Shown here one piece after another: positions 1 through 64,000 of a stretch of DNA of 64,000 nt. Made by a program: the position numbers and the translations under genes. Each line of letters starts with the position of its first letter. Position 1 is the stretch's first letter. The notes below the pieces were generated by a model. That model was given only the letters and a program-made list of their open reading frames with translations. It did no database searches and was not told the origin of the DNA. The stretch is from Halonotius pteroides (GTDB lineage Archaea > Halobacteriota > Halobacteria > Halobacteriales > Haloferacaceae). The DNA lies in NCBI RefSeq assembly GCF_003605635.1, contig NZ_QMDW01000003.1, positions 62,001 to 126,000 of the forward strand. Direction: 5' to 3'.

Positions 1-314
1 TCGGCCAGCGTGATCGCATCGAGACTCATGCCGACATCCCAGTCGGCCTTCTTGCTGCCGTCGCCGAACGTTTTGATCGCTTTGATTTTGGTTTCGAAGC
101 CGATCTCAACGAGTGCATCAAAGAAATCCTCCTCGTTGGGTGCGTCCGCCCGGATCACGTAGGCGATCGCTCGGGTCAGCTCGCGGCCGGCGACCGCCTC
201 AGTCAACAGCCCCTCGTAGTCGACGTTCCGTGAGTAATCGCTGTGGGCCGTATGATACAGGTTCTGTGAGTCAGCGAGCACGGCCACGCGCTGGTCAGGG
301 TGAATATCTGTCAT
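1..314 (-). CDS. NYN-domain (LabA/DUF88-like) nuclease, 3' part cut by window edge
   Basis: The visible 104 residues read as the N-terminal part of a NYN-domain protein, a PIN-like fold of putative metal-dependent ribonucleases. An early acidic motif (ADSQNLYH, D15 and N18) and a later KADWDVG block (D91, D93, with D99 shortly after) match the conserved acidic residues of the family. The start ATG at 314 is the only convincing one. The C-terminus lies beyond base 1, so length and extra domains are unknown. The gene lies 75 bases downstream of the 390-905 gene on the same strand, so the two may be co-transcribed. A role in RNA turnover or processing is inferred from the fold only. Confidence 0.8.
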   Translation of the reverse strand, partial: MTDIHPDQRVAVLADSQNLYHTAHSDYSRNVDYEGLLTEAVAGRELTRAIAYVIRADAPNEEDFFDALVEIGFETKIKAIKTFGDGSKKADWDVGMSLDAITLA

Positions 315-389
315 ACCGATCCACGACCGGCCGGCATGTTGAGCCTGTCGCACCGCCCACACGTCGGCACTCGCCGGTCTCTCTCAGGC

Positions 390-905
390 TCAACGGTTGA
401 ATTTCACGTTTGCGTCGGTGATCGACTCCCGGAGAAACGGATGCTCAATCGTTTTCTCGACCGATCCGTCCTGTGTGTGCACCGCCAACTGCTTAAAATC
501 GAACTGCTCTTGGGCCTGTTTGCCGTACACAAAGGCTTGCTTGACCGCGCTTGCGGAGCCAAACACGTAGCGTTCGCCCTCGGGGACGACAAGCCATTTT
601 TTCAACAGTTGGCTGTAGGTGACACGCAGCGTGCTGAACAGATCGTTCCAGTAGATATCGCCGACGCTTGTTTCTGAGTCCCACCGCAACGTACAGGGGT
701 GGCGGTCGGCCTCCAACCGATCTGAGGCGGCTGCCATCGCCGCCATCCGCCGCTGGTGAACCGAAAACACCGTCGCCTTCTCTGGGTCGCGCCGGAACTC
801 ACGACAGACGTACCCCTGCTCGGTCTCGATGACCTCCAAGGGCTGCTTGCAGGGTGGGGCGTCGCCGCCGCCGAGATGCTCAACGGCGGATCGGTTGTTC
901 GACAC
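390..905 (-). CDS. Stand-alone copy of the kinase C-terminal domain (unknown function)
   Basis: About 171 residues. From about residue 21 to the C-terminus it aligns without gaps to the last 151 residues of the Ser/Thr kinase at 43599-45173 (86 identities by hand count). Shared signatures include HPCTLRWD, SVGDIYWN and WLVVP. No known family is recognised. An in-frame ATG lies upstream at 986, but I prefer the GTG at 905: a TATA-like element is centred about 31 bases upstream, fitting a leaderless start, and the residues between 986 and 905 do not align to the kinase. It has no kinase or membrane segment of its own. The adjacent downstream gene encodes a NYN nuclease. It may bind the same partner as the kinase domain; that is inference. 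Confidence 0.75.
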   Translation of the reverse strand: MSNNRSAVEHLGGGDAPPCKQPLEVIETEQGYVCREFRRDPEKATVFSVHQRRMAAMAAASDRLEADRHPCTLRWDSETSVGDIYWNDLFSTLRVTYSQLLKKWLVVPEGERYVFGSASAVKQAFVYGKQAQEQFDFKQLAVHTQDGSVEKTIEHPFLRESITDANVKFNR

Positions 906-930
906 GGATACAGATAGCTCCGCTGGAACG

Positions 931-940
931 CATAAATAAG
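931..940 (-). promoter_or_regulatory. TATA box for the 390-905 gene
   Basis: Read on the minus strand this is an A+T-rich CTTATTTATG element, about 31 bases before the GTG at 905. This is the usual haloarchaeal spacing for a leaderless transcript, and it supports the shorter gene model. Confidence 0.5.
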
Positions 941-986
941 TTCCCAAGAACTGACCGATCGGACTGTAGTTTGCGGGATCATCCAA

Positions 987-1010
987 GAAATAGTATTTCG
1001 GTACTATTTC
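987..1010. repeat. Perfect 9-bp inverted repeat, 6-base loop
   Basis: GAAATAGTA at 987-995 is mirrored exactly by TACTATTTC at 1002-1010 around TTTCGG. It sits between the end of the helicase gene and the promoter of the 390-905 gene. It could be an operator for the latter or a terminator hairpin for the former. Confidence 0.55.
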
Positions 1011-1043
1011 ACCACCCGTCTCGCCGACGGCGGCTCGCCAAGG

Positions 1044-3008
1044 TTAAAGCTGTGTGCGGACGCGGCTGATCGCCGGCAGCGAGACCCCGAGGACGCCGGC
1101 GATGGCATCGGCCGCGCTCAACAGCCAGTCGGCGCGCTCGACCCGTGAATCAAGATCACCGGGGCCGAGGCGATACCGTTCGACGAGCGTCTCGATCGTT
1201 GCGCCCTCGCTCCACTCAGCGAGGATCCGGGCGGTTTTGACCGCCTCAAGCCATCGCTCGAAGTCCTCTGTGTCGCCCATCGCTGTTGTGAACTCGTCGG
1301 CGTGCTGGCGGGCGTACTCGTAGATCGCCGCCCGCTCCTCGTTGCCGAGGTAGGTATCGTGCATATCCGGCGTGTCACAGATGATCTCTAGGGCGGTGAG
1401 CGTGGTCGGCTCGGCCATCTCTCCGGCTGTCCGCAGTCCCTCGACGATCCGTACCCCGGTTTCGGGGGTGATATACTGCGTTGAGACGGTCGCGCCGATC
1501 TCCGTCGCCGCCAGCACGCGACCGTCCACGTTGTCGGTGCCGTCAGCCGAGTTGCGAACAACCAGCCCCATCCCGATCAGCTCCTCGATGACGGCGGCGA
1601 CGATCCCGGCGAGATCACCGACGGGGGTCTGGTGGGCGTAAAATGTTGCCGCCAACACATCCAAGATCCCGGCTTCGGTTTCGGCGAAGTCGGAGGCGAT
1701 AATCGACAGCACGTGGGTTCGCAAGGCGGCCTCGCTTGCCAGCTTCGATTCGACGGCCTCGGGGTCGGCATCGAGATATCTGTCGGCCAGCGCCTCGGGG
1801 TCGTCGGTGTCAACGAGAATTGCCTCGCCGTAGGGGTCGAGATGCGGCCGGCCGGCCCGCCCGCACATCTGGTGGATTTCGAGGACGGGCAGCCACTCGG
1901 TTCCCGAACCGGTGTAGCGTTGCTGGTCGCGGACGACGACCCGGCGGGCGGGGACGTTGACCCCGGCGGCCAGCGTCGGCGTCGCACAGATGGCCTCCAG
2001 CGTTCGCTCCCGAAACGCCGATTCGACGAGCGCGCGATGGCCGCTTCTGAGGCCGGCGTGGTGGAAGGCGACCCCATCGCGCACACAGTCGGCGAGGCGC
2101 TGACCGGTGACGGTGTCGTCGAGGGTTTCGATCTCGTCGGCGACGGCCTCGCGGTCGGGTTGGGTAGTGTCGTCGCTGGTGGTGTCGTCAACGTCGCCGC
2201 GCAGTCGCTCAGCGAGCGTTTCGGCCTCCCGGCGGGAGCGGACGAACGCCAGCGACTGCCCGCCGTCGGCGAGGGCGTCGTCGACGAGCCGAGCCGTCGT
2301 CTCAGTGTCGAGATCCGCATCGGGCGGTAGTTCCGCAGCCTCGATCCCGATCGGATCGGATCTCTCATCGTCGTATGTGACGACGTTGCTGTCGGCGACA
2401 CCGGTACGGAGATCAACGGGTCGCCAGTCGGATTCGACGAGTTCCGCGCCAAGCCAGTCGGCGATCTCGTCGGCGTTGGCGACGGTCGCCGACAGCGCGA
2501 CCAGTTGGACACCCGGTGTGAGCCGCCGGAGATGCGCCAGGGTGACCTCCAGTGTCGGCCCGCGATCCGCCTGGCCAAGCAGGTGTACCTCGTCGACGAC
2601 GACACAGCCGATGTTGTCGACCCACGACGCGCCGTTGCGAACGGCGGAGTCGACCTTCTCGCTTGTGGCGACGACGATATCGTGGTCGGCGAGTTCGGCG
2701 GCCGGCGAGTCGTAGTCGCCGGTGGCGACCCCGACATCCACACCTGGAAGCTCGCTGAACGTGGCGTGTTTTTCGGTGGCAAGGGCCCGCAGCGGGACGA
2801 TATACAGCCCTGGCCCGTCGGCGGTCAGCATGGCGAGTTGGGCGATCAGCGTCTTGCCGCTGGCGGTCGGGATCGCGGCCATAACGTTCTCGCCGGCACA
2901 GATCCCGGCGTCGACCGTTTCGGCCTGTGGTGGGTACAGCTGCTCGATCCCCTGTCGCTGGAAGTGGGCGACGCGTGGTGTCGCAAGCGGCAACGCATCG
3001 ACCTGCAT
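1044..3008 (-). CDS. Ski2/Hel308-type DEAD/DEAH superfamily 2 helicase
   Basis: ATP-dependent nucleic-acid helicase of 654 residues. Visible motifs are an early YPPQ Q-type motif (25-28), Walker A PTASGKT (47-53), DEVH (139-142), SAT (173-175), and a late QMCGRAGRP block corresponding to motif VI. This arrangement is that of the Ski2-like family, which includes archaeal Hel308, an enzyme acting at stalled replication forks. The protein is somewhat short for Hel308, so the C-terminal ratchet/brake part may be reduced or diverged. It ends in a helical segment resembling a helix-hairpin-helix. The gene lies 51 bases downstream of the DUF389 gene; a TATA-like TTTTA in that gap suggests its own promoter. 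Family is secure, the exact Hel308 label less so. Confidence 0.85.
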   Translation of the reverse strand: MQVDALPLATPRVAHFQRQGIEQLYPPQAETVDAGICAGENVMAAIPTASGKTLIAQLAMLTADGPGLYIVPLRALATEKHATFSELPGVDVGVATGDYDSPAAELADHDIVVATSEKVDSAVRNGASWVDNIGCVVVDEVHLLGQADRGPTLEVTLAHLRRLTPGVQLVALSATVANADEIADWLGAELVESDWRPVDLRTGVADSNVVTYDDERSDPIGIEAAELPPDADLDTETTARLVDDALADGGQSLAFVRSRREAETLAERLRGDVDDTTSDDTTQPDREAVADEIETLDDTVTGQRLADCVRDGVAFHHAGLRSGHRALVESAFRERTLEAICATPTLAAGVNVPARRVVVRDQQRYTGSGTEWLPVLEIHQMCGRAGRPHLDPYGEAILVDTDDPEALADRYLDADPEAVESKLASEAALRTHVLSIIASDFAETEAGILDVLAATFYAHQTPVGDLAGIVAAVIEELIGMGLVVRNSADGTDNVDGRVLAATEIGATVSTQYITPETGVRIVEGLRTAGEMAEPTTLTALEIICDTPDMHDTYLGNEERAAIYEYARQHADEFTTAMGDTEDFERWLEAVKTARILAEWSEGATIETLVERYRLGPGDLDSRVERADWLLSAADAIAGVLGVSLPAISRVRTQL

Positions 3009-3059
3009 CTATCAGTTCTTGCGGCTTACTGCGGTAAAAGCCTATGCGGCCCAGCCGGC

Positions 3060-4328
3060 TCAGGCGCGGCTGATCTGCTCGGTGACAACGCGTACGCCGA
3101 CGTCGACGCCGGTTGTATCCCGTATCCGTTCGCGGAGTGTGGCGGCCGCAGGCGGATTCTCCCCGTAGACACGCACGGTTACCGTTTCCGGCTGTTGGGT
3201 CAGCAGGTTTGCTTTGTAGCTAAACTCCACAGCAAGCAGGTTTTCGGTTGCATCGTCGGCGATCGTCTCAACCTCGGTTTCAAACTGGGCGTTCTCGCGG
3301 GCTGCCAGCGAACTTGTCGCCAGAAACGACGTGAGAATCAGGATCGACACCCCAAAGATCAGGAGCCGCCGTCCGGTGAGCCGGCGAGCCTCTTTCGCAT
3401 CGTACCAGTGGGTCGGCTTGTATCGCCGCACCCAGACGGTTGCCACGCCGGCAACGTTGATCGATAACAGATTGACCGCCACCAACACGCCCGCGCCGAC
3501 CGCAAGCGTCGGATCGACGTAGGCGATCCCGAGCCCAACTGCGGCTGCCGGCGGCATCAGCGCGACGGCGATCATGACGCCGACCAGCGCCTCGTCGGCC
3601 CCGGAAGTCAGCGACAGCGCGCCGGCGATCCCCGCCCCCAGCGCGATCGCCAACGAGAGCAGGCCAGGGTGGGCGCGCTCGGCGACCTGCTGAATGAGGA
3701 GCAGTTCAAGCTCCGGTGCGAGGATGGCCCGATAGCCAGCCGCAAACAGCGTTGCACTGACAATTGCGACCGCGAGGCCGATCGCCTGCGAGCGCATTCC
3801 CTCCCAGAACAGCGCGTCGTCGCTGACAACGGTGCCGACACAGGAGGCCATCGCCGGCCCGATCAGCGGCGCGATCACCATCGAACCGACGACGACTGCC
3901 GCGCTGTCCTGCAGGAGGCCGGCGGTGGCGACGATCGCGCTGATCAGCGTCAACGCGATGTAGTTGGCCGTGCTCCGAGAGAGGTTTCGGGCCTTCGTCT
4001 GCAGTTCCTCTCTGGAGATCCGTTCGTCCTCGGCGACGCTGTTTGTCTCCTCGTCGCCCGCATTGTTTGCCTGCTGTTGCTCAAAGCGATCGGAGACGAT
4101 AGTCTCGACATCGGAGACGATCATGTAACCGTCGCGCTCGACGCCAACATCCCGAAGCTCATCGAGGATCTCCTCGACGCTGTCGACATCGGTCGGGATG
4201 TAGGCGATGTCGCTGTACTCGCTTCGGGAGGTTTCGCTTGTCATCGCGTAATCGATCGCTGCGTCCTCTAGGTGCTCGATTACCAGCCGGCGTTTCCCCT
4301 CCGGGATGAGTGCTTGGATCAGGCGCAT
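3060..4328 (-). CDS. DUF389 family membrane protein
   Basis: 422 residues. A soluble N-terminal domain of about 100 residues (starting MRLIQALIPEGKR) is followed by a charged linker and then five or six glycine- and alanine-rich membrane segments in the TIGR00341/DUF389 pattern. Examples are the block containing GSMVIAPLIGPAMA and the one with VAVALMPPAAAVGLG. The C-terminal tail is soluble. The family's substrate and function are unknown. The reading frame stays open to 4514, but that would run into the divergent pyrophosphatase gene; the ATG at 4328 gives the family's conserved N-terminus. Confidence 0.88.
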   Translation of the reverse strand: MRLIQALIPEGKRRLVIEHLEDAAIDYAMTSETSRSEYSDIAYIPTDVDSVEEILDELRDVGVERDGYMIVSDVETIVSDRFEQQQANNAGDEETNSVAEDERISREELQTKARNLSRSTANYIALTLISAIVATAGLLQDSAAVVVGSMVIAPLIGPAMASCVGTVVSDDALFWEGMRSQAIGLAVAIVSATLFAAGYRAILAPELELLLIQQVAERAHPGLLSLAIALGAGIAGALSLTSGADEALVGVMIAVALMPPAAAVGLGIAYVDPTLAVGAGVLVAVNLLSINVAGVATVWVRRYKPTHWYDAKEARRLTGRRLLIFGVSILILTSFLATSSLAARENAQFETEVETIADDATENLLAVEFSYKANLLTQQPETVTVRVYGENPPAAATLRERIRDTTGVDVGVRVVTEQISRA

Positions 4329-4512
4329 GGCTGATGACTGTCTGGTGACGACTCCATCGGTCGGCGTGGTGCGAACACTACCCCTCCATTTCGGAGCCGA
4401 AACTAAAACACTCGTGGGTGTTTGCGTCAATCCCATGGCTTGGCTGGCTCTCCGTTGCTCGCGGCGCGGTCGTTTGGGAACGTTCTTACTACAGTAGTGC
4501 CGTACCTCGGAC

Positions 4513-5436
4513 ATGTCACAATCCGCCTACGCCATCGGTCACCAACAGCCCGATACGGATACGATCATCTCGGCGATCGCTCTTGCCCGCCTGAAACGGG
4601 CCCAGGGCGGCGATGTCGTTGCCGGCCGCGCCGGCGAACTCAACCCTGAAACCGAGTTTGTGCTTGAGCGGTGGGGCGTCGACGCCCCGACGCTGCTGGA
4701 GGACGCAACCGACGCGGAACTGCTGCTTGTCGACCACAACGAGTACAGCCAAACCGTTTCGGGCGCACGCGAGGCGACGATCACCCAGGTCGTCGACCAC
4801 CACCGGATCGGCGACGTGACAACCGGCGATCCCATCTCCTTCCGCGCTGAACCGGTCGGTTCGACGGGGACGATCCTCACCGGGCTCTACGATGAGGCCG
4901 GCGTCGACATCGACGAGGAGACCGCTGGACTGCTGCTCAGTGGTCTGCTCAGCGACACCGTCGTGCTCCGGTCGCCGACGACGACCGACACCGATCGTGA
5001 GGTCGCCGAGCGACTGGCTGACATCGCCGGCGTCGACTACGAGGACTACGGCAAGGAACTGTTGGCCCAAAAGAGCAAACTCGGCGAGAAAAGCCCCCGT
5101 GAGATGGTGCTTGGGGACTTCAAGGAGTACGACATCGGCGACGACGTCTTGGGCATCGGTCAGATCGAGACCGTCGAACCCGAGACCGTTCTTGAGCAGC
5201 GCGATGCGGTCATCGAGGCGATGGACGAGGTTGTCGCCGGGCGCGGCTACGCCGTGTTGCTCGTCCTCGTCACCGACCTCCTCGAAGAGGAGTCGACGGC
5301 GTTTATCGCCGGCGACCACGCCGAGGCTGTCGGCGACGCCCTCGATGCGACATTCACCGACCGAGAGGCGTTCCTGCCGGGCGTGATGTCCCGGAAAAAA
5401 CAGGTCGTTCCGCCGGTCGAAGACCACCTCAAATAA
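4513..5436 (+). CDS. ppaC: Manganese-dependent inorganic pyrophosphatase (DHH family)
   Basis: Hydrolyses pyrophosphate to two phosphates, pulling biosynthetic reactions forward in the cytoplasm. The 307-residue protein has the complete family II layout. The metal ligands are H10, D14 and D16 in GHQQPDTD, D74-H75 in VDHNE, the DHH triad D95-H96-H97, and D148. A C-terminal DHHA2 domain carries the substrate-binding SRKKQ motif near residue 295. Length is typical. It is divergently transcribed from the DUF389 gene across 184 bases, with a TTACTA element about 25 bases before the start. Confidence 0.95.
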   Translation: MSQSAYAIGHQQPDTDTIISAIALARLKRAQGGDVVAGRAGELNPETEFVLERWGVDAPTLLEDATDAELLLVDHNEYSQTVSGAREATITQVVDHHRIGDVTTGDPISFRAEPVGSTGTILTGLYDEAGVDIDEETAGLLLSGLLSDTVVLRSPTTTDTDREVAERLADIAGVDYEDYGKELLAQKSKLGEKSPREMVLGDFKEYDIGDDVLGIGQIETVEPETVLEQRDAVIEAMDEVVAGRGYAVLLVLVTDLLEEESTAFIAGDHAEAVGDALDATFTDREAFLPGVMSRKKQVVPPVEDHLK

Positions 5437-5565
5437 CGACAGTTCGACGGGGATACCAGAGTACTAATCGGTTGTCGATCCCGAGGTGTGAACCAGACCG
5501 TCCGGCAGCCGACCAGCGGGTTGACAGCAGTCTGTAGGGTGCCGACATCCACACGCCAGCGCACA

Positions 5566-6225
5566 ATGATCCCACTCTATCACGATTTCACTGACACAAC
5601 GGTGCTCATCTTCGGCGGCGGCAGTGTTGGCGCACGGAAAGCCAAGCGGTTCGCTGCCGAGGCCAACGTGGTCGTCGTCAGCCCAACCTTTGACGACCGC
5701 TTCGCGGAGCCCGAATTCCCGCCGATCGAGCGGATTCGAGCCGCCCCGGCGACCACGGAGATACCGGCGTGGTTCGACCGCGCCGACCCCGCGTTGGTCG
5801 TCGCCGCCACCGACGACGGCGAACTCAACGCTGCCGTCGCCGAGGCGGCCGACGACCGCGACGTGCTGATTAACCGAACTGATCGGGCAGGCGAGCGGTC
5901 GGTCGGCAGCGTCGTTGTTCCCGCTACCGTCGACGATGGGTCGGTCTCGGTGGCCATCTCAACCGGTGGACAAAGCCCAGCGCTCGCCCGCTATCTCCGC
6001 GAACAGATCGACGGTGAGATCGAAGCCGCCGGAAAAATGGCCGAACTGACGGGTCAGCTTCGGGCCGAGTTGAAACAGACTGAGCCCCCCGAGACGCGGC
6101 GGGCGATGCTCCGTGCGGTCGTCCGCTCGCCGGCGGTTTGGAAGGTTTTACATACCGGAATAGCCAACGCAAAAAAAGAGGCAGCACGCGTAATGCAGGA
6201 TCACCGCACAGGGGAGGACACATGA
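5566..6225 (+). CDS. Precorrin-2 dehydrogenase / sirohydrochlorin ferrochelatase (Met8/CysG-N type)
   Basis: NAD-dependent oxidation of precorrin-2 to sirohydrochlorin, an intermediate shared by siroheme and the archaeal alternative haem route. The protein has 219 residues. It opens MIPLYHDF and carries a Rossmann GGGSVGARKA motif (from about residue 18), followed by the SVSISTGGQSPALARYLR-like block of the family. The frame remains open upstream to 5488, but the ATG at 5566 places the Rossmann strand at the expected distance. Its stop overlaps the hemA start in ATGA, so the two are translationally coupled. Confidence 0.9.
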   Translation: MIPLYHDFTDTTVLIFGGGSVGARKAKRFAAEANVVVVSPTFDDRFAEPEFPPIERIRAAPATTEIPAWFDRADPALVVAATDDGELNAAVAEAADDRDVLINRTDRAGERSVGSVVVPATVDDGSVSVAISTGGQSPALARYLREQIDGEIEAAGKMAELTGQLRAELKQTEPPETRRAMLRAVVRSPAVWKVLHTGIANAKKEAARVMQDHRTGEDT

Positions 6226-7664
6226 TACGCAACGGCGTCATCACCGGCGTTCGAGTCGCCCACGATACGGCAACCGTCGACGAGATCGAGGCCGCCAGCG
6301 CGGATGATATCTCGGCTCGGATCGCCGACCTGCTGGCGACGCCAGGCGTCCGGGAAGCGTTTGCCATCCAAACATGCAATCGCGCGGAGGCCTACGTCGT
6401 CACCGACCGTGCCGATCAGGGTCGCGATGCCCTCGCCCAGATCGCTGATCCGGTTCGCTCCGGGGGGGTTGTCACGATGCCCCACGAGGAGGGGCTGCGC
6501 CATCTGATGCGGCTGGCCGCCGGGCTCGAATCGCTCGTTGTCGGCGAGGATCAGATCATCGGGCAGCTGAAAGACGCCATCGAGATTGCCCGACGCGCCG
6601 AGGGGCTTGGGCCGATCTTAGAGGACGCGCTGATGAAAGCCGTCCACGTCGGCGAACGCGCCCGCACCGAGACCGCGATCAACGAGGGCGTCGTCTCGCT
6701 TGGCTCGGCGGCCGTCACACTCGCCGATCGGGAAACCAATCTCGACGGCGCGACCGCCCTGATTCTCGGGGCGGGTGAGATGGGAACGATCGCCGCCGAA
6801 GCGATCGCCGAAACCGCGATTGATCGACTGTTGATCGCCAACCGAACGATCCCGCATGCAACCCACATCGCCGACACTGTGCCGACCGACGCGAGTGCGA
6901 TCGGGCTGTCGGCAGCCGGAGCCGCCGCCCAGCGGGCTGACGTGGTGATCGCCGCCACCGGGAGCCCAGCCCATGTTCTCACAGCCGAGGAGCTGGCGAG
7001 TGCCGGCGAGACGTTCTGTATCGATCTCGCCCAGCCACGGGATATCGACCCCGCCGCCGACGCCGAGGTCGGGGTGACGATCCACGATATCGACGCTCTG
7101 GAGACGATCACCGCCGAAACCCACGCCCGTCGGGAAGATGCCGCCGCCGAGGTCGAAGCGATGATCGACGAGGAGTTCGAGCGCCTGCTCGCGCTGTTCA
7201 AACGCAAGCGCGCTGACGCGGCGATCAGCACGATGTATGAAAGCGCCGAACGAGTCAAAGACCGGGAGGTCGGCACCGCGATGGCCAAGCTCGATGCCAA
7301 CACTGAGCTCACCGAGACTCACCGTGAGGTCATCGAGTCGCTGGCGGATTCGCTGGTCAGCCAACTGCTGGCCGCGCCGACGAAAAGTCTGCGTGAGGCC
7401 GCCGCCGAGGACGATTGGACGACGATCCAGACGGCGATGCAGCTGTTTAATCCTGAGTTTGACGGCCCGGTTCCGACCGACGACGCTGTCGACGAGTTGG
7501 ATGTCGACAACGCTGACACCGAGGCCGGTGACAACGACGAGATGCCTGCTGGCAGCGACAGCGGGACACCGGCTGGCCCACCGGAGTCGCCTGCGGGACT
7601 GCCTGACGGTGTCGATCCCGAGGAAATCCCTCAGCACGTGCTCGAACAGCTTTCGGATAACTAA
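6222..7664 (+). CDS. hemA: Glutamyl-tRNA reductase
   Basis: Reduces glutamyl-tRNA(Glu) to glutamate-1-semialdehyde, the first committed step of tetrapyrrole synthesis. The nucleophilic cysteine is C52 in QTCNRAEAY. The LESLVVGEDQIIGQ block and the NADPH-binding GAGEMG motif (about residue 190) are present, followed by a helical dimerisation domain. At 480 residues it is longer than usual: after the dimerisation domain there is an acidic, low-complexity tail of about 60 residues rich in D, P, G and S. A GGAGGA ribosome-binding sequence lies just before the start, inside the upstream gene. It overlaps the precorrin-2 dehydrogenase gene by four bases. Confidence 0.95.
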   Translation: MIRNGVITGVRVAHDTATVDEIEAASADDISARIADLLATPGVREAFAIQTCNRAEAYVVTDRADQGRDALAQIADPVRSGGVVTMPHEEGLRHLMRLAAGLESLVVGEDQIIGQLKDAIEIARRAEGLGPILEDALMKAVHVGERARTETAINEGVVSLGSAAVTLADRETNLDGATALILGAGEMGTIAAEAIAETAIDRLLIANRTIPHATHIADTVPTDASAIGLSAAGAAAQRADVVIAATGSPAHVLTAEELASAGETFCIDLAQPRDIDPAADAEVGVTIHDIDALETITAETHARREDAAAEVEAMIDEEFERLLALFKRKRADAAISTMYESAERVKDREVGTAMAKLDANTELTETHREVIESLADSLVSQLLAAPTKSLREAAAEDDWTTIQTAMQLFNPEFDGPVPTDDAVDELDVDNADTEAGDNDEMPAGSDSGTPAGPPESPAGLPDGVDPEEIPQHVLEQLSDN

Positions 7665-7676
7665 CTCTTCGCCGGC

Positions 7677-8063
7677 ATGCAGGCGAACTACGTGTTTCGG
7701 GTGACAGTCCAGCTTGATCCACCAGAAGCCTGTCTCGATCCTGATCGCTTCGAGACAGTGTGTCGACTCCCGGCTGCGACGCCGGGAACCGATGGCTGGC
7801 TGTTTTTCCAGTACAATCTCTGGCGCGGTGCTGTCGCCGACGCCGATCATATGCGAGCACTCCTGACGGACACACCCGACGTGGAGGTTATCGAGGCCAG
7901 CTTCAGCGAACTCGAAACCGACGCGGCCTACCGGGCAGCACTTGAAACCGAAATCAAGACCGATCTCTCGCGGTTCAACGCCGACTCGGTTGACGCCGTC
8001 GTCCACCAACATCTCGGCAGTTCGATCCACGTCCGGGACGCCGAGGCGATCCCCGACGCCTAA
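7677..8063 (+). CDS. LWR-salt protein (haloarchaeal, unknown function)
   Basis: A 128-residue acidic protein containing the NLWRG motif (about residues 47-51) after a QYN segment. This feature gives the haloarchaeal LWR-salt family its name. No enzymatic motif, membrane segment or metal site is visible. It starts 12 bases after hemA, as though it were the last gene of the tetrapyrrole operon, an arrangement that hints at co-regulation only. Function is unknown. Confidence 0.8.
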   Translation: MQANYVFRVTVQLDPPEACLDPDRFETVCRLPAATPGTDGWLFFQYNLWRGAVADADHMRALLTDTPDVEVIEASFSELETDAAYRAALETEIKTDLSRFNADSVDAVVHQHLGSSIHVRDAEAIPDA

Positions 8064-8100
8064 CGAGTGGGGCTGTCTCCCGTCGCGCGCAGCGGGCGGT

Positions 8101-8253
8101 CATGCTATCAGATGGTACGATGACCTCGGTGCCGACGACATCGATCACCGCGTCTTCCGCCTATGTGCCCATATAGACGGCCCAAAATTCGAGATCCTCG
8201 ACCCCCGGACCGACCAACATGGCGATCCGCGTGTCATCAAGTTTCATCCGTGA
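8101..8253 (+). pseudogene. Probable C-terminal gene remnant
   Basis: The frame reading from 8101 to a TGA at 8251-8253 gives about 50 residues with normal haloarchaeal composition. It starts around HAIRWYDDLGADDIDH and ends DPRVIKFHP. It has no start codon in a plausible place: upstream, the frame runs out of phase through the LWR-salt gene. I read it as the surviving 3' end of a lost gene. The original family is not recognised. The rest of 8064-8356 shows nothing else convincing. Confidence 0.35.
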
Positions 8254-8356
8254 TCACTGTCTCGATACAATTTCCATCTTGGCATACCAGTTTGTCCCGA
8301 TTCGCTGCCCGGCTCGCCACAACACAGATATAGCTGCCCGTCGTACTCTCTGGTCG

Positions 8357-9043
8357 ATGGTCACCGGCGCGTACGACTTCTGGCTGTTCGATCTCGATGG
8401 CACAATCATCGATGCGGAGTGGGGGTATATCCGCGATATCTTCGACCGTGTCGGCCAGCGACTCGACCGTCGGTTCACCGATCGGGAAGCCGAGATCCTC
8501 TGGCATGGCCTCGGCGGCCCACGAAACGCCACGCTGCAGGAGTTCGGTGTCGACCCTGATCCGTTCTGGGCGGCCTTTCATGAGATCGAAGACCCACAGC
8601 AGCGCGCGGAAGCGACCTACCTCCACGACGACGCCGCAACGCTGCTTCGGACGATCACCGACCAAACAACACCGGTCGGTCTCGTCACCCACTGTCAGGA
8701 GTTTCTGACGACCCCTGTGTTGCGGCATCTCGATATCGCCGACTGGTTCGATGTGGTTGTCTGCTGTACTGATGAGCTGGGCTGGAAGCCCGACCCCGAC
8801 CCGGTACAGCAGGCGATGACGGGACTGGGTGTCGACGATGACCACCGCGGCGCGCTCGTCGGCGATGCGGCCGTCGACATCGGCGCGGCGTGGAACGCCG
8901 GCCTTGATGGCGTCCACATCGAACGCCACGGCCACGACACCCGCGGGCGGTGTGTCCTCGGCGATTATCGCGTCAGAACGCTTGAGTCCTTGCTGGCCCC
9001 ACCGGCGACTGATGGCGGTATCGACAACGCGGCCGACGAGTAA
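8357..9043 (+). CDS. HAD superfamily hydrolase (phosphatase-like)
   Basis: 228 residues beginning shortly before the DLDGT motif I nucleophile segment (FDLDGTIID). A cap insert of about 70 residues follows, then motif II threonine in GLVTHCQ, a lysine in LGWKPDPDP, and motif IV GDAAVDIGAA. This is the phosphoglycolate phosphatase-like subgroup. The substrate cannot be told from sequence. The start at 8357 places motif I about ten residues in, as is usual; the frame is open further upstream without family similarity. It is convergent with the NIF3 gene. Confidence 0.85.
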   Translation: MVTGAYDFWLFDLDGTIIDAEWGYIRDIFDRVGQRLDRRFTDREAEILWHGLGGPRNATLQEFGVDPDPFWAAFHEIEDPQQRAEATYLHDDAATLLRTITDQTTPVGLVTHCQEFLTTPVLRHLDIADWFDVVVCCTDELGWKPDPDPVQQAMTGLGVDDDHRGALVGDAAVDIGAAWNAGLDGVHIERHGHDTRGRCVLGDYRVRTLESLLAPPATDGGIDNAADE

Positions 9044-9053
9044 GCGCCGTCAG

Positions 9054-9815
9054 TCAGAGCCCTGTCGGGTGACTGTGATAGCTTGTCGTTAGTCCCCACT
9101 CTTCTGTGAGCGCCTGGAGTCGCTGAACACCGCCGGTCTCGGTGGCGTAGTGGCCGGCTAAGATGACGTTGACCCCGGCCTCTCTCGCGCGATGGTAGAC
9201 CTGTTGTTTGCCTTCGCCCGTAATCAGCGTGTCCGCGCCGATCTCGCGGGCTTCATCCAGCCAGTCGGTGCCACTGCCGGTGACGATGGCGACCTGGTCG
9301 ATATTCTCAGGGCCGAACTCCAGCAGCTGCAGGTCGTCGGTTTCGAGCTCCGCTTTGAGTGTCGCTGTCAGCTCTGCCCGCGTCAACGATGCTGGCGCGG
9401 CCCCCTGCTGGCCGACGGTGACCGGCCCCATCGAGCCGAAGGGCTCAGCCGCGTCGAGATCGAGCAGGTCGGCAAGGGCGGCTGCGTTCCCAAGCGTCTG
9501 GTGGCCGTCAAGCGGGAGATGGGAGACGTACAGCGCGATGTCGTTGTCGACGAGGGCGGCGATCCGCTCATACTGGCGGTCGGTGACGCGCTCGATCCCG
9601 CCCCATGAGAGCCCGTGGTGGACGACAAGCACATCGCTGTCAGCGTCGGCCGCGGCGGTGATCGTTGCCTCGGCGGCATCAACGGCAAAGGCCGCGTGCT
9701 CGATGGTCGCCTCGGTGGGGCCGACCTGTAGCCCATTCGCGCTGGCATCGACATCGCTGTAGGCGTCGGTGGCAAGACGGTCGTCAAGCCGGCTGACGAA
9801 CTCGGCGAGTTCCAT
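9054..9815 (-). CDS. NIF3-like dinuclear metal centre protein (YbgI/DUF34)
   Basis: 253 residues. Metal ligands typical of the NIF3 family are visible: H66-H67 in VVHHGLSW, a histidine in SHLPLDGH, and a C-terminal GHYATETGG segment supplying the last histidine and glutamate. The family forms toroidal hexamers with two metal ions per subunit. Its cellular role is still debated, often as a metal-handling or GTP cyclohydrolase I-like protein. Length is typical and no fusion is present. It is the last gene of a minus-strand pair with S8e, 51 bases downstream of it. Confidence 0.9.
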   Translation of the reverse strand: MELAEFVSRLDDRLATDAYSDVDASANGLQVGPTEATIEHAAFAVDAAEATITAAADADSDVLVVHHGLSWGGIERVTDRQYERIAALVDNDIALYVSHLPLDGHQTLGNAAALADLLDLDAAEPFGSMGPVTVGQQGAAPASLTRAELTATLKAELETDDLQLLEFGPENIDQVAIVTGSGTDWLDEAREIGADTLITGEGKQQVYHRAREAGVNVILAGHYATETGGVQRLQALTEEWGLTTSYHSHPTGL

Positions 9816-9866
9816 ACCGGTCTCTCGTCGTGGCTCGGTTTGTAAGCGGCGAAAGAAGCAACCGGA

Positions 9867-10238
9867 TCAGTCGAGGGCGACGGCGCTGACCTGGCCGACT
9901 TGGCCGGGGCGGGAGGTGACGCGGGCTCGACCCTCGCTGGTCTCGATAATCGCGCCCTTGGTGATGATGTTTCGGCGGGCGTAGTTGACGTTTGCCGGGT
10001 TCTCAACGACATCCTCGATGTCGACCTCGGTCGTCTCGCCGCCGTCGGCGAGGTGGGCGACGTCCGTTGAGAGGGCTCGCAGCTTGTCCTTGGTGCCGCG
10101 GGCGTCGATAACGCGGAACCGGGGGTCGTCAACGGTTGTCTCGGCTGGTTCGCGTCCAAGCTGGTGTCGTTTCTTCTTGCTGGCGTGTTTGAGTCGGCCG
10201 CCGGTGCGTTTCCGCGCCGAGCGTCCCTGATCTTTCAT
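9867..10238 (-). CDS. rps8e: 30S ribosomal protein S8e
   Basis: 123 residues with the S8e hallmarks: a basic N-terminus (MKDQGRSARKRTGGRLK, then KKKRHQLGR), a central ENPANVNYARRNIITKGA block and an acidic end. It is a component of the archaeal and eukaryotic small ribosomal subunit. Unlike many genes here it has a strong ribosome-binding sequence, GGAGGT, ten bases before the ATG, so its transcript must carry a leader. Confidence 0.97.
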   Translation of the reverse strand: MKDQGRSARKRTGGRLKHASKKKRHQLGREPAETTVDDPRFRVIDARGTKDKLRALSTDVAHLADGGETTEVDIEDVVENPANVNYARRNIITKGAIIETSEGRARVTSRPGQVGQVSAVALD

Positions 10239-10248
10239 ATCGGGTATA

Positions 10249-10254
10249 ACCTCC
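10249..10254 (-). promoter_or_regulatory. Shine-Dalgarno sequence of rps8e
   Basis: GGAGGT on the minus strand, ten bases before the rps8e ATG at 10238. It is notable because most monocistronic genes in this window look leaderless. Confidence 0.6.
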
Positions 10255-10327
10255 AGCAGCTACTTGAATCGCTCGGAACGCCCCCGGAGTCGCAAACGTT
10301 AGGTGCCTCTCGCCGTCTCCGTTCGCT

Positions 10328-10783
10328 ATGAGCCTGCAGGTTGCTGTCGCGGTGCCGTTTCGCCAGGCGGGCACCGACCGGCTGGGCGAGGGAGCCTTTG
10401 TGGTTGCGCTCTCGCTTGATCGGGAGTGGTTCTCGCCGGATCAGGCCAAACGGCTGGTGGATGTGGCGGTCGGCCGCGGCCTCTTAGAGACGGTGGATGG
10501 TGATCTCGTCGCGACGTTCGATCTCGACGCCGTCGATATCCCGGCAGAGTACACGCCCGACACCGACATCCTCCGTGCGCAGTCGACCTTCGAACAGCTC
10601 CTCGATCGACTGACCGACGCCGGGATGGCTAAACAGGAGGCCGTTGCCGCCGCCAATGAAACCCAACGCCGGCTTGGGATCACACTTGAGGCGGCGGCGG
10701 TGCTTGTCGCCACCCGCGAGGGGATCGCCGTTGACGCTGCGGCTGATGCCGTTCGGACAGACCTTTCGGGGCAATCGGCGTAG
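10328..10783 (+). CDS. DUF2240 family protein
   Basis: 151 residues. It opens MSLQVAVAVPFRQ, followed by a winged-helix-like stretch (SLDREWFSPDQAKRLVDVAV) and a C-terminal helical part with QEAVAAANETQRRLGITLEAAAVLVA. I recognise this as the archaeal DUF2240 family. The function is unknown, although the N-terminal half could bind nucleic acid. It is divergent from rps8e with 89 bases between, and convergent with the CBS gene. Confidence 0.8.
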   Translation: MSLQVAVAVPFRQAGTDRLGEGAFVVALSLDREWFSPDQAKRLVDVAVGRGLLETVDGDLVATFDLDAVDIPAEYTPDTDILRAQSTFEQLLDRLTDAGMAKQEAVAAANETQRRLGITLEAAAVLVATREGIAVDAAADAVRTDLSGQSA

Positions 10784-10800
10784 CCTGCCTCCCCGCCGGA

Positions 10801-11211
10801 TCACGCGGTGGTTGTGTCGACCAGCTCCGTGTCGGCATCGGCGACGGCCGCCGCAAGATCGGTTTTTGTCAGGATGCCGATGGCGTCGCCGTCGCTATCG
10901 GTGACCGGTAGATGACTGTAGTCGCCCATGAGCGCGGCCGCGTCGGTCAACGGTGTCGTCGGCGAAACGGTCTCGACAGGCGTGGTCATATACGCTCCAA
11001 CCGTCGTCTCCCCAGCCGCGACGGCGTCAGCCAACGCCGACAGTGCATCCGTCGAGGTAAAGATCCCCTCCGGCCGACAGCCGTCCGCAACGATCACGAC
11101 CGACTTGACATCCGCTTCACCCATCGCTTGGGCGGCCTCGTCGATCGGTGTCTCAGCGGCAAGCGTCAACATCGGTGTCGTCATCACATCGCTGACGTGA
11201 GTCTCTGTCAT
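10801..11211 (-). CDS. Tandem CBS-domain protein
   Basis: 136 residues made of two CBS domains and nothing else. The first runs from VSDVMTTPMLTL to the GIFTSTDAL strand, the second from VGAYMTTPVETV to the GILTKTDLAAAV strand. CBS pairs bind adenine nucleotides or related ligands and act as energy or ligand sensors. No effector domain is attached, so it probably regulates a partner protein. Divergent from the gene at 11323. Confidence 0.93.
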   Translation of the reverse strand: MTETHVSDVMTTPMLTLAAETPIDEAAQAMGEADVKSVVIVADGCRPEGIFTSTDALSALADAVAAGETTVGAYMTTPVETVSPTTPLTDAAALMGDYSHLPVTDSDGDAIGILTKTDLAAAVADADTELVDTTTA

Positions 11212-11322
11212 GGTTGATACTGCAGCCGAGCCAGGATAGTAGTTTGTGCGTCAGGAGAGCGATGGCGGACGCACCGTCAACAAACACGAACCGATTTCAG
11301 GCTGGCCCGCCGGAAAACGAGT

Positions 11323-11796
11323 ATGGTACAGGATCGGCTCCGTGACGGCAAACGGATCGCCCAACTGTTGGCCAGCGAACTGACCGGCGACCAGTCTACC
11401 CTCGCCACCGTTGTTGTCGCCGACGCCGACCCGGATGTCGAGGCGACCGACGACGGCGCGTTCGCCTACCGCGTTGTCCATGTCGCCGACAGCGACGCTC
11501 TCACGACTGACGATCGGGGTCGCCCAACACTCGCCGACTCCACAGCCGATGTCGACGCTGAACTGACCGAGATTGCGACCGTCTCTGTCCAGCCAGACCG
11601 TGCCCAGGTTGGGTTTAGCACCGCGGCTGATCGCGCTGTCGAGGCCGCGACAACAGCCAATCTCGATGTTGTGTCGACTGCCGGCACGGCCACCGACGAC
11701 ACCGCACTGATCGGCATCACCGACGGTGTGGACGCAAAACGCGTGGTTCCGGTGTTTACGGCCGTTGTCGCCGCGGTGTCGACAACACCAGCGTAG
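11323..11796 (+). CDS. Uncharacterised haloarchaeal protein
   Basis: 157 residues, acidic, alanine- and threonine-rich. It begins with a helical segment (MVQDRLRDGKRIAQLLASEL), followed by alternating beta-like strands and a hydrophobic C-terminal helix (KRVVPVFTAVVAAVS). The last helix might touch a membrane but is short. No catalytic motif is seen and I do not recognise the family. Composition agrees with the neighbours, so it looks native. The start ATG at 11323 follows a 110-base divergent gap with the CBS gene. Confidence 0.7.
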   Translation: MVQDRLRDGKRIAQLLASELTGDQSTLATVVVADADPDVEATDDGAFAYRVVHVADSDALTTDDRGRPTLADSTADVDAELTEIATVSVQPDRAQVGFSTAADRAVEAATTANLDVVSTAGTATDDTALIGITDGVDAKRVVPVFTAVVAAVSTTPA

Positions 11797-11892
11797 GCGG
11801 CGGCTGTGCGTTTCTCGCCCCAAACCGCAGCATATACAAATCAAATGGGTCACATCGTTTGAGTAGCGACGCGGCGTACAAACGAGTGAGCT

Positions 11893-12117
11893 ATGACACG
11901 ATACATCCGGACTGCCGACGACGGACGCATCACCGACACCCGAACCGATCGCCCCGAGGATGACGACTGGATCGAGGTTTCTGAGCTGGCGTATCTCAGC
12001 AATGCCGCCCCTGACGGCCACGAGGCGATCCGCTACTACAAGCCCGAGGCCGATGAGCCGGCCGACGGGTGGGGGATCGAATCCGAAACGCTGGGTAAGC
12101 GGTTTGTTGAAAGATAG
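11893..12117 (+). CDS. Small acidic hypothetical protein
   Basis: 74 residues (MTRYIRTADDGRITD at the N-terminus), strongly acidic with several D/E pairs, no cysteines and no membrane segment. Composition is typical of a soluble haloarchaeal protein, which supports it being real. The family is not recognised. A CATATACAAAT element lies upstream near 11830 and would give a leader of about 35 bases. The following 12118-12340 stretch shows no convincing gene on either strand. Confidence 0.6.
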   Translation: MTRYIRTADDGRITDTRTDRPEDDDWIEVSELAYLSNAAPDGHEAIRYYKPEADEPADGWGIESETLGKRFVER

Positions 12118-12340
12118 GGACTTGGGCTGTTAGCTCACAACCGCGAGTGTACTGTTCGGCGCACTGCAACCGCCTGGATGTGGAGTATGCCACCACCGGT
12201 ATGTGACGATGTTGTGTCCCGAGCAAGACGGCCGCCATTCTGATCTCTCTAACCACGAACGCATGTGGGCGACAGCACGAGCTCCCAGTTTTAATATTGT
12301 CCTATCGTTGTCGGCGATCTGCTGTCCGGTTACGGTGTTC

Positions 12341-13000
12341 TCAGAAGGCGGCAAGCAGCCCCGGAAGATCTGCGGCAAGCTGGTCGCGTTCGATGTAGGC
12401 ATCGGCTCGTGTATCCCGTTGTGGCCCGCTGTCGAACAACACCTGAACGGTGTGGATACCAGCAGCGTCGGCACCTGAGATATCCTCATCGGGTGTATCA
12501 CCGATAAAGACCGTCTGCTCGGGTGGTGTTCCGAGTGCGTCCAACAGCGCGTCGAAGGCGGCGGGGTCGGGTTTCCCCGCATCGAGTTCGCCGGTCACGA
12601 GTGTCGTATCAAACAGCGGCTCCCAGTCGAGATACTCGATCTTTGATCGTTGGGCGCGAACCGGGCCGTTCGTCAGCAGACCAACACGGTAGTCACTCCG
12701 AAGCTCACACAACAGGGGTTCGGCATCAGGGATCGGCACGAGGGCGTTGGTGACCGCGTTGCGATAGGCGGCGGCCAGCCGGTCGGGATCAGTCTCTGTG
12801 GTGTCGTCGGCCAGCAGCTCGGCGAAGATCGGTGTGCGGCTGTCTGTCGTGAGGTGATTGCGGTGGGCCTGTACATACTCGCCTCGGGAGATCGGTGGTG
12901 CGTCGGCTTGCTCGACAGCCTCCGCCAGCAGTGTCTCCCGGTCGCGATCAGGCACCGCGAGCGTATAATCGAGGTCGAAGGCGACCCCGCGTATCGACAT
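12341..13000 (-). CDS. HAD family hydrolase (haloacid dehalogenase/YjjG-like)
   Basis: 219 residues beginning MSIRGVAFDLDYTLAV, with nucleophile D9 and acid/base D11. A helical cap is followed by motif II threonine in VGLLTNGP, motif III lysine in GKPDPAAF, and motif IV GDTPDEDISGADAAG. The tail reads as the usual Rossmann end. It belongs to the HAD-IA group of small-molecule phosphatases; the substrate is unknown. The frame is open far upstream, but the ATG at 13000 gives the family N-terminus and leaves an 87-base divergent promoter region with the NurA gene. Confidence 0.88.
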   Translation of the reverse strand: MSIRGVAFDLDYTLAVPDRDRETLLAEAVEQADAPPISRGEYVQAHRNHLTTDSRTPIFAELLADDTTETDPDRLAAAYRNAVTNALVPIPDAEPLLCELRSDYRVGLLTNGPVRAQRSKIEYLDWEPLFDTTLVTGELDAGKPDPAAFDALLDALGTPPEQTVFIGDTPDEDISGADAAGIHTVQVLFDSGPQRDTRADAYIERDQLAADLPGLLAAF

Positions 13001-13087
13001 AAACAGTTGTTCTGGCTCCACGGGTATGAGGCTAGCGACACGCGGGCTGACCACGGTTTTTTGACGATCCCTCACTCGGGTATTGGT

Positions 13088-14365
13088 ATGACACTTGATC
13101 CGATCCACGTTGACGCCATCGCCAGGCTTGCGGGATCGGTCGCCGACGCCGTTGACGACAGCGACCACGACGATGTCGCCGAAACCGTCTGGGAGTCGTG
13201 GCTTGATCCGCTCACCGACGCCCGCGGCCGCACCATCGTCGAACCCCTCGGCGAGCAACAACGGGCCCGTGTCGCTATCGACGATATCGCGCTGGCGGAG
13301 CGACCGTTTCCGACCGTCCACGGCATCGACTCGGGGACGATCAACCCGACCTCGTTTAAAAATGGGGTGGTGTTGGATCTCGCCCACGCCGCGATGGCGG
13401 TTGACCCCTCCGAGCTTTCGGTTCACCGTGCGCGGACGATCGTCGCAACAGTTCACGCGACCGACCGCTCTCGGTCGCTGGAAACTGATTGGGTGCGCCA
13501 CGACGAGGGCCACAGCCAACACCGCGTCATCAACTCGCCGCCGGTCAACCGCTACGCCGAGGCCGTTGTCCACGCGCTCTCGTTGTATCTTGCAGAGGGT
13601 CACCACGCCCGCGAGCACGCCCACACAGTTGAAGATCTATTACTGCTTGATGGGCCGCTTTACCCAAAAGAGATCCTGACGTGGCGGGATCGCAACCCAG
13701 AACTCGACGCGTTGACCTACGAGGCGCGGCCGAAAAACGTGCTCAAAAACTACGTCCGGCTTGTCGAACGCTTCGTCGAGGCGGAGACACCGATCGCCGG
13801 CTTCGTCAAGAACCCCTCGGCCCGCGTCATCACCAGCGCGCTCGCCGACAACGAAATCGGCTTCGACGCACCGTGGCCGGATGACACCGCCTTCTTTACG
13901 CGGTTGCTTGAGCAGCAGGCCGCCGAAAGCGGGGCTGACACCGAGGCTGCGCCCGGAGCCGACCGTCGCACCGACGAACTCTCCGTGACCTCATGGCTTA
14001 TCTCCCGCGGCGGCCCGGACGGCGCGATGGCGGCCGATGGTGACGCGCTTGGTGTCGAGCGACAACTTGCCCCCGAGTGCTATGAGGTCACCTTCTTCAT
14101 CATTTACGATCCGCGGAACGATCTCTGTTACAAGATCGAAGCCCCGTATGCGATCACCCACAATCCGGCCATGCGTGAGCAACTCCACACACAGATTCTC
14201 TCGGAGGTCGCCGCCGAGCGCGGGCCGCCGCGGGCGGTCGACAAGGCCGACGAACTCGCGAAGATCAGTGCGGGCGAGAAGGCAGCCCTTCGCCGAAAGT
14301 TCGAGGGAAAACTCCACAGCGAGCAGCTGGAGACGTACGACGACGAACGCTGGACAGAGGGTTAG
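13088..14365 (+). CDS. NurA-domain nuclease
   Basis: 425 residues. The HGIDSGTINPTSFKNG segment (about residues 78-93) contains the first acidic metal ligand of NurA enzymes. Later blocks (LLLLDGPLYPKEIL, and a C-terminal part with ITHNPAMREQL) fit the family. NurA is a 5'-3' nuclease that, with HerA, Mre11 and Rad50, resects DNA ends in archaea. No herA, mre11 or rad50 gene lies in this window. The start at 13088 follows a GGTATTGGT stretch. Its stop overlaps the convergent gene at 14362 by four bases. Confidence 0.85.
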   Translation: MTLDPIHVDAIARLAGSVADAVDDSDHDDVAETVWESWLDPLTDARGRTIVEPLGEQQRARVAIDDIALAERPFPTVHGIDSGTINPTSFKNGVVLDLAHAAMAVDPSELSVHRARTIVATVHATDRSRSLETDWVRHDEGHSQHRVINSPPVNRYAEAVVHALSLYLAEGHHAREHAHTVEDLLLLDGPLYPKEILTWRDRNPELDALTYEARPKNVLKNYVRLVERFVEAETPIAGFVKNPSARVITSALADNEIGFDAPWPDDTAFFTRLLEQQAAESGADTEAAPGADRRTDELSVTSWLISRGGPDGAMAADGDALGVERQLAPECYEVTFFIIYDPRNDLCYKIEAPYAITHNPAMREQLHTQILSEVAAERGPPRAVDKADELAKISAGEKAALRRKFEGKLHSEQLETYDDERWTEG

Positions 14366-14700
14366 GCCGTCGGCTCAGCGGTCTCAACTTCCACGGTGAC
14401 CGACTCGGAATCAACGCCGATACGCGTGAGCTGTGTGACGACGTGCTCCTTGGCCGCTGACAGCGCCTGTTGTTTTGTCTCAAAGCCGCGCGGCATCGGT
14501 GATTCGAAGGCGACACGCACCTCTTCGCCGTCGACTTCGACAGCTGTCCCACCGCTTTCGACCGCATAGAAGGAATCACACACCCAGACGTACGGTGCGG
14601 CAGCATCAGGTGACCCCCTGTATTTCGGTGGTTCTTCGCCTCGCTCAAACACCGTGCCTGTCAACCCGGTGCCACCACCAAGCCCGCGAACCAGTAGCAT
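14362..14700 (-). CDS. Conserved-looking hypothetical protein
   Basis: 112 residues. A glycine-rich start (MLLVRGLGGGTGLTG) is followed by a beta-rich middle with YVWVCDSFYAVESGG, then a helix with KEHVVTQLTRIGV and an acidic end. No known motif is recognised. Codon use and acidity match core haloarchaeal genes. It is convergent with the NurA gene, sharing the four bases TTAG, an overlap that suggests long co-residence. Confidence 0.65.
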   Translation of the reverse strand: MLLVRGLGGGTGLTGTVFERGEEPPKYRGSPDAAAPYVWVCDSFYAVESGGTAVEVDGEEVRVAFESPMPRGFETKQQALSAAKEHVVTQLTRIGVDSESVTVEVETAEPTA

Positions 14701-14748
14701 ACTGCGTTCTACGGGCTCAGCCCTAAAAAGCGGGGCGTCATCGCGTGC

Positions 14749-15657
14749 TCAGACAGTCGTATCGAGATGTGCCAGCAATTCCTCGGCCGTCTCCTCGGGC
14801 CGCTCATGCAGTACCCAATGCGTTGCCGACGGAAAGGTCATCAACCGCCCCGCATCGCAGTAGTCCAGACTCTCCTCGGCCATCCTCGATTCCAGAAAGT
14901 CATCCTGCTGTCCCCACATCACAAGCGTCGGCACCGACACCTGCTGTTGTGGCGGCCGCGGTCGATACCGCCCCATCGCCCGATACCAGTTGATCATCGC
15001 GGTCACCGCCCCCGGTTGTGTCCATGCCTCACGGTATCGCCGGAGCTCCGTCGCCGAGAACGTGTCGGGACGACTGCTCTCTGTCAGGCCACGCTCCAGC
15101 ACCCGACAGTTGTTGGCTGTCGCAATCGTCTCCGGTAGCACCGGGAACTGAAACGCAATCATGTACCAGCTTTTCCGCAGCTGTGAGAGACTCCGCCGAA
15201 GTGTGTCCTCCATCACTGTCGGGTGTGGCACGTTGACCGCGGTCAGTGAGTCGATCCGCGCAGGATAGCTGAGTGCGAGCCACCAAGCGACGGCTGCCCC
15301 CCAGTCGTGGCCCGCGACCGCTGCTGTCTCCCGGCCGGCGGCGTCGATAAGGCCGATCACATCCGCCGCCAGCTCCTCGATGTGGTAGCTGTCAACGCCG
15401 TCGGGTTTGTCGCTGCGGTTGTAGCCGCGCTGGTCAGGGGCGATGACACGGTAGCCGGCGTCGGCCAGTGGCGTGATCTGTCGGTGCCACCCATCCCAAA
15501 ACTCCGGAAACCCATGCAGTAAAACCACGAGTGGCCCGTCTTCGGGGCCGGCCTGTCGTGTGTGGAGGCTGATCCCGTTGGTTTCGACGACGACCGATTC
15601 ACCCGGCCGGTCGCCAGCTGTGGCGGCTGCTGCGTCCGACGGAACAGAAGCGTCCAT
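14749..15657 (-). CDS. Alpha/beta hydrolase, epoxide-hydrolase-like
   Basis: 302 residues. The HGFPEFW oxyanion segment (49-54), nucleophile D118 in GHDWGA, acid D252 or D253 in GQQDDF and base H280 in SATHW form a complete triad. An aspartate nucleophile followed by tryptophan is the pattern of soluble epoxide hydrolases and haloacetate dehalogenases, rather than serine esterases. A cap region around residues 150-230 contains MINWYRAMGRY, with a possible epoxide-positioning tyrosine. The first 20 residues are a disordered alanine-rich extension. The natural substrate is unknown. Confidence 0.87.
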   Translation of the reverse strand: MDASVPSDAAAATAGDRPGESVVVETNGISLHTRQAGPEDGPLVVLLHGFPEFWDGWHRQITPLADAGYRVIAPDQRGYNRSDKPDGVDSYHIEELAADVIGLIDAAGRETAAVAGHDWGAAVAWWLALSYPARIDSLTAVNVPHPTVMEDTLRRSLSQLRKSWYMIAFQFPVLPETIATANNCRVLERGLTESSRPDTFSATELRRYREAWTQPGAVTAMINWYRAMGRYRPRPPQQQVSVPTLVMWGQQDDFLESRMAEESLDYCDAGRLMTFPSATHWVLHERPEETAEELLAHLDTTV

Positions 15658-15706
15658 ACGATACCAACGGGCTGGACTGCGTAATAGCTGCTGCCAGCGT
15701 TCGCCC

Positions 15707-16195
15707 CTACTCCGACGACAGCGTCAACAGCGCTTCAGCATCGAACTTCTGTTTTTCATAGAAGCCACGCCCCTTCAGCCGTGGGACGGTGTGGGTGTGT
15801 AGCGTCTCGGTGTCGAGATCATACAACAACGGAAACAGGTTCGTTCGCCGGTTGGCAACGGTGAACTCCTCGGTGGCAAACTCGATGAGCTCTTGGTCGG
15901 GTGAGGCCCGCGGGTAGACGATGTAGCCAAAGAGATTCTGAAAGGAGCCGTCAGCCGGCGGCGAGGCCGAGCCGACAAGGGTGCGGAAGGATTCGGTCGT
16001 CGTCTTGACCGTCTCGGGATCAAGCTCAAGATCCTCGTTGATCGTCACGTAGACTTTCGTCCGGCCGATTGTTGGGTCTTCGTCTTCCTTGTACCAGACC
16101 GGATCGAACGGGTTTGCCTCCTCAGGCGGCAGCGGGTCGTACTCGTGATCGACCACCTGCGCTTCGACGTGATCACGATACTCGTCGATGTCCAT
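15707..16195 (-). CDS. Uncharacterised acidic protein
   Basis: 162 residues with the family-like blocks NPFDPVWYKEDEDPTIGRTK, FGYIVYPRASPDQEL and RRTNLFPLLYDLDTETLHTH. It looks like a compact, soluble beta-rich fold with an acidic N-terminal helix. No catalytic motif or cysteines are seen, and I do not recognise the family. An ACATATAC element about 28 bases upstream supports the ATG at 16195 as a leaderless start. Confidence 0.7.
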   Translation of the reverse strand: MDIDEYRDHVEAQVVDHEYDPLPPEEANPFDPVWYKEDEDPTIGRTKVYVTINEDLELDPETVKTTTESFRTLVGSASPPADGSFQNLFGYIVYPRASPDQELIEFATEEFTVANRRTNLFPLLYDLDTETLHTHTVPRLKGRGFYEKQKFDAEALLTLSSE

Positions 16196-16216
16196 GTGAC
16201 GTACTCTATGGGTCGT

Positions 16217-16229
16217 TGTATATGTTATT
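16217..16229 (-). promoter_or_regulatory. TATA box for the 15707-16195 gene
   Basis: Minus-strand AACATATACAACG, centred about 28 bases before the ATG at 16195, giving a leaderless transcript. Confidence 0.5.
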
Positions 16230-16286
16230 CGGTATCCGAGTGCGACCCGCGTGGTTCAGGGTCGACTCACCGCTCTCGTCGCGTGG

Positions 16287-16598
16287 TCAGGCGGCCGCCC
16301 GCATCGACCACACAGCCAACAACCCGAGCAGCACTGCCGGCACCAGTGGGAGGATCAGAAACGTCGCAAAAAACGGCAAGCCCGCGGCCGCGGGGATGGC
16401 CGGCCGGAGATAGATGAGTCCGGGCACGACGAGGAAACAGGCGACGACACCGGCGACCAACACCCACCCGTGTCGGTCGACTTCCTCGCGGTCTGTCGCC
16501 TCGGCCGGATCTAGCTGCGTCGCGGTGGCATCGGGTGCATCCGACTGGTGAACCGGATCGTCGGCATCTGTCTCGGCTCCACCGGCTTCGGAACTCAC
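16287..16598 (-). CDS. Small two-helix membrane protein
   Basis: About 103 residues starting at the GTG at 16598. An acidic, probably cytoplasmic N-terminal half of about 50 residues precedes two hydrophobic segments (WVLVAGVVACFLVVPGLIYL and the one with FFATFLILPLVPAVLLGLLA). The short loop between them is rich in alanine and proline. The frame extends to 16649 but that extension is cysteine- and arginine-rich, unlike the acidic remainder, so the GTG is preferred. No family is recognised and function is unknown. Confidence 0.65.
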   Translation of the reverse strand: MSSEAGGAETDADDPVHQSDAPDATATQLDPAEATDREEVDRHGWVLVAGVVACFLVVPGLIYLRPAIPAAAGLPFFATFLILPLVPAVLLGLLAVWSMRAAA

Positions 16599-16660
16599 TG
16601 TGCAACATTGTTCGCCGGCGGTCAAAGCCCTCACGGTTCGACACCACACCGCATGCGAGC

Positions 16661-16670
16661 AGTTTTAACG
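16661..16670 (+). promoter_or_regulatory. TATA box of ilvD
   Basis: AGTTTTAACG, centred about 28 bases before the ilvD ATG at 16693; a leaderless arrangement. Confidence 0.6.
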
Positions 16671-16692
16671 CATCCGGCGGCTACCAGCCCGT

Positions 16693-18438
16693 ATGAGCAA
16701 ACAGGAACCCAAAGCGGAGTCGGGGAAAGACCCGGCGTTGCGGAGCAACGAGGTCACCGAAGGCACCGATCAAGCGCCCTCGCGGGCGATGTTCCGTGCG
16801 ATGGGGTACGACGACGAGGATCTGTCCTCGCCGATGGTCGGGGTCGCCAACTGTGCGGCCGATATCACGCCCTGTAACGTCCATCTCGACGACGTGGCCG
16901 AGTCGGCCTACGCGGGCGTCGACGCCGCCGGCGGGATGCCGATCGAGTTCAATACGATCACGATCTCCGATGCGATTTCGATGGGAACCGAGGGGATGAA
17001 GGCCTCGCTGATCTCCCGGGAGGTCATCGCCGACAGCGTCGAACTTGTCTCCTTCGGCGAGCGGATGGATGGCCTCGTGACGATCGGCGGCTGCGATAAG
17101 AACATGCCGGGGATGATGATGGCGATGATCCGGACTGACCTCCCATCTGTCTTCGTCTACGGCGGCTCGATCATGCCGGGCGAGCACGACGGCCGGGAGA
17201 TCACGATCCAGAACGTCTTCGAGGGCGTCGGCGCGGTCGCCCAAGGCGAGATGAGCGAGAACGAACTCGACGAGATGGAACGCCATGCCTGCCCCGGCGC
17301 GGGCTCCTGTGGCGGGATGTTCACCGCCAACACAATGGCGTCGATCTCCGAGACGCTTGGGCTTGCACCCCTGGGCTCGGCGTCGGCCCCCGCCGAACAC
17401 GACGAGCGGTATGAGATCGCCGAACGATCCGGCGAGATCGCCCTTGAGGTGATCGAGAACGACCGCCGACCTTCGGATATCCTCTCGAAGAAAAGCTTCG
17501 AGAACGCTATCGCCATGCAGGTTGCCACCGGCGGCTCGACCAACGCCGTCCTCCACCTGCTCGCGCTGGCCGCCGAAGCCGGCGTCGATCTCGACATCGA
17601 GGAGTTCGACGAGATCTCGCGTCGCACACCGAAGATCGCTGACCTCCAGCCTGGCGGCACTCGTGTGATGAATGACCTCTTCGAGATCGGCGGCGTCCCG
17701 GTCATTCTCCGGCGGCTGCTTGCGGCCGACCTGATCCACGGCGACGCGATGACTGTCACCGGTCGCACCATCGCTGAGGAACTCGATCATCTCGAAGCCG
17801 AGGGTCGCATCCCTGATGACGCGGAGATCGACGCCGACTACCTCTACCCCGTCGACGACCCCTATCAGCCAGAGGGCGCGATCAAGATCCTCACCGGCAA
17901 TCTCGCACCGGACGGCGGCGTCCTCAAGGTGACCGGCGACGACAAGTTCCACCATGAGGGGCCGGCTCGCATCTTCGAAAACGAGGAGGACGCGATGGCC
18001 TACGTCCAGGAGGGTCACATCGAATCTGGCGATGTGATCGTCATCCGCAACGAGGGCCCCAGCGGCGGCCCCGGCATGCGGGAGATGCTCGGCGTCACCG
18101 CTGCTGTCGTCGGCGCGGGCCATGAGGACGACGTGGCACTGCTGACCGACGGCCGGTTTTCGGGTGCCACGCGCGGCCCGATGATCGGTCACGTCGCGCC
18201 CGAAGCCGCCGACGGCGGCCCAATCGGGCTGTTGGAGGAGGGTGATACCGTCACCGTCGATATTCCCGAACGCGAGCTTTCGGTTGATTGCTCCGACGCG
18301 GAACTCGACGCTCGCCGCGAGGAGTGGGAGCGACGCGACCCGGCCTACACGAACGGTATTCTGGCGAAATATGCTCGAGACTTCGGCTCGGCGGCGACGG
18401 GTGCGGTGACGAACCCCGGACTCATCGACAACGACTGA
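16693..18438 (+). CDS. ilvD: Dihydroxy-acid dehydratase
   Basis: Converts 2,3-dihydroxy-isovalerate or -methylvalerate to the 2-oxo acids in valine, isoleucine and leucine synthesis. The 581-residue protein has the three cluster-binding cysteines: C61 (ADITPCNVH), C134 (GGCDKNMPG) and C206 (GAGSCGGMF). The C-terminal beta-barrel carries [11 protein letters not shown] and [12 protein letters not shown], the substrate- and Mg-binding loops. The first 15 residues are a lysine/glutamate-rich extension. No other branched-chain gene lies next to it. Confidence 0.97.
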
Positions 18439-18505
18439 ACGAACCGCGCTGCCGGTGACGGCGGGTGCCGGGCAAACCGTCGCCCGGTCGTTCGTGGCTC
18501 CGCTG

Positions 18506-18874
18506 TTAGGTGTTTGGTCGCTGCTCCGCGCTCGTTGTTGTCGTGCTATCGTAGACCGCTGCCAACAGCAGGACGGCGATCACGGCGTCAAGGCCATGTT
18601 CGAAAAAGTGGTGGCTACCGGGTGACAGTAGTCCGCGAAGCGTCAGCAACCCAACGAGCGACCGGGAGAGCAACGCCGCCAGCGTCGCGCTCACAAGGAG
18701 ATACCGGCGGCGTCGACGGCGGTATGCGACGACGAGACTCAGCCCAAACAGCATGGCCGTCACCCCCGCGGCGGTGAGCAACACCCACGAGAGCATCTGC
18801 TCGCCGCCGCCAGCATGTAACAACGGTGGCGACGCCAGCGGCGGTGCCGACACACCCACCAGAGTCCAGCCCAT
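18506..18874 (-). CDS. Small membrane protein paired with a winged-helix regulator
   Basis: 122 residues with about three hydrophobic segments: around LSWVLLTAAGVTAMLFGLSL, LLVSATLAALLSRSLVGLL and LDAVIAVLLLAAVYD. The first two are separated by a positively charged YRRRRRRY loop, predicting that loop as cytoplasmic. A histidine pair (SHHFFEH) lies between the second and third. The family is not firmly recognised. It is transcribed divergently from the winged-helix gene at 19018 across 143 bases containing two inverted repeats, suggesting a regulator-target pair. Confidence 0.7.
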   Translation of the reverse strand: MGWTLVGVSAPPLASPPLLHAGGGEQMLSWVLLTAAGVTAMLFGLSLVVAYRRRRRRYLLVSATLAALLSRSLVGLLTLRGLLSPGSHHFFEHGLDAVIAVLLLAAVYDSTTTTSAEQRPNT

Positions 18875-18976
18875 TGCTGACTCCTACCCCGGCTGTGTTC
18901 AAATCGGTTGTGGCTGGATCGTGAAATGTTGGTGGCGGCCGCTGTTCTCACTCAGTGGGAAGCGATCTGGTATACT

Positions 18977-19013
18977 TGTAGTCGTATCAGCTACAGTGTT
19001 GTGAGGCGAACAC
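18977..19013. promoter_or_regulatory. Two adjacent inverted repeats, candidate operator
   Basis: TGTAG (18977-18981) pairs with CTACA (18991-18995), directly followed by GTGTT (18996-19000) pairing with AACAC (19009-19013). They sit between a GGTATACTT element and the ATG at 19018, where a bound regulator would block transcription. I infer autoregulation by the winged-helix protein. Confidence 0.4.
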
Positions 19014-19017
19014 ACCT

Positions 19018-19527
19018 ATGACAACCACGCGGGAGCAGATCAAAACCCACGTCACCGAGCACCCCGGTGTCCACTTCAACGAGATCGGCCGGGCCCTCGA
19101 CATCGCAACCGGACAGACACAGTATCATCTCCGCCGGCTGATGAACGACGGTGCAGTCGACTCCCAGTCGCTTGTGGGGCGCACCCATTACTACCCTGCC
19201 GGATTTGAGCCCTGGGAGCAACGCGCCCTCGCATTGCTGCGCCGGGAGACGGCCCGGGAGATCCTCCTAACACTGTTGGAAACCGGCACGCAATCCGCCC
19301 CAGCACTCACCGACGAGATCGGTATCGCCCGCAGCACGCTCTCGTGGCATCTCTCGAATCTGGCGGATGCTGACCTGATCGACACGGAGACCGTTGACGG
19401 CGAGGTTCGTATCACCCCGCGCCGCCCGGAACGACTTGCAGAGCTCGCTCGCACCGTCTCGCCGTCGCTGCCGAGTCGGCTTGTCGATCGGTTCGAACGG
19501 CTTGTCGACGATGCCCTGATCGGCTGA
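19018..19527 (+). CDS. Double winged-helix transcriptional regulator
   Basis: 169 residues. Two winged-helix DNA-binding domains are seen in tandem. One lies at about 1-65 (HFNEIGRALDIATGQTQYHLRRL as recognition region, then a wing with GRTHYYPAGF). The other is at about 75-140 (ALTDEIGIARSTLSWHLSNL, then DGEVRITPRRPER). Tandem wHTH proteins of this size are common in haloarchaea, often next to a membrane protein. No ligand domain or cysteine sensor is visible. It is divergent from the membrane protein at 18506, and its gene ends directly against the convergent gene at 19528. Confidence 0.85.
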   Translation: MTTTREQIKTHVTEHPGVHFNEIGRALDIATGQTQYHLRRLMNDGAVDSQSLVGRTHYYPAGFEPWEQRALALLRRETAREILLTLLETGTQSAPALTDEIGIARSTLSWHLSNLADADLIDTETVDGEVRITPRRPERLAELARTVSPSLPSRLVDRFERLVDDALIG

Positions 19528-19791
19528 CTACTCGTGGGTAAAGAGGAACGCCCGGTCGTCGTCGCTGACGGAGACACAGAGATCCATCACCTCATCCAGC
19601 GACAGACTGCTTTGGGGGCCTTTTGAGGCGATGAGGTAATCGAAGGGCTCCTCACAGACAGGACAGGCGATGGCAGTGGTGTTCTGGTAGGTGGCGATCA
19701 TCTCGTTGTCCCGCCGCGGCGTGAGGTAGTTGACGAGTTCGGTCAGCGCTTCGTCGGACGGATCGTCTGGATCGGCGGGTTCACTATCCAT
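19528..19791 (-). CDS. Small CxxC protein, possibly single-zinc or redox
   Basis: About 87 residues starting at the ATG at 19791. An acidic N-terminus is followed by MIATYQNTTAIACPVCEEPF, containing a CPVC knuckle, and a tail ending FLFTHE. The lone CPVC pair with a downstream histidine could hold a metal ion. Related short haloarchaeal proteins exist but I cannot name the family with certainty. The frame is open to 19833, yet the extra residues are hydrophobic and out of character. Confidence 0.7.
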   Translation of the reverse strand: MDSEPADPDDPSDEALTELVNYLTPRRDNEMIATYQNTTAIACPVCEEPFDYLIASKGPQSSLSLDEVMDLCVSVSDDDRAFLFTHE

Positions 19792-19829
19792 GTGAGCACT
19801 AGCCACGGCCGCGAAAATAAAGACTCCGC

Positions 19830-20762
19830 TCACCCCGCGTTATCGGTGGGTGCTGTCACCGCATCAATCAGCGTCGTCACCGCGTCAGTCGCATCGTCGC
19901 CGAAGACGTAGGTGATCGGTTCGATCCCGAAGGCGCCCTCGTGATAGAGCACCTCGGGGGTCGGCTCGGTCGACGCCAACAGGTCGGTAAGTCGCTCGTA
20001 TCGATTCTCGTAGCCGGCCTCAAATTCGGCTGTCGACAGCCCGGCCGCGGTCACCGCATCCAACAGCGCGTCACTCGTTTTGAGGTTGAGCGCGCCCCGT
20101 CGCTCGGGGGCGGCGGTACCCATCGCCAACACGGTGGTCGCAACGTGTTCCGAGGCACCGAACTCCGGGTCGGTTGGGACGTTCGCCTGCCCACCCATGG
20201 CGTGAACTCGTCCCGGCACGGCTGCCACGTCGGTTGTCCGTTCAGCGTCGGGCATCGCCATGGCAATGTTGGTACCGACGTTTGGGATGTGGTCGACGAC
20301 TGCGGCCGTGTTAGCAAACGTTCGCACCGCGCCCCGGACGTTCCGCAACACCTCGCGTTCGGTTTCGACGCGGGGGTCCTGGCCGCGCACACAGAGATCA
20401 CAGCCGAGCCCCTGGAGGGCTGGCATCTCTGCTTCGTGGACGGCACAGATCGGGCCGCGATCCTCGAAGGATTCGATCAGTTCGAGCAGCTCGGCGAGCG
20501 CCTCATACTCGTCGACGCTGCCGTCGGCGAAGCCGCTGGCGATATACTCGATGGTCGCCTGCATCTCGGCGTTGTCGGCGAACCGCGGGTCGCCGGTCTG
20601 CTCGCCGTTGAGATACTTGCTGACGGCAGCCTGTGAGAGGCCGAGCTTGTTGGCGATCGTCTGCTGGGAGCAGTCCTCGGCGGCGAGTTCCCTCGCCAAC
20701 ATCGCGCGAGCGGTTGGCAGAAACCGCTCGACAACGATCTCACTGGGCAGTTGTAGCGTCAC
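19830..20762 (-). CDS. thiR: ThiR-type regulator: HTH plus ThiN domain
   Basis: 310 residues. The N-terminal XRE-like helix-turn-helix (about 28-55: CSQQTIANKLGLSQAAVSKYL) is joined to a helical linker with two CxxC-like cysteines (CDLC in LGCDLCVRG). The C-terminal ThiN domain (about 135-300) carries VDHIPNVGTNIAMAMP and GRVHAMGGQANVP. ThiN is related to thiamine-phosphate synthase; fused to an HTH it forms the archaeal thiamine-pathway repressor ThiR, which senses thiamine phosphate. It starts with GTG. No thi genes lie nearby, so its targets are elsewhere. Confidence 0.85.
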   Translation of the reverse strand: MTLQLPSEIVVERFLPTARAMLARELAAEDCSQQTIANKLGLSQAAVSKYLNGEQTGDPRFADNAEMQATIEYIASGFADGSVDEYEALAELLELIESFEDRGPICAVHEAEMPALQGLGCDLCVRGQDPRVETEREVLRNVRGAVRTFANTAAVVDHIPNVGTNIAMAMPDAERTTDVAAVPGRVHAMGGQANVPTDPEFGASEHVATTVLAMGTAAPERRGALNLKTSDALLDAVTAAGLSTAEFEAGYENRYERLTDLLASTEPTPEVLYHEGAFGIEPITYVFGDDATDAVTTLIDAVTAPTDNAG

Positions 20763-20836
20763 GGCAGCCCAACACCGTGGTCGGCGTCATATCTACGTGT
20801 CATAACTACTTATTCCGGCCAACAGCGTATGTAGCT

Positions 20837-20882
20837 TTGGCGGTCACAGTTGCCAACGAGGGATACAGCCTTGGTGGTCACA
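20837..20882 (+). repeat. Direct repeat TTGGYGGTCACA, two copies
   Basis: TTGGCGGTCACA at 20837-20848 and TTGGTGGTCACA at 20871-20882, 34 bases apart, that is about three helical turns. They lie in the thiR/rnj divergent region upstream of a strong TATA box, so they could be activator or repressor sites. Confidence 0.45.
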
Positions 20883-20913
20883 ACCGCACCCGTTGCCGAC
20901 CAGAAGCCACCGG

Positions 20914-20924
20914 CTATTTATATC
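20914..20924 (+). promoter_or_regulatory. Strong TATA box ahead of rnj
   Basis: CTATTTATATC on the plus strand. The predicted transcript start is near 20945-20950, about 130 bases before the rnj ATG, so rnj would have an unusually long leader for this organism. A CGGGC/GCCCG hairpin lies within that leader near 21026-21038. Confidence 0.5.
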
Positions 20925-21079
20925 TCGGGCCCACCTATCCGAGTAACCAACGCGCTGTTCCTCGTGTGTCGGTGCGTTCGTTTCGGCTGTCGCTCCCTGC
21001 GGTGTGGACGGTTCCGCTGGTTTGACACGGCCGGGCGTCGCCCGCGGCACCGACGGAACGGCTCCTGTTTGGACTACCT

Positions 21080-22423
21080 ATGGAAATCGAAATCGCAACC
21101 GTTGGCGGCTACGAAGAGGTTGGACGACAGATGACGGCCGTGCGGATGGACGACGAGATCGTCGTCTTCGATATGGGCCTCAACCTCTCGCAGGTACTGA
21201 TTCACGACAACGTCCAGACCGAGACGATGCACAGTCTCGATCTGATCGATATGGGCGCGATCCCCGACGACCGCGTCATGAGCGAACTCGACGGCGAGGT
21301 CACGGCTATCGTCCCCACCCACGGCCACCTCGACCACATCGGCGCGATCCCGAAGCTCGCTCACCGCTACGACGCACCGATTGTCGCCACGCCGTTTACC
21401 ATCGAACTCGTTCGCGACCAGATCGCCGACGAGGACAAGTTCGACGTTGATCTCGACCTGCAGGTGATGAATTCCGGCGAGCAGATGGCGGTCAGCGATC
21501 AGGTGCAGATGGAGTTCGTCAACGTCACCCACTCGACGATCGACGCCATCAACCCCGTTCTCCATACGCCGGAGGGTGCGATCGTCTACGGGCTGGACAA
21601 ACGCCTCGATCACGATCCCGTTCTTGGCGACCCCATCGATATGAAGCGGTTCCGCGAGATCGGCCGTGAGGGCGACGGTGTTCTCTGTTACATCGAGGAC
21701 TGTACGAACGCCAACCAGAAGGGCCGCACGCCCTCTGAGTCGGTTGCGCGCAAGGAACTCCACGACACGATGCTGAGCCTCGAAGATTACGACGGCGGGA
21801 TGGTGGCGACGACGTTTGCGAGCCACATTGCCCGTGTGTCGAGTCTGCTTGAGTTCGCCGAGGAGATCGGCCGCGAGCCGATCCTGCTCGGCCGTTCGAT
21901 GGAGAAATACACCGGCACCGCGACGAACCTCGATGTCGACCTCCCGGACAACATCGAAATGTACGGTCACCGGCGGGCGATCGACCAGAGTCTCGAACGG
22001 ATCATGGATGACGGCAAGGAGAACTTCCTGCCGATCGTGACGGGTCACCAAGGCGAGCCACGGGCGCTGCTCACCCGGATGGGCCGCGGCGAGACCAACT
22101 ACGACTTTGATACCGGCGACAAGGTGATCTTCTCGGCCGGCATCATCCCCGAGCCGACAAACGAGGGCAACCGCTACCAGTCTGAACGCCTTCTGAAGAT
22201 GCAGGGTGCGCGTATCTACGACGACATCCACGTGTCGGGCCACCTGCGTCAAGAGGGTCACTACCAGATGCTGGAGGCGCTTCAGCCACAGCAGCTGGTT
22301 CCGGCCCACCAGGATCTCAAGGGGCTGTCAGGCTACGTCAACACGGCCAACGCCTTCGGCTACGAGGTCGGCCGCGACATGCATCTCAGCCGGAACGGCA
22401 ACATCATCCAGCTGACCGAGTAA
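21080..22423 (+). CDS. rnj: Ribonuclease J (beta-CASP metallo-beta-lactamase)
   Basis: 5'-3' exoribonuclease of euryarchaea, acting in RNA decay. The 447-residue protein has the metal motif HGHLDH (81-86), a second histidine in VNVTHSTID, an aspartate in the VYGLD region, and the beta-CASP insertion with [10 protein letters not shown] and IVTGHQGEP. The C-terminal [11 protein letters not shown] and QLVPAHQD segments complete the metal site. Length and domain order are typical of archaeal RNase J. The long structured leader may allow control by RNA stability, which is inference. Confidence 0.95.
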
Positions 22424-22523
22424 CAACGGTTTGCCCTGCAAATCCCAATGTGCGGTTACCAGCCGATCGTTGTCCGATCAGCTTCTGACACTGTCACCGA
22501 CTTTTAATCGGTAACAGCCACGA

Positions 22524-22634
22524 TCAGATGTCAGCAATCCACCTGGTGGGCTCTCCTCGATTGTATTGCTGCTGTTGTCTTACAGGTGTTTCGCGGGTCG
22601 TTGTCTCTTCGATGAGTGCGGCTGTGTCGGTCAT
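22524..22634 (-). CDS. Candidate 36-residue protein opposite the mobB leader
   Basis: An ATG at 22634 opens 36 codons to a TGA at 22524-22526, beginning MTDTAALIEETTTRE and ending PTRWIADI. The composition is acidic and polar, as expected for haloarchaeal coding sequence. The same frame stays open upstream with similarly protein-like residues to a GTG at 22700, which would overlap the divergent mobB start by 13 bases. No TATA box is evident for the ATG. It explains most of the otherwise empty 22424-22687 gap. The family is unknown. Confidence 0.4.
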   Translation of the reverse strand: MTDTAALIEETTTRETPVRQQQQYNRGEPTRWIADI

Positions 22635-22687
22635 ATCGTGGCCACCTTCGCCCCAGAGGTTTTGGGAATCGGGGTGCCACCCACGGT

Positions 22688-23158
22688 ATGCATCCCCCAC
22701 TCTGTATCGTCGGCCCCAGCGACGCCGGCAAGACGACGCTGCTGGAATCGCTGGTCGCCGAACTCGCCGATGCCGGCCGGGTCGGCACGATCAAATCTAT
22801 TCACCACGATATTGAGATCGACACGCCCGGCAAGGACACCTACCGCCACCGCACCGCCGGTGCCGACACGGTCGTCGGGCTGACGCCGTCGCTGTCGTTT
22901 AAGATCACTTCTAGTGGAAAGACTGACGCCGACAGCGAGGGTGCCCTGCTGGAATCAACCGTTGACGACCTCCAGGCGGCCGGCTACGAGTTCATTCTCA
23001 TCGAGGGATTTCACACTGCACCCTATCCAAAACTCGTTGTCGGCGACCGCCCGGCTGCCCCGCCAGTCGTCGCTCGCGGTCCGCCGGCGGCCATCGATGT
23101 CTCCGCGCTTGCGACTGCGATGATCGAGGGAACGCTTCTCGACGCCGACCCGGTGTGA
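22688..23158 (+). CDS. mobB: Molybdopterin-guanine dinucleotide biosynthesis protein B
   Basis: 156 residues. A P-loop GPSDAGKTTLLE (about residues 9-20) opens the protein. A TIKSIHHDIEIDTPGKDTYR block and an ILIEGFHTAPYPK block follow, all family landmarks. MobB is a GTPase that assists attachment of GMP to molybdopterin in Mo cofactor synthesis. The start ATG at 22688 gives the expected distance to the P-loop. It is followed 50 bases on by the RNase P gene. No mobA or other Moco gene lies in the window. Confidence 0.9.
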   Translation: MHPPLCIVGPSDAGKTTLLESLVAELADAGRVGTIKSIHHDIEIDTPGKDTYRHRTAGADTVVGLTPSLSFKITSSGKTDADSEGALLESTVDDLQAAGYEFILIEGFHTAPYPKLVVGDRPAAPPVVARGPPAAIDVSALATAMIEGTLLDADPV

Positions 23159-23208
23159 CCGCGGCCCCGACCGGAACGCCCAAACCACCCACACGCCAAC
23201 GGGGGGGC

Positions 23209-23898
23209 ATGTACGAGGCGGTTGCGGCCTATCCTGCGGGTGACAGCACCGTCAGCCGGCAGGCGCGGACGGCCGCCGACTACGGCTACGACGGCCTTGT
23301 TGTCCGCACCCGCGAAGCCGATTTCGACGCCGACGCGATCAGCGATCGCTACGGGATCGAGGTCGTCCGCGGGATCGAGGTCGACGCCGCCGATCCCGGA
23401 TCCGCGGCGGGGGCGGTCGGCAACTATCGCCCCGAGTGCTCCGTCCTGCTCGTCCGTGGCGGCACCAACGCACGCAACCGCTATGCCGTCGAAACCGACC
23501 GAATCGACGTGCTAACCCGCCCAATGGCTGGCGACGGCGATTTCAATCACGTGCTTGCTCGCGCCGCAAAGACCCACCGCGTCCACGTTGAGTTTGACTT
23601 CGGGCCAGTGCTGCGAGCGAGTGGCGGCCCCCGCGTGCAGGCGCTTCAGGGGCTTCGCAAGCTTCGTGAACTTATCGAGCAGTATGACGCGCCCTTCGTT
23701 GTTAGCGTGACCGCCGACTCTCATCGTCAGCTTCGGGCCCCACGCGAGCTGCGTGCGGTCGGCGAACAGATCGGGTTTACCGCCGACCAGATCACCGCCG
23801 GCCTCGAAGCATGGGGTGAGATCGTCGCCCGCAACCGCAACCGCGAAGATGAGCGTTTCATCGAACCCGGTGTTCGGCGTGGCCGCTATGAGCCCTGA
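23209..23898 (+). CDS. rnp3: RNase P protein component 3 (Rpp30)
   Basis: 229 residues with a PHP/TIM-barrel-like fold. It opens MYEAVAAYP, then has YGYDGLVVRT, a GIEVDAADP strand and VHVEFDFGPVL, with the SVTADSHRQLRAPRE segment near the C-terminus. Rpp30 pairs with Pop5 to activate the RNase P RNA for tRNA 5' processing. The start is the ATG at 23209; the frame is open upstream but proline- and arginine-rich. It is followed nine bases later by the Pop5 gene, matching the functional pair. Confidence 0.9.
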   Translation: MYEAVAAYPAGDSTVSRQARTAADYGYDGLVVRTREADFDADAISDRYGIEVVRGIEVDAADPGSAAGAVGNYRPECSVLLVRGGTNARNRYAVETDRIDVLTRPMAGDGDFNHVLARAAKTHRVHVEFDFGPVLRASGGPRVQALQGLRKLRELIEQYDAPFVVSVTADSHRQLRAPRELRAVGEQIGFTADQITAGLEAWGEIVARNRNREDERFIEPGVRRGRYEP

Positions 23899-23906
23899 GT
23901 ACCATC

Positions 23907-24386
23907 ATGAAACACCTTCCCAAACATATCCGTCCGCGATGGCGGTATCTTGCCGTCGAGATCGAGGCCGCTCCCGCCGCCGAGATCGACCGCACGGCGT
24001 TCCAGCGCGCGCTGTGGTATGCCGCCGGCAACCTCCTCGGCGACGCCGGCAGCGCCGACGCCGACCTGACCGTGTTCGGATTTACGTATGCCGACGGCAT
24101 CGGTGAGGCGATCGTCCGCGCTCGCCGCGAGGAGACGGCTGCCGCGCGGGCCGCTCTCGCCTGTATCGACAGCGTCGACAGTGAGCCGATCGGCCTCGTC
24201 GTTCGCGGGATCTCCGGGACGGTACGTGCCTGTGAAGAAAGCTATTTAGGCGACCGAAGCACACATTCGATAGAGGAACCCGTCGCGTTTGCGGACGACC
24301 AACGGCCGGCGATTCACCGTGACGATGTCGCCGAACTCTCGCTGCCTGAGGGGTTCGTGGCGGCGACGGAACTCGATTTCCACTAG
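23907..24386 (+). CDS. rnp2: RNase P protein component 2 (Pop5)
   Basis: 159 residues. The N-terminal PRWRYLAVEIE strand is followed by a helix with FQRALWYAAGNLLGDAG and the core GLVVRGISGTVRACEESYL, all typical of Pop5. The acidic tail of about 40 residues is longer than in non-halophiles. It forms the catalytic-domain-binding pair with Rpp30. Its stop is one base before the proteasome alpha ATG, so rnp3, rnp2 and psmA form one transcription unit, as seen in many archaea. Confidence 0.9.
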   Translation: MKHLPKHIRPRWRYLAVEIEAAPAAEIDRTAFQRALWYAAGNLLGDAGSADADLTVFGFTYADGIGEAIVRARREETAAARAALACIDSVDSEPIGLVVRGISGTVRACEESYLGDRSTHSIEEPVAFADDQRPAIHRDDVAELSLPEGFVAATELDFH

Positions 24387-24387
24387 T

Positions 24388-25128
24388 ATGCAGGGACAAC
24401 AACAGCAGGCCTACGACCGTGGCACCACGATCTTCTCGCCGGACGGCCGGCTCTACCAAGTCGAATACGCCCGCGAAGCCGTCAAACGCGGGTCGGCATC
24501 GATCGGCGTTCGAACGCCGGACGGTGTCGTGTTGCTCGCCGACAAACAGAGCCACTCGCCGCTCTTAGAGCCCTCCAGCGTCGAAAAGCTCCATAAAGCT
24601 GACGACCACGTTGGGATGGCCTCGGCGGGCCACGTCGCCGACGCCCGCCAGCTGATTGATTTCGCTCGCCGGCAGGCACAGGTCAACCGCCTCCGGTTCG
24701 GCGAGGTGATGGGCGTCGAAACGCTCACAAAGACGGTCACCGACTTCATCCAGCGATATACGCAGGTTGGTGGGGCCCGCCCGTTCGGTGTCGCCCTCGT
24801 TGTTGGCGGGATCGAAAACGGCGAACCGCGGCTCTTCGAGACCGATCCCTCGGGAACACCGTACGAGTGGGAGGCCCTCGCCATCGGTGAGAGCCGCGAC
24901 GACATTCAGGACTACTTCGAGGAGCACTACGAGCCGGATCTCTCGCTTGACGATGGGATCGAACTCGCGCTTCGCGCCTTGGCGTCCGTCAGCGACGACG
25001 GGCTTACGACTGCTGGCCTAGACCTGGCGACGATTGCTGTCGATACCGAACAGTACTACCAGTACTCACCTGACGAGCTTGATGATGTTCTCGCCGAACA
25101 CGGGCTGTTGGCTGCGGACGACGAGTAG
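24388..25128 (+). CDS. psmA: 20S proteasome alpha subunit
   Basis: 246 residues. The N-terminal YDRGTTIFSPDGRLYQVEYAREAV helix is the gate and alpha-ring signature. GVVLLADKQ and the PFGVALVVGG and DPSGTPYEWEA strands follow. The subunit is non-catalytic and forms the outer rings that bind the PAN or Cdc48 unfoldases. The acidic C-terminal tail is typical of haloarchaea. The frame extends upstream into rnp2, but the ATG at 24388 gives the conserved N-terminus. The beta subunit is not in the window. Confidence 0.97.
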   Translation: MQGQQQQAYDRGTTIFSPDGRLYQVEYAREAVKRGSASIGVRTPDGVVLLADKQSHSPLLEPSSVEKLHKADDHVGMASAGHVADARQLIDFARRQAQVNRLRFGEVMGVETLTKTVTDFIQRYTQVGGARPFGVALVVGGIENGEPRLFETDPSGTPYEWEALAIGESRDDIQDYFEEHYEPDLSLDDGIELALRALASVSDDGLTTAGLDLATIAVDTEQYYQYSPDELDDVLAEHGLLAADDE

Positions 25129-25231
25129 CGGCTGGTCGTGGTTTAGTTTTCGTCGAAGAAACACACCGGTAGCAACTGCCCCGAAGCGAGAAGATTGCGT
25201 TGCCTAAGAGAACGGTTGTATCTTACCTGAT

Positions 25232-25248
25232 GATCTCGATCCGAGATC
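25232..25248. terminator. Inverted repeat between psmA and a convergent kinase gene
   Basis: GATCTCG (25232-25238) and CGAGATC (25242-25248) form a perfect 7-bp stem with a three-base loop. It lies about 100 bases after psmA and 44 bases beyond the stop of the convergent histidine kinase gene. A bidirectional terminator or mRNA-end stabiliser is plausible. The TTTAGTTTT stretch near 25141 is a separate T-rich stop signal for psmA. Confidence 0.35.
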
Positions 25249-25291
25249 GTTGCCACGCATCATATTTGATACGCTCAACAACCAGAACCAA

Positions 25292-27253
25292 TCAGCGACT
25301 CTGCATTTTTGGTAGTTTCAGAATAAATACGGTTCCGTCCGGTTCGTTGTCTACGACTTCGATTCTTCCATTATTCCGCTCAACGATCTTTTTCACCAAG
25401 TAGAGTCCCAAGCCAGTCCCGTCACTATCCAACCCACTGTTGCCTTCCTCAAACATGCTCGTCTTATGCCGATCAGGGATCCCCGGGCCGTTGTCAGCAA
25501 CCTCAACTACTGCACTTGAATCTGTTTCGCTGACAGAGACGGATACCTCAGGAGCCGCCTTGTCGTTGTGTTGGATGGCGTTGCTCAACAGGTTTCTAAA
25601 CACTGATTCTAACATATCGCTACCCACGACAGCAATATCAGGAACCTGGCCTATGATTTTGATTGTCGATCTGGGATAGCTACTATCGATATTCTCAATC
25701 TGTGGCGACAAAACTGCCGAAAGAACCACACCCTCATCGGTCTGATCCGCCTGGAGAAGTATGTCTGTCACCTCTCTGGCTGTCTTAGTTAGCTCAACGG
25801 CATTTGTCACGCGCTGACTGATCTTGTGTAGCTCTTTGGCTTCGTCTACTCTATCTTCTGCTCGTTTTGCGTAGGCAGCAATCAATTGTAAATCGTTCCG
25901 GATATCATGCCGCACAATCTTATTGACAATCCGAAGATTGTCTCGTTGCTCCGCGACTGTTTGCTCATGAGCTTGGAGTTGTTGGTAGGTTTCGATCTGT
26001 GAGAGTGCTGCTGTCGCATTCACAGCCAACGTGTTGGCCAACGTTATATCGCTATCGGTAAATGAGTCAGTTTCTGTAGAGGAAATCAAGAGCACGCCAT
26101 GATCGCCTAACGGAAAGGCGATCTCGCTTTGAATATCTGTCTGGTCGTTGTAGACGGTATCGGCAGCCTGAAGATCATGATACACCTGAGGCTCCCCCGT
26201 TTCGTACGCCTGCCATCCCACCCCTTCATCGAGAACCGGTGGCTCCTCAACGACCTGTCTACTCCCCTGAGAGACGCTCACAGGAGCCAACCCCCCGGCA
26301 GTTTCATCATACAGATGAACGCCGTTCATCGCAAGGCCGATCGATTCTTTGACGGTTGTAGTAACGACCTCAGCAACCTCCTCTGTCGTTGACGCAGAAA
26401 CCATCTGACGAGTTGCATCCAGCAAGGAGTCTAGTGCCTCTCGATACTGTTTTCTGTCGGTAATATCGGTCGAGACGCCACAGAGACCCACAACGTCGCC
26501 ACGCTCGTCGTACACCGGTGATTTTCGCGTCAGTCGGACGGTGTTCCCTGCAGCTGTTGGGATGGTCTCCTCTACTTCGATCGTCTCCCCAGTTTCAATG
26601 ACCTGTTGATCGTCTGTTTTCGCCTGCTCAGCGGTATCTGGCGGAAAAAGCTCCGCATCGGTTAGCCCAACGATGTCTCGATCTTCCGCATTGAACAGTT
26701 CACGGCACGCCTGATTCATCATGAGATACTGGCCGTCGGCATCCTTCAGAAACACCGCTGCGGACATGGTCTCCATGATGGTTTCGAACCGTCGATTGAT
26801 ACGCTCTAGCTGCTGTTCCTGCTCTTTTTTGTCTGTTATGTCCCGTGCGACGCCGACGATCTGAGTGACCTCCCCAGCAGTAACGATCGGGGTCAGCCTT
26901 GTTTGCCAGTGGCTCGTTCCGCCTGGTAACTGTAATGTCTCCTCATACCTGAGCGTCTCCTTCTGTTCGACACACCGGCGGTAGTTTTCTGCAACAACCA
27001 GGCCCTGTTCGTCGTCAAGAAGTTCTCGTGGCCTTTGCCCGCGTAGCTCGTCTTCCGAAAGGCCAGTCTGTTGTTGACGTGAGGCATTGTTTCGCAGGTA
27101 CGTGAACGTGTAGTCCTGTCCTGATCGATCAACATCGATCAAAAAGGCTGCGTCACTCATCTCCTCGAAGATGGTTTGATAAACGTCTCTGGACTCACCA
27201 GCGGCTGTGTCACCCGCATCAGCATCCGCTGGGGCGTCAGAATCGCCTTTCAT
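25292..27253 (-). CDS. PAS-PAS-GAF sensor histidine kinase, A+T-rich
   Basis: 653 residues, soluble. Two PAS domains (about 24-140 and 150-270), a GAF domain (about 285-430) and a helical phosphoacceptor region with RHDIRNDLQ precede the ATPase domain. The ATPase has the N box LSNAIQH, ADNGPGIP and GTGLGLYLVKK. It probably senses an intracellular ligand or redox state and phosphorylates a receiver; no partner receiver is adjacent. The DNA is visibly richer in A+T than the flanking genes, with more TTT, ATT and AAT codons, which suggests a recent arrival or weaker codon selection. Confidence 0.92.
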   Translation of the reverse strand: MKGDSDAPADADAGDTAAGESRDVYQTIFEEMSDAAFLIDVDRSGQDYTFTYLRNNASRQQQTGLSEDELRGQRPRELLDDEQGLVVAENYRRCVEQKETLRYEETLQLPGGTSHWQTRLTPIVTAGEVTQIVGVARDITDKKEQEQQLERINRRFETIMETMSAAVFLKDADGQYLMMNQACRELFNAEDRDIVGLTDAELFPPDTAEQAKTDDQQVIETGETIEVEETIPTAAGNTVRLTRKSPVYDERGDVVGLCGVSTDITDRKQYREALDSLLDATRQMVSASTTEEVAEVVTTTVKESIGLAMNGVHLYDETAGGLAPVSVSQGSRQVVEEPPVLDEGVGWQAYETGEPQVYHDLQAADTVYNDQTDIQSEIAFPLGDHGVLLISSTETDSFTDSDITLANTLAVNATAALSQIETYQQLQAHEQTVAEQRDNLRIVNKIVRHDIRNDLQLIAAYAKRAEDRVDEAKELHKISQRVTNAVELTKTAREVTDILLQADQTDEGVVLSAVLSPQIENIDSSYPRSTIKIIGQVPDIAVVGSDMLESVFRNLLSNAIQHNDKAAPEVSVSVSETDSSAVVEVADNGPGIPDRHKTSMFEEGNSGLDSDGTGLGLYLVKKIVERNNGRIEVVDNEPDGTVFILKLPKMQSR

Positions 27254-27477
27254 TGGCTTAGTTAGTTCACCGAGTCGGTTAAATACTAACGCCGAAACGC
27301 TCTCAGTTCAGATGATATTGATTGTCAGGCACACAGGCCATGGTTGATTCCCGCGTTCTCCCTTCTGCGTTAATCAGTACCAATACACCGATCGCATCGA
27401 TGTGTTTCTGTGTCGACTTTTAACCGATCACGCTTTCGGAACGAATCCCCGAAGTAGCCGGCAGCCAAGCGGCTGGT

Positions 27478-27702
27478 ATGGACTACGAGCAGACGACCGA
27501 CACCGACGAGTTCACCGAGTGGGAACGCGACGACGGTTATGTCACGATCCGCCTTCGTAAGCGCGCTGACGGCCAGTTTGCGGTGCGATACGATCAGTTG
27601 CATCAGGCCGATGACGGCCGAGCCTACGCCTATGAAACCGTCGAGAGCCGCGAGGCCGCCGAGGCGTTGGTCACCGAGTGGCGGAACGACGCTCCTGTGT
27701 GA
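27478..27702 (+). CDS. Small haloarchaeal protein, unknown function
   Basis: 74 residues. An acidic N-terminus (MDYEQTTDTDEFTEWERDDG) is followed by beta strands with VTIRLRKRADGQFAVRYDQL and a C-terminal helix with EAAEALVTEWR. It looks like a compact beta-beta-beta-alpha domain. I have a weak sense that it belongs to a haloarchaeal DUF family but cannot name it. An ACTTTTAACC element at 27416-27425 may be its promoter, giving a leader of about 30 bases. It lies 39 bases ahead of the next gene on the same strand. Confidence 0.7.
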   Translation: MDYEQTTDTDEFTEWERDDGYVTIRLRKRADGQFAVRYDQLHQADDGRAYAYETVESREAAEALVTEWRNDAPV

Positions 27703-27741
27703 CTCCCGGGGATTTTAGGTGTCGCTGTTGTCGCCATCTGT

Positions 27742-28137
27742 ATGACCAGATTTGACGCCACCGCGGCCGACGCCCGTCAGGCGTTGTTTGCGGCGACCGT
27801 CGCAGCCCATCGTGAGCGCGGCAGCGAGTTCTGTACACTTGAACCCGACGAGACACCACCCAGCAGCGACGACGAGCTGGTGCCGTGGATTCAGTTCGGC
27901 GGCACCACAGTTGCGCTTGATTGCACTGACAGCGAGCTTAAGCGCCTGAAAGCACTCCTCGGTGAGTATCCCGACTTCCGCATCGACGACCTCGAAAGCC
28001 CTGAGGAAGCCGAGGGCACCCACGTCCAAATCACGGCCCACTCCGACGAAGACCGGCTGGCTGCGTTTTTCGAGACCGTCTTTCGACGAGCCTTTGGCTA
28101 CCCCGAGGAGTATCGCGTCTGGGCTGTCTCGCTGTAA
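27742..28137 (+). CDS. Uncharacterised acidic protein
   Basis: 131 residues, with the blocks SEFCTLEPDET, WIQFGGTTVALDC, RLKALLGEYPDFRI and EDRLAAFFETVFRRAFGYPEEYRVW. The pattern alternates beta strands and helices. There are two cysteines but no metal motif and no membrane segment. It follows the 27478 gene at short spacing and may be co-transcribed. It is convergent with the small membrane protein at 28147. The family is not recognised. Confidence 0.7.
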   Translation: MTRFDATAADARQALFAATVAAHRERGSEFCTLEPDETPPSSDDELVPWIQFGGTTVALDCTDSELKRLKALLGEYPDFRIDDLESPEEAEGTHVQITAHSDEDRLAAFFETVFRRAFGYPEEYRVWAVSL

Positions 28138-28146
28138 TCGCCCGCG

Positions 28147-28359
28147 CTATTCCTCGTTGGTGTCGATCCCAAGAGCGGCGTTGAGCCCGCAGAAACAGGT
28201 TGTCGCGTTGAATCCCAACCCAACCGCGCCGATACCTGCGAGCAGCCCTTTCGATCGCTGCCCGGCGACAAGCGCGCGAACAGCAACAATCGACAGTAGC
28301 ATCGCACCGAGTGCCCGAAGCAGGCGGTCGGTTCCGCCGACGTTTGCATCAATGTCCAT
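28147..28359 (-). CDS. DUF2892/YgaP-type small membrane protein
   Basis: 70 residues. The N-terminal NVGGTDRLLRALGAMLLSIVAV is the typical DUF2892 opening, followed by a second hydrophobic segment with LLAGIGAVGLGFNATTCFCGLNAALGI. Between them is a short basic loop (GQRSKG). The CFC pair in the second helix matches the cysteine region of the family. Members are predicted two-helix inner-membrane proteins, sometimes fused to rhodanese domains. Stand-alone here. Confidence 0.85.
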   Translation of the reverse strand: MDIDANVGGTDRLLRALGAMLLSIVAVRALVAGQRSKGLLAGIGAVGLGFNATTCFCGLNAALGIDTNEE

Positions 28360-28486
28360 AGGTTACATACGGGATCATCGTACTTGTATCGTCCGTTGAC
28401 TCAGCATCCGACTGTAGTCACCGATTGCCGACGGCAGGTTCGGGGTAAGACAAAGAGTTTTCGCCCTCGGGTGTTCACTGATATCA

Positions 28487-29857
28487 ATGACGACCCACGA
28501 GTACGACGTTGCCATCGTCGGTGCCGGCACCGCCGGCTGCTATGCGGCGGCGACAATCGCCAACGCAGGCCTTGACGCCGTTATCATCGAGCGCAAAGAC
28601 GCCGAAGAGGCCGGCCACATCGCCTGTGGCGACGCGCTGAAGGGGGCCGACAAGTTCCCAACTGCGATCCCGAAATCGAAGATCGAACCCGCCTTCACAA
28701 ACACTGGCGTCGATCACGGTCGCTTCGAGATCCCGAGCCACGACACAGTGCTGGATATCCCCGTCCCGGGTGAGCTCGCGGTTATCGACCGCCTCAAATA
28801 CGGCAAGCTGCTGATCGAGGGCGCAGAGGAGGCCGGCGCGGAGCTCCACTACGACACCGTCGTCAACGACGTGAAACAGACCGAGGACGGACAGATCACC
28901 GGTGTCGTCGGCAAACACAAGGACGATCCTGTCGAGTACGACGCCGAGGTCGTTATCGACGGCGCGGGCGCGCTCTCGCTGCTGCAGGACAAGGCTGATC
29001 TTGAGGACGCAACCTTCGACACCAACGTCCGGTACTCCCAGTTCTGTTCGGCCTACCGCGAGATCGTCGAGGTCGACGAGGCGGTCGAGTGGGACGATGC
29101 GCTCGTTTTCAAACCAACCGAACGCGCTGCGGGCTATCTTTGGTACTTCCCGCGCACCTCGACGGAGATCAACGCCGGACTGGGCTTCCAGATGAACGAG
29201 GAGCCGATGCAGATGATCGACGACCTCAAAGACGACCTCCGCGACCGCGAGGAGTTCGACAACGCCGAGGTCACCGACAAGCTCGGCGCGGCCCTGCCGA
29301 CCCGCCGAACCTACGATTCAGCTGTCGCGCCGGGCTATATGGCCGTCGGCGATGCCGCCGCCCACGTCAATCCGACGACCGGCGGCGGGATCGCTGGCGC
29401 GGCCTACGCCGGCCAGTACGCCGCCGAGCAGGCCGTCGAGGCTATCGAGGACGGCGACGTGAGCGAGGACGCGCTTTGGCACTACAACGAGCGCGTCATG
29501 GAGCACTTCGGTGCGCGTTACGCCGGCCTCGACGTGTACAATATCCTCTCGACGGCGGTCGATGTCGATGACCTGATGGGGCTTCTCGCCGCCCTGCCGG
29601 GCAAGAAACTGGCCGAGGCCCTCTACGATGGCAAGACCTCAATGGGGCCGCTGTTGGCAGCCAGAACCGCGATCAACAGTTTCGGCTACTGGCGACAGAT
29701 CCTTGATTTCTACAAGGTCAAACAGGTCGCCGAGCAGGTGATCGACCACTACGAACGGTACCCCTCCAGCCCCGACGCGCTCGACACCTGGCAACGACAA
29801 CGCGACGAACTGATGGAGACGGTCTACGACGTGACGGGCGCGGAGCCGAAGTACTGA
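28487..29857 (+). CDS. Geranylgeranyl reductase family FAD protein
   Basis: 456 residues. A dinucleotide-binding motif GAGTAGCYAA opens the protein, followed by GHIACGDAL and a central VIDGAGALS strand. A second FAD motif GYMAVGDAAAHVNPTTGGG gives the characteristic geranylgeranyl reductase signature. These flavoproteins saturate isoprenoid chains of archaeal lipids or menaquinone. The C-terminal helical region of about 120 residues is alanine- and tyrosine-rich. The exact substrate (digeranylgeranylglycerol phospholipid or another prenyl group) cannot be told from sequence. It is convergent with the phosphoglycerate mutase family gene. Confidence 0.88.
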   Translation: MTTHEYDVAIVGAGTAGCYAAATIANAGLDAVIIERKDAEEAGHIACGDALKGADKFPTAIPKSKIEPAFTNTGVDHGRFEIPSHDTVLDIPVPGELAVIDRLKYGKLLIEGAEEAGAELHYDTVVNDVKQTEDGQITGVVGKHKDDPVEYDAEVVIDGAGALSLLQDKADLEDATFDTNVRYSQFCSAYREIVEVDEAVEWDDALVFKPTERAAGYLWYFPRTSTEINAGLGFQMNEEPMQMIDDLKDDLRDREEFDNAEVTDKLGAALPTRRTYDSAVAPGYMAVGDAAAHVNPTTGGGIAGAAYAGQYAAEQAVEAIEDGDVSEDALWHYNERVMEHFGARYAGLDVYNILSTAVDVDDLMGLLAALPGKKLAEALYDGKTSMGPLLAARTAINSFGYWRQILDFYKVKQVAEQVIDHYERYPSSPDALDTWQRQRDELMETVYDVTGAEPKY

Positions 29858-29870
29858 GACCGTTCTGCAT

Positions 29871-30503
29871 CTACGCGTCGCCATCGACGTGTCGGATGTC
29901 GTTTTCTCGGTTGATGATCAACCCCCCACTCTCTGTGTCGACCTCGATCTCATTTATCGTGCAGTTGCCCTGCTCTTGTTCCATAATCGTCGCCACGATG
30001 TCGACGTCTTTGATCCACCCAAGCAGCAGATACAGCGGCCCGCCGTGGGTGACAACGACGACGGTTTCCTCGCTGTCCATGTCGTCGATAAGGGTGGTCA
30101 GCGCGTCGAGGATGCGGTTCCGCTGTTCGATGAGACTCTCGCCGCCCTCAGGGCGAGCCTCTGCGGCCGTGTATCCGACCTCGGTGAGGGTGAACTCCGG
30201 ATAGCCGAGAAACAGCTCACCGTAGCTGAGCCCTTGGAGAACGCCAAAATCTCGTTCTCGCCAGCAACGATCCGGCGTCGGCTCGCAGTCGACGGCTCGG
30301 CCTACTGGCCGCGCGGTCTCCAGTGTTCGCCGGAGGTCAGAGCTTATCAGCCGGTCGACCGCGTACTGATCGGTAACTGTTGCCGCGAGCGCGTCGGCTT
30401 GGCGGCGACCCGTCTCGGTAAGGGCGACCGGTGCCCATCCTTGTACTCGGTTCTCGCGGTTCCACAGCGTCTCGCCGTGTCGAACCACAACCAGCGTCGC
30501 CAT
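29871..30503 (-). CDS. Histidine phosphatase (phosphoglycerate mutase family)
   Basis: 210 residues. The N-terminal RHGETLWNRENRVQGW contains the phosphohistidine and its arginine pocket. Also seen are SSDLRRTLETARP, a catalytic glutamate region with RERDFGVLQGLSYGEL, and VVVVTHGGPL with the second histidine. It belongs to the cofactor-dependent mutase/phosphatase branch; length suggests a phosphatase acting on small phosphorylated compounds. The start at 30503 puts RHGE near residue 8; the upstream frame would invade the divergent thioredoxin-fold gene. Confidence 0.88.
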   Translation of the reverse strand: MATLVVVRHGETLWNRENRVQGWAPVALTETGRRQADALAATVTDQYAVDRLISSDLRRTLETARPVGRAVDCEPTPDRCWRERDFGVLQGLSYGELFLGYPEFTLTEVGYTAAEARPEGGESLIEQRNRILDALTTLIDDMDSEETVVVVTHGGPLYLLLGWIKDVDIVATIMEQEQGNCTINEIEVDTESGGLIINRENDIRHVDGDA

Positions 30504-30563
30504 ACCACAGCTCGCGGCCGACAAGTCGTAACGTTTGCTACCCTCCCTGTCCTCTGGGTAGCT

Positions 30564-30848
30564 ATGAGCGATCCGGTCGAGATCACAGTTTACAGCCGCG
30601 AGAACTGTCACCTCTGTGCGTCAGCGATGGAGACGATCGACCGCGTCGTCGACGACACCGATGTTGCCGTAGCGGTCGAGGAGATCGATGTCGACGCCGA
30701 CGCGCAGTTGGCCGAGACGTACGGCGACCGCGTGCCCCACATCGTAATCAACGACGAGGACGCTTTCAGTTACCGTGTTCACGCCGCTGAGCTCCGAACG
30801 AAACTTCGGGCGGCTGCAAACACTGTCGGCACAGAACCAACAGAATAG
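30564..30848 (+). CDS. Glutaredoxin-like thioredoxin-fold protein (CxxC)
   Basis: 94 residues: MSDPVEITVYSRENCHLC, with the redox pair C15 and C18 in a CHLC motif after the first beta strand. A helix, an EEIDVDAD strand and the cis-proline region RVPHIVIND follow. It fits the small glutaredoxin-like/DUF836 group, which reduces disulfides in the cytoplasm or passes electrons to other redox proteins. The start ATG at 30564 is 60 bases from the divergent phosphatase start. Confidence 0.88.
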   Translation: MSDPVEITVYSRENCHLCASAMETIDRVVDDTDVAVAVEEIDVDADAQLAETYGDRVPHIVINDEDAFSYRVHAAELRTKLRAAANTVGTEPTE

Positions 30849-30880
30849 CGACCATACAGGTCAACTCGCTTACGAACTCA

Positions 30881-30887
30881 TTTATTA
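30881..30887 (+). promoter_or_regulatory. TATA box for the 30916 sensor kinase
   Basis: TTTATTA about 31 bases before the ATG at 30916; leaderless spacing. It supports 30916 rather than the GTG at 30901 as start. Confidence 0.45.
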
Positions 30888-30915
30888 GCTTGCTGGGGTA
30901 GTGCTTGGCTGCCTG

Positions 30916-32808
30916 ATGTTTCGTCCGATCCGGGTGCTCCATGTCGACGACAGTCAGGAGTACGGTGAGATCGTCACCGCCTATCTTGCGGAGCACGACG
31001 AGCCGTTTACCCTCGTCACTGAACCTACCCCGAACGACGCATTGGAAACCCTATCCGAGGAGTCTTTTGACTGTCTGGTGACCGATTATGAGATGCCGGG
31101 GATGGACGGGCTTGAACTCTTTTCGGTGGTAGACCGCCGCTATCCCGATCTGCCGGTGATACTGCTGACCGCAAAGGGCAACGAATCGATTGCCAGCGAC
31201 GCGATCGCCGCTGGCGTCACCGACTATATCCCGAAAGACGACCTCACTGACAGCCCTGCTCTCTTAGCGAAACGTATTACCAACGCCGTTGAACGACAGA
31301 CCTACAGCCGTCAGTTTGAGACGCTCGTCGAAACGTTGCCAGGGGTTGTCTACCGCACCCGAGAGACGCCGGAGTGGGACACCGATTTTGTCGGTGGCAA
31401 CTGCGAGTCGCTGATCGGCTATCCGGCTGACGCCATTGTTGCCGGCGAGGTCACCTGGGAATCGGATATCATCCATCCCGACGACCGGTCGTTTGTCCGC
31501 GAAACGGTCGCCTCGCAGCTTGAAGATGGGGATACCTTTGAGTTGACTTACCGGATTGTCACCGCCGATGGCGACGAGAAGTGGGTCAGCGAGCACGGCC
31601 AACAAGTCGCCATCGAGGACGGCAAGGGAGTCTTCGAGGGGTTCATCACCGATGTAACCACGCTCAAAGAGAGCGAACGCCAACTCGCCCAGTACAGCAA
31701 CACGCTTGAAGGCCTCCAGCGAACAACCCAGCGGCTGTTGGAGGCGACGACCCCGGAAGCCGCCGCGGAGATCGTTATCGACGGACTCGAATCCACACTT
31801 GAGTTTGACATCGCCTGTATCTGGCTGGCAACTGATACTCACCTTGAACCGATCGCACAGACTGAACGCGGCTGGTCATTGGTCAATGAGCCACCGACGT
31901 ACTCGCCGGATGCTGATTCGCTGTCATGGACGGCTTTCGAGGAGGGGGCGACAAAGCGGATCACCAATATGGCCGACCATCCCGACCGGGCGAACCCCGA
32001 AACACCGGTCGCCAGCGAACTGATCGTCCCGTTGGGTGAGTACGCGTTACTAAACATCGGCGCGACAGAGCCTGACGCGTTCAGCGAGGCCGACGCCGAG
32101 CGTGTCCAACTGTGGGCCGACACCGTCACCGAGGCCTTCGCCCGGATCGACCAACTGCAACAGCTCAAAGCCCGTGAGGACGAACTCACCCGCCAACGGG
32201 ATCGTCTCGACCAGTTTGCCAGCGTCGTCTCTCATGACCTCCGCAATCCGATCAACGTTGCCAGCGGGCGGCTCAAACTCGCCGCCGAGGAGTGTGACAG
32301 CGATCAACTTGACGTCATCGACCGCGCACTCACTCGCATGGAGGAACTCATCGACGACGCGTTGCTGTTGGCACGGCAGGGCCAGACGGTTGGTGAAACC
32401 GAAGCTGTCGCCTTGGCTGATCTCGTCAGCCAGTGTTGGGGCACAGTTGTGACCGCCGACGCGACAATCGATGCGGAGTGTGCTGTCACGATTCAGGGTG
32501 ATCGGAGCCGCTTGGCCGATGTCTTCGAGAATCTGTTCCGAAATGTCGTTGAACACAGCGACGACGACGTGTCGATCACCGTTGCGATGACCGACGACGG
32601 ATTCTATATCGCCGACGATGGCTCGGGGATCCCGGAGGACAAACGCGAACAGATCTTCGAAACCGGCTACTCAACCAACCGGGATGGTACCGGCTTCGGG
32701 CTGGCGATCGTCCGGGAGATCGTTGAGGCCCACGGCTGGGAGATCACCGTCGGCGACAGCGAGACTGGCGGTGCCCGCTTCGATATTACCGGCGTCGAGT
32801 TTGAGTGA
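30916..32808 (+). CDS. Receiver-PAS-GAF hybrid sensor histidine kinase
   Basis: 630 residues. The N-terminal response-receiver domain (about 1-120) has the acidic pocket HVDDSQE, the phospho-acceptor in TDYEMPGMDG and lysine in YIPKDD. A PAS domain (about 135-255), a GAF domain (about 275-420), a HisKA segment with SHDLRNPINVA, and an ATPase domain with LFRNVVEHS, ADDGSGIPED and GTGFGLAIV follow. A receiver placed first suggests it takes phosphate from another kinase. No membrane segment is seen. It is convergent with tatCo. Confidence 0.93.
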   Translation: MFRPIRVLHVDDSQEYGEIVTAYLAEHDEPFTLVTEPTPNDALETLSEESFDCLVTDYEMPGMDGLELFSVVDRRYPDLPVILLTAKGNESIASDAIAAGVTDYIPKDDLTDSPALLAKRITNAVERQTYSRQFETLVETLPGVVYRTRETPEWDTDFVGGNCESLIGYPADAIVAGEVTWESDIIHPDDRSFVRETVASQLEDGDTFELTYRIVTADGDEKWVSEHGQQVAIEDGKGVFEGFITDVTTLKESERQLAQYSNTLEGLQRTTQRLLEATTPEAAAEIVIDGLESTLEFDIACIWLATDTHLEPIAQTERGWSLVNEPPTYSPDADSLSWTAFEEGATKRITNMADHPDRANPETPVASELIVPLGEYALLNIGATEPDAFSEADAERVQLWADTVTEAFARIDQLQQLKAREDELTRQRDRLDQFASVVSHDLRNPINVASGRLKLAAEECDSDQLDVIDRALTRMEELIDDALLLARQGQTVGETEAVALADLVSQCWGTVVTADATIDAECAVTIQGDRSRLADVFENLFRNVVEHSDDDVSITVAMTDDGFYIADDGSGIPEDKREQIFETGYSTNRDGTGFGLAIVREIVEAHGWEITVGDSETGGARFDITGVEFE

Positions 32809-32831
32809 GTGTTGTCACGTCCGGTCGCCGC

Positions 32832-33803
32832 TCAGTTGCCCGTCCACCGGAGCAACGCCAGGGTGCCCTCAAAGAGGACGACCATCGTGAGCGCGACAAT
32901 GATCGGTGCCATCCCGGTCGGATCCGGGCTAAAGAGGAACGCGATCCCGAGGAACGAGCCCCAGAAGATCAGGCGTTTGGCCTCCAGCCACTGACGGGTG
33001 ACGAGATTCATCATGATCGCCAGCATGATGAACAGCGGAATCTGGAAGATGATCGCCATCCAGCCCATCAACACCAAGATCAGGTTGAACGTCTCTTGGA
33101 GCCCGAAGGCGATGACGGCGGCCTCGGCGGTGTAGGTCGTAAAGTACGCGAAGACGAACGGAAGAACGGCAAAGTGGGCGAACAACACGCCGAGCGTTCC
33201 CAACACAAGGCTGGTCGGCACGGCCGCGAGGTAGTAGCGTCGCTCAGTCGGATACAGCCCGGGGCGCATGAAGCGGTAGGTCTGATAGACGAACATCGGA
33301 AGGCCGACGATCAGCCCGGCGAGCCCGGCGACTTTGAGCTTCGTGAGAATGAACTCCAGTGGCCCATACAGCCGCGGGCGATTCGTCACCGGTTCCGGGA
33401 TATGCACCGACCACAGATAGTTGACGAGATCGCCCGCAAACGGGTAGGCGATCGCCAAGGCGATCCCACCGATGAGGAACACGAGCCCTAACCGGCGCAT
33501 CATCTCCTCGATGTGGTCGGCCAACGGCATCTCCTCGTCGGTGGCCGGCCCCTCGCCGGCGAGCCCCTCGTCGACGGCCGTATCGCCGGGCGTGGCTGGC
33601 GGCTGGTCTGTAGCGACTGAGCTGCCGGTGCCGCCGTCGGCGGCCGGGGTCGCCGCGGCAGTTGACGCGACAGTCGGCTTGTCGTCGGACTCGGCGGTCG
33701 TATCGGCAGCGTCGCTGTCAGCCGTGTGTGCTGACGGGTCACCGTCCGCTGGTGGTTTCTGGCGGTCGGTTGGATCGTCGCTGCTGTCCGGCGACTCGGC
33801 CAT
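32832..33803 (-). CDS. tatCo: Twin-arginine translocase subunit TatCo
   Basis: 323 residues. An acidic, disordered extension of about 90 residues (rich in D, T, A) precedes six membrane helices. These begin at the PLADHIEEMMRRLGLVFL segment, with the conserved EEM..RLG entry typical of TatC. The loop with EFILTKLKVAGLAGLI and the PLFIMLAIMMNLV helix follow. It binds the twin-arginine signal of folded proteins. The frame is open upstream, but a TATA box 29 bases before the ATG at 33803 fixes the start. Divergent from tatCt across 124 bases. Confidence 0.93.
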   Translation of the reverse strand: MAESPDSSDDPTDRQKPPADGDPSAHTADSDAADTTAESDDKPTVASTAAATPAADGGTGSSVATDQPPATPGDTAVDEGLAGEGPATDEEMPLADHIEEMMRRLGLVFLIGGIALAIAYPFAGDLVNYLWSVHIPEPVTNRPRLYGPLEFILTKLKVAGLAGLIVGLPMFVYQTYRFMRPGLYPTERRYYLAAVPTSLVLGTLGVLFAHFAVLPFVFAYFTTYTAEAAVIAFGLQETFNLILVLMGWMAIIFQIPLFIMLAIMMNLVTRQWLEAKRLIFWGSFLGIAFLFSPDPTGMAPIIVALTMVVLFEGTLALLRWTGN

Positions 33804-33827
33804 ACAACTAGGGAAGGCTTCCCTGTG

Positions 33828-33836
33828 GGTATATGC
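33828..33836 (-). promoter_or_regulatory. TATA box of tatCo
   Basis: Minus-strand GCATATACC preceded by a GAAAAG BRE-like stretch, centred 29 bases before the ATG at 33803. Confidence 0.55.
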
Positions 33837-33927
33837 CTTTTCGGATTCGGCTGTGGTGGCTGTCGTCGCTGACCGCTGCTCGCGCCGAGAGACAACGTTG
33901 ATAACGCCGACGCGACTGGGTGTCGGT

Positions 33928-36144
33928 ATGGCAAGCGCGCTCGACGACGACACACAACGCGCGCTCGGCGAGGCGACCGCAACCGGGCGGGCGATGTTGC
34001 GGTCGGCCCAGAAGGATCTCCAGAAGGTTTTTATTATCTTCCTTCTCGGCTTTCTGGGCACATTCTACGCGTTGCGGCTCTACATCTGGGATTTTCTCCG
34101 CACTGTCACCGAATCCCGCATGCGAGCAGAGGTTGGCGAGAGCTTTGAGATCATCGCCCAGACGCCGTTTGATGTGATTCTCCTGCAGGCGAAGATCGGC
34201 CTTGTCGTCGGGCTGATCGTCGCCCTGCCAGCGTTTTTGTACTTTGCCCGCGACGCACTCAAGCGACGGGGAGTTTGGCGGCAACTGCCCGCGGCCCGCT
34301 GGAAGGTTGCCACGGTTGGTGGGTTTGCGGCCACGCTGTTCATCGGCGGAGCAGCCTACGGCTACGCTGTCTTCTTCCCGGTGATGTTCAGCTTTCTGGC
34401 GGAGTTTGGTTTCGAGGCTGGCTTCGCGCCGCGGTACTCGATCGTGTTGTGGACGCAGTTTATCGTCTTGTTGACGCTGTCATTCGGCCTTGCGGCGCAG
34501 ATGCCGCTGGCGATCACTGGGCTTTCCTACGCCGAGATCGTTCCATACGAGACGTTCCGCGACAAGTGGCGACACGCCGTTGTCGGCATCTTTGTTTTCG
34601 GAGCGGTGTTCTCGCCGCCCGATCCGTTCACCCAGATCATGTGGGCGATCCCGCTTGTCATCCTCTACGGGTTGAGCCTCTATCTGGCGAAGGTGATCGT
34701 CACGACGAAACGCGGCAGCGACCAGATCGACATCCGAGCGACACTTCGTGCCCGCTGGAACGTCCTTGCCGGGCTGGCGACTGTTGGTGCGATCCTTCCG
34801 TACGCCTTCTACACATACGGCGGTTCCAACGCGGTCAACGCCGTGTTCTCGTATCCGCTGATCGATAGCCGCTACCGGGTTCTCCCGCCCGGAGCGGGCC
34901 TCGGCGTTGACCCCCAAACGGCGATGGCGGTCTATGGGGGAATCGTCGCTGTGCTGCTTGCGGTCGGCGGATTCGCCGCCCTGATCTACGCCGGGCTTGA
35001 GGTCGACCCCGACGGCGAGTTCGGCGATCCGACCGCGATCGATCTGACCACGCTTGACGCTGGCGGGATCGAGGCCGCCCCGCCCGAGGCGTTTATCGAA
35101 CTCAGCGAAGACGAGGCGATGCGGTATGCCAGCGAGGCCATCGACGAGGGCGACGAGGCCAAAGCCCAAGCGATCCTCGATCGGTTTGACGAAACGGCAG
35201 AGGCCCGACAGGCGGCCCAGGACGACGGCGAGGGTAGCGGCGATGCGGACGGCGGCGATGGGGCGGATGAGGCTACCGGCGAACCGGGACTGGGTGATCG
35301 CGCCAGCCGCGCCGGCGATTCGTTCCTCAGTGAACTCACCGACGGCGAGCAGGACGCCGACGACATCGGCGGCTACTACACCGATATCGCCTTCGTCGCC
35401 GGCAGCTTACGATCAAAATCCTTCCGGCTGGTGGCCACGTTCATGATCGCGTTGGTGGTGACGTTCACGTGGTTCTACATCGGCGGGCTGGGTGCTGTCC
35501 GCGGGAACTTCCTGCGTCGACTGCCGTCTGAGCTTGTCAGTGAAACCAGCTTGGAGATCATCACGCTCCACCCGGTCGAGGCTCTCCTGTTTATTGTGAA
35601 ATTCTCGGTGCTGGCCGGCGGGGTCGCTGTGGTGCCGATGGTCGCCTACTACGCCTGGCCCGCTCTGCGTGAACTCGGTGCTGTGCGCGGCCGTCAATCG
35701 GTGGTTTTCCTGTGGGTTGGCTCGTTGACCGCCGGTCTGCTTGGTGGTCTTGCGCTCGGGTATCTCTATATCGCGCCGGCGATCATCTCCTATCTCGTCG
35801 CCGATGCGCGAGCCTACGATATGTTGCTCACCTACCGCATCAACGACTTCTTTTGGCTCATTTTCTTTACGACCGTCGGGATCGGGCTGCTTGCTGACGT
35901 ACCGATTCTGATGCTCCTGCTCAACCGCGCTGGAATCCCCTATCGGGCGATGCGAACGCGCTGGCGAGAGGTCACCGTCGGGATGCTCACTGTTGGCGCG
36001 CTGTTGACGCCAGCGGATATCGTGACGATGTTCCTCGTGACAGTGCCGCTGATGGCGGCCTACGGTGTCGGGCTGCTCGTGTTGTTTCTGGTGACCGGCG
36101 GCGGGCGGCGCAACCTCGCCCCGCCGGCGGAAATTGTCAGCTAG
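33928..36144 (+). CDS. tatCt: Twin-arginine translocase subunit TatCt (double TatC)
   Basis: 738 residues containing two TatC domains: residues of about 25-350 and 470-735. A long acidic cytoplasmic linker (about 370-470) rich in D, E, G and A joins them. Each half has its own set of membrane helices, including the signature blocks AKIGLVVGLIVALPAFLYF in the first and KFSVLAGGVAVVPMVAYYAW in the second. A TTGATAACG element lies about 27 bases before the ATG. This fused TatC is characteristic of haloarchaea, which export much of their secretome folded. No tatA gene is in the window. Confidence 0.94.
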   Translation: MASALDDDTQRALGEATATGRAMLRSAQKDLQKVFIIFLLGFLGTFYALRLYIWDFLRTVTESRMRAEVGESFEIIAQTPFDVILLQAKIGLVVGLIVALPAFLYFARDALKRRGVWRQLPAARWKVATVGGFAATLFIGGAAYGYAVFFPVMFSFLAEFGFEAGFAPRYSIVLWTQFIVLLTLSFGLAAQMPLAITGLSYAEIVPYETFRDKWRHAVVGIFVFGAVFSPPDPFTQIMWAIPLVILYGLSLYLAKVIVTTKRGSDQIDIRATLRARWNVLAGLATVGAILPYAFYTYGGSNAVNAVFSYPLIDSRYRVLPPGAGLGVDPQTAMAVYGGIVAVLLAVGGFAALIYAGLEVDPDGEFGDPTAIDLTTLDAGGIEAAPPEAFIELSEDEAMRYASEAIDEGDEAKAQAILDRFDETAEARQAAQDDGEGSGDADGGDGADEATGEPGLGDRASRAGDSFLSELTDGEQDADDIGGYYTDIAFVAGSLRSKSFRLVATFMIALVVTFTWFYIGGLGAVRGNFLRRLPSELVSETSLEIITLHPVEALLFIVKFSVLAGGVAVVPMVAYYAWPALRELGAVRGRQSVVFLWVGSLTAGLLGGLALGYLYIAPAIISYLVADARAYDMLLTYRINDFFWLIFFTTVGIGLLADVPILMLLLNRAGIPYRAMRTRWREVTVGMLTVGALLTPADIVTMFLVTVPLMAAYGVGLLVLFLVTGGGRRNLAPPAEIVS

Positions 36145-36169
36145 CCGGTGCGGCCGTCGTGATCGGTGA

Positions 36170-37045
36170 TCAGCCGATTGAGACGAGCACCACACCACAA
36201 ACGGCTAATCCGCCGGCCAGCAGCCGTACTCTGGCGTGTGGCTCCCCGAGTAGCAGGCTCCCGAGCACGACCGCGATGACGGCCTGCGTGTTCACGATCG
36301 GTGAGACGACGCTGGCCGGCAGCGCGACAAACGCTACCGAAATGAGGTGTTGACCCGCAGCGAGGACGCCACCAGCAACAAGGAGTTTCCAGCGGTCGCC
36401 GCGAAGGCTGCCTCCGCCTCGCCGGCGGAGCGCCCACGGCAGCAACGCGATCGGGACGATCGCCAGCGTCAGGATCACAAACGCACGGGCGGGGACGGCC
36501 AACTCCTGCATGCTCACCCGTTTGCCGACATCGACAACGCCGAAAACGGCCGCGCTGGCGAGCGCAAGCAGCGCGTCACGCCGCTGAACCACCGTTCGAA
36601 GCGGCCCCACCAGCGACCCGCCGCGGTAGTTAGCAACGTACACCGCGGTCGTGGCGACGAGGACGCCGACGACCTGTATCCCCGAGAGGTGCTGGCCGAG
36701 CAACAGCACCTCAAGCGGCAGCACAAAGACGGGGACGATCTTGCTGATCGGCGCGACATACGACACGTCGCCGATCGCCAGCGCGTGATAAAACGCCGCG
36801 AGCGCGACCGCAATGAGGCCGACCGTGCCAACGACAAGCCCTGCCTCGCCCGCTGTCAGCGGCGCGAAGAGATCGTCAGTCCCCGCCGTTGCAACGACAA
36901 CCGGGAGATACCAACAGAGCCCGATAGCGTGGACGACAACGAGATACAGCGTTGGCGGATAGTGACTGAAATACCGCTTGACGCCGACGAGATAGCTGCC
37001 CAGCAGCACCGCCGCGGCAACGCTGGCAATCAGGCCGCCCGTCAT
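36170..37045 (-). CDS. EamA/DMT family transporter
   Basis: 291 residues with about ten hydrophobic segments in two EamA repeats. The first has VAPISKIVPVFVLPLEVLLLG, where the EamA-type proline sits. The second has ISVAFVALPASVVSPIVNTQ. The N-terminus (MTGGLIASVAAAVLLGSYL) is a membrane helix without signal cleavage. Members export metabolites or take up sugars; the substrate is unknown. It is convergent with tatCt and lies next to, but separate from, the phosphonate operon. Confidence 0.85.
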   Translation of the reverse strand: MTGGLIASVAAAVLLGSYLVGVKRYFSHYPPTLYLVVVHAIGLCWYLPVVVATAGTDDLFAPLTAGEAGLVVGTVGLIAVALAAFYHALAIGDVSYVAPISKIVPVFVLPLEVLLLGQHLSGIQVVGVLVATTAVYVANYRGGSLVGPLRTVVQRRDALLALASAAVFGVVDVGKRVSMQELAVPARAFVILTLAIVPIALLPWALRRRGGGSLRGDRWKLLVAGGVLAAGQHLISVAFVALPASVVSPIVNTQAVIAVVLGSLLLGEPHARVRLLAGGLAVCGVVLVSIG

Positions 37046-37078
37046 CGGGGCGGCGACCTGCGACTCCGGATCACGTGA

Positions 37079-37744
37079 TTACAGGTATTCGCTCAGCGCG
37101 GTCAACGAGTCGATCATGGCGCGTGGCTCGACCGGCAGCGACACGTCGCCGTTGTGTGGTCGGCGAATAAAGATCGCGTCCAACCCAGCCCGTCGTGCGG
37201 CCATCACATCGGTTGGGCGGTCGCCAACGTAGACACCGTCGGTGCCGCCGAGGGCTTCCCGGCCGGCCAGCAGATAGTGCGGATTGGGTTTGCGCCGATA
37301 GAAGCCACCGACGCCGGGTTCGCGGCCGCGGGCGTAGGCGAAGCCATCGAGGTCGTAGTGGTCGACGACGAATTCGACGACGGCGTCGTAGTTGTTGCTG
37401 ATGAGGCCGAGGGTGTAGTCGTCGGCGAACCCATCGAGCGCGTCGCTGTCGGGATACAGCGTTCGGTCGCCGGCCGCCAGTCGGTCGATCGTGTGGCTTG
37501 CGCTGTGACGCTCCCGCCGGCGATAGAAGGCGACTGGATCGATCCCGAGGTGCTCACAGCCGCGGACAAACTCGGTATCGTACTCGTAGCCGGCCAACAG
37601 CGATCGCGTATCGTCGTCGACGCTGAGTCCGGCTTCGGCGATCGCCTCGTCGAGTGCATCGTCGTGGACGGCTGGATCAGTGCCGTGGCCCTCCAGGATG
37701 ACGCCATCCATATCGAACAATAGGAGCTGGTCGCCGTCGGTCAT
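37079..37744 (-). CDS. HAD hydrolase closing the phosphonate transporter operon
   Basis: About 221 residues. It opens shortly before the LLLFDMDGVILEG nucleophile motif, with motif II in LGLISNNYD, lysine in YRRKPNPHYL and GDRPTDVMAARRAG as motif IV. It is in the phosphoglycolate phosphatase-like branch. An alternative in-frame ATG at 37789, right after the phnE stop (TGAGATG), would add 15 residues and couple translation; I chose 37744 because motif I then sits at the usual distance. Its place after phnE suggests it may act on phosphorylated products of the imported compound. Confidence 0.82.
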   Translation of the reverse strand: MTDGDQLLLFDMDGVILEGHGTDPAVHDDALDEAIAEAGLSVDDDTRSLLAGYEYDTEFVRGCEHLGIDPVAFYRRRERHSASHTIDRLAAGDRTLYPDSDALDGFADDYTLGLISNNYDAVVEFVVDHYDLDGFAYARGREPGVGGFYRRKPNPHYLLAGREALGGTDGVYVGDRPTDVMAARRAGLDAIFIRRPHNGDVSLPVEPRAMIDSLTALSEYL

Positions 37745-37790
37745 ATCGGGTGCTGGGGTGGCGGCCGCATCTACCTGTCGGTGGGCCATC

Positions 37791-38585
37791 TCAGCGCACC
37801 AGACCCCGCGTGTAGGCTGACAGCCCCTCGGTGACGACGACGACCCCAAGGATGACCAAGAGGATCATCGCGGTCGACTGCCAGGCGAAGGCGTTGACCG
37901 ACTGGAACAGTTGGACGCCGATCCCGCCGGCACCGACGAAGCCAAGCACCGTCGAATCCCGGATGTTGATATCCCACCGATAGATCGCCAAGCCGATCAG
38001 CGCGGGCTTGACCTGCGGTAAGACACCATACAACAGGAGTTGCAGCGACGAGGCCCCGGTCGCCCGGACAGCTTCGACTTGGCCGAAGTCGATCTCTTCG
38101 ATCTCCTCGCCGAGCAGCTTGCCGAGGAAGCCGACCGATCGGAAGGCGATAGCGACCGCGCCGGCCAGTGGCCCAGAACCGAATGTCACCACGAAGATCA
38201 ACGCCCAGATGATCGTGTTGACCGATCGGCTGACGGTGACGATCAGCTTTCCAAGCCAGAAGGTCGCGGCGTTTGGCGTGGTGTTTTCAGCGGCCAACAG
38301 CGCGACTGGGATCGACAACACCAGCGCGCCGACCGTTCCGAGCGCGGCGATGTGGATCGTTTCGATCAGCGGCCCGATGATCTGGGGTGTGTACGCAATA
38401 TCTGGCGGATACATCCGCGTCAGGAGGTCGGCGATCTCCCGTGGGACGGTGTTGGGGTCGACGACACCGATATCCATGAACTGCCAGGAGGCGATCACGA
38501 CGACGCCGGCGGTAAGCACCGCGAGAAATCGGCCGATCCGGCGACGACGATCAAACCGCTGCCAACTCGGTTGTTCCGCCGACAT
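37791..38585 (-). CDS. phnE: Phosphonate-type ABC transporter permease (second)
   Basis: 264 residues of the BPD_transp_1 type with about six membrane helices. The cytoplasmic EAA loop reads EAVRATGASSLQLLLYGVLP, contacting the ATPase. A periplasmic-side segment near residue 50 (IADLLTRMYPPDI) precedes the core, as in PhnE. Its start overlaps the stop of the upstream phnE as TAATG. Two consecutive permease genes suggest a heterodimeric channel. Confidence 0.92.
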   Translation of the reverse strand: MSAEQPSWQRFDRRRRIGRFLAVLTAGVVVIASWQFMDIGVVDPNTVPREIADLLTRMYPPDIAYTPQIIGPLIETIHIAALGTVGALVLSIPVALLAAENTTPNAATFWLGKLIVTVSRSVNTIIWALIFVVTFGSGPLAGAVAIAFRSVGFLGKLLGEEIEEIDFGQVEAVRATGASSLQLLLYGVLPQVKPALIGLAIYRWDINIRDSTVLGFVGAGGIGVQLFQSVNAFAWQSTAMILLVILGVVVVTEGLSAYTRGLVR

Positions 38586-39385
38586 TACTGGTACCTCCGT
38601 CTGACAACCGCGCTGACGCCCTCAGCGAACAGGACGACGACGATGATTGACAGCAGGATCGCCGAGACGTACTGGTAGTCATAGCGATTGAACGCCGTCA
38701 ACAGCACCGAGCCGATGCCGCCCGCGCCGACGATGCCGATCACCGTCGAGGTGCGGATATTGATATCCCATCGATACACCGACAGCCCGGCAAACCGCGG
38801 GATAATCTGTGGCACAACACCGTACAGCAGCGTCTGGATCGGCGACGATCCGGTAGCCCGAACGGCGTCGACCGCGCCCATATCGATATCCTCGATATCC
38901 TCGGCCAACAGCTTCGAAAAGAAGCCGACCGTCTTGAACGTGATCGTGATGATGCCGGCCAGCGGGCCGAAACCGACGGCCTTGACGGCGAGGATGGCGA
39001 CGATGATCGCGTTGAACGCCCGGGAGACCGAGATGAAGCCGCGGTTGAGCGCGTACAGCGGTTTCGGCGAGATGTTCTCGGCAGCCATGAACGCGATTGG
39101 GATGCTGACAGCGATCCCGGTGACGGTGGCGACCATCGCCATCGCTACGCTTTCGAGCATCTTGGCGATGATGCGGTCGAGCTCGCGGGCGGTCGCATCC
39201 GGGGGCAGGAAGTCGCCGATGAGTACCGCCGTGTTGCCGATCCCCTGCAGCACCCGGCTTGGATCGAACCCGATGCCAACCGCTGACCACGCAAAAAACG
39301 CGAGCAAGCCGGCGTAGACGGCCCACTTGACGCGCCGGGTGCGGAAGATCGTCGGCCGCTGCCACGTCCGTTCACCCGTCGCCAC
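38585..39385 (-). CDS. phnE: Phosphonate-type ABC transporter permease (first)
   Basis: 266 residues, homologous in layout to the following permease. The EAA loop reads DAVRATGSSPIQTLLYGVVP, and the flanking helices match. The start is a GTG at 39385, inside TGACGTG next to the phnC stop. Its stop is shared in TAATG with the second permease. Four genes (phnD, phnC and two phnE) run in tight overlap and are surely one transcript. Confidence 0.92.
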   Translation of the reverse strand: MATGERTWQRPTIFRTRRVKWAVYAGLLAFFAWSAVGIGFDPSRVLQGIGNTAVLIGDFLPPDATARELDRIIAKMLESVAMAMVATVTGIAVSIPIAFMAAENISPKPLYALNRGFISVSRAFNAIIVAILAVKAVGFGPLAGIITITFKTVGFFSKLLAEDIEDIDMGAVDAVRATGSSPIQTLLYGVVPQIIPRFAGLSVYRWDINIRTSTVIGIVGAGGIGSVLLTAFNRYDYQYVSAILLSIIVVVLFAEGVSAVVRRRYQ

Positions 39386-39386
39386 G

Positions 39387-40220
39387 TCAGACGCCCCCCG
39401 CCGTCGATCCGGTAGTCGTCAGCGGCACCTCCTGATCGTCTGTTTCGGTCGATCCCTCGCCATCGGTTGTCGTATCGGGGATGTCGGCCCCGCGGTAGAC
39501 GCGGTCGAGGGCCGCCTCATCAAGATCGTCGGGTGTCCCCTCGAAAACGAGTTCGCCGTCGTGAAGGCCGACGATGCGGTCGGCGTGCTCGAGTGCAAGG
39601 TTCACCTCGTGGATATTGATCAACACCGGGATCGACCGATCAGCGGCGATATCGGTCAGCAGCCGCATGACGGTGTCTGAGGTCTCGGGGTCGAGACTGG
39701 AGGTCGGCTCATCGACCAGCAGGATCTTCGGCTCTTGGATCACCGCGCGGGCGATACCGACCCGCTGGCGTTGGCCGCCGGAGAGTTCGTCGACACGTTT
39801 GTCGGCCATCTCATCGAGGCCCACCTGCTCAAGAATCCCGTAGGCGCGCTCGATGTCCGCCGGTGGGAACGACCGCCGAAACGCCTGCCACGCCGACACA
39901 TAGCCTAGCCGTCCCGAAAGGACATTTTCCATGACGGTGAGCCGCTCGATGAGATTGTACTCCTGAAAGATCATCCCGATATCCCGCCGGGCGGCCCGCA
40001 GGTCGTCGTCGTCGAGTGCCGTTAGCTCCGTGCCGTCAAGATCGATCTCACCACCGCTGGGCTCGGTAAGCCGGTTGACACACCGGATGAAGGTGCTCTT
40101 GCCGGCCCCACTCGGCCCGATCATAGCAACAGTTTCGCTGCCTTCGACCGATGTAGTGACACCACGTAGGGCCTCGTCGCCGGTGTCGTAGGTCTTCTGT
40201 AGGTTGGTGACGTGGAGCAT
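39387..40220 (-). CDS. phnC: Phosphonate-type ABC transporter ATP-binding protein
   Basis: 277 residues. The ABC ATPase motifs are complete: Walker [10 protein letters not shown], signature LSGGQRQR, Walker [13 protein letters not shown] and a switch histidine in [10 protein letters not shown]. The N-terminus begins [22 protein letters not shown]-terminal acidic tail of about 35 residues (rich in T, D, E) is an addition. The start overlaps the phnD stop in TAATG. It powers import through the two PhnE subunits. Confidence 0.94.
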
Positions 40221-41374
40221 TATTCTCCCAGCGCGCTTTGGGTGTAGTTGACGTCGTTGTACCGCTGGATGACCATGATGTCCTTCCAGTGTTTGCGGTA
40301 GGTGATCGGGACGAACTGATTGTACCCCGTTCGGTCGGCATAGGCGGTTCCGGAGTAATCGGTGTCGAGCCATGCCGCTTCGATCCCCTCGACGATGTCT
40401 GGATGGAGGTTGTAGCGGTAGGCGATGGGGCCGTTCGGGAACGGTGCCGAGGCCCACACAACCTTGAAATCGTCGTACGAGAGGCTGCTGTTCGCATCGA
40501 CTGTGTCCTTGAAACAGGTCGAACAGATCGGGCCGGCGTCGTAGTCGCCGTTGGCGATCCCACGGGTCGTGTTGCCGTGACCGCCCGAGAAGTTCACCTC
40601 ATAGTCCTCGGTAGGTGTCACATCGAAGTACTGATCGAACAGTGCCGACGGGGCTTGATGGCCGGAGTTTGAGGCCGGCTCGGAGTGGCCGATTGTCACG
40701 TCGTCGCGGCCGAAGTCCTTCACACTCTGGATGCTGTTGGCGTCGGCTCGGGTCGTCGCAAACAGCCGGTAGCCGAAGGCTCCGTCAGCGGTGAGCCCGG
40801 CCGCAAACGGGACGGCGCCGGCGAGGTTGACCGCAAACGCCGTTGTCCCCGTGGAGAAGTTGGCGATATGGGCGCGCTCCGAGCGCATCGCTTCGACGGA
40901 GGCGGCGTAGCTGTTGACCTTGTTGAACTCGACTTCCTTGCCGGTCTCCTCACGGATGCTCTCGAAGAGGGCCGCGAAGTCATCCTCGTAGCGGCCCTGG
41001 ACGTCCTCGCTTGGGCTGACGGTGAACACGAGGGTGTCGGGATCGAGGAACTCGCCCTCGTCGCTGGGGGCCTCCCGAACCGGATCGCCGTGCGGTACTT
41101 CCTCGACCTCACGGTTCCCCATGTTTTCGAGGTCGGCTTCCGACCCGCGTTCATACCTCTTGTCGACCAACGGCGTCGAGAGGTAGTTGTTCTCCTCCCA
41201 CTGGGGGTTTGCGGGGTCGAACGAGCTGGCGTCAGCCAGTAGCGGATCTTCGCCGCCACCACTTGATCCGTCGTCGGTACTGGTCGATTGAGAGCCGGTA
41301 CAGCCGGCGACACCGACCGTCAGCGCGATTGCCGAGCCTTTCAGGAACTGCCGTCGTCGATCGTTGGGTGCCAT
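40220..41374 (-). CDS. phnD: Phosphonate-type ABC transporter substrate-binding lipoprotein (Tat-exported)
   Basis: 384 residues. The N-terminus carries a twin-arginine motif (RRRQFLKG) and a lipobox ending at C25 (GVAGC), so it is exported by Tat and lipid-anchored outside the cell. A low-complexity acidic serine linker follows, then the PhnD-like binding domain with [19 protein letters not shown] and [14 protein letters not shown]. The exported residues make it a direct client of the tatCo/tatCt pair above. The substrate may be a phosphonate or a related phosphorus compound; no C-P lyase gene lies in the window. Confidence 0.92.
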
Positions 41375-41405
41375 CAGGTGAGGCAAACACCTTCTCGCCC
41401 TTGAA

Positions 41406-41424
41406 GTATAGTAATAGTTATATG
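41406..41424 (-). promoter_or_regulatory. A+T-rich promoter of the phn operon
   Basis: Minus-strand CATATAACTATTACTATAC lies 32-50 bases before the phnD ATG at 41374. The element TTACTATA is the best TATA candidate. It drives the whole phnD-C-E-E-HAD unit. Confidence 0.45.
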
Positions 41425-41723
41425 TTGTCCGATAGAGCAGTTTCAACCGCTACATAACGACAGATACCGCTACAGTAACGCTGTACTGGAATATCTATCA
41501 CAATAGATCTATATATGTGACAGCAACGGATGGGCGTGTCGTGGCACGTCTTGGAAGACGACAGACAGCGGGAGCAAGCAGTGAGATAACACGCCCACTG
41601 ACGCCGTTCAGCTGTGAGAAAGAAAAACGTCGCTATGAGTGATATATATCGGTCTATTGTGGCTTTGAGGGTCACACAACGAGGTCGGAACCTACAAATA
41701 TGTTCTTAGGATATTATCCAGCG
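41425..41723. other. A+T-rich gap with several inverted repeats
   Basis: I see no gene on either strand. Palindromes cluster here: TACAG/CTGTA (41471-41485), ATAGATCTAT (41503-41512), CGTCTT/AAGACG (41547-41560) and an outer TGGGCGTGT (41530-41538) with ACACGCCCA (41589-41597). The last two nest and could fold as RNA. The gap separates the divergent phn operon and the RHH gene. Confidence 0.4.
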
Positions 41724-41897
41724 ATGACCAAGATAAGCGTAGAGGTGCCAGATGAACTGCTTGGAGATCTCGACGCCCATGTCGGTGAGGGCAAGAAGTT
41801 CGTCAATCGGAGTGAGGCCGTGCGGGCCTCGATCCGAAAGACGCTGGATCAGCTTGACGAGATCGACGCCAGACAAGGGCGGATCGACGATGAGTAA
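41724..41897 (+). CDS. Ribbon-helix-helix (CopG-type) DNA-binding protein
   Basis: 57 residues. The initial strand MTKISVEVPDELLGDLDAHV is followed by two helices with VNRSEAVRASIRKTLDQLDE, the RHH pattern. Such proteins bind DNA as dimers through the beta strand and act as repressors. It overlaps the next gene by eight bases, so the two are co-translated. It could control its own operon or the divergent phn operon; both lie within the inverted-repeat-rich gap. Inference only. Confidence 0.85.
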   Translation: MTKISVEVPDELLGDLDAHVGEGKKFVNRSEAVRASIRKTLDQLDEIDARQGRIDDE

Positions 41898-42630
41898 CGC
41901 CGTTGCACCCGGCGGCAGCACCGACCGACAGGCGGTCGGTCAGGTTGCCCTGCTTGGGTTGTTTGTCACCGCATTGGTGACCGCACAGGTGACTGCCGCA
42001 AAGCTGTTAGCCCTCCCGCTGCCGTTTGGGCTAGAGCTACCGGTCGTCGAAGCGTCTATTACCCTTCCCGGTGCGGCACTCGCGTATGCACTGACATTCT
42101 TTGCCTCGGACTGCTACTCGGAGCTCTATGGTCGCCGGGCCGCCCAGCTCATGGTCAACGTCGGCTTCGCGCTCAACTTTGTCGTGTTGCTGTTGGTGTT
42201 TTCGACGCTCCGTGCGCCCGCTGCGAACCCCGAATTTGCGGAGACCTTTCAGGCTGCGCTTGCCCCCAGCGTTAATATCGTGTTAGGAAGCCTGCTGGCG
42301 TATCTCATCAGCCAGAACTGGGATGTGATTGTCTTCCACAAGATCCGGGAGCTCACCGGCCACGGGCAACTTTGGCTGCGAAATCTCGCCTCGACGGCAA
42401 GCAGTCAAGCGATCGATACGGTGATCTTTGTCGGAGTCGCCTTCTATCTCGCGCCGACGCTGCTGGGGGTTGGCTCGCCGTTGCCGACAAACGTGCTTCT
42501 CGGGCTCATTGCTGGCCAGTACCTCCTGAAACTGCTGATCGCCGTAGTGGATACGCCGGTTGTCTATCTTGTTGTTCGGCTTGTCGGCCGTGTCGACGCC
42601 AAACCAAATCCGGCTGCCTTCGGCAACTAA
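41890..42630 (+). CDS. Queuosine-precursor transporter (YhhQ family)
   Basis: 246 residues with about six or seven membrane helices. The TFFASDCYSELYGRRAA block and SVNIVLGSLLAYLISQNWDV are family hallmarks. YhhQ carries 7-cyano-7-deazaguanine or related bases; in archaea these feed the archaeosine pathway for tRNA. The ATG at 41890 lies within the end of the RHH gene. It is convergent with cysE. Confidence 0.88.
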   Translation: MSNAVAPGGSTDRQAVGQVALLGLFVTALVTAQVTAAKLLALPLPFGLELPVVEASITLPGAALAYALTFFASDCYSELYGRRAAQLMVNVGFALNFVVLLLVFSTLRAPAANPEFAETFQAALAPSVNIVLGSLLAYLISQNWDVIVFHKIRELTGHGQLWLRNLASTASSQAIDTVIFVGVAFYLAPTLLGVGSPLPTNVLLGLIAGQYLLKLLIAVVDTPVVYLVVRLVGRVDAKPNPAAFGN

Positions 42631-42644
42631 GCGGGATCGGCCGC

Positions 42645-43517
42645 CTACTGCTGTTCCGGCGGCCGCGTTTTCCGTTCCTGTTCGGGATGTTTGATGAAGA
42701 CGGTCGTGTGATCCGGCACGTCGTCGGTCACCCACGCGTTGGCCTCGATGCTCACGTGGTCGCCGACCGTGATCGGGCCCAGGAGCTTACTTCCGGCTCC
42801 GAGGACGACATTGTCGCCGATCGTCGGATGGCGTTTGTACCCTTTCTTGAGTGTGCGTTCATCGTTTTCATCCTCCTCGAAGTGGAGCGCGCCGAGGGTC
42901 ACCTCCTGATAGATGCGAGCCCAGTCGCCAACCTCGGCGGTTTCGCCGATGACGACGCCGCTGCCGTGATCGATAAAGAAGTACTCGCCGAGCTCCGCGC
43001 CAGGATGGATGTCGATCCCACTGACGCTTTTAGCGGCCTCCGAGAGCTCCCGAGCGTAGACGCCCTCGCCTTCCTCGTAGATCGCGTGTGCAACGCGGTG
43101 TACCATCGTCGCATGAAAGCCCGGATACGATCGGATGACCTCGACGTAGCTCTTGGCGGCGGGGTCACCCTTGTAGGCGGCTTCAACATCGCGTTTGAGC
43201 AGCTTCCGGATCGCCGGTAGCTGGTCGAGGACGTTGGTGACAACCGTCGCCAGACACTGGTTGGCGTACGGTTGAATCCCTTGACAGAACCGCTGTCCTA
43301 ACTCATCGAGTGTTTCTTTGACCGCGTCCGCGTCGCCGACAAGCGTCGACGCGTTCCAACAGCCCGGAAACAGCAGCCGGCGGAGAATACCAACCTCTTC
43401 GACTGTCGTCGCCCGCTCCGGAAACGCTGACTGCTGGTGTGTCCGGAACCGGTCGTCGTCGGCCGCGTAGGCCTCAACCAACGACTCGTGGGCGGTACCA
43501 GTATACGTGTACTCCAT
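42645..43517 (-). CDS. cysE: Serine O-acetyltransferase (EpsC-type)
   Basis: 290 residues. An N-terminal helical domain of about 150 residues is followed by left-handed beta-helix hexapeptide repeats (GIDIHPGAELGEYFFIDHGS, the VVIGETAEVGD strand and SIEANAWVTDDV). The catalytic histidine and aspartate lie in the FIDHGSGVVIGE loop. It makes O-acetylserine for cysteine synthesis. The start ATG at 43517 is preferred; the frame extends to 43577 but this adds a lysine-rich segment unlike the family. No cysK gene is in the window. Confidence 0.92.
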   Translation of the reverse strand: MEYTYTGTAHESLVEAYAADDDRFRTHQQSAFPERATTVEEVGILRRLLFPGCWNASTLVGDADAVKETLDELGQRFCQGIQPYANQCLATVVTNVLDQLPAIRKLLKRDVEAAYKGDPAAKSYVEVIRSYPGFHATMVHRVAHAIYEEGEGVYARELSEAAKSVSGIDIHPGAELGEYFFIDHGSGVVIGETAEVGDWARIYQEVTLGALHFEEDENDERTLKKGYKRHPTIGDNVVLGAGSKLLGPITVGDHVSIEANAWVTDDVPDHTTVFIKHPEQERKTRPPEQQ

Positions 43518-43598
43518 TAGCTGATACTTGCGCTCTGAGAACTTTAGTGCCTCGCGTTCGTGCGACAACCCGAGCACAGCGAGCCCTCTGTCGCGATG

Positions 43599-45173
43599 TT
43601 ATCGAGTAAACTTCACGCCGGATTTTGTCAGCGAGTGCCTGATAAATCGATGTTCGACGACCTTCTCAACCTCACCCCGACGCGAACACACCGCAAGCTC
43701 CTTGAAATCGTACTCCTGTTGAACGCGTTTGCCGTACTTGTAGGCCTTTTTCGCACTTGGCGCGGAGGCGAATGCAAACCGATCAGTCGATGGGACAACG
43801 AGCCACGATGAGAGGAAATCGCTGTATTCGACGCGCAGGGATTCGAAGTGCTCGTTCCAGTAGATGTCGCCGACGCTGTTGGGGGTATCCCAGCGCAGCG
43901 TGCAGGGATGATGCTCGCTTGTCAGCTGTTTCGAGGCGGTTCGCATCGCCATCATCCGCCGGTCATGGTGGGAAAACACCGTTGCCTCGCTTGGATCCCG
44001 ACGGTACTCACGGACGAGATAGCCGTCGTCGCTGGCGATCACCTCAAGCGGCTGTCTCGATGGCGGCAGATCGATCGTCCCGATTGCCTTCGGGATCGGC
44101 CCGGTTCGCTCTTTGGGCTCACCCTCGGACTCACCGCCGGGCACCCTCGGCCCCGATGGCCCAGTTGGGCCGCCGATGCCGCCGGGCTGGCCCCCGCCGA
44201 CCGGCGACGCGCGATCGGTTGTCACGCCGGTATCGGCTGGCCGGCCGCCGTCGGCCGGCTGCACCGTTGGATCCGGGACATCAGCGATCGCGGCGGCGAG
44301 ATCACGGATCGTTCTGAACCGATCCTGTTTGTCCGGCGCCATCGCCCGTGCGATCGCCTGATCGAGTTCGGTCGGAAGCTCGGGGCGGTGCTCGCTTGGC
44401 GGGGTTGGCCCGTCGACGACCGCCTGCGAGATCTCGATTTGGCTTCCCTCGTAGGGGGGCTCGCCGACCGCCAGCGTGTAGATGATCGCCCCAACCTGGT
44501 AGATATCGGTCATCGAGTCAGGCTCGCCGAACTGGTCGGGGTGGAACTGTTCGGGCGCGCTGAAGGCGACCGAGACGCCGCTGTCGGTGCTGCCCTCTAA
44601 GGGCCGCGAGGAGGTGCCCCAGTCGGCGATCTTCGCGACATCCCACATACCAGCCTCGGTCGTCCGAAACAACACGTTCTCCGGCTTGAGGTCGAGATGC
44701 GAGATCCCCTCGTAGTGGGCGAGTTCGACCCCGCGGGCGATACAGTCGATGATCCACTGCAGTTCGGGGATCTCGTATGGCTCGCTTCGGCTCGCCAGCC
44801 GGTCGCCGAGTGAGCCGCCGTCCATATACTCCATGGCGATCCACGGCAACTCCTCGCCGGTGTCGACAACGCCGACAAGGTGTTCGTAGTCGGTGTAGAG
44901 CTGTTTTTCACGCTCTCGGGTATCGAGCTTCCGCCACGTCTGGGCCTCACGGATAAACTCCTTGGCCGCTGACGCCGGCAGCGTCCGCTCCTCGTGGGTC
45001 GGCTCCTTGACCGCGACGACCCGCGGCTCAGCGTGTGTCGTCACCTTCGCCTTGTAGACGGTGGCGTGGCCGCCGCCGCCAAGCCGGTCGACGATCTGGA
45101 GATCGTCATACGTCAACGACCGACGTGGTGGACTCGCCACGGACGCAACATCCGGGCGACGCGACGGTGGCAT
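43599..45173 (-). CDS. Ser/Thr protein kinase with novel C-terminal domain
   Basis: 524 residues. The kinase domain (about 24-300) has the glycine loop LGGGGHATVY (31-40), lysine K56 in VAVKEP, glutamate E76, catalytic HLDLKPEN (159-166), DWG in place of DFG (184-186) and APE (206-208). A linker (about 300-370) rich in P, G, S and T precedes a 151-residue C-terminal domain (374-524). That domain is shared with the 390-905 protein and otherwise unknown. All catalytic residues are present, so it is probably active. It lies 50 bases after the FHA-like gene, at the end of the AAA operon. Confidence 0.93.
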   Translation of the reverse strand: MPPSRRPDVASVASPPRRSLTYDDLQIVDRLGGGGHATVYKAKVTTHAEPRVVAVKEPTHEERTLPASAAKEFIREAQTWRKLDTREREKQLYTDYEHLVGVVDTGEELPWIAMEYMDGGSLGDRLASRSEPYEIPELQWIIDCIARGVELAHYEGISHLDLKPENVLFRTTEAGMWDVAKIADWGTSSRPLEGSTDSGVSVAFSAPEQFHPDQFGEPDSMTDIYQVGAIIYTLAVGEPPYEGSQIEISQAVVDGPTPPSEHRPELPTELDQAIARAMAPDKQDRFRTIRDLAAAIADVPDPTVQPADGGRPADTGVTTDRASPVGGGQPGGIGGPTGPSGPRVPGGESEGEPKERTGPIPKAIGTIDLPPSRQPLEVIASDDGYLVREYRRDPSEATVFSHHDRRMMAMRTASKQLTSEHHPCTLRWDTPNSVGDIYWNEHFESLRVEYSDFLSSWLVVPSTDRFAFASAPSAKKAYKYGKRVQQEYDFKELAVCSRRGEVEKVVEHRFIRHSLTKSGVKFTR

Positions 45174-45223
45174 ACCGATCTTTTGTGCGTGGATTCGTAT
45201 AGAGGTTAGCCCTCCGACAGCGG

Positions 45224-45931
45224 TCAGCTCGACGCTCGGGCGTAGAGCCCCTCGATCCGGTCGCTGAGGGCTGTCAGTTCCGCCTGCCACTCCTCGTCTA
45301 ACTCCTCTGTGTGGTGGAGGCCACCCGCCTTGCTCTCAAGCCGTCGCTCGATCTGTTCGACACGACGCTGTACCGCCTCGTGCTCCGAGCTATCCAACTG
45401 GTGAGAGTCAAGAAACGACCGGAGTTCGGCGACAACGCTCCGGCTTTCCGCAACTGAGTCGGTGCTGGCGGCTCGCAACGCGTTGGCCAGCGTTCTGGCG
45501 TGGGCGGCCGGGCTGACCCCACCTGCCTGCTCGGCTGCCGGACTGCGCTGAGAGCCCTCACGCTCGACAGTGGCCTGCAACGTGAGACTAATCCCGACTG
45601 TCAGTCGACAGTCATCGGTGATCGCGGCGGCGTCACCCGCTGTCAACGTGTGGGTTCGGAGATTGGTGCTGAGGCTGACCGGATTCGTGCTTCCGTGGTT
45701 GCGGACGCTGATCCCGCGTGAGATCGGCGAGAGTTCAACCGGCGGTCGACCGTCGGTTTTTCGGGAGACGGTTGCATCGCGGACAGCGAGGTCGACGCGT
45801 TGGCCCTCGGTTTCGGCCACGATCGTCTTACTGCCGTCGCCGAGCCGGTAGATCCCGACCCGTGAGTCGATCGGCACGCGGGTCGGGGTTGCGTCCTCAC
45901 TGGCCGGATCCGACAGCAGATATCGCTTCAT
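45224..45931 (-). CDS. FHA-like phosphopeptide-binding protein
   Basis: 235 residues. The first 118 show a beta-rich pattern with RDATVSRK (serine and arginine of the FHA core) and VRNHGSTNP, matching the N.S.N segment that reads phosphothreonine. The canonical GR is degenerate, so assignment rests on spacing. The C-terminal part (about 140-235) is helical and acidic, with several E/D-R repeats, perhaps a coiled coil. The start ATG at 45931 overlaps the AAA gene stop as ATGA, tying its translation to the ATPase. It lies before the kinase gene, so reading of that kinase's products is a natural inference. Confidence 0.75.
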   Translation of the reverse strand: MKRYLLSDPASEDATPTRVPIDSRVGIYRLGDGSKTIVAETEGQRVDLAVRDATVSRKTDGRPPVELSPISRGISVRNHGSTNPVSLSTNLRTHTLTAGDAAAITDDCRLTVGISLTLQATVEREGSQRSPAAEQAGGVSPAAHARTLANALRAASTDSVAESRSVVAELRSFLDSHQLDSSEHEAVQRRVEQIERRLESKAGGLHHTEELDEEWQAELTALSDRIEGLYARASS

Positions 45932-47085
45932 CCCCCATCCCACGCGTCCAAACTCGGGTCGGTTGCCTCGATGGCGGCTGTCAGGTGGGCCTGTGAGATC
46001 GGGACGACCGAGTCGGCATCCCGAGCTTCCTTCAGGGCGTTGCGTGCGGCCGTCGAGGCGATGATCTCGAGGTCGCTGGCAACATACCCATCGGTCTGTG
46101 CTTTGATCTCATCCCAATCGATCTCGTCGGTGACGACCGGCCGATCCCGGAGATGGATCCGCAGGATCGCTGCCCGCGCCGTCGCATCCGGCGGTGGCAC
46201 CTCGATGCGCTCGTCGAATCGCCGCCAGGCCGCGCCGTCGAGTTCCTCCGGCAGGTTTGTCGCGCCGACGACCACCACGTCTTCGCCTTTCGTCTCCGAC
46301 ATTTCGGTGAGAAACTGGGTGATCATCTGGCTCTCGCTCATGGTTTTGTTTGCCGTCCCGCCGCGCTCGGCGGCGATGGCATCGATCTCATCGAGAAAGA
46401 GCAGACAGGGCTGGTTGTCGCGGGCGATCTCGAACAGATCAGCCATGTTGTCGGCGGCCTCACCGACCAGCGAACTGGTGATATCCGAGGCTTGGGCGAT
46501 GACGACGTTGTACCCCAACTCGCCGGCCAGTGCCTCCGTAATATACGTTTTGCCGGTTCCCGGCGGGCCATATAGGAGAACGCCGTTGACGACGCCGAGA
46601 TCGTACTCCGCGTACAGTTCGGGTCGCTGCAGCGGGTCGATGACCTGATCTTTCAGCGTTTCTTTGAGGTCGGTCATCCCGCCAACGTCGCTGAAATCCA
46701 TCGCGGGGGGTTCCGCAAGAAACGTTTCGGGATCGGTGCCGGTGTCGTCGGCGTCGCCGGCCCGCCCGGGTGTGTCGCCATCGCCCGTGGCTGTCGTGGT
46801 CGTTGTCGACCCACCGGTACTGCCACCGCTTTCGTCGACAAGCGGCTTGTCGCTTTCGAGGCGTTCGGCGGCGGTGGCAAGATTGGCGGCCAGCTCCTTG
46901 CGCTCGGTGGCCAGCCGTGGGTTGGTTTCAAGCTCGGCGAGATCCTCAAGCACGCCGACACACTGCCGGTAGTAGCGGGCGGCCGCCGACGGCTGGCCCT
47001 CCTCGCGGGCGGCCTCGGCGTGGCTCCGGTAGCGCTCGTACTCGGATTCGAGATGGCTCTTCTGGGCACTCCGCTTCAGCGACAT
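45928..47085 (-). CDS. Vps4-like AAA ATPase with MIT-like N-terminal domain
   Basis: 385 residues. Residues 12-78 form a three-helix MIT-like domain (YERYRSHAEAAREEG, then AARYYRQCVGVLEDL and the ERKELAANLATAAERL helix). A threonine/glycine linker (80-118) follows. The AAA core has Walker A GPPGTGKT (173-180), a pore loop with SDITSSLVGE, Walker B LLFLDEID (228-235), sensor 1 GATN (274-277) and paired arginines R288-R289 as finger candidates. A C-terminal helical lid follows. This is the layout of the katanin/Vps4 clade that disassembles ESCRT-III filaments. Three bases separate it from the coiled-coil gene upstream. Confidence 0.88.
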   Translation of the reverse strand: MSLKRSAQKSHLESEYERYRSHAEAAREEGQPSAAARYYRQCVGVLEDLAELETNPRLATERKELAANLATAAERLESDKPLVDESGGSTGGSTTTTTATGDGDTPGRAGDADDTGTDPETFLAEPPAMDFSDVGGMTDLKETLKDQVIDPLQRPELYAEYDLGVVNGVLLYGPPGTGKTYITEALAGELGYNVVIAQASDITSSLVGEAADNMADLFEIARDNQPCLLFLDEIDAIAAERGGTANKTMSESQMITQFLTEMSETKGEDVVVVGATNLPEELDGAAWRRFDERIEVPPPDATARAAILRIHLRDRPVVTDEIDWDEIKAQTDGYVASDLEIIASTAARNALKEARDADSVVPISQAHLTAAIEATDPSLDAWDGG

Positions 47086-47088
47086 GGG

Positions 47089-47745
47089 TTAGAGGCTTGG
47101 CTCGCTGTCCTCGATGTCGACATCGAAGTCGTCCGGCTCGACCTCGACGGTGTCGTCGATATCGACCTGCTCGTGGTTGATGTCGCCGGCGGCCATCTCC
47201 TCCATGAGCTCTATCTCCTCGTCGGCCCCGGTTTCGAGATCCTGGTCGAGAATCTCCACGTCGAGGGCCTCCTGTACCTGCTTCATATCCTCGATCTCAA
47301 GGCCGAACTCCGCCATCTGATCCATAACCTCTCGCTGGAGTTCCTGGGCGTTGAGTTCGTCGTCAAACAGGTGATCGAGTTCGTAGGACTCACCGTCGCC
47401 GTTGTGCATCGCCAACACCTCACGCATTCCCTCGATGGAGATGACGGTGCCAAGCTTGATGCTGTTGGTCTTGTGTTTTTTCTTTTTGACCTCGTATTTT
47501 TTCTTCTCGAATTTGGCCTTCTGGGCGTACTGCTGGCGGCGGAACTCATCGGCCTCCGCGCCCTTCTGAAGCAGCTTCTGGTATCGTTCGGCGTGGTTAT
47601 CCATCTCGGATTCGATCTGTCTGAGGTGCTGTTCGAGTTTCGTCTTATCCTTCCGGAGCTCGGTTCGGCTGTAGGCACTCTCATCGAGCAGCGTCGCCGT
47701 GTCGGCGGTGCCGAACCGGTCTCTCACCCACGATCGAATGTCCAT
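47089..47745 (-). CDS. Coiled-coil, basic-to-acidic protein; ESCRT-III/Snf7-like candidate
   Basis: 218 residues. A short amphipathic start (MDIRSWVRDRFG) is followed by a long basic helical part (about 28-110, with RKDKTKLEQHLRQIESEMDN and KKKYEVKKKK). A strongly acidic helical second half (about 120-218, with the block DEEIELMEEMAAGD) completes it. A basic helical hairpin with an acidic C-terminal half is how CHMP/CdvB proteins are built. No membrane segment or enzymatic motif is seen. It is the first gene of the operon with the Vps4-like ATPase. Similarity to Snf7 is architectural; a chance coiled coil or PspA-like protein remains possible. The ATG at 47745 is supported by a TATA box 26 bases upstream. 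Confidence 0.65.
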   Translation of the reverse strand: MDIRSWVRDRFGTADTATLLDESAYSRTELRKDKTKLEQHLRQIESEMDNHAERYQKLLQKGAEADEFRRQQYAQKAKFEKKKYEVKKKKHKTNSIKLGTVISIEGMREVLAMHNGDGESYELDHLFDDELNAQELQREVMDQMAEFGLEIEDMKQVQEALDVEILDQDLETGADEEIELMEEMAAGDINHEQVDIDDTVEVEPDDFDVDIEDSEPSL

Positions 47746-47766
47746 TATCAACCTGTATGGATTCGA

Positions 47767-47775
47767 GGTATAATG
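47767..47775 (-). promoter_or_regulatory. TATA box of the ESCRT-like operon
   Basis: Minus-strand CATTATACC preceded by AAAAGG, centred 26 bases before the ATG at 47745, so the operon begins with a leaderless message. Confidence 0.55.
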
Positions 47776-48116
47776 CCTTTTGCCATGGGTAGGGCCAGCG
47801 CGTAGCGCGTGCTACCGTGTTGGGGGAGCAGTCGTGCCAGTGATGAGATGGACGACGCTTCCCAACGATCGACAGCATTCACACCGCCAACTCGTGGGCG
47901 CGGCCAACAGCTATTAGTGAGGAAACAATACCCTCAACAGACTATCAGGCGTCTCATGACCTCCCCATCGACTCTCCTGTTAGCTCAGGGACAGCCGTTG
48001 TCGCCGCCATCGACAGCGGCGCGCGCGCGGTCGTCGACACCACTGGTGGGGACGCCACAAGCTACCCTCCATTCGCCGCTGCCGGTCGTCTGGCCGGCCG
48101 CTCTCATCGATCTTGT
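47776..48116. other. Divergent intergenic region
   Basis: I see no supported gene. A 54-codon plus-strand frame (47956-48120) overlapping the next gene as ATGA has a serine/proline/arginine composition unlike real proteins here. The frame of the 48117 gene is open back to 47847 but offers no ATG, GTG or TTG before 48117. It holds the promoter for the 47745 operon and presumably that of the 48117 gene; a weak AACAATA lies near 47925. Confidence 0.5.
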
Positions 48117-49694
48117 ATGACCGACTGTCAAGACTGGCTCTCCGAGCTCACTCACGCCGCCGATCGCATCCTCAATGAGGATCTCGCTGCCCTCCAGCGA
48201 ATGTCGGAGCTTGCCAGACTCGACCGGTATGAATCGATCACACGCGACGAGGAGGCCCTCCGCTGGGAGTTTACCAAGGAGTGCAACGGGTTTCTGACCA
48301 GCAGCGAGGAGGATCGACTGCGCGGCGAACTCCGCCTTGCGCGGCTGCTGTTGGCGGCGAGCTTCTACGCTGAGGGCGAGGTGCCGGAGTCGATCGCCGA
48401 CGATTTCATTCAGCCTGAACTCCAAGCTGTCGTCGACTTCGATCGCTTCAAACGGTTCGATACGCTGGATGAATCCCAACTTGAAGCGCGTATCCAGCGA
48501 TTAGACGGTGAGGTGACCGAGTTACTGGAGACGTACGCCGACTCGACGGTCGCCAACATCGACACCCTGCTGGAAAACCCCGATGTCCAACAGGACGTGA
48601 TCGACCGCCTGCTCGACCGGTATGAAGACCGCCGCGCGCGCGTTCGTCAGGCGATCTTTCTCTATGCTGAGACCCACGGCCTCGAAACCCTTGGCGGTGA
48701 TCTCGCATTCGACGACATAGAGAACCCCGCCGGTGTTGACGGCGGTCGCCCGACCGGTGCTGCCGACGGGGCAGGGTCAGCTGCCGCCGCTGCCGACGCC
48801 AGTGATCGATCAGCCGACGACGCCGGGCGATCGCCGACTGCCACCCGCCCCACGACTACAACCGCCGACAGTGACGCCGTCACCGCCGCGACCGCCCGCC
48901 TGTTCGAGTTGGATTATCTTGGCCGCTTCGAGACCTCGATGCAGGAGATAGACGAGATCCACCTGCCCGATGAGGCGTTTTCCGTTCCTGACGGCTACTG
49001 GGAGGGTCGTTGTAGCCGCCGAAACGAACGCGATCGTATGGCTGCCCTTCTCGAAACGAACGGCGACGACGTGGCGGCCCATCCGGTCAACCCGACCGCG
49101 CGCTATGCGCTCACCGACTCGAAGTATTTCGGCCTCACCAGCGAGACGCGGATGGTCATCGAGGCGACGGTCTACTCTCACCTCACCCAGCACGCCAGCG
49201 AGGGCGTCGATGCGACCCCGGCTGGTGTCGATGACCTCGTTGCCATCGTGGGTGAGGCGGTCGACGAAGCGGCTGATCGCACAGCCCCCTCGCTGCTCGG
49301 GATCGCCTCCCCAACCGGCTGGACGGATCGCGTCGTCGGCTACGTCCAAGACGACGAGCTTAGCCGGACACATTATGGCCCACACGTGAGCGTCTGTCTG
49401 ATCGACCTCCAGCGCGGCGACCTCATCTACGATACGACCGATTCTGTCGTCGCCGAAAACGCCGACCTCTTTGAGCGCGCGGTACAGGCGGACGCCGTCG
49501 CCAACTGCGTTGACACCCTCCGGAGCCGGTATCTGGAGGGGCTTGGTCGAGAAACGCTGCTGCTTACTGCTGCCACCGAGGAAACGGGCTACGACCGTCA
49601 CGTCGTTCGACAGGCGTTCTCACGGTTGGAAGCCGACGATGCGGGCGAAGTGTTCTCGATCAACGACGACGGCGTCGCCTTTGAGTTCCGATAG
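48117..49694 (+). CDS. Large unknown protein divergent from the ESCRT-like operon
   Basis: 525 residues. The N-terminal 200 residues are almost wholly helical and acidic (DWLSELTHAADRILNEDL; EARIQRLDGEVTELLETY). A disordered alanine/threonine/aspartate linker (about 205-255) follows. A folded C-terminal part (about 260-525) contains FGLTSETRMVIEATVYSHL and HYGPHVSVCLIDLQRGDLIYD. It ends in a winged-helix-like unit with GYDRHVVRQAFSRLEADDAG. No family is recognised. Head-to-head placement with the AAA/kinase operon suggests a functional link or shared control. Confidence 0.7.
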   Translation: MTDCQDWLSELTHAADRILNEDLAALQRMSELARLDRYESITRDEEALRWEFTKECNGFLTSSEEDRLRGELRLARLLLAASFYAEGEVPESIADDFIQPELQAVVDFDRFKRFDTLDESQLEARIQRLDGEVTELLETYADSTVANIDTLLENPDVQQDVIDRLLDRYEDRRARVRQAIFLYAETHGLETLGGDLAFDDIENPAGVDGGRPTGAADGAGSAAAAADASDRSADDAGRSPTATRPTTTTADSDAVTAATARLFELDYLGRFETSMQEIDEIHLPDEAFSVPDGYWEGRCSRRNERDRMAALLETNGDDVAAHPVNPTARYALTDSKYFGLTSETRMVIEATVYSHLTQHASEGVDATPAGVDDLVAIVGEAVDEAADRTAPSLLGIASPTGWTDRVVGYVQDDELSRTHYGPHVSVCLIDLQRGDLIYDTTDSVVAENADLFERAVQADAVANCVDTLRSRYLEGLGRETLLLTAATEETGYDRHVVRQAFSRLEADDAGEVFSINDDGVAFEFR

Positions 49695-49720
49695 CGGTCA
49701 CCGGTGGGTTCGCGAGACGA

Positions 49721-52081
49721 CTACGCTTCGTTGTCAGTGTCGTTCTTGCTGTCGTTGCTGCCGTCCGTACTGTTGTCGTTGATCGTAGTAGCTGGGCCGC
49801 TGTCGTCGGTTCCAGCATCGCTGTCAGCGTCCGCGTTGCGCTCGCCGCTGTTGTCGCCGAGTGCCGGCAGCTCGATCCGGACGGTCGTTCCGTTGTCAGT
49901 CTCGAAGGCAAGGTCGCCGTTGAGCGCGTCGACACCCCATTTGAGTTGCCAGAGGCCGAGTCCCCGGCCGTGCTGGAGGTCGGTTTCGGTGCCGGCGGCA
50001 AGCGAGTCGAGTTCTGCCGCCGGGATGCCCGGCCCGTCATCGCTGATGACGACACGACACCCCGCCGGCGTTGACGTGACCGACACCTGAACCGTTGAAT
50101 CGGCGTACTTGACCGCGTTTTCCAGCGGACTCACCAGCGCCGTTCGGAGCGTCTCGACGTCTGTTCGGAGCTCCGCGGTGGCTGGCAGTGCAGTCTCGAT
50201 GGTAGTCTCACTCTCCGCCGCCGCGACACTCTCAACTAACCCGTCGACGACGGCGACCACATCAACAGTGGTCGGATTTGGATCGCGTGCCACCAGTTGA
50301 TCGATCCGTCGGGCGCGGGTGCCGAGGGTCGCCAGCCGATCGGCCGCGGTCAACACCGTCTCGGCGTGGTCGCCCTCGGTGCGGTCGGCCAGCCGCTCGG
50401 CGTGGCCTTTGATCACATCAAGGCGGTTCCGGAAGTTGTGTCGGAGCAGTCGGTTGAACACTGTCAGCCGTTGCTCACGACGCTGCCGCTCGGTGATGTC
50501 GCGGGCGTTGATTAATACTGCTGGTTCGCCATCGTGGCTGATCTTTGAGCCGGTCGCCTCGATGCGGCGTCGCTGCCCGGCTTTCGTCTCGATGTCGTGG
50601 ACGTACTGATCGGCGGGGTTCCGGTCGGTGAGCACGCGCTGGGCCTGCTCGCGGGCGCCAGCAAGATCCTCCTCAACAACAACCGCGGCATACGACATGC
50701 CAACCAACTCTTCGCGGCTGTAGCCGGTGATGTCGGCTAATCGCTCGTTGACGAAGACGAACGATTCACCTTGGACGACCGCGATCCCGTCTTTGCTCTG
50801 TTCGACCAGTGTTGAGTACCGCTGGCGTTCGGTTTCCAGTTCGTCGATAAACCGCCGCAGATCGCCGCGCATGTCGGCCATCGCCGTCCCGATCCGACCA
50901 GGGATCGCCGCCGCAAAGGCGTCGTCGTCAAACGCCTGCCGGGAGAGGGCGTCGGCCTGGCTGGCGATCGTTTCGATGTAGGCTTTGGTGTTCCGGAATG
51001 CCGTCTGGAGGTCGCCGATCTCATCCTCGCGGCCCTCATCCTCGATCTCAACGGTCAACTCACCGTCGGCGATGTCGTCGGCCTGCCGTGCCAGCCGCTG
51101 GATCGAGCGGATCGGCCCGCGCTGGATCACCACGCCGATCAGCAGGAACCCAAGGAGTGTGATGCCAACGAGCGTCGTCAGATCGCCGCGGATCGACTCG
51201 CTGACCGCAAGCGCGTTCTGCCGTGGGGCCTCCTTGACAACGACCCAATCGACAGCCTCGCCGGGAACGCTGTGGTAGCCTTTGACGCTGTGTTCGGTTA
51301 GTACAGAGCCGTTCAACTCAGCACCAGGATCGGTATCGAGGATACGGTTCCCGATCGTCGTATTCGCGCGGTCGCCCTCGTAGGGGGTGATAACGTTCGT
51401 CTCGTTTTCGTCAAACAGGACAAAGGCGGTAAACCCACCCAGGACCTGCGTTTTGGTTCCATCGATGACGCTAGTAAACGACTCGGCCTGTACGTCTGTC
51501 CGGTACTCGCCGACAAGTACGTGGTCACCATCCGGGGTTGGCGATGCAACAGCGACGAGAGCCTCCGTTTCATCGGTGTACACCCACGAAAGGATCACCT
51601 CATCAGTGCTGTTGAAATTGAAGCCGACCGTTGGCTTCCAGTTGACATCGGTCACCGACAGCGACCGGCCAACGTAGGACGGCTCTGTGCTGGCAAGGAT
51701 CTGTTCGTCGGTGCCCTCAGAAAACGTCGCTGGACTGCGTTCGACCACCGACAGCGTTGCCACCTCCGCTGATAACGCCTCGCGTTCACGCGCCAGCACG
51801 GCTGCCGTCTCCCCGGGTGCCGACGGGTCGAGTCCCCGGTGACTTGAGAGGGCCCGAACCGTCTGTTGGTTGCCCTCGATCCACTGGGCGAGGGCGTTGG
51901 CCTCTAGTTCCGCGTTCGTCTCCATCGAGCGCAGCTGCTCGTCTCTGACGCTGTTGGTTACGTCGACCACGGTTGTCGCGGTGATCGCGGTGATCAGCAG
52001 GCCGATAAGCAGCGCGCCACCGAGCAGCTTCAGCGCGTACCGCGAGCGGATTGACTTGGGGAGCAACGATTCGATAGCCAT
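49721..52081 (-). CDS. Membrane sensor histidine kinase (Cache-HAMP-PAS)
   Basis: 786 residues. A first membrane helix (about 18-40), an extracellular sensor region of about 260 residues resembling a dCache domain, and a second helix (about 300-320, with LVGITLLGFLLIGVVI) precede a HAMP linker. A coiled region, a PAS domain (about 420-540, with ADITGYSREELVGMSY), the phosphoacceptor LLRHNFRNRLD, and an ATPase domain with ENAVKYA, SDDGPGIP and GRGLGLWQLK follow. The C-terminal 45 residues are an acidic asparagine/serine tail. It probably senses an external solute. Convergent with the 48117 gene. Confidence 0.92.
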   Translation of the reverse strand: MAIESLLPKSIRSRYALKLLGGALLIGLLITAITATTVVDVTNSVRDEQLRSMETNAELEANALAQWIEGNQQTVRALSSHRGLDPSAPGETAAVLAREREALSAEVATLSVVERSPATFSEGTDEQILASTEPSYVGRSLSVTDVNWKPTVGFNFNSTDEVILSWVYTDETEALVAVASPTPDGDHVLVGEYRTDVQAESFTSVIDGTKTQVLGGFTAFVLFDENETNVITPYEGDRANTTIGNRILDTDPGAELNGSVLTEHSVKGYHSVPGEAVDWVVVKEAPRQNALAVSESIRGDLTTLVGITLLGFLLIGVVIQRGPIRSIQRLARQADDIADGELTVEIEDEGREDEIGDLQTAFRNTKAYIETIASQADALSRQAFDDDAFAAAIPGRIGTAMADMRGDLRRFIDELETERQRYSTLVEQSKDGIAVVQGESFVFVNERLADITGYSREELVGMSYAAVVVEEDLAGAREQAQRVLTDRNPADQYVHDIETKAGQRRRIEATGSKISHDGEPAVLINARDITERQRREQRLTVFNRLLRHNFRNRLDVIKGHAERLADRTEGDHAETVLTAADRLATLGTRARRIDQLVARDPNPTTVDVVAVVDGLVESVAAAESETTIETALPATAELRTDVETLRTALVSPLENAVKYADSTVQVSVTSTPAGCRVVISDDGPGIPAAELDSLAAGTETDLQHGRGLGLWQLKWGVDALNGDLAFETDNGTTVRIELPALGDNSGERNADADSDAGTDDSGPATTINDNSTDGSNDSKNDTDNEA

Positions 52082-52216
52082 GCGGGGTTACACGCCGGAT
52101 GAGGTGGATCCCCCCTCGACGTCTATACCCCACCTATCCGAACCGTGCATCTTAACGCTTGGTCATGTCGTCTCGGTCGACACTGGGCACTGGTTGATCT
52201 CAACTCGCTCAAAACT

Positions 52217-52243
52217 ATGCGCCGTCCGGGAACTGAACCTCGG
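52217..52243 (-). repeat. Degenerate copy of the tRNA-Gly 3' end
   Basis: These 27 bases match 52305-52331, the 3' end of the tRNA-Gly gene, at 23 positions by hand count. The copy covers the acceptor 3' strand and the T arm but no more. Truncated tRNA ends next to a complete tRNA are typical scars of integrative elements; a decayed second tRNA gene is the alternative. Confidence 0.55.
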
Positions 52244-52305
52244 TCGCTCCCTTCGCTCCCTGCTTCAATTCCGTGGCGATTGTCACCTCACTTCGTTCTC
52301 AAAAA

Positions 52306-52376
52306 TGCGCCGTCCGAGAATTGAACCCGGGCTAGAGCCTTGGGAAGGCTCTGTCCTACCACTGGACCAACGGCGC
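52306..52376 (-). tRNA. tRNA-Gly (anticodon CCC)
   Basis: 71 bases including the discriminator A. The 7-bp acceptor stem GCGCCGT/ACGGCGC, D stem GTCC/GGAC, anticodon stem GAGCC/GGCTC with loop TTCCCAA (anticodon CCC), four-base variable loop and T arm CCGGG-TTCAATT-CTCGG all fold. No intron. CCA is not encoded; a run of T follows the 3' end and probably terminates transcription. It decodes GGG glycine codons. Confidence 0.93.
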
Positions 52377-52404
52377 GCTCGCTTTGTCGTTACTGTACGA
52401 CGAC

Positions 52405-52411
52405 GCATAAA
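52405..52411 (-). promoter_or_regulatory. TATA box of tRNA-Gly
   Basis: Minus-strand TTTATGC, centred about 32 bases upstream of the tRNA 5' end, leaving a short 5' leader for RNase P. Confidence 0.5.
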
Positions 52412-52588
52412 TCTCCTCTTTCAACGTCGTTGCGATTGTTTTTTCGAGCCCGTGTAATTGATTTGCTATTCGGAACATAGCTTCTTAGACAGGTACATAC
52501 TGACTCATATTCGACCATTTTGCGTATATGCGTCCACGCTCTGGTGGTAATACAAGCCTATTTGTCGATGCCGCCCATTAGATGTGGT

Positions 52589-53428
52589 ATGTCTACGACT
52601 ACCGCTCCCGTTTTGTCAGAGCGAGCGCCGCTTGACATCCGGTTTTCGACATCCGAGATAGAGACAGTTCGTGAAACGCTCGTTTCGTTTATCGAAGACA
52701 CCGTCGACGATGCCGGTGCCGAAGGCGCAACACTCGGGCTTTCCGGTGGGATCGACTCGACGACGACCGCCTACCTCGCGGTCGAAGCACTTGGAACCGA
52801 TGGCCTCCACGGGCTCGTCATGCCCAGCGAGGTCAACGACCCAGACAACATGAGCGACGCCGAGCGCGTCGCCGAGGAGTTGGGCATCGAGTACGACGTC
52901 ATCGAGATCCAACCCATCGCCGAGCAGGTTTTCGAGGCTGTTCCGAGCGCGACAGAGGATCAAATGGCGATGGGCAACGTCTACGTTCGCACGCGGGCCG
53001 TGCTCAACTATTTCGTCGCCAATGCTGAAAATCGGGTTGTCCTCGGCACCGGCAACCGTGCGGAGGCGATGACCGGCTACTACACGAAGTACGGCGACCA
53101 AGCCGTCGACTGTAACCCGATCGGCGGGCTCTACAAACAGCAGGTGCGACAGCTCGCCGACGCGGTGGGCGTCCCTGCTGATCTCGTTGCACAGACGCCA
53201 ACTGCCGGCATGTGGGACGGCCAGACTGACGAGGAGGAACTTGGCTTGGATTACGACACCGTCGACGCGATTCTCGCCCTCCACATCGATGGCCCGCTGT
53301 CGACGGCGGCGACACTTCGGATACTCGACGGCGTCGACCACGATCAGATCCAGCGTGTCGAATCGCTCGTTGCGGACAGCAAACACAAGCGTTCCATGCC
53401 GCCGGCCCCCGAGCCGCTTGGGGAGTAA
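52589..53428 (+). CDS. nadE: NAD synthase (ammonia-dependent)
   Basis: 279 residues. Joins deamido-NAD and ammonia using ATP. The PP-loop motif LGLSGGIDSTTT and the later GTGNRAEAMTGYYTKYGD segment bind ATP and substrate. The 'TPTAGMWDGQTDEEELG' block is the family's third landmark. There is no glutaminase domain, so ammonia is used directly, as in other archaea. A CCTATTTGTC element about 27 bases upstream and the ATG at 52589 fit a leaderless start; the open frame upstream to 52520 lacks similarity. Confidence 0.95.
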   Translation: MSTTTAPVLSERAPLDIRFSTSEIETVRETLVSFIEDTVDDAGAEGATLGLSGGIDSTTTAYLAVEALGTDGLHGLVMPSEVNDPDNMSDAERVAEELGIEYDVIEIQPIAEQVFEAVPSATEDQMAMGNVYVRTRAVLNYFVANAENRVVLGTGNRAEAMTGYYTKYGDQAVDCNPIGGLYKQQVRQLADAVGVPADLVAQTPTAGMWDGQTDEEELGLDYDTVDAILALHIDGPLSTAATLRILDGVDHDQIQRVESLVADSKHKRSMPPAPEPLGE

Positions 53429-53538
53429 CCCCTGCTGTTGGTGCCCAGCGCACGACCGCTTGAGCACCGAACATCCCACCACGCTGGTAGATAGCGACGA
53501 CGAAAGCGGTAAACCATCCCCTTGCTAATCGGCGGGCA

Positions 53539-53922
53539 ATGAAGGAGTACAAGATGCGTCGCGGGGAGCATCTGGACGATCGCATCCCCGACCTCAAGAC
53601 AACGATCGAATCGTACTTCGGCACCGTCACCGGCACCGAAGAACACAACGGCCACGATCTGTACGTTGTTGCAGACCCTGACAACGCTGTGTTTAAGCGT
53701 ATTCTCGCCGGGGCGGCCGAATACAGCGGCAAGAAAGACAGGATCGCGGTTCACTTCGAGGAGCGACCGGCTGAGGAGGTTATCGCTGCCGGCGAGGCCG
53801 ACGCCGCCGAGGAGGCTGTCTCGCTGAAAAACGAGTTCCTGCTTGAGGCGACCGGCCGTGACGCCAAATCCCGCCGGGAGTCGCTGAAGCGAGCGGTCGA
53901 AGACGACGCCCCGGACTACTGA
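53539..53922 (+). CDS. DUF5611 family protein
   Basis: 127 residues. It opens MKEYKMRRGEHLDDRIPD, then strands with HDLYVVADPDNAVFKRI and KKDRIAVHFEERPAEEV, and ends in a helix with KNEFLLEATGRDAKSRRESLKRAVED. I recognise the N-terminus as that of the archaeal DUF5611 family. Function is unknown. It carries no catalytic motif. Monocistronic, between nadE and the ROK kinase gene. Confidence 0.75.
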   Translation: MKEYKMRRGEHLDDRIPDLKTTIESYFGTVTGTEEHNGHDLYVVADPDNAVFKRILAGAAEYSGKKDRIAVHFEERPAEEVIAAGEADAAEEAVSLKNEFLLEATGRDAKSRRESLKRAVEDDAPDY

Positions 53923-53977
53923 TCACGCACACCGTTTTTTACCCACCGGTAACCGACTCTCGCAGAGTAAAAACACC

Positions 53978-53986
53978 CTAATTAAG
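53978..53986 (+). promoter_or_regulatory. TATA box of the ROK kinase gene
   Basis: CTAATTAAG, centred about 30 bases before the ATG at 54012; leaderless spacing. It argues against the GTG at 53988 as start. Confidence 0.5.
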
Positions 53987-54011
53987 TGTGATCGCTCCCC
54001 GAAGTCGGGTG

Positions 54012-54980
54012 ATGGCCGTCTACGTGGGTGTCGACCTCGGGGCGACGAATATCCGGGCCGTTGTCGCCGACGGCTCGGCGACAATCCTTGGGAGTGCCAT
54101 GGCCGAAACACCGCGCGGGCCAACAGGTATCGCGGTCACCGAAGCGATTCTGGCGTTGATCCGGGAAGCCTGTGGACAGGCCGGTATCACCCCCGGCACA
54201 GCGACCGCCTGTGGGATCGGTTCGATCGGGCCGCTGGATCTCGCCGCAGGCGTTGTCGAAAACCCAGCAAATCTCCCGGATCGGATCGATCGGATTCCGC
54301 TCACCGGCCCGATTTCGAAGCTGTTGGCGACCGACGACGTGTACCTTCACAATGACACCATCGCGGGTGTCATCGGCGAGCGATTTCACAGTGAACGCAA
54401 CCCCGACGATATGGTGTATCTCACCATCTCCTCGGGGATCGGCGCGGGCGTCTGTGTCGACGGCACCGTCATCGCCGGCTGGGACGGCAACGCCGGCGAG
54501 GTCGGCCACATGACACTCGACCCCCAGGGGTTCATGACCTGTGGCTGTGGCCACGACGGCCACTGGGAGGCCTACTGCTCGGGCAACAACATCCCCCGCT
54601 ATGCCGAACGCCTCCATGCTGAGGATCCGATCGAGACAGCACTCCCACTGGATGATCCTGATTTCTCGGCGGCGGATCTCTTCGACCACGCCGGCGAGGA
54701 TGAGTTTGCTGATCACGTCATCGACCAACTCGGCCACTGGAACGCAATGGGTCTCGCCAACATCATCCACGCCTACGCGCCACTGGTCGTCAACGTCGGC
54801 GGCGCGGTCGCGCTCAACAACCCCGAGTTGGTGCTTACCCCGATTCGCGACCGGCTTGATGAGATGGTGATGACGAACATCCCCGAGGTCAACCTCACCG
54901 ATCTCGGTGACGACGTGGTGGTCAAAGGCGCGGTCGCCAGCGCGCTCACCGGCGGGACGGGCGACCGCTCGAAGCTCTAA
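54012..54980 (+). CDS. ROK family sugar kinase (glucokinase-like)
   Basis: 322 residues. The phosphate-binding DLGATNIRAVV opens the protein, followed by GIGSIGPLDLAAGVV and the sugar-binding block with HNDTIAGVIGERF. EVGHMTLDPQGFMTCGCGHDGHWEAYCSG contains the ROK zinc-type cysteines and the histidine. Such enzymes phosphorylate glucose or related sugars with ATP. The substrate in this organism is inferred only by family. No sugar transporter is adjacent. Confidence 0.9.
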   Translation: MAVYVGVDLGATNIRAVVADGSATILGSAMAETPRGPTGIAVTEAILALIREACGQAGITPGTATACGIGSIGPLDLAAGVVENPANLPDRIDRIPLTGPISKLLATDDVYLHNDTIAGVIGERFHSERNPDDMVYLTISSGIGAGVCVDGTVIAGWDGNAGEVGHMTLDPQGFMTCGCGHDGHWEAYCSGNNIPRYAERLHAEDPIETALPLDDPDFSAADLFDHAGEDEFADHVIDQLGHWNAMGLANIIHAYAPLVVNVGGAVALNNPELVLTPIRDRLDEMVMTNIPEVNLTDLGDDVVVKGAVASALTGGTGDRSKL

Positions 54981-55063
54981 GCGGGCGTTAGTCATGATTG
55001 TTCACCGGTGTTGAAACTGCTGGAACCACAACTTACCCATACGTTGAGCCCATAGACCGATCC

Positions 55064-55390
55064 ATGTCCGACGAGAGCCTCAAATCTCGCGTTGAAACGT
55101 GGATGGTCAAGCAGATGCCGATCATCCAGATGCACGGGGGGACGAGCATGGTTCGAGAGGCCAACCCAGAGACCGGCCAGGTTGTCGTCGAACTTGGCGG
55201 CACCTGCTCCGGCTGTGGGATCTCGAATGTCACCGCTCAGAACATCAAGCGCGATATGTACATGGAGTTTGAGGAGATCGAGGATGTCCAGGTCAAAGTC
55301 CCCTCAACCGGTGATACCGGCGCGGATACGGTCGAAGGTGGCCGCGGCGGCGACGTGCAGTACTCCAACGAGTCAGCCGGCCACTTCTGA
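55064..55390 (+). CDS. NifU C-terminal-like Fe-S scaffold protein
   Basis: 108 residues. The NifU core has [22 protein letters not shown] with the CSGC pair that holds a transient Fe-S cluster. A helix before it ([19 protein letters not shown]) and a tail rich in glycine and aspartate flank it. The start ATG at 55064 has a CAACTTACC element about 31 bases upstream. It probably delivers clusters to apoproteins. Confidence 0.85.
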
Positions 55391-55425
55391 GCCGCCTACG
55401 GGCCGACAGCAACACCCCCAGACAG

Positions 55426-56883
55426 CTACGACAGCGACGTTTCCAACGCGGTCGCAACGGCTCTTGCTTTCTCCGCCAGTTCTTCGCTAATTTCCCCCGC
55501 GTCGACAGCCCCGTCGAGTTCGTCGTCGTCGACACGCTCGATAGTACCATCAGGATATTTCAGCACGTCAACATGAAGGTCGATGTAGCGAACGCCGTCA
55601 GGAAAACATTCCAGCGGCGTACAGACGTTGACATAGGTGCCGATGAGCTCCCCGTCGCGGTCGCGGTAGACGGTTGGATACCACCACCGACCCTCCTGGA
55701 AGCTTGTCGTTGCGGTGTCGCCGTCGGATCGCGGCAGATCAAGCCCATCGTAGCGGCCGCCGCCGGAGAGCTTTCGAACGAGCGTGATTGAGTCGGCATC
55801 CCGCTCGGTCACGGTGCCCGACCCAAGGCTGAACAGCCGCCCATCGGGTTTGCCGTGGTTGATGGCGATCTCGTCGCCGACAGTTGGCCCGAAGTTGTCG
55901 GCGACAACCGCAAACGGAAACCCGGCGTCGTCGTCGCTGATCTCGCCGCCCGAGCAGAGCGATTCGACGAAATCGACCGCCGAACTCGCGTTTTCACTGC
56001 CGGCTTTAATCCGATGGTGGCCGGCCATCGTCTCGGTCACCTCGCGGCGACGCCTATCAAGTGCAAACCGCGACTCGCGGCCGAACCAACACCACGTGCC
56101 GGCTTGCTGGCTGAACACCTCTCGTGGGGTCTCATTCCCGTCAGCATCCTCAACACCATCGCCAGCTAGCTCCGCGATGACGGTCTCGGCCTGTGCGGTT
56201 GCCGTCTCCAACGCCCCGCGGAGCTCAGCCATCGATGCGTCGGTCGCGGCGTGCTGCCACCTGATTCGCCATCCGTCGGGCGCGTCGATCTCCAGTAACT
56301 CCGCCATCCCGAGAAGCTCGCGGGCGGCAGCGTCGTCATGGCTATCGACTGTCGGTGACCCGTCCTCCGGACGCAGGGTCACGAGGTCAGTCGAGACCCG
56401 AATCTCGCCGCCCAGTTGGTGGCGACTGTCGCTCCACGGCGGTGTCGACTCTCGCACCTGCACCCGAACCGTCTCGCCGGTGTCAATGTGGCGTTCGACC
56501 GCCCCAAAGGGGAGATAGCCCTCGACCGAACCGAGGTCGACGATCGCTCCACGGCCCGTCGTGTCGGTGATCCGTCCGTCGATGACCGTGCCGACTGGGG
56601 CTGGATCGCGCCACCAACAGGTGTCGATACCGATGTCAGCGAGGCGGTTCGTTAGGGACTCAACCGCGGTTGGCGCGCCGGCGACCCCAACCCCCTGTCG
56701 GTCGCCCGTTGTTTCGATAGCGACATCGTGAGCAGCGCTATCGAAGTCAGCGTCGAACCGGCGTTCGATCGGTGCTGAGGCGTCGACAACCGTCCAGCTG
56801 GCATCGAGGGCTAACTTCGTTAGTGCGGTCGCATAGATCCCGCGAACCCGGACGCGTCGGTTGTTTCCGGTCGACTCACTCAT
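55426..56883 (-). CDS. FAU-1-type RNA-binding protein / RNase E-G-like with DUF402
   Basis: 485 residues. A VGTVIDGRITDTTGRGAIVDLG strand set with EGYLPFGAV resembles an S1-like domain (about 95-150). A central region with GTWCWFGRESRFALD and GHHRIKAGSENAS follows. The C-terminal DUF402 domain (about 370-470) carries YVNVCTPLECFPDGVRYIDLHVDV. This order matches FAU-1, which binds AU-rich RNA and has RNase E/G similarity. A role in mRNA or rRNA processing is inferred. Divergent from the UspA gene. Confidence 0.83.
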   Translation of the reverse strand: MSESTGNNRRVRVRGIYATALTKLALDASWTVVDASAPIERRFDADFDSAAHDVAIETTGDRQGVGVAGAPTAVESLTNRLADIGIDTCWWRDPAPVGTVIDGRITDTTGRGAIVDLGSVEGYLPFGAVERHIDTGETVRVQVRESTPPWSDSRHQLGGEIRVSTDLVTLRPEDGSPTVDSHDDAAARELLGMAELLEIDAPDGWRIRWQHAATDASMAELRGALETATAQAETVIAELAGDGVEDADGNETPREVFSQQAGTWCWFGRESRFALDRRRREVTETMAGHHRIKAGSENASSAVDFVESLCSGGEISDDDAGFPFAVVADNFGPTVGDEIAINHGKPDGRLFSLGSGTVTERDADSITLVRKLSGGGRYDGLDLPRSDGDTATTSFQEGRWWYPTVYRDRDGELIGTYVNVCTPLECFPDGVRYIDLHVDVLKYPDGTIERVDDDELDGAVDAGEISEELAEKARAVATALETSLS

Positions 56884-56988
56884 CGTTGCCTCCGGTGTGC
56901 ATATCTCACTGTAGGCGGTGACGCCGTTTGAAACGTTGTTGTTTAGGCTGTGGTCGGTGGTGTATCACCCAGTGGGATCGCGTCCAAG

Positions 56989-56998
56989 TTATTATATT
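56989..56998 (+). promoter_or_regulatory. TATA box of the UspA gene
   Basis: TTATTATATT, centred about 28 bases before the ATG at 57021; a strong leaderless promoter. Confidence 0.6.
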
Positions 56999-57020
56999 CC
57001 GGTACAGCAAACCCGTAGCT

Positions 57021-57452
57021 ATGTACGACACGATTCTTGTTCCAACTGATGACAGTGAGCCAGCCGGTGAAGCCGTCGACCACGGGATCGACCTTGCGGC
57101 CAGCTGCGACGCGACGTTGCACGTGCTGTCTGTCGTCGATAGTTCAGCGTACGCCTCGCTTGATGTAAGCTCCGAGCAGGCGCTCGATGAACTTGAGGCC
57201 CGTGCCGAAGCGGCAACCGGGGAGATCGCCGAAACCGCGGCTGAGGCCGGCATCGAGGCCGTCACCACCGTTTCGATCGGCACGCCACATGAACAGATCA
57301 CCGACTACGCCGAGGCTGTCGATGTGGATCTTATCGTTATGGGGACACACGGTCGTACCGGCCTCGATCGCTTCCTGCTTGGGAGTGTCACCGAACGTGT
57401 TGTCCGCGCCGCGCCCGCGCCGGTGTTGACCGTGCGAGCCACGGAGTCTTGA
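57021..57452 (+). CDS. Universal stress protein (UspA family)
   Basis: 143 residues. It begins MYDTILVPTDDSEPAGEAV and ends with the ATP-binding GTHGRTGLDRFLLGSVTERV motif, complete with the G-x2-G-x9-G-S spacing. It is therefore an ATP-binding UspA protein. Stress roles are known for the family; the specific signal is unknown. The frame upstream to 56928 is cysteine-rich and rejected. Confidence 0.93.
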   Translation: MYDTILVPTDDSEPAGEAVDHGIDLAASCDATLHVLSVVDSSAYASLDVSSEQALDELEARAEAATGEIAETAAEAGIEAVTTVSIGTPHEQITDYAEAVDVDLIVMGTHGRTGLDRFLLGSVTERVVRAAPAPVLTVRATES

Positions 57453-57491
57453 GGATGCGGGCACCTCTTGCCGGCCGGCCGGTGATCGGCG

Positions 57492-59270
57492 ATGCGTGAC
57501 TGGCTTTCCCACCGCGCGGCGGCAACCCCCGATGATCTCGCGGTGATCGACGCCGACACCGACACCCGGTGGTCGTACAGCGGCCTTGACGCCGCTGTCG
57601 ATGAAACCGCCGGCCGCCTTGCCAACCTTGGTGTCGACGCCGGCGACCAGATCGCTACCCTGCTGCCGCGCACTTTCCTTGGCGTCTGTCTCCTCCATGC
57701 AGCCCAGCGGCTCGGCGTCACGCTTGTCCCGCTGAATCACCGGTTGACAGCTGAGGAGCTTGGTGTACAGATCGACCAACTGGAACTCACGCTTGTTGTC
57801 TGCGACATTGACACCGAACCAACTGCCGTCGAGGCCGTCGAGGAGGTGCCGATCGCCTCGATTGACGAGCCACAGTGGGCGGCCGTCAAATCGTTCAAAG
57901 ACGTTGCGCCCGCGGCGATCGACCCTTTTGGGTGGCAACGCGAGGAGCCACAGCTGATCGTCTTTACATCCGGCTCGACGGGAGCCCCGAAGCCGGTTGT
58001 GTTGACGATGGGGAATCTGTTGGCCAGCGCCATCGCCTCGGCATTCCGGCTCGGCGTCGACCCAGCCGATCGCTGGCTGTTGACGCTGTCGCTGTATCAC
58101 GTCGGCGGGATCGCGCCGATCTTCCGGTCGACGCTGTACGGGACGGCCATCGTCGTTCGCTCCGACTTCGATCCCGGGCAGGCGGCTGACGACCTCGACC
58201 GCTACGACGTGACGGTCGTGTCGCTGGTGCCGACGATGCTCAAATCGATGTTGGATCGCCGCGGGACGCTCTCGGATTCCCTGCGGGTCGTCTTGCTCGG
58301 CGGCGCGCCGGCCGATGACGCGTTGATACAGCGCTGTGAGAACTACTCGGTGCCGGTACATCCGACCTATGGGATGACCGAAACCGCCTCCCAGGTGGCG
58401 ACCGCCCGGCCAACCGACGCCTTCGATCGACCGGGGACTGTTGGCCGCCCGCTGCTGTGGACCGATGTGACGGTGCTCGGTGCTGATGATGAGCCGGTTG
58501 CGCCCGGCGAGTCGGGTGAACTCGTTGTTAGCGGGCCGACAGTGACCCCTGGCTACGACGGCGAGAGTGGTGAGGCATTCTGCTCGTATGGGCTCCGCAC
58601 CGGCGATATCGGCTACCAGACCGAGGACGGCTCACTGTTTGTCGTCAACCGGATCGACGACCGCATCACCAGCGGCGGCGAGACGATCGATCCCGGTGCG
58701 ATCGTCGCTGTGCTCACCGACCACGCGGCGATCGAGGCGGCGGCGGTCGTCGGGGTTCCCGATGAGCAGTGGGGTGAACGTGTGACCGCACTTGTCGTGT
58801 CCACTGACGACGATCTATCCGCTGAAGCGGTCGACGGCCACTGCCGAGAGCACCTTGCGGGATTCAAATGCCCGAAAACGATCGTCTTCGCCGACGAACT
58901 CCCCCGAACCGCCTCGGGATCGGTTGACCGCCCGGCCGCTCGTGAGGCTGTGACCACAGCCATCGAAGATGCATCGATCGCGACCAACGCTGACACTGAT
59001 AGGGACGACGCCGACGAGACGGAACCGCCGATCGAGTCCGTAGAGACGACCGCGGTTGACGACGATGCCGATGATGAGTCAGGTATCCCCGACCGACGAC
59101 CGCCATCGGCGATGTCGCCGGCGGAAGAACCGACCACGACACCAACCGACACCGAGCCTATTCCTGACGCCGAATCCGACGCCGCGGACGACGATGGTTC
59201 GGCCGATACCGACGACGATGCTGCACTCGACGCCGACGACGATGCGACTGATCACAACGACGGTGAGTAA
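57492..59270 (+). CDS. menE: O-succinylbenzoate-CoA ligase, acidic C-terminal tail
   Basis: 592 residues. The acyl-adenylating enzyme has the ATP loop FTSGSTGAPKPVV, YGMTETASQV, LRTGDIGYQTEDG and the C-terminal catalytic lysine region FADELPRTASGSVDR. The short core (about 495 residues) and lack of a long N-terminal cap fit MenE, which activates o-succinylbenzoate in menaquinone synthesis. Residues of about 500-592 are a low-complexity D/T/E/P/A tail, unlike any family domain. Related AMP ligases cannot be fully excluded. No other men gene is adjacent. Confidence 0.8.
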   Translation: MRDWLSHRAAATPDDLAVIDADTDTRWSYSGLDAAVDETAGRLANLGVDAGDQIATLLPRTFLGVCLLHAAQRLGVTLVPLNHRLTAEELGVQIDQLELTLVVCDIDTEPTAVEAVEEVPIASIDEPQWAAVKSFKDVAPAAIDPFGWQREEPQLIVFTSGSTGAPKPVVLTMGNLLASAIASAFRLGVDPADRWLLTLSLYHVGGIAPIFRSTLYGTAIVVRSDFDPGQAADDLDRYDVTVVSLVPTMLKSMLDRRGTLSDSLRVVLLGGAPADDALIQRCENYSVPVHPTYGMTETASQVATARPTDAFDRPGTVGRPLLWTDVTVLGADDEPVAPGESGELVVSGPTVTPGYDGESGEAFCSYGLRTGDIGYQTEDGSLFVVNRIDDRITSGGETIDPGAIVAVLTDHAAIEAAAVVGVPDEQWGERVTALVVSTDDDLSAEAVDGHCREHLAGFKCPKTIVFADELPRTASGSVDRPAAREAVTTAIEDASIATNADTDRDDADETEPPIESVETTAVDDDADDESGIPDRRPPSAMSPAEEPTTTPTDTEPIPDAESDAADDDGSADTDDDAALDADDDATDHNDGE

Positions 59271-59321
59271 CTCCAAGCAGAAACCGAAACCCACACCTCC
59301 GATCACCGATTGCGGTGGGAT

Positions 59322-59897
59322 ATGCAGGGTTCACAGGAGGTCGTCGTGCTTCGGTACGGCCACCGCCCCGGCCGCGACGACCGGATGACGACACATGTCG
59401 GGTTAACTGCCCGTGCGCTTGGTGCGGATCGCGTGATCTTCCCTGACAACGCCACCCAGGGAGCCGACACCGTCGCCGATATCACCGATCGCTTCGGCGG
59501 CCCCTTCGAGATCGAGCAAACCGACAGCCAGGCGGCGGTCGTTCGCAACTGGGCGGGCCCGGTTGTCCATCTCACGATGTATGGCCTCCCGATCGACGAC
59601 GTTGAGGGTGAGATCCAAGCGGCTGTCGAGGCCGATCCGCTGCTCGTTGTTGTCGGCGGCGAAAAGGTGCCTTTCGACCTGTATGACCACGCCGACTGGA
59701 ACGTTGGCGTGACCAATCAGCCTCACTCGGAGGTCGCCGGGCTGGCGGTGTTTTTGGATCGGTTCTTCGAGGGGCGGGAGTTAGATACCGAGTGGGTCGA
59801 TGCCGAGCGCACGGTGATCCCGAAAGCGACGGGCAAAAAAGTCGTTTCGGGCGACGACACAGCCTCTGACGTGGCCGACACCGACGGCGACTCGTAG
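59322..59897 (+). CDS. trm56: tRNA (cytidine-56 2'-O)-methyltransferase
   Basis: 191 residues of the SPOUT fold. The N-terminal VVVLRYGHRPGRDDRMTTHV opening is the Trm56 signature, with TARALGADRV. The C-terminal knot contains LLVVVGGEKVPFDLYDHADW and GVTNQPHSEVAGLAVFLDRF. It methylates C56 in the T loop of archaeal tRNAs. An acidic tail follows. The start ATG at 59322 is chosen; an ATG twelve bases earlier would add four residues. Confidence 0.93.
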   Translation: MQGSQEVVVLRYGHRPGRDDRMTTHVGLTARALGADRVIFPDNATQGADTVADITDRFGGPFEIEQTDSQAAVVRNWAGPVVHLTMYGLPIDDVEGEIQAAVEADPLLVVVGGEKVPFDLYDHADWNVGVTNQPHSEVAGLAVFLDRFFEGRELDTEWVDAERTVIPKATGKKVVSGDDTASDVADTDGDS

Positions 59898-59928
59898 CCA
59901 CGATCCCGGCGGGCTTCGGTAGTCGGAG

Positions 59929-59936
59929 CTTTTAAC
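59929..59936 (+). promoter_or_regulatory. TATA box of the tfeA operon
   Basis: CTTTTAAC, centred about 29 bases before the tfeA ATG at 59962; a leaderless start for the four-gene operon. Confidence 0.6.
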
Positions 59937-59961
59937 AAAGTTCACCGCCGATATCTCCTCA

Positions 59962-60495
59962 ATGGCTTTTGAGGAGTTACTGAACGATCCAGTCATCCAA
60001 AAATACCTCCACGAGCTGGTTGGCCCGGAAGGGATGCCGGTCGCCGCCGCGCCGCCGGAGGGTGAGGTGACCGACGAGGAGCTCGCCGAGGAACTCGATC
60101 TCGAACTCAACGACGTGCGCCGCGCGCTGTTTATTCTCTACGAGAACGATCTCGCCTCCTACCGCCGCGTCCGCGACGAGGACTCCGGCTGGCTCACCTA
60201 TCTGTGGACGTTTCACTACGACAACATCCCCGAAAATCTTGAATCCGAGATGGAACGCCTGCTTGCGGCCATCGAAGAACGCGAGGAGTACGAGCGTACC
60301 CACGAGTTCTATCTCTGTGAGGTCTGTTCGATTCGCTTTGAGTTCGGCGAGGCGATGGATCAGGGGTTCCAGTGTCCGGAGTGTGCGTCCCCGCTTGAAT
60401 CGATGGACAACGATGCCCTTGTCAACGCGATGGCCGAACGCGGCGAGGCCCTCCGTGAGGAACTAAACGTCGAGATCCACGCGGACGCCGACTAA
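59962..60495 (+). CDS. tfeA: Transcription factor E, alpha subunit
   Basis: 177 residues. The N-terminal winged helix (about 1-90, with ELAEELDLELNDVRRALFILYENDLASYRRVRD) is followed by a zinc ribbon: CEVC around residue 117 and CPEC around 137. It helps RNA polymerase open promoters together with TBP and TFB. It heads an operon with DUF2110, DUF5803 and cinA, spaced by zero or one base. Confidence 0.96.
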   Translation: MAFEELLNDPVIQKYLHELVGPEGMPVAAAPPEGEVTDEELAEELDLELNDVRRALFILYENDLASYRRVRDEDSGWLTYLWTFHYDNIPENLESEMERLLAAIEEREEYERTHEFYLCEVCSIRFEFGEAMDQGFQCPECASPLESMDNDALVNAMAERGEALREELNVEIHADAD

Positions 60496-61167
60496 ATGGT
60501 CGTCTTAGCCACCAAATGCTACGTTGCGGGCGACGCCCGCGACCGTGCCCTGAAAAGCCTCGGCTCACTGATCGACAACACCCTCGGTGACCTGCATGTC
60601 GACGACGAGATCGGCGTCCGCAGCGACGAGTTCGTCACCGTGACCGTCACCGGCGACGACGCGACCGCCGCCCGCAACGCGTTGCGGGCAGAGTGGGGTG
60701 AGGTCACCGACCACTTCGAGACCGGTGAGCGCTACACTGGCACGCTTGAATCGTGGGACGACGATGGGATCACCCTTGACGCCGGCGAGCAGGTCCGGAT
60801 TCCGGCGGGCGAACTCGGCCTCGGGCAGGGAACCCCACCCCAGATCCGCGAGCGGTTTGGCCTCGTTCAACACCTCCCGATGGAGTTTGTCTACGGTGAT
60901 CCCTCGCGGCTCGCCGACGATGAACGCGACCGGCTCTACGAGTGGCCGCGCGGCCCCGGTCGCGTCACCGTCAACAGCGCGACCCGCGGCGAGGTGCGGG
61001 CAACGGTCAATCGCGCCGGCCACGCACAGGATATCGTCACCGTCGAGCGGCTTGGTCTACTAGAACAGTCAATCATCTGTGGTGAGGGAACCGACGCGCC
61101 CGGCCTGCTGGCGGCGATCGGTGACTACCTCCCGGCTGAACTCCGGGCTGTGATCGGCGACGACTAA
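60496..61167 (+). CDS. DUF2110 family protein
   Basis: 223 residues. The first block (MVVLATKCYVAGDARDRAL) and the C-terminal SIICGEGTDAPGLLAAIGDYLP match the archaeal DUF2110 family, which habitually follows tfe. The centre contains SWDDDGITLDAGEQVRIPAGELG, an S1-like beta pattern. Function is unknown; nucleic-acid binding is possible. It begins directly after the tfeA stop. Confidence 0.85.
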   Translation: MVVLATKCYVAGDARDRALKSLGSLIDNTLGDLHVDDEIGVRSDEFVTVTVTGDDATAARNALRAEWGEVTDHFETGERYTGTLESWDDDGITLDAGEQVRIPAGELGLGQGTPPQIRERFGLVQHLPMEFVYGDPSRLADDERDRLYEWPRGPGRVTVNSATRGEVRATVNRAGHAQDIVTVERLGLLEQSIICGEGTDAPGLLAAIGDYLPAELRAVIGDD

Positions 61168-61168
61168 T

Positions 61169-61918
61169 ATGAATCGACGCCTTGGCCTTGCCATTCTCGT
61201 GGTACTCTCCCTGACGCTCACAGCCGGCTGTCTCGATTATGTCACCGACGGCGGCGAGATCAGCGACGACGTGCTTGACGCCGAGCCGGCGGCGGCCTAC
61301 GACTGGGAGACCGACCGCAACGCCAGTCTGACGCTGGATACCGGCTCAGAACTCCAGGCCGTCTACAACGTGTCGGCCGACCAGCGGCTCAGACTGTATC
61401 AACCGACCAGTATCGGCCAAGAGGGGCCGCTCGATATCTCGGCCGTCCGGTTCCGCTATGCGAACGGCACCGTCATCTCCGGCACCGAACTCCGGGCTCG
61501 CGGCGAGATCGATCAGACGCCGGATGAGGTGTATGTCACACTCCCCGCCGACGGCCGCCTCGCGTTTACCGCGGGGGCAACACCCCGTCGACTGACCCTC
61601 CCAGTCTATGTCGAGGGCTCGTATGAGGTTATCCTCCCGGAGGGCAGCCGGATGGACTTCTTCCTTTTTAGCAACACTGTCCCCGCGGGGGCGACAACCG
61701 AACGGGTTGACAACCGCGTTCACGTCACCTGGGAGAACGTTGAGTCGAGTTCGATCCTCGTCCAGTACTACCAGAACAACGATCTCACCATCTTCGGTGC
61801 CATCATCGGGATTCTCTCGGCGATCGCCGTCGGCGGGCTCTACTACTACCGCCGGCAGATCGACCGGCTACACGAGACACGCGTCGAGATGGGCCTTGAC
61901 GACGAGGACGAGCAATGA
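61169..61918 (+). CDS. DUF5803 family membrane lipoprotein
   Basis: 249 residues. The N-terminal signal (RRLGLAILVVLSLTLTAGC) ends at a lipobox cysteine, without a twin-arginine F/L motif, so Sec export and a lipid anchor are likely. An extracellular beta-rich region follows, then a C-terminal membrane helix (about 212-230, with IFGAIIGILSAIAVGGLYYY) and a charged cytoplasmic end. This is the DUF5803 layout. Function is unknown. Its stop overlaps the cinA start by four bases. Confidence 0.85.
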   Translation: MNRRLGLAILVVLSLTLTAGCLDYVTDGGEISDDVLDAEPAAAYDWETDRNASLTLDTGSELQAVYNVSADQRLRLYQPTSIGQEGPLDISAVRFRYANGTVISGTELRARGEIDQTPDEVYVTLPADGRLAFTAGATPRRLTLPVYVEGSYEVILPEGSRMDFFLFSNTVPAGATTERVDNRVHVTWENVESSSILVQYYQNNDLTIFGAIIGILSAIAVGGLYYYRRQIDRLHETRVEMGLDDEDEQ

Positions 61919-62625
61919 ACGTCGCCATCGTCACGGTCGGGGATGAACTGCTAGCCGGCGAGACCGTCGATACGAACAGCACGTGGTTGGCCTCGGAGTT
62001 GACCGATCGCGGCTGTACTGTCACCCGCATCACGACCGTTCCCGATCAGATCGAGGTGATCGCCGCCGTTGTCAACGAGTATCGGGCTGACGACGACGCG
62101 GTCATCGTTACCGGTGGGCTAGGGCCTACCCACGACGATCGCACGATGGAAGCGGTTGCTGCGGCGGTTGGCCGTGATCTCGAACACCATCCCGAGGCGG
62201 AAGCCTGGCTCACCACCGAGGGCGGATACAGTGCCGCCGAACTCGACGCGGGCACCACTGACCTGCCGGCTGGCGCGCGAATGGTACCGAACGAAGCCGG
62301 TGTCGCTCCCGGTGCTGTCATCGAGTCAATCTACGTACTCCCAGGGGTGCCCACAGAGATGAAAACCATGTTTGGGCATGTTGCTGCGGAGTTCAGCGGT
62401 GAGCCGATCCACACCGAGGTGGTCGTCGCCGACGAACCCGAAAGCGCGCTGATCGACCGTCTTGAGACGGCACAACAGCGGTTCGCTGTCGATGTCGGCA
62501 GCTATCCGGGCGAGTACGTTCGCGTCAAGTTCCGCGGCGGCGACCCCGAGGCTGTCGCGGCGGCGACCGACTGGTTTCGCCAGCAGGTAACCGTTGGCAA
62601 CATCGATGACAACGACGACTCATAG
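61915..62625 (+). CDS. CinA N-terminal (MoaB/Mog-like) family protein
   Basis: 236 residues. A VGDELLAGETVDTNSTWLA block starts the protein, then TGGLGPTHDDRTMEAVAAAV, the molybdopterin-binding-like signature of the competence/damage-inducible CinA family. PGVPTEMKTMF closes the core. The C-terminal deamidase domain of bacterial CinA is absent. The family includes pyrophosphatases acting on nicotinamide or ADP-ribose compounds. It ends the tfeA operon. Confidence 0.88.
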   Translation: MNVAIVTVGDELLAGETVDTNSTWLASELTDRGCTVTRITTVPDQIEVIAAVVNEYRADDDAVIVTGGLGPTHDDRTMEAVAAAVGRDLEHHPEAEAWLTTEGGYSAAELDAGTTDLPAGARMVPNEAGVAPGAVIESIYVLPGVPTEMKTMFGHVAAEFSGEPIHTEVVVADEPESALIDRLETAQQRFAVDVGSYPGEYVRVKFRGGDPEAVAAATDWFRQQVTVGNIDDNDDS

Positions 62626-62634
62626 CGCGGACGG

Positions 62635-62745
62635 CTACGACCGAAACAGATGGGCCAGCCAGCCGAGGGTCAAGGCGATACTCGCAACCAACACGACGGC
62701 GGCCGTCTCGAAGATCGGCAACGGCGCGGTCTCCAGTGGAGTCAT
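62635..62745 (-). CDS. 36-residue single-helix membrane protein
   Basis: An ATG at 62745 opens a frame to TAG at 62635-62637. It reads MTPLETAPLPIFETA followed by a hydrophobic helix with AVVLVASIALTLGWLAHLF and a basic end (RS). The polar start, one clean membrane helix and positive C-terminus look like a genuine micro-protein, not chance. It is convergent with the CinA-family gene, leaving nine bases between stops, and diverges from the NAD-kinase family gene. Function unknown. Confidence 0.6.
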   Translation of the reverse strand: MTPLETAPLPIFETAAVVLVASIALTLGWLAHLFRS

Positions 62746-62834
62746 TACCCGCCGGTAGCGTGCCGACCGGCTTAATTCCTTGAGTCTCCGCGTCGGTGCA
62801 GGCCACTTTTCACTGCCGCCGCCATCTGGTTGGT

Positions 62835-63923
62835 ATGCGCCTTGGGTTCCTCGTTAATCCGATCGCCGGAATGGGCGGGCGTGTCGGCCTGAAAGGAACC
62901 GATGGGAAGGTCGCCGATGCTGTCGCCCGTGGTGCTGCGCCCCGCTCGCCGGCGCGTGCCAGCCGGGCCTTAACGCAGTTGGCCGACCACGGTGCTGACA
63001 TCGATCTCGTTACCGCTGGCGAGCCGATGGGGGCGGCCGAAGCGCGGGCCGCTGGATTTGAGCCAACGATTGCTTTTGAGCCGACCATCGGCGATGCTGC
63101 GGCAGTCACCGACGGTGTATCCACCACAACCGCCAGCGACACCGCCAGTGCCGTCGCTGCCTTCGTTGATCACGGGGTTGATCTCGTGGTCTTTGTCGGC
63201 GGCGATGGAACGGCCGTTGATGTCGCTGAGGGGCTGGCCGACACCGGGGTTCCGATGCTCGGTGTGCCCGCCGGTGTCAAGGTCTACTCCTCGGCGTTTG
63301 CGGTCTCCCCCGAGGCCGCCGCGGATGTCGCTGTCGAATTCGATAGAACCGAACAGCGGGAGGTCATGGATATCGACGAGGATGCCTATAGAGCCGGCGA
63401 GGTCAGTCCCGAACTCCGAGCCATCGCAGCAGTGCCGGTTGCCGACGACCTCCAGTCGGCCAAACAGCGCGGTGGCGGGACGGTTTCGGCCCTTGCCGAA
63501 GGGATCGCCAACAGCGTTGACCCCGAGACGACCTACGTGCTTGCCCCCGGGTCGACGCTCGGGGCGATCAAAACGGCTCTCGGCTTTGAGGGCTCACCGC
63601 TTGGGGTTGATGTTTGGCGAGACGGACAGGTGCTTGCAGCCGACGCGAGCGAAGCCGAGATCCTGGACTCACTTGGCGAGACCAACACCATCATCGTCTC
63701 ACCGATCGGCGGACAGGGGTTCATCTTCGGCCGCGGGAACCCTCAACTCTCACCCGCGGTCATCCGACAGGCGAGCGTTGCGATCGTCGCCTCACAATCG
63801 AAACTCGATGACCTGCGGGTGTTGCGTGTCGACACCGACGACCCGGAACTTGACGCTGAACTCCGCGGCTGGCGGACGGTTCGCGTCGGTCGCGTTGAAA
63901 CCCGCATGCTTCGAATCGTATAG
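62835..63923 (+). CDS. ATP-NAD kinase family protein
   Basis: 362 residues. The LVNPIAGMGGRVGLKGTDG block is followed by LVVFVGGDGTAVDVAEGL with the catalytic GGDGT motif. The LGVPAGVKVYSSAFA segment and the late SPIGGQGFIFGRGNPQLSP complete the fold. The layout matches the archaeal branch annotated ATP-NAD kinase, which is larger than the bacterial enzyme; true NAD phosphorylation is not certain. The start ATG at 62835 is taken because MRLGFLVNP is the family opening. Confidence 0.85.
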   Translation: MRLGFLVNPIAGMGGRVGLKGTDGKVADAVARGAAPRSPARASRALTQLADHGADIDLVTAGEPMGAAEARAAGFEPTIAFEPTIGDAAAVTDGVSTTTASDTASAVAAFVDHGVDLVVFVGGDGTAVDVAEGLADTGVPMLGVPAGVKVYSSAFAVSPEAAADVAVEFDRTEQREVMDIDEDAYRAGEVSPELRAIAAVPVADDLQSAKQRGGGTVSALAEGIANSVDPETTYVLAPGSTLGAIKTALGFEGSPLGVDVWRDGQVLAADASEAEILDSLGETNTIIVSPIGGQGFIFGRGNPQLSPAVIRQASVAIVASQSKLDDLRVLRVDTDDPELDAELRGWRTVRVGRVETRMLRIV

Positions 63924-63944
63924 CATGCCACACAACCACATATT

Positions 63945-63985
63945 AACATCTGCTGTAGTCAGCACATTAGTTCAACATCTGTTGT
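63945..63985. repeat. Direct repeat AACATCTGYTGT, two copies
   Basis: AACATCTGCTGT at 63945-63956 and AACATCTGTTGT at 63974-63985 are 29 bases apart in an A+T-rich stretch after the last gene. The second copy is itself part of CAACATCTGTTG, a near-perfect palindrome. They may serve a gene beyond the window edge. Confidence 0.4.
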
Positions 63986-64000
63986 TCAATAAGCGTTGTA

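Follow-up and report, generated by a model that had tools for sequence, protein, structure and literature searches.

The DNA analysed here probably encodes a compact ESCRT system of the archaeal Halo_FHA type, which would remodel membrane and whose likeliest use is in budding, cargo sorting or envelope maintenance. The window is a stretch of 64,000 nucleotides from the haloarchaeon Halonotius pteroides (contig NZ_QMDW01000003.1), and all positions given below refer to it. Systems of this kind are already known: they were described as the "Halo_FHA" clade (Makarova et al. 2024, mBio, PMC10936438), and the Halonotius locus is a new example. A preliminary description of this DNA had remarked that haloarchaea are not textbook ESCRT organisms; the novelty implied there is not supported, since Halo_FHA was published in 2024. 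No mention of Halonotius together with ESCRT was found in the literature searched. The new observations are the reduced Halonotius version of the locus, a second copy in H. aquaticus and a patchy distribution.

Gene arrangement and distribution

Four genes occupy the minus strand from 47745 down to 43599, in the order coiled-coil protein, AAA ATPase, FHA-like protein and kinase (Table 1). A check of the open reading frames confirmed the coordinates and the spacing reported earlier: the first two genes lie 3 bases apart, the AAA and FHA-like genes overlap by 4 bases (ATGA), and a gap of 50 bases precedes the kinase gene. The preliminary description had read this as a four-gene operon. The four genes are real and their order is conserved, but a divergent fifth gene on the opposite strand had been missed. 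Both promoters presumably lie in the region between the divergent genes. Most relatives have an arCOG08177-like gene there (about 175 aa; arCOG numbers are inferred here through homology to Thermococcus, not from arCOG profiles). It is absent from the Halonotius locus and was not found elsewhere in the genome.

Table 1. Features of the locus in the window, with the basis of each assignment
Feature	Position	Strand	Basis
Hanks-type Ser/Thr kinase, 524 aa	43599..45173	-	Pfam Pkinase 2.2e-28, motifs
FHA-fold protein (predicted), 235 aa, ATG overlapping AAA stop	45224..45931	-	AF2, Foldseek, alignment
Vps4-like AAA ATPase, 385 aa	45928..47085	-	MIT-type N-terminus, motifs, trees, neighbours
ESCRT-III-like protein, 218 aa, ATG start	47089..47745	-	AF2, profile matches, charge pattern
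Divergent intergenic region, 371 bases	47746..48116	.	between ESCRT-III-like and 525-aa genes
Winged-helix family protein, 525 aa, divergent	48117..49694	+	homology to Thermococcales member (arCOG09748-type)

The gene order, with the divergent fifth gene as part of the conserved locus, is common to all five Halonotius genomes examined and to about ten other haloarchaeal genera, and so is not unique to this genome. Furthermore, dN/dS lies between 0.04 and 0.32 across every gene of the locus, and the genes are under purifying selection. Because the order is kept across genera and these ratios are low, the gene set is no chance grouping. Nevertheless, the distribution among haloarchaea is patchy, with the locus found in 15 of the 394 genomes sampled from the order Halobacteriales. 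H. aquaticus has a second, diverged copy. In three relatives, a zinc-ribbon SPFH/band-7 protein, of a membrane-associated family, co-occurs with the locus. The ESCRT core is also present in methanogen classes and on a Thermococcus plasmid. A check for a plasmid origin gave no match for the ESCRT-III protein and found only distant winged-helix relatives on plasmids.

Components of the predicted ESCRT machinery

The coiled-coil protein has the basic-to-acidic pattern noted in the preliminary description. Residues 25-100, the hairpin, hold 22 K/R against 12 D/E, and the strongly acidic remainder holds 2 K/R against 40 D/E; close relatives share this pattern. The AF2 model places helices at 27-64, 67-114, 135-146, 151-161 and 175-185. 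The first two form a predicted alpha1-alpha2 hairpin; short helices and an acidic tail come after it, giving an ESCRT-III-like topology, and the short conserved helix 175-185 lies at the position of an MIT-interacting motif. Confidence is mostly good in the hairpin and low in much of the remainder. Single-sequence searches of Pfam, NCBIfam and the PDB gave chance-level matches only for this protein and for the FHA protein; profiles were therefore needed. In hhalign, the alignment of the 218-aa protein matches a methanogen ESCRT-III-like alignment over 161 columns (E 5.5e-10; negative controls 0.43 when reversed and 0.39 for an unrelated coiled coil), and Thermococcus ESCRT-III matches the family at E 6.6e-13. 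The best PDB match of the methanogen alignment is CdvB (9s9j) at E 0.16, so the final link to a solved ESCRT-III is weak by sequence. Pfam Snf7 does not match the protein (in control genomes this model finds only Sulfolobus, below cut-off), Methanosarcina-type Snf7-matching proteins show no direct link to it (hhalign 7%), and a profile search of PDB sequences with the coiled-coil alignment returned nothing convincing. The earlier suggestion of a match to ESCRT-III thus stands for the profiles and the predicted topology but not for structure comparison: Foldseek against the PDB gave no significant match, listing Vipp1, Snf7, Shrub and CHMP1B at E 3.7-6.6 among BAR and Smac hairpins. On the profile evidence, we regard the protein as a diverged ESCRT-III.

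The AAA ATPase comprises an MIT-type N-terminal domain (about 1-80), a Thr/Gly-rich linker and an AAA core in which Walker A (173), Walker B (229), sensor 1 (275) and the RRF arginine finger (288) are all intact. In hhalign, the N-terminus matches main-clade Vps4 N-termini at 92% (E 5e-7) and Methanosarcina-type ones at 76%, with controls under 1%; the Pfam MIT match is weak (E 0.033). Genes for ESCRT components adjoin the AAA gene in Halonotius and its relatives. Makarova et al. (2024) recognise Vps4 by an MIT domain or by ESCRT neighbours, and this protein has both. In trees, the Halo_FHA AAAs form a single clade (support 96/90 to 98/93). Grouping with the PAN or the Cdc48 of the same genome is rejected (AU p 0.0045 and 0.0040), in agreement with the Vps4-type assignment and MIT-like N-terminus first proposed. 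A strict clade of all Vps4 and nothing else is likewise rejected (AU p 6e-4), because the sister of the Halo_FHA AAAs is a membrane-anchored haloarchaeal AAA (L114). The closest AAA in the Halonotius genome is membrane-anchored. Vps4 membership therefore rests on the MIT domain and the neighbourhood, with no clean clade. In addition, Pfam detects no Vps4_C domain, which lies above cut-off in main-clade relatives including the Thermococcus plasmid Vps4, and we therefore file the protein as Vps4-like, of the Halo_FHA type, rather than as a canonical Vps4. NCBIfam CdvC aligns with residues 10-378, far under its cut-off (171 versus 650 bits).

The third protein is predicted to adopt an FHA beta-sandwich fold, as the preliminary description had surmised. 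Its AF2 model (mean pLDDT 81) retrieves only FHA domains or proteins among the top 20 Foldseek matches (best E 1.9e-4, probability 1.0). Pfam FHA does not match the protein, and a profile search of PDB sequences with the FHA alignment gave no convincing match. R33, S60, R61 and N87 are invariant in 10 of 10 aligned sequences (numbering follows alignment A5, whose first residue lies 4 positions upstream) and are putative phosphothreonine-binding residues, assigned by motif and not by superposition. The usual SxxH histidine is absent from the FHA domain. The C-terminal part is modelled as a four-helix domain, and limited similarity of this domain to CdvA has been reported (PMC10936438). Foldseek aligns it with 2j9w_A at probability 0.98, TM 0.62 and rmsd 3.3, at rank 44 and E 0.21, near a designed bundle. 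The PDB title of 2j9w_A refers to an ESCRT-I-II link, and we take this chain to be VPS28-CTD. A VPS28-like bundle on the FHA protein, new here, is suggested tentatively by the model; no sequence support for the similarity was found.

The kinase is complete, as originally claimed. Its catalytic motifs (VAVK, HLDLKPEN, DWG, APE) are intact; behind them come a low-complexity linker and a C-terminal domain that no Pfam model matches. No other Hanks-type kinase in the genome scores above cut-off. A PP2C phosphatase is encoded in the loci of seven relatives, in most cases immediately behind the FHA gene, an arrangement in support of a phospho-switch; none was found at the Halonotius locus or elsewhere in its genome.

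The 525-aa protein matches a Thermococcales protein at the equivalent gene position (E 1.7e-33), with 99.3% in hhalign against 0.4% for the reversed control. Its family, that of the ESCRT-II-like winged-helix protein, adjoins ESCRT-III and Vps4 in haloarchaea, methanogens and Thermococcus; in Thermococcus its neighbours also include kinase and PP2C phosphatase genes. An ESCRT-II-like winged helix has been described at the C-terminus of arCOG09748 (PMC10936438), and by homology to the Thermococcales member the Halonotius protein would belong to a family with this fold. A profile search of PDB sequences with the winged-helix alignment returned nothing convincing.

Relation to described ESCRT systems

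With the Halo_FHA clade the locus shares Vps4, ESCRT-III and an FHA family with a helical C-terminal domain, a nearby kinase and winged-helix protein, and the occurrence in Halobacteriales. It differs from many relatives in having neither PP2C nor the arCOG08177-like gene. Both absences are allowed because arCOG09748, arCOG08177, STK and STP are reported for "some" Halo_FHA loci (PMC10936438). In relatives L041-L043 the FHA and C-terminal parts are separate genes, unlike in Halonotius. The 'main' euryarchaeal clade (Thermococcales, methanogens) combines arCOG08177-like, winged-helix, ESCRT-III, kinase, Vps4 and PP2C genes in one locus. In our example, a Thermococcus peptonophilus plasmid whose kinase and PP2C are annotated as such, we recognised no FHA protein, Vps4_C is present, two or three ESCRT-III-like paralogues replace the single Halonotius one, and the winged-helix gene runs in the same direction as the others instead of diverging from them.

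The Cdv division system of TACK archaea (CdvA, CdvB, CdvC) likewise pairs ESCRT-III with a Vps4-type ATPase. In contrast, no CdvA gene is recognised at the Halonotius locus, kinase and FHA genes are added, and the host has FtsZ-family genes. With eukaryotic and Asgard ubiquitin-ESCRT the locus shares a logical order of tag reader, ESCRT-II-like winged helix, ESCRT-III and Vps4. However, no ubiquitin parts were seen there, and the reader is a phosphothreonine-type FHA domain.

Proposed mechanism and alternative readings

From the anatomy of the locus we infer its function and the control of remodelling by phosphorylation. The kinase would mark cargo, the machinery itself or both on threonine, and the FHA protein would read the mark. 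Its helical C-terminal domain may then deliver the phosphoprotein to the membrane, where the winged-helix protein would receive it, and this would nucleate ESCRT-III polymerisation. The MIT domain of Vps4 would engage the acidic ESCRT-III tail, and the membrane would be remodelled or severed as subunits are threaded through the AAA ring. Budding or sorting of membrane or vesicle cargo, or envelope maintenance, would be the likeliest output. An output other than cell division is favoured because the genome holds FtsZ/CetZ-family genes (six of the tubulin/FtsZ superfamily) and the system is patchy.

Phosphorylated cargo was already suggested in 2024 (PMC10936438). A bolder version, which we consider possible but doubtful, is a phospho-coded ESCRT. 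The FHA protein would be the functional counterpart of ESCRT-0/I and read phosphothreonine instead of ubiquitin, its four-helix bundle would dock on the winged-helix protein in the manner of VPS28-CTD, and the kinase, with PP2C in relatives, would write and erase the sorting signal in a prokaryotic cell. If true, the VPS28-like bridge to an ESCRT-II-like winged-helix protein would be the new element. In Halonotius the system is unusually simple: it has a single ESCRT-III, a single Vps4-like ATPase, a single reader, the only clear Hanks-type kinase of the genome and no detectable PP2C. This simplicity makes a non-division role of ESCRT and its switching by phosphorylation directly testable, and bears on the origin of the tag-reader-remodeller logic in eukaryotic ESCRT. 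Because haloarchaea are open to genetic work and use FtsZ for division, deletion of an accessory ESCRT should not kill the cell.

CdvB and CdvC divide TACK archaea, and this precedent lends some weight to a reading in which the ESCRT parts are real and serve division or cell shape under kinase control, as an FtsZ/CetZ accessory in final abscission or septum remodelling. The coexisting CetZ/FtsZ genes and the limited resemblance to CdvA reported for the FHA C-terminal domain fit this reading. Yet we hold it unlikely: division does not need a system found in so few of the sampled genomes, and no division gene was recognised within the locus.

Less probable still is a phospho-regulated AAA unfoldase or chaperone of ESCRT-like ancestry, without a membrane role, that disassembles coiled-coil complexes off membranes in stress or polymer turnover. 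The loss of Vps4_C, a membrane-anchored AAA as the closest of the genome and the non-significant Foldseek result on the ESCRT-III fold are in its favour. Against it stand the SPFH/band-7 protein at three relatives' loci and the fact that ESCRT-III- and ESCRT-II-like families are conserved together with the AAA from methanogens to Thermococcus. Kinase and AAA parts are common in defence islands, and a sporadic defence or inter-element conflict system would suit the patchiness, the plasmid-borne copies of relatives and the second H. aquaticus copy, but it is very improbable, as the NCBIfam models IteA, MAD6 and PglW match generic AAA or kinase domains only, far below cut-off, and the genes flanking the Halonotius locus (serine acetyltransferase-like and others) are ordinary cellular genes and conserved.

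Gene content and conservation of the locus

The preliminary description had reported a four-gene operon, and checking the ORFs in the window showed its coordinates and gaps to be correct; the AAA stop overlaps the FHA start in ATGA. The four packed minus-strand genes are indeed present, but the conserved locus is larger, with a divergent fifth gene adjoining them in all Halonotius genomes examined.

Genes of the Halonotius pteroides locus in the window
Product	Length (aa)	Position	Strand
Coiled-coil protein	218	47745-47089	minus
AAA ATPase	385	47085-45928	minus
FHA-like protein	235	45931-45224	minus
Kinase	524	45173-43599	minus
Winged-helix family protein, divergent from the four genes	525	48117-49694	+

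The five-gene set is found again in other haloarchaeal genera. The profile of the coiled-coil protein matches 15 of 394 genomes sampled from the order (12 of 95 genera), the weakest matches being diverged versions in which no FHA gene was recognised. The locus is patchy, yet clearly passed on as one unit; all five genes have dN/dS values within 0.04-0.32. In relatives, an arCOG08177-like gene of ~175 aa precedes the winged-helix gene; BLAST detected it in 10 loci, and a profile search in L017 and L073 as well. A PP2C phosphatase occurs in seven relatives' loci, mostly directly after the FHA gene, and two tested members scored 59.9 and 68.7 bits with Pfam PP2C_2. The Halonotius locus lacks a PP2C phosphatase, and none was found elsewhere in its genome. 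The 175-aa gene is likewise missing from the locus, and a genome search for it, run without a positive control, was empty. H. aquaticus carries a second, diverged copy (L017) in the same genome; this copy includes a PP2C gene and an arCOG08177-like gene, both absent from the main Halonotius copy. H. roseus (L021) has an additional ORF of ~411 aa, between 7593 and 9420, which separates the winged-helix gene from the ESCRT-III gene.

Identity of the components

Searching with the winged-helix profile uncovered methanogen-type loci that encode homologues of the coiled-coil protein beside canonical Vps4 and kinases; Vps4_C was above the Pfam cut-off in two of these Vps4 proteins. Profile-profile comparison of the coiled-coil protein with these homologues gave E 5.5e-10 over 161 columns (reversed profile 0.43, unrelated coiled coil 0.39), which bears out the suggested kinship with ESCRT-III. 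The best PDB match of the methanogen profile was CdvB, at only E 0.16. The AF2 model shows a long α1-α2 hairpin followed by short helices. Foldseek returned no significant match for it, probably because such hairpins are generic. Pfam Snf7 does not match the protein either, which carries little weight because Snf7 barely detects Sulfolobus. At the sequence level, we class the coiled-coil protein as ESCRT-III-like. In L046 (8426-9631) and L047 (8376-9581), 402-aa proteins have ESCRT-III-like first ~200 residues fused to a C-terminal domain of no known kind; no Vps4-like gene lies near them.

The N-terminal 80 residues of the AAA ATPase match MIT regions of main-clade (92%) and Methanosarcina-type (76%) Vps4, with controls below 1%. 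Grouping with Cdc48 or PAN of the same genome was rejected (AU p 0.004); the proposed Vps4 type with an MIT-like N-terminus is supported. Its closest relative in the genome is L114 (C93:64080), a single-AAA protein with a hydrophobic N-terminus, probably membrane-anchored; therefore a strict Vps4-only clade was not obtained. Since the Vps4_C domain is also missing, the protein is filed, from its sequence, as Vps4-like of the Halo_FHA type.

Pfam misses the FHA fold of the 235-aa protein, which was established by AF2 and Foldseek (best E 1.9e-4, twenty FHA matches on top). In the alignment, R, S-R and N are invariant at the expected phosphothreonine-binding positions and the usual His is not; the FHA-like reader is thereby confirmed in fold, with these motif residues kept. 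The four C-terminal helices resemble, in the model, 2j9w, which we take to be VPS28-CTD (probability 0.98, TM 0.62, rank 44, E 0.21). No sequence support for this likeness was found, and we regard it as a lead only. In three relatives' loci (L041-L043), the FHA domain and the C-terminal helical domain occupy separate genes, the latter on a different N-terminus. A gene for a zinc-ribbon SPFH/band-7 protein adjoins them in all three, and the FHA-domain gene of L041 and L042 also has a zinc ribbon.

The kinase is complete, as anticipated, with all catalytic motifs present, and no other Hanks-type kinase in the genome scores above cut-off. The L016 kinase (10528-13845) has hydrophobic segments and weak TPR-like helical repeats preceding the kinase domain, and its sequence suggests a possibly membrane-anchored version. 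A domain without Pfam match is evidently also found in the absence of a kinase.

Relation to published systems and proposed role

The Halo_FHA clade is defined by Vps4, ESCRT-III and an FHA family (arCOG13166), some loci also containing arCOG09748, arCOG08177, a kinase and a phosphatase (Makarova et al. 2024, PMC10936438). The Halonotius locus belongs to this published kind and is not new in kind; to it we add the fifth gene, a reduced form in Halonotius, the distribution and a possible VPS28-like bridge. A Thermococcus peptonophilus plasmid carries homologues in the order 175-aa gene (E 4.5e-36), winged-helix protein (E 1.7e-33), two ESCRT-III (first, E 6.6e-13), kinase (E 3e-30), Vps4 (to the AAA, E 4.6e-55) and PP2C (E 2.4e-58), an organisation which agrees with the 'Main' clade of Makarova et al. 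2024.

Homologies of the parts and their linkage were computed, and from these we infer the mechanism; they support the initial ESCRT-like reading, with phosphorylation-controlled membrane or filament remodelling as the proposed function. The kinase would write phosphothreonine, which the FHA protein would read while bridging to the winged-helix protein. ESCRT-III would polymerise on the membrane and Vps4 would take it apart via MIT-tail contact. As output, vesicle or cargo sorting is our first choice, and phosphorylated proteins have been proposed as cargo (Makarova et al. 2024, PMC10936438). The main rival is a role in division or cell shape. Because the genome holds six tubulin-superfamily genes and most haloarchaea lack the locus, it likely acts beside FtsZ, not in its place.

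Outside the haloarchaeal order, L072 (5912-7722) encodes a Halo_FHA-type ESCRT-III and AAA. An FHA gene was not detected at this locus; the AAA is divided between two ORFs, with another Vps4-like AAA close by.
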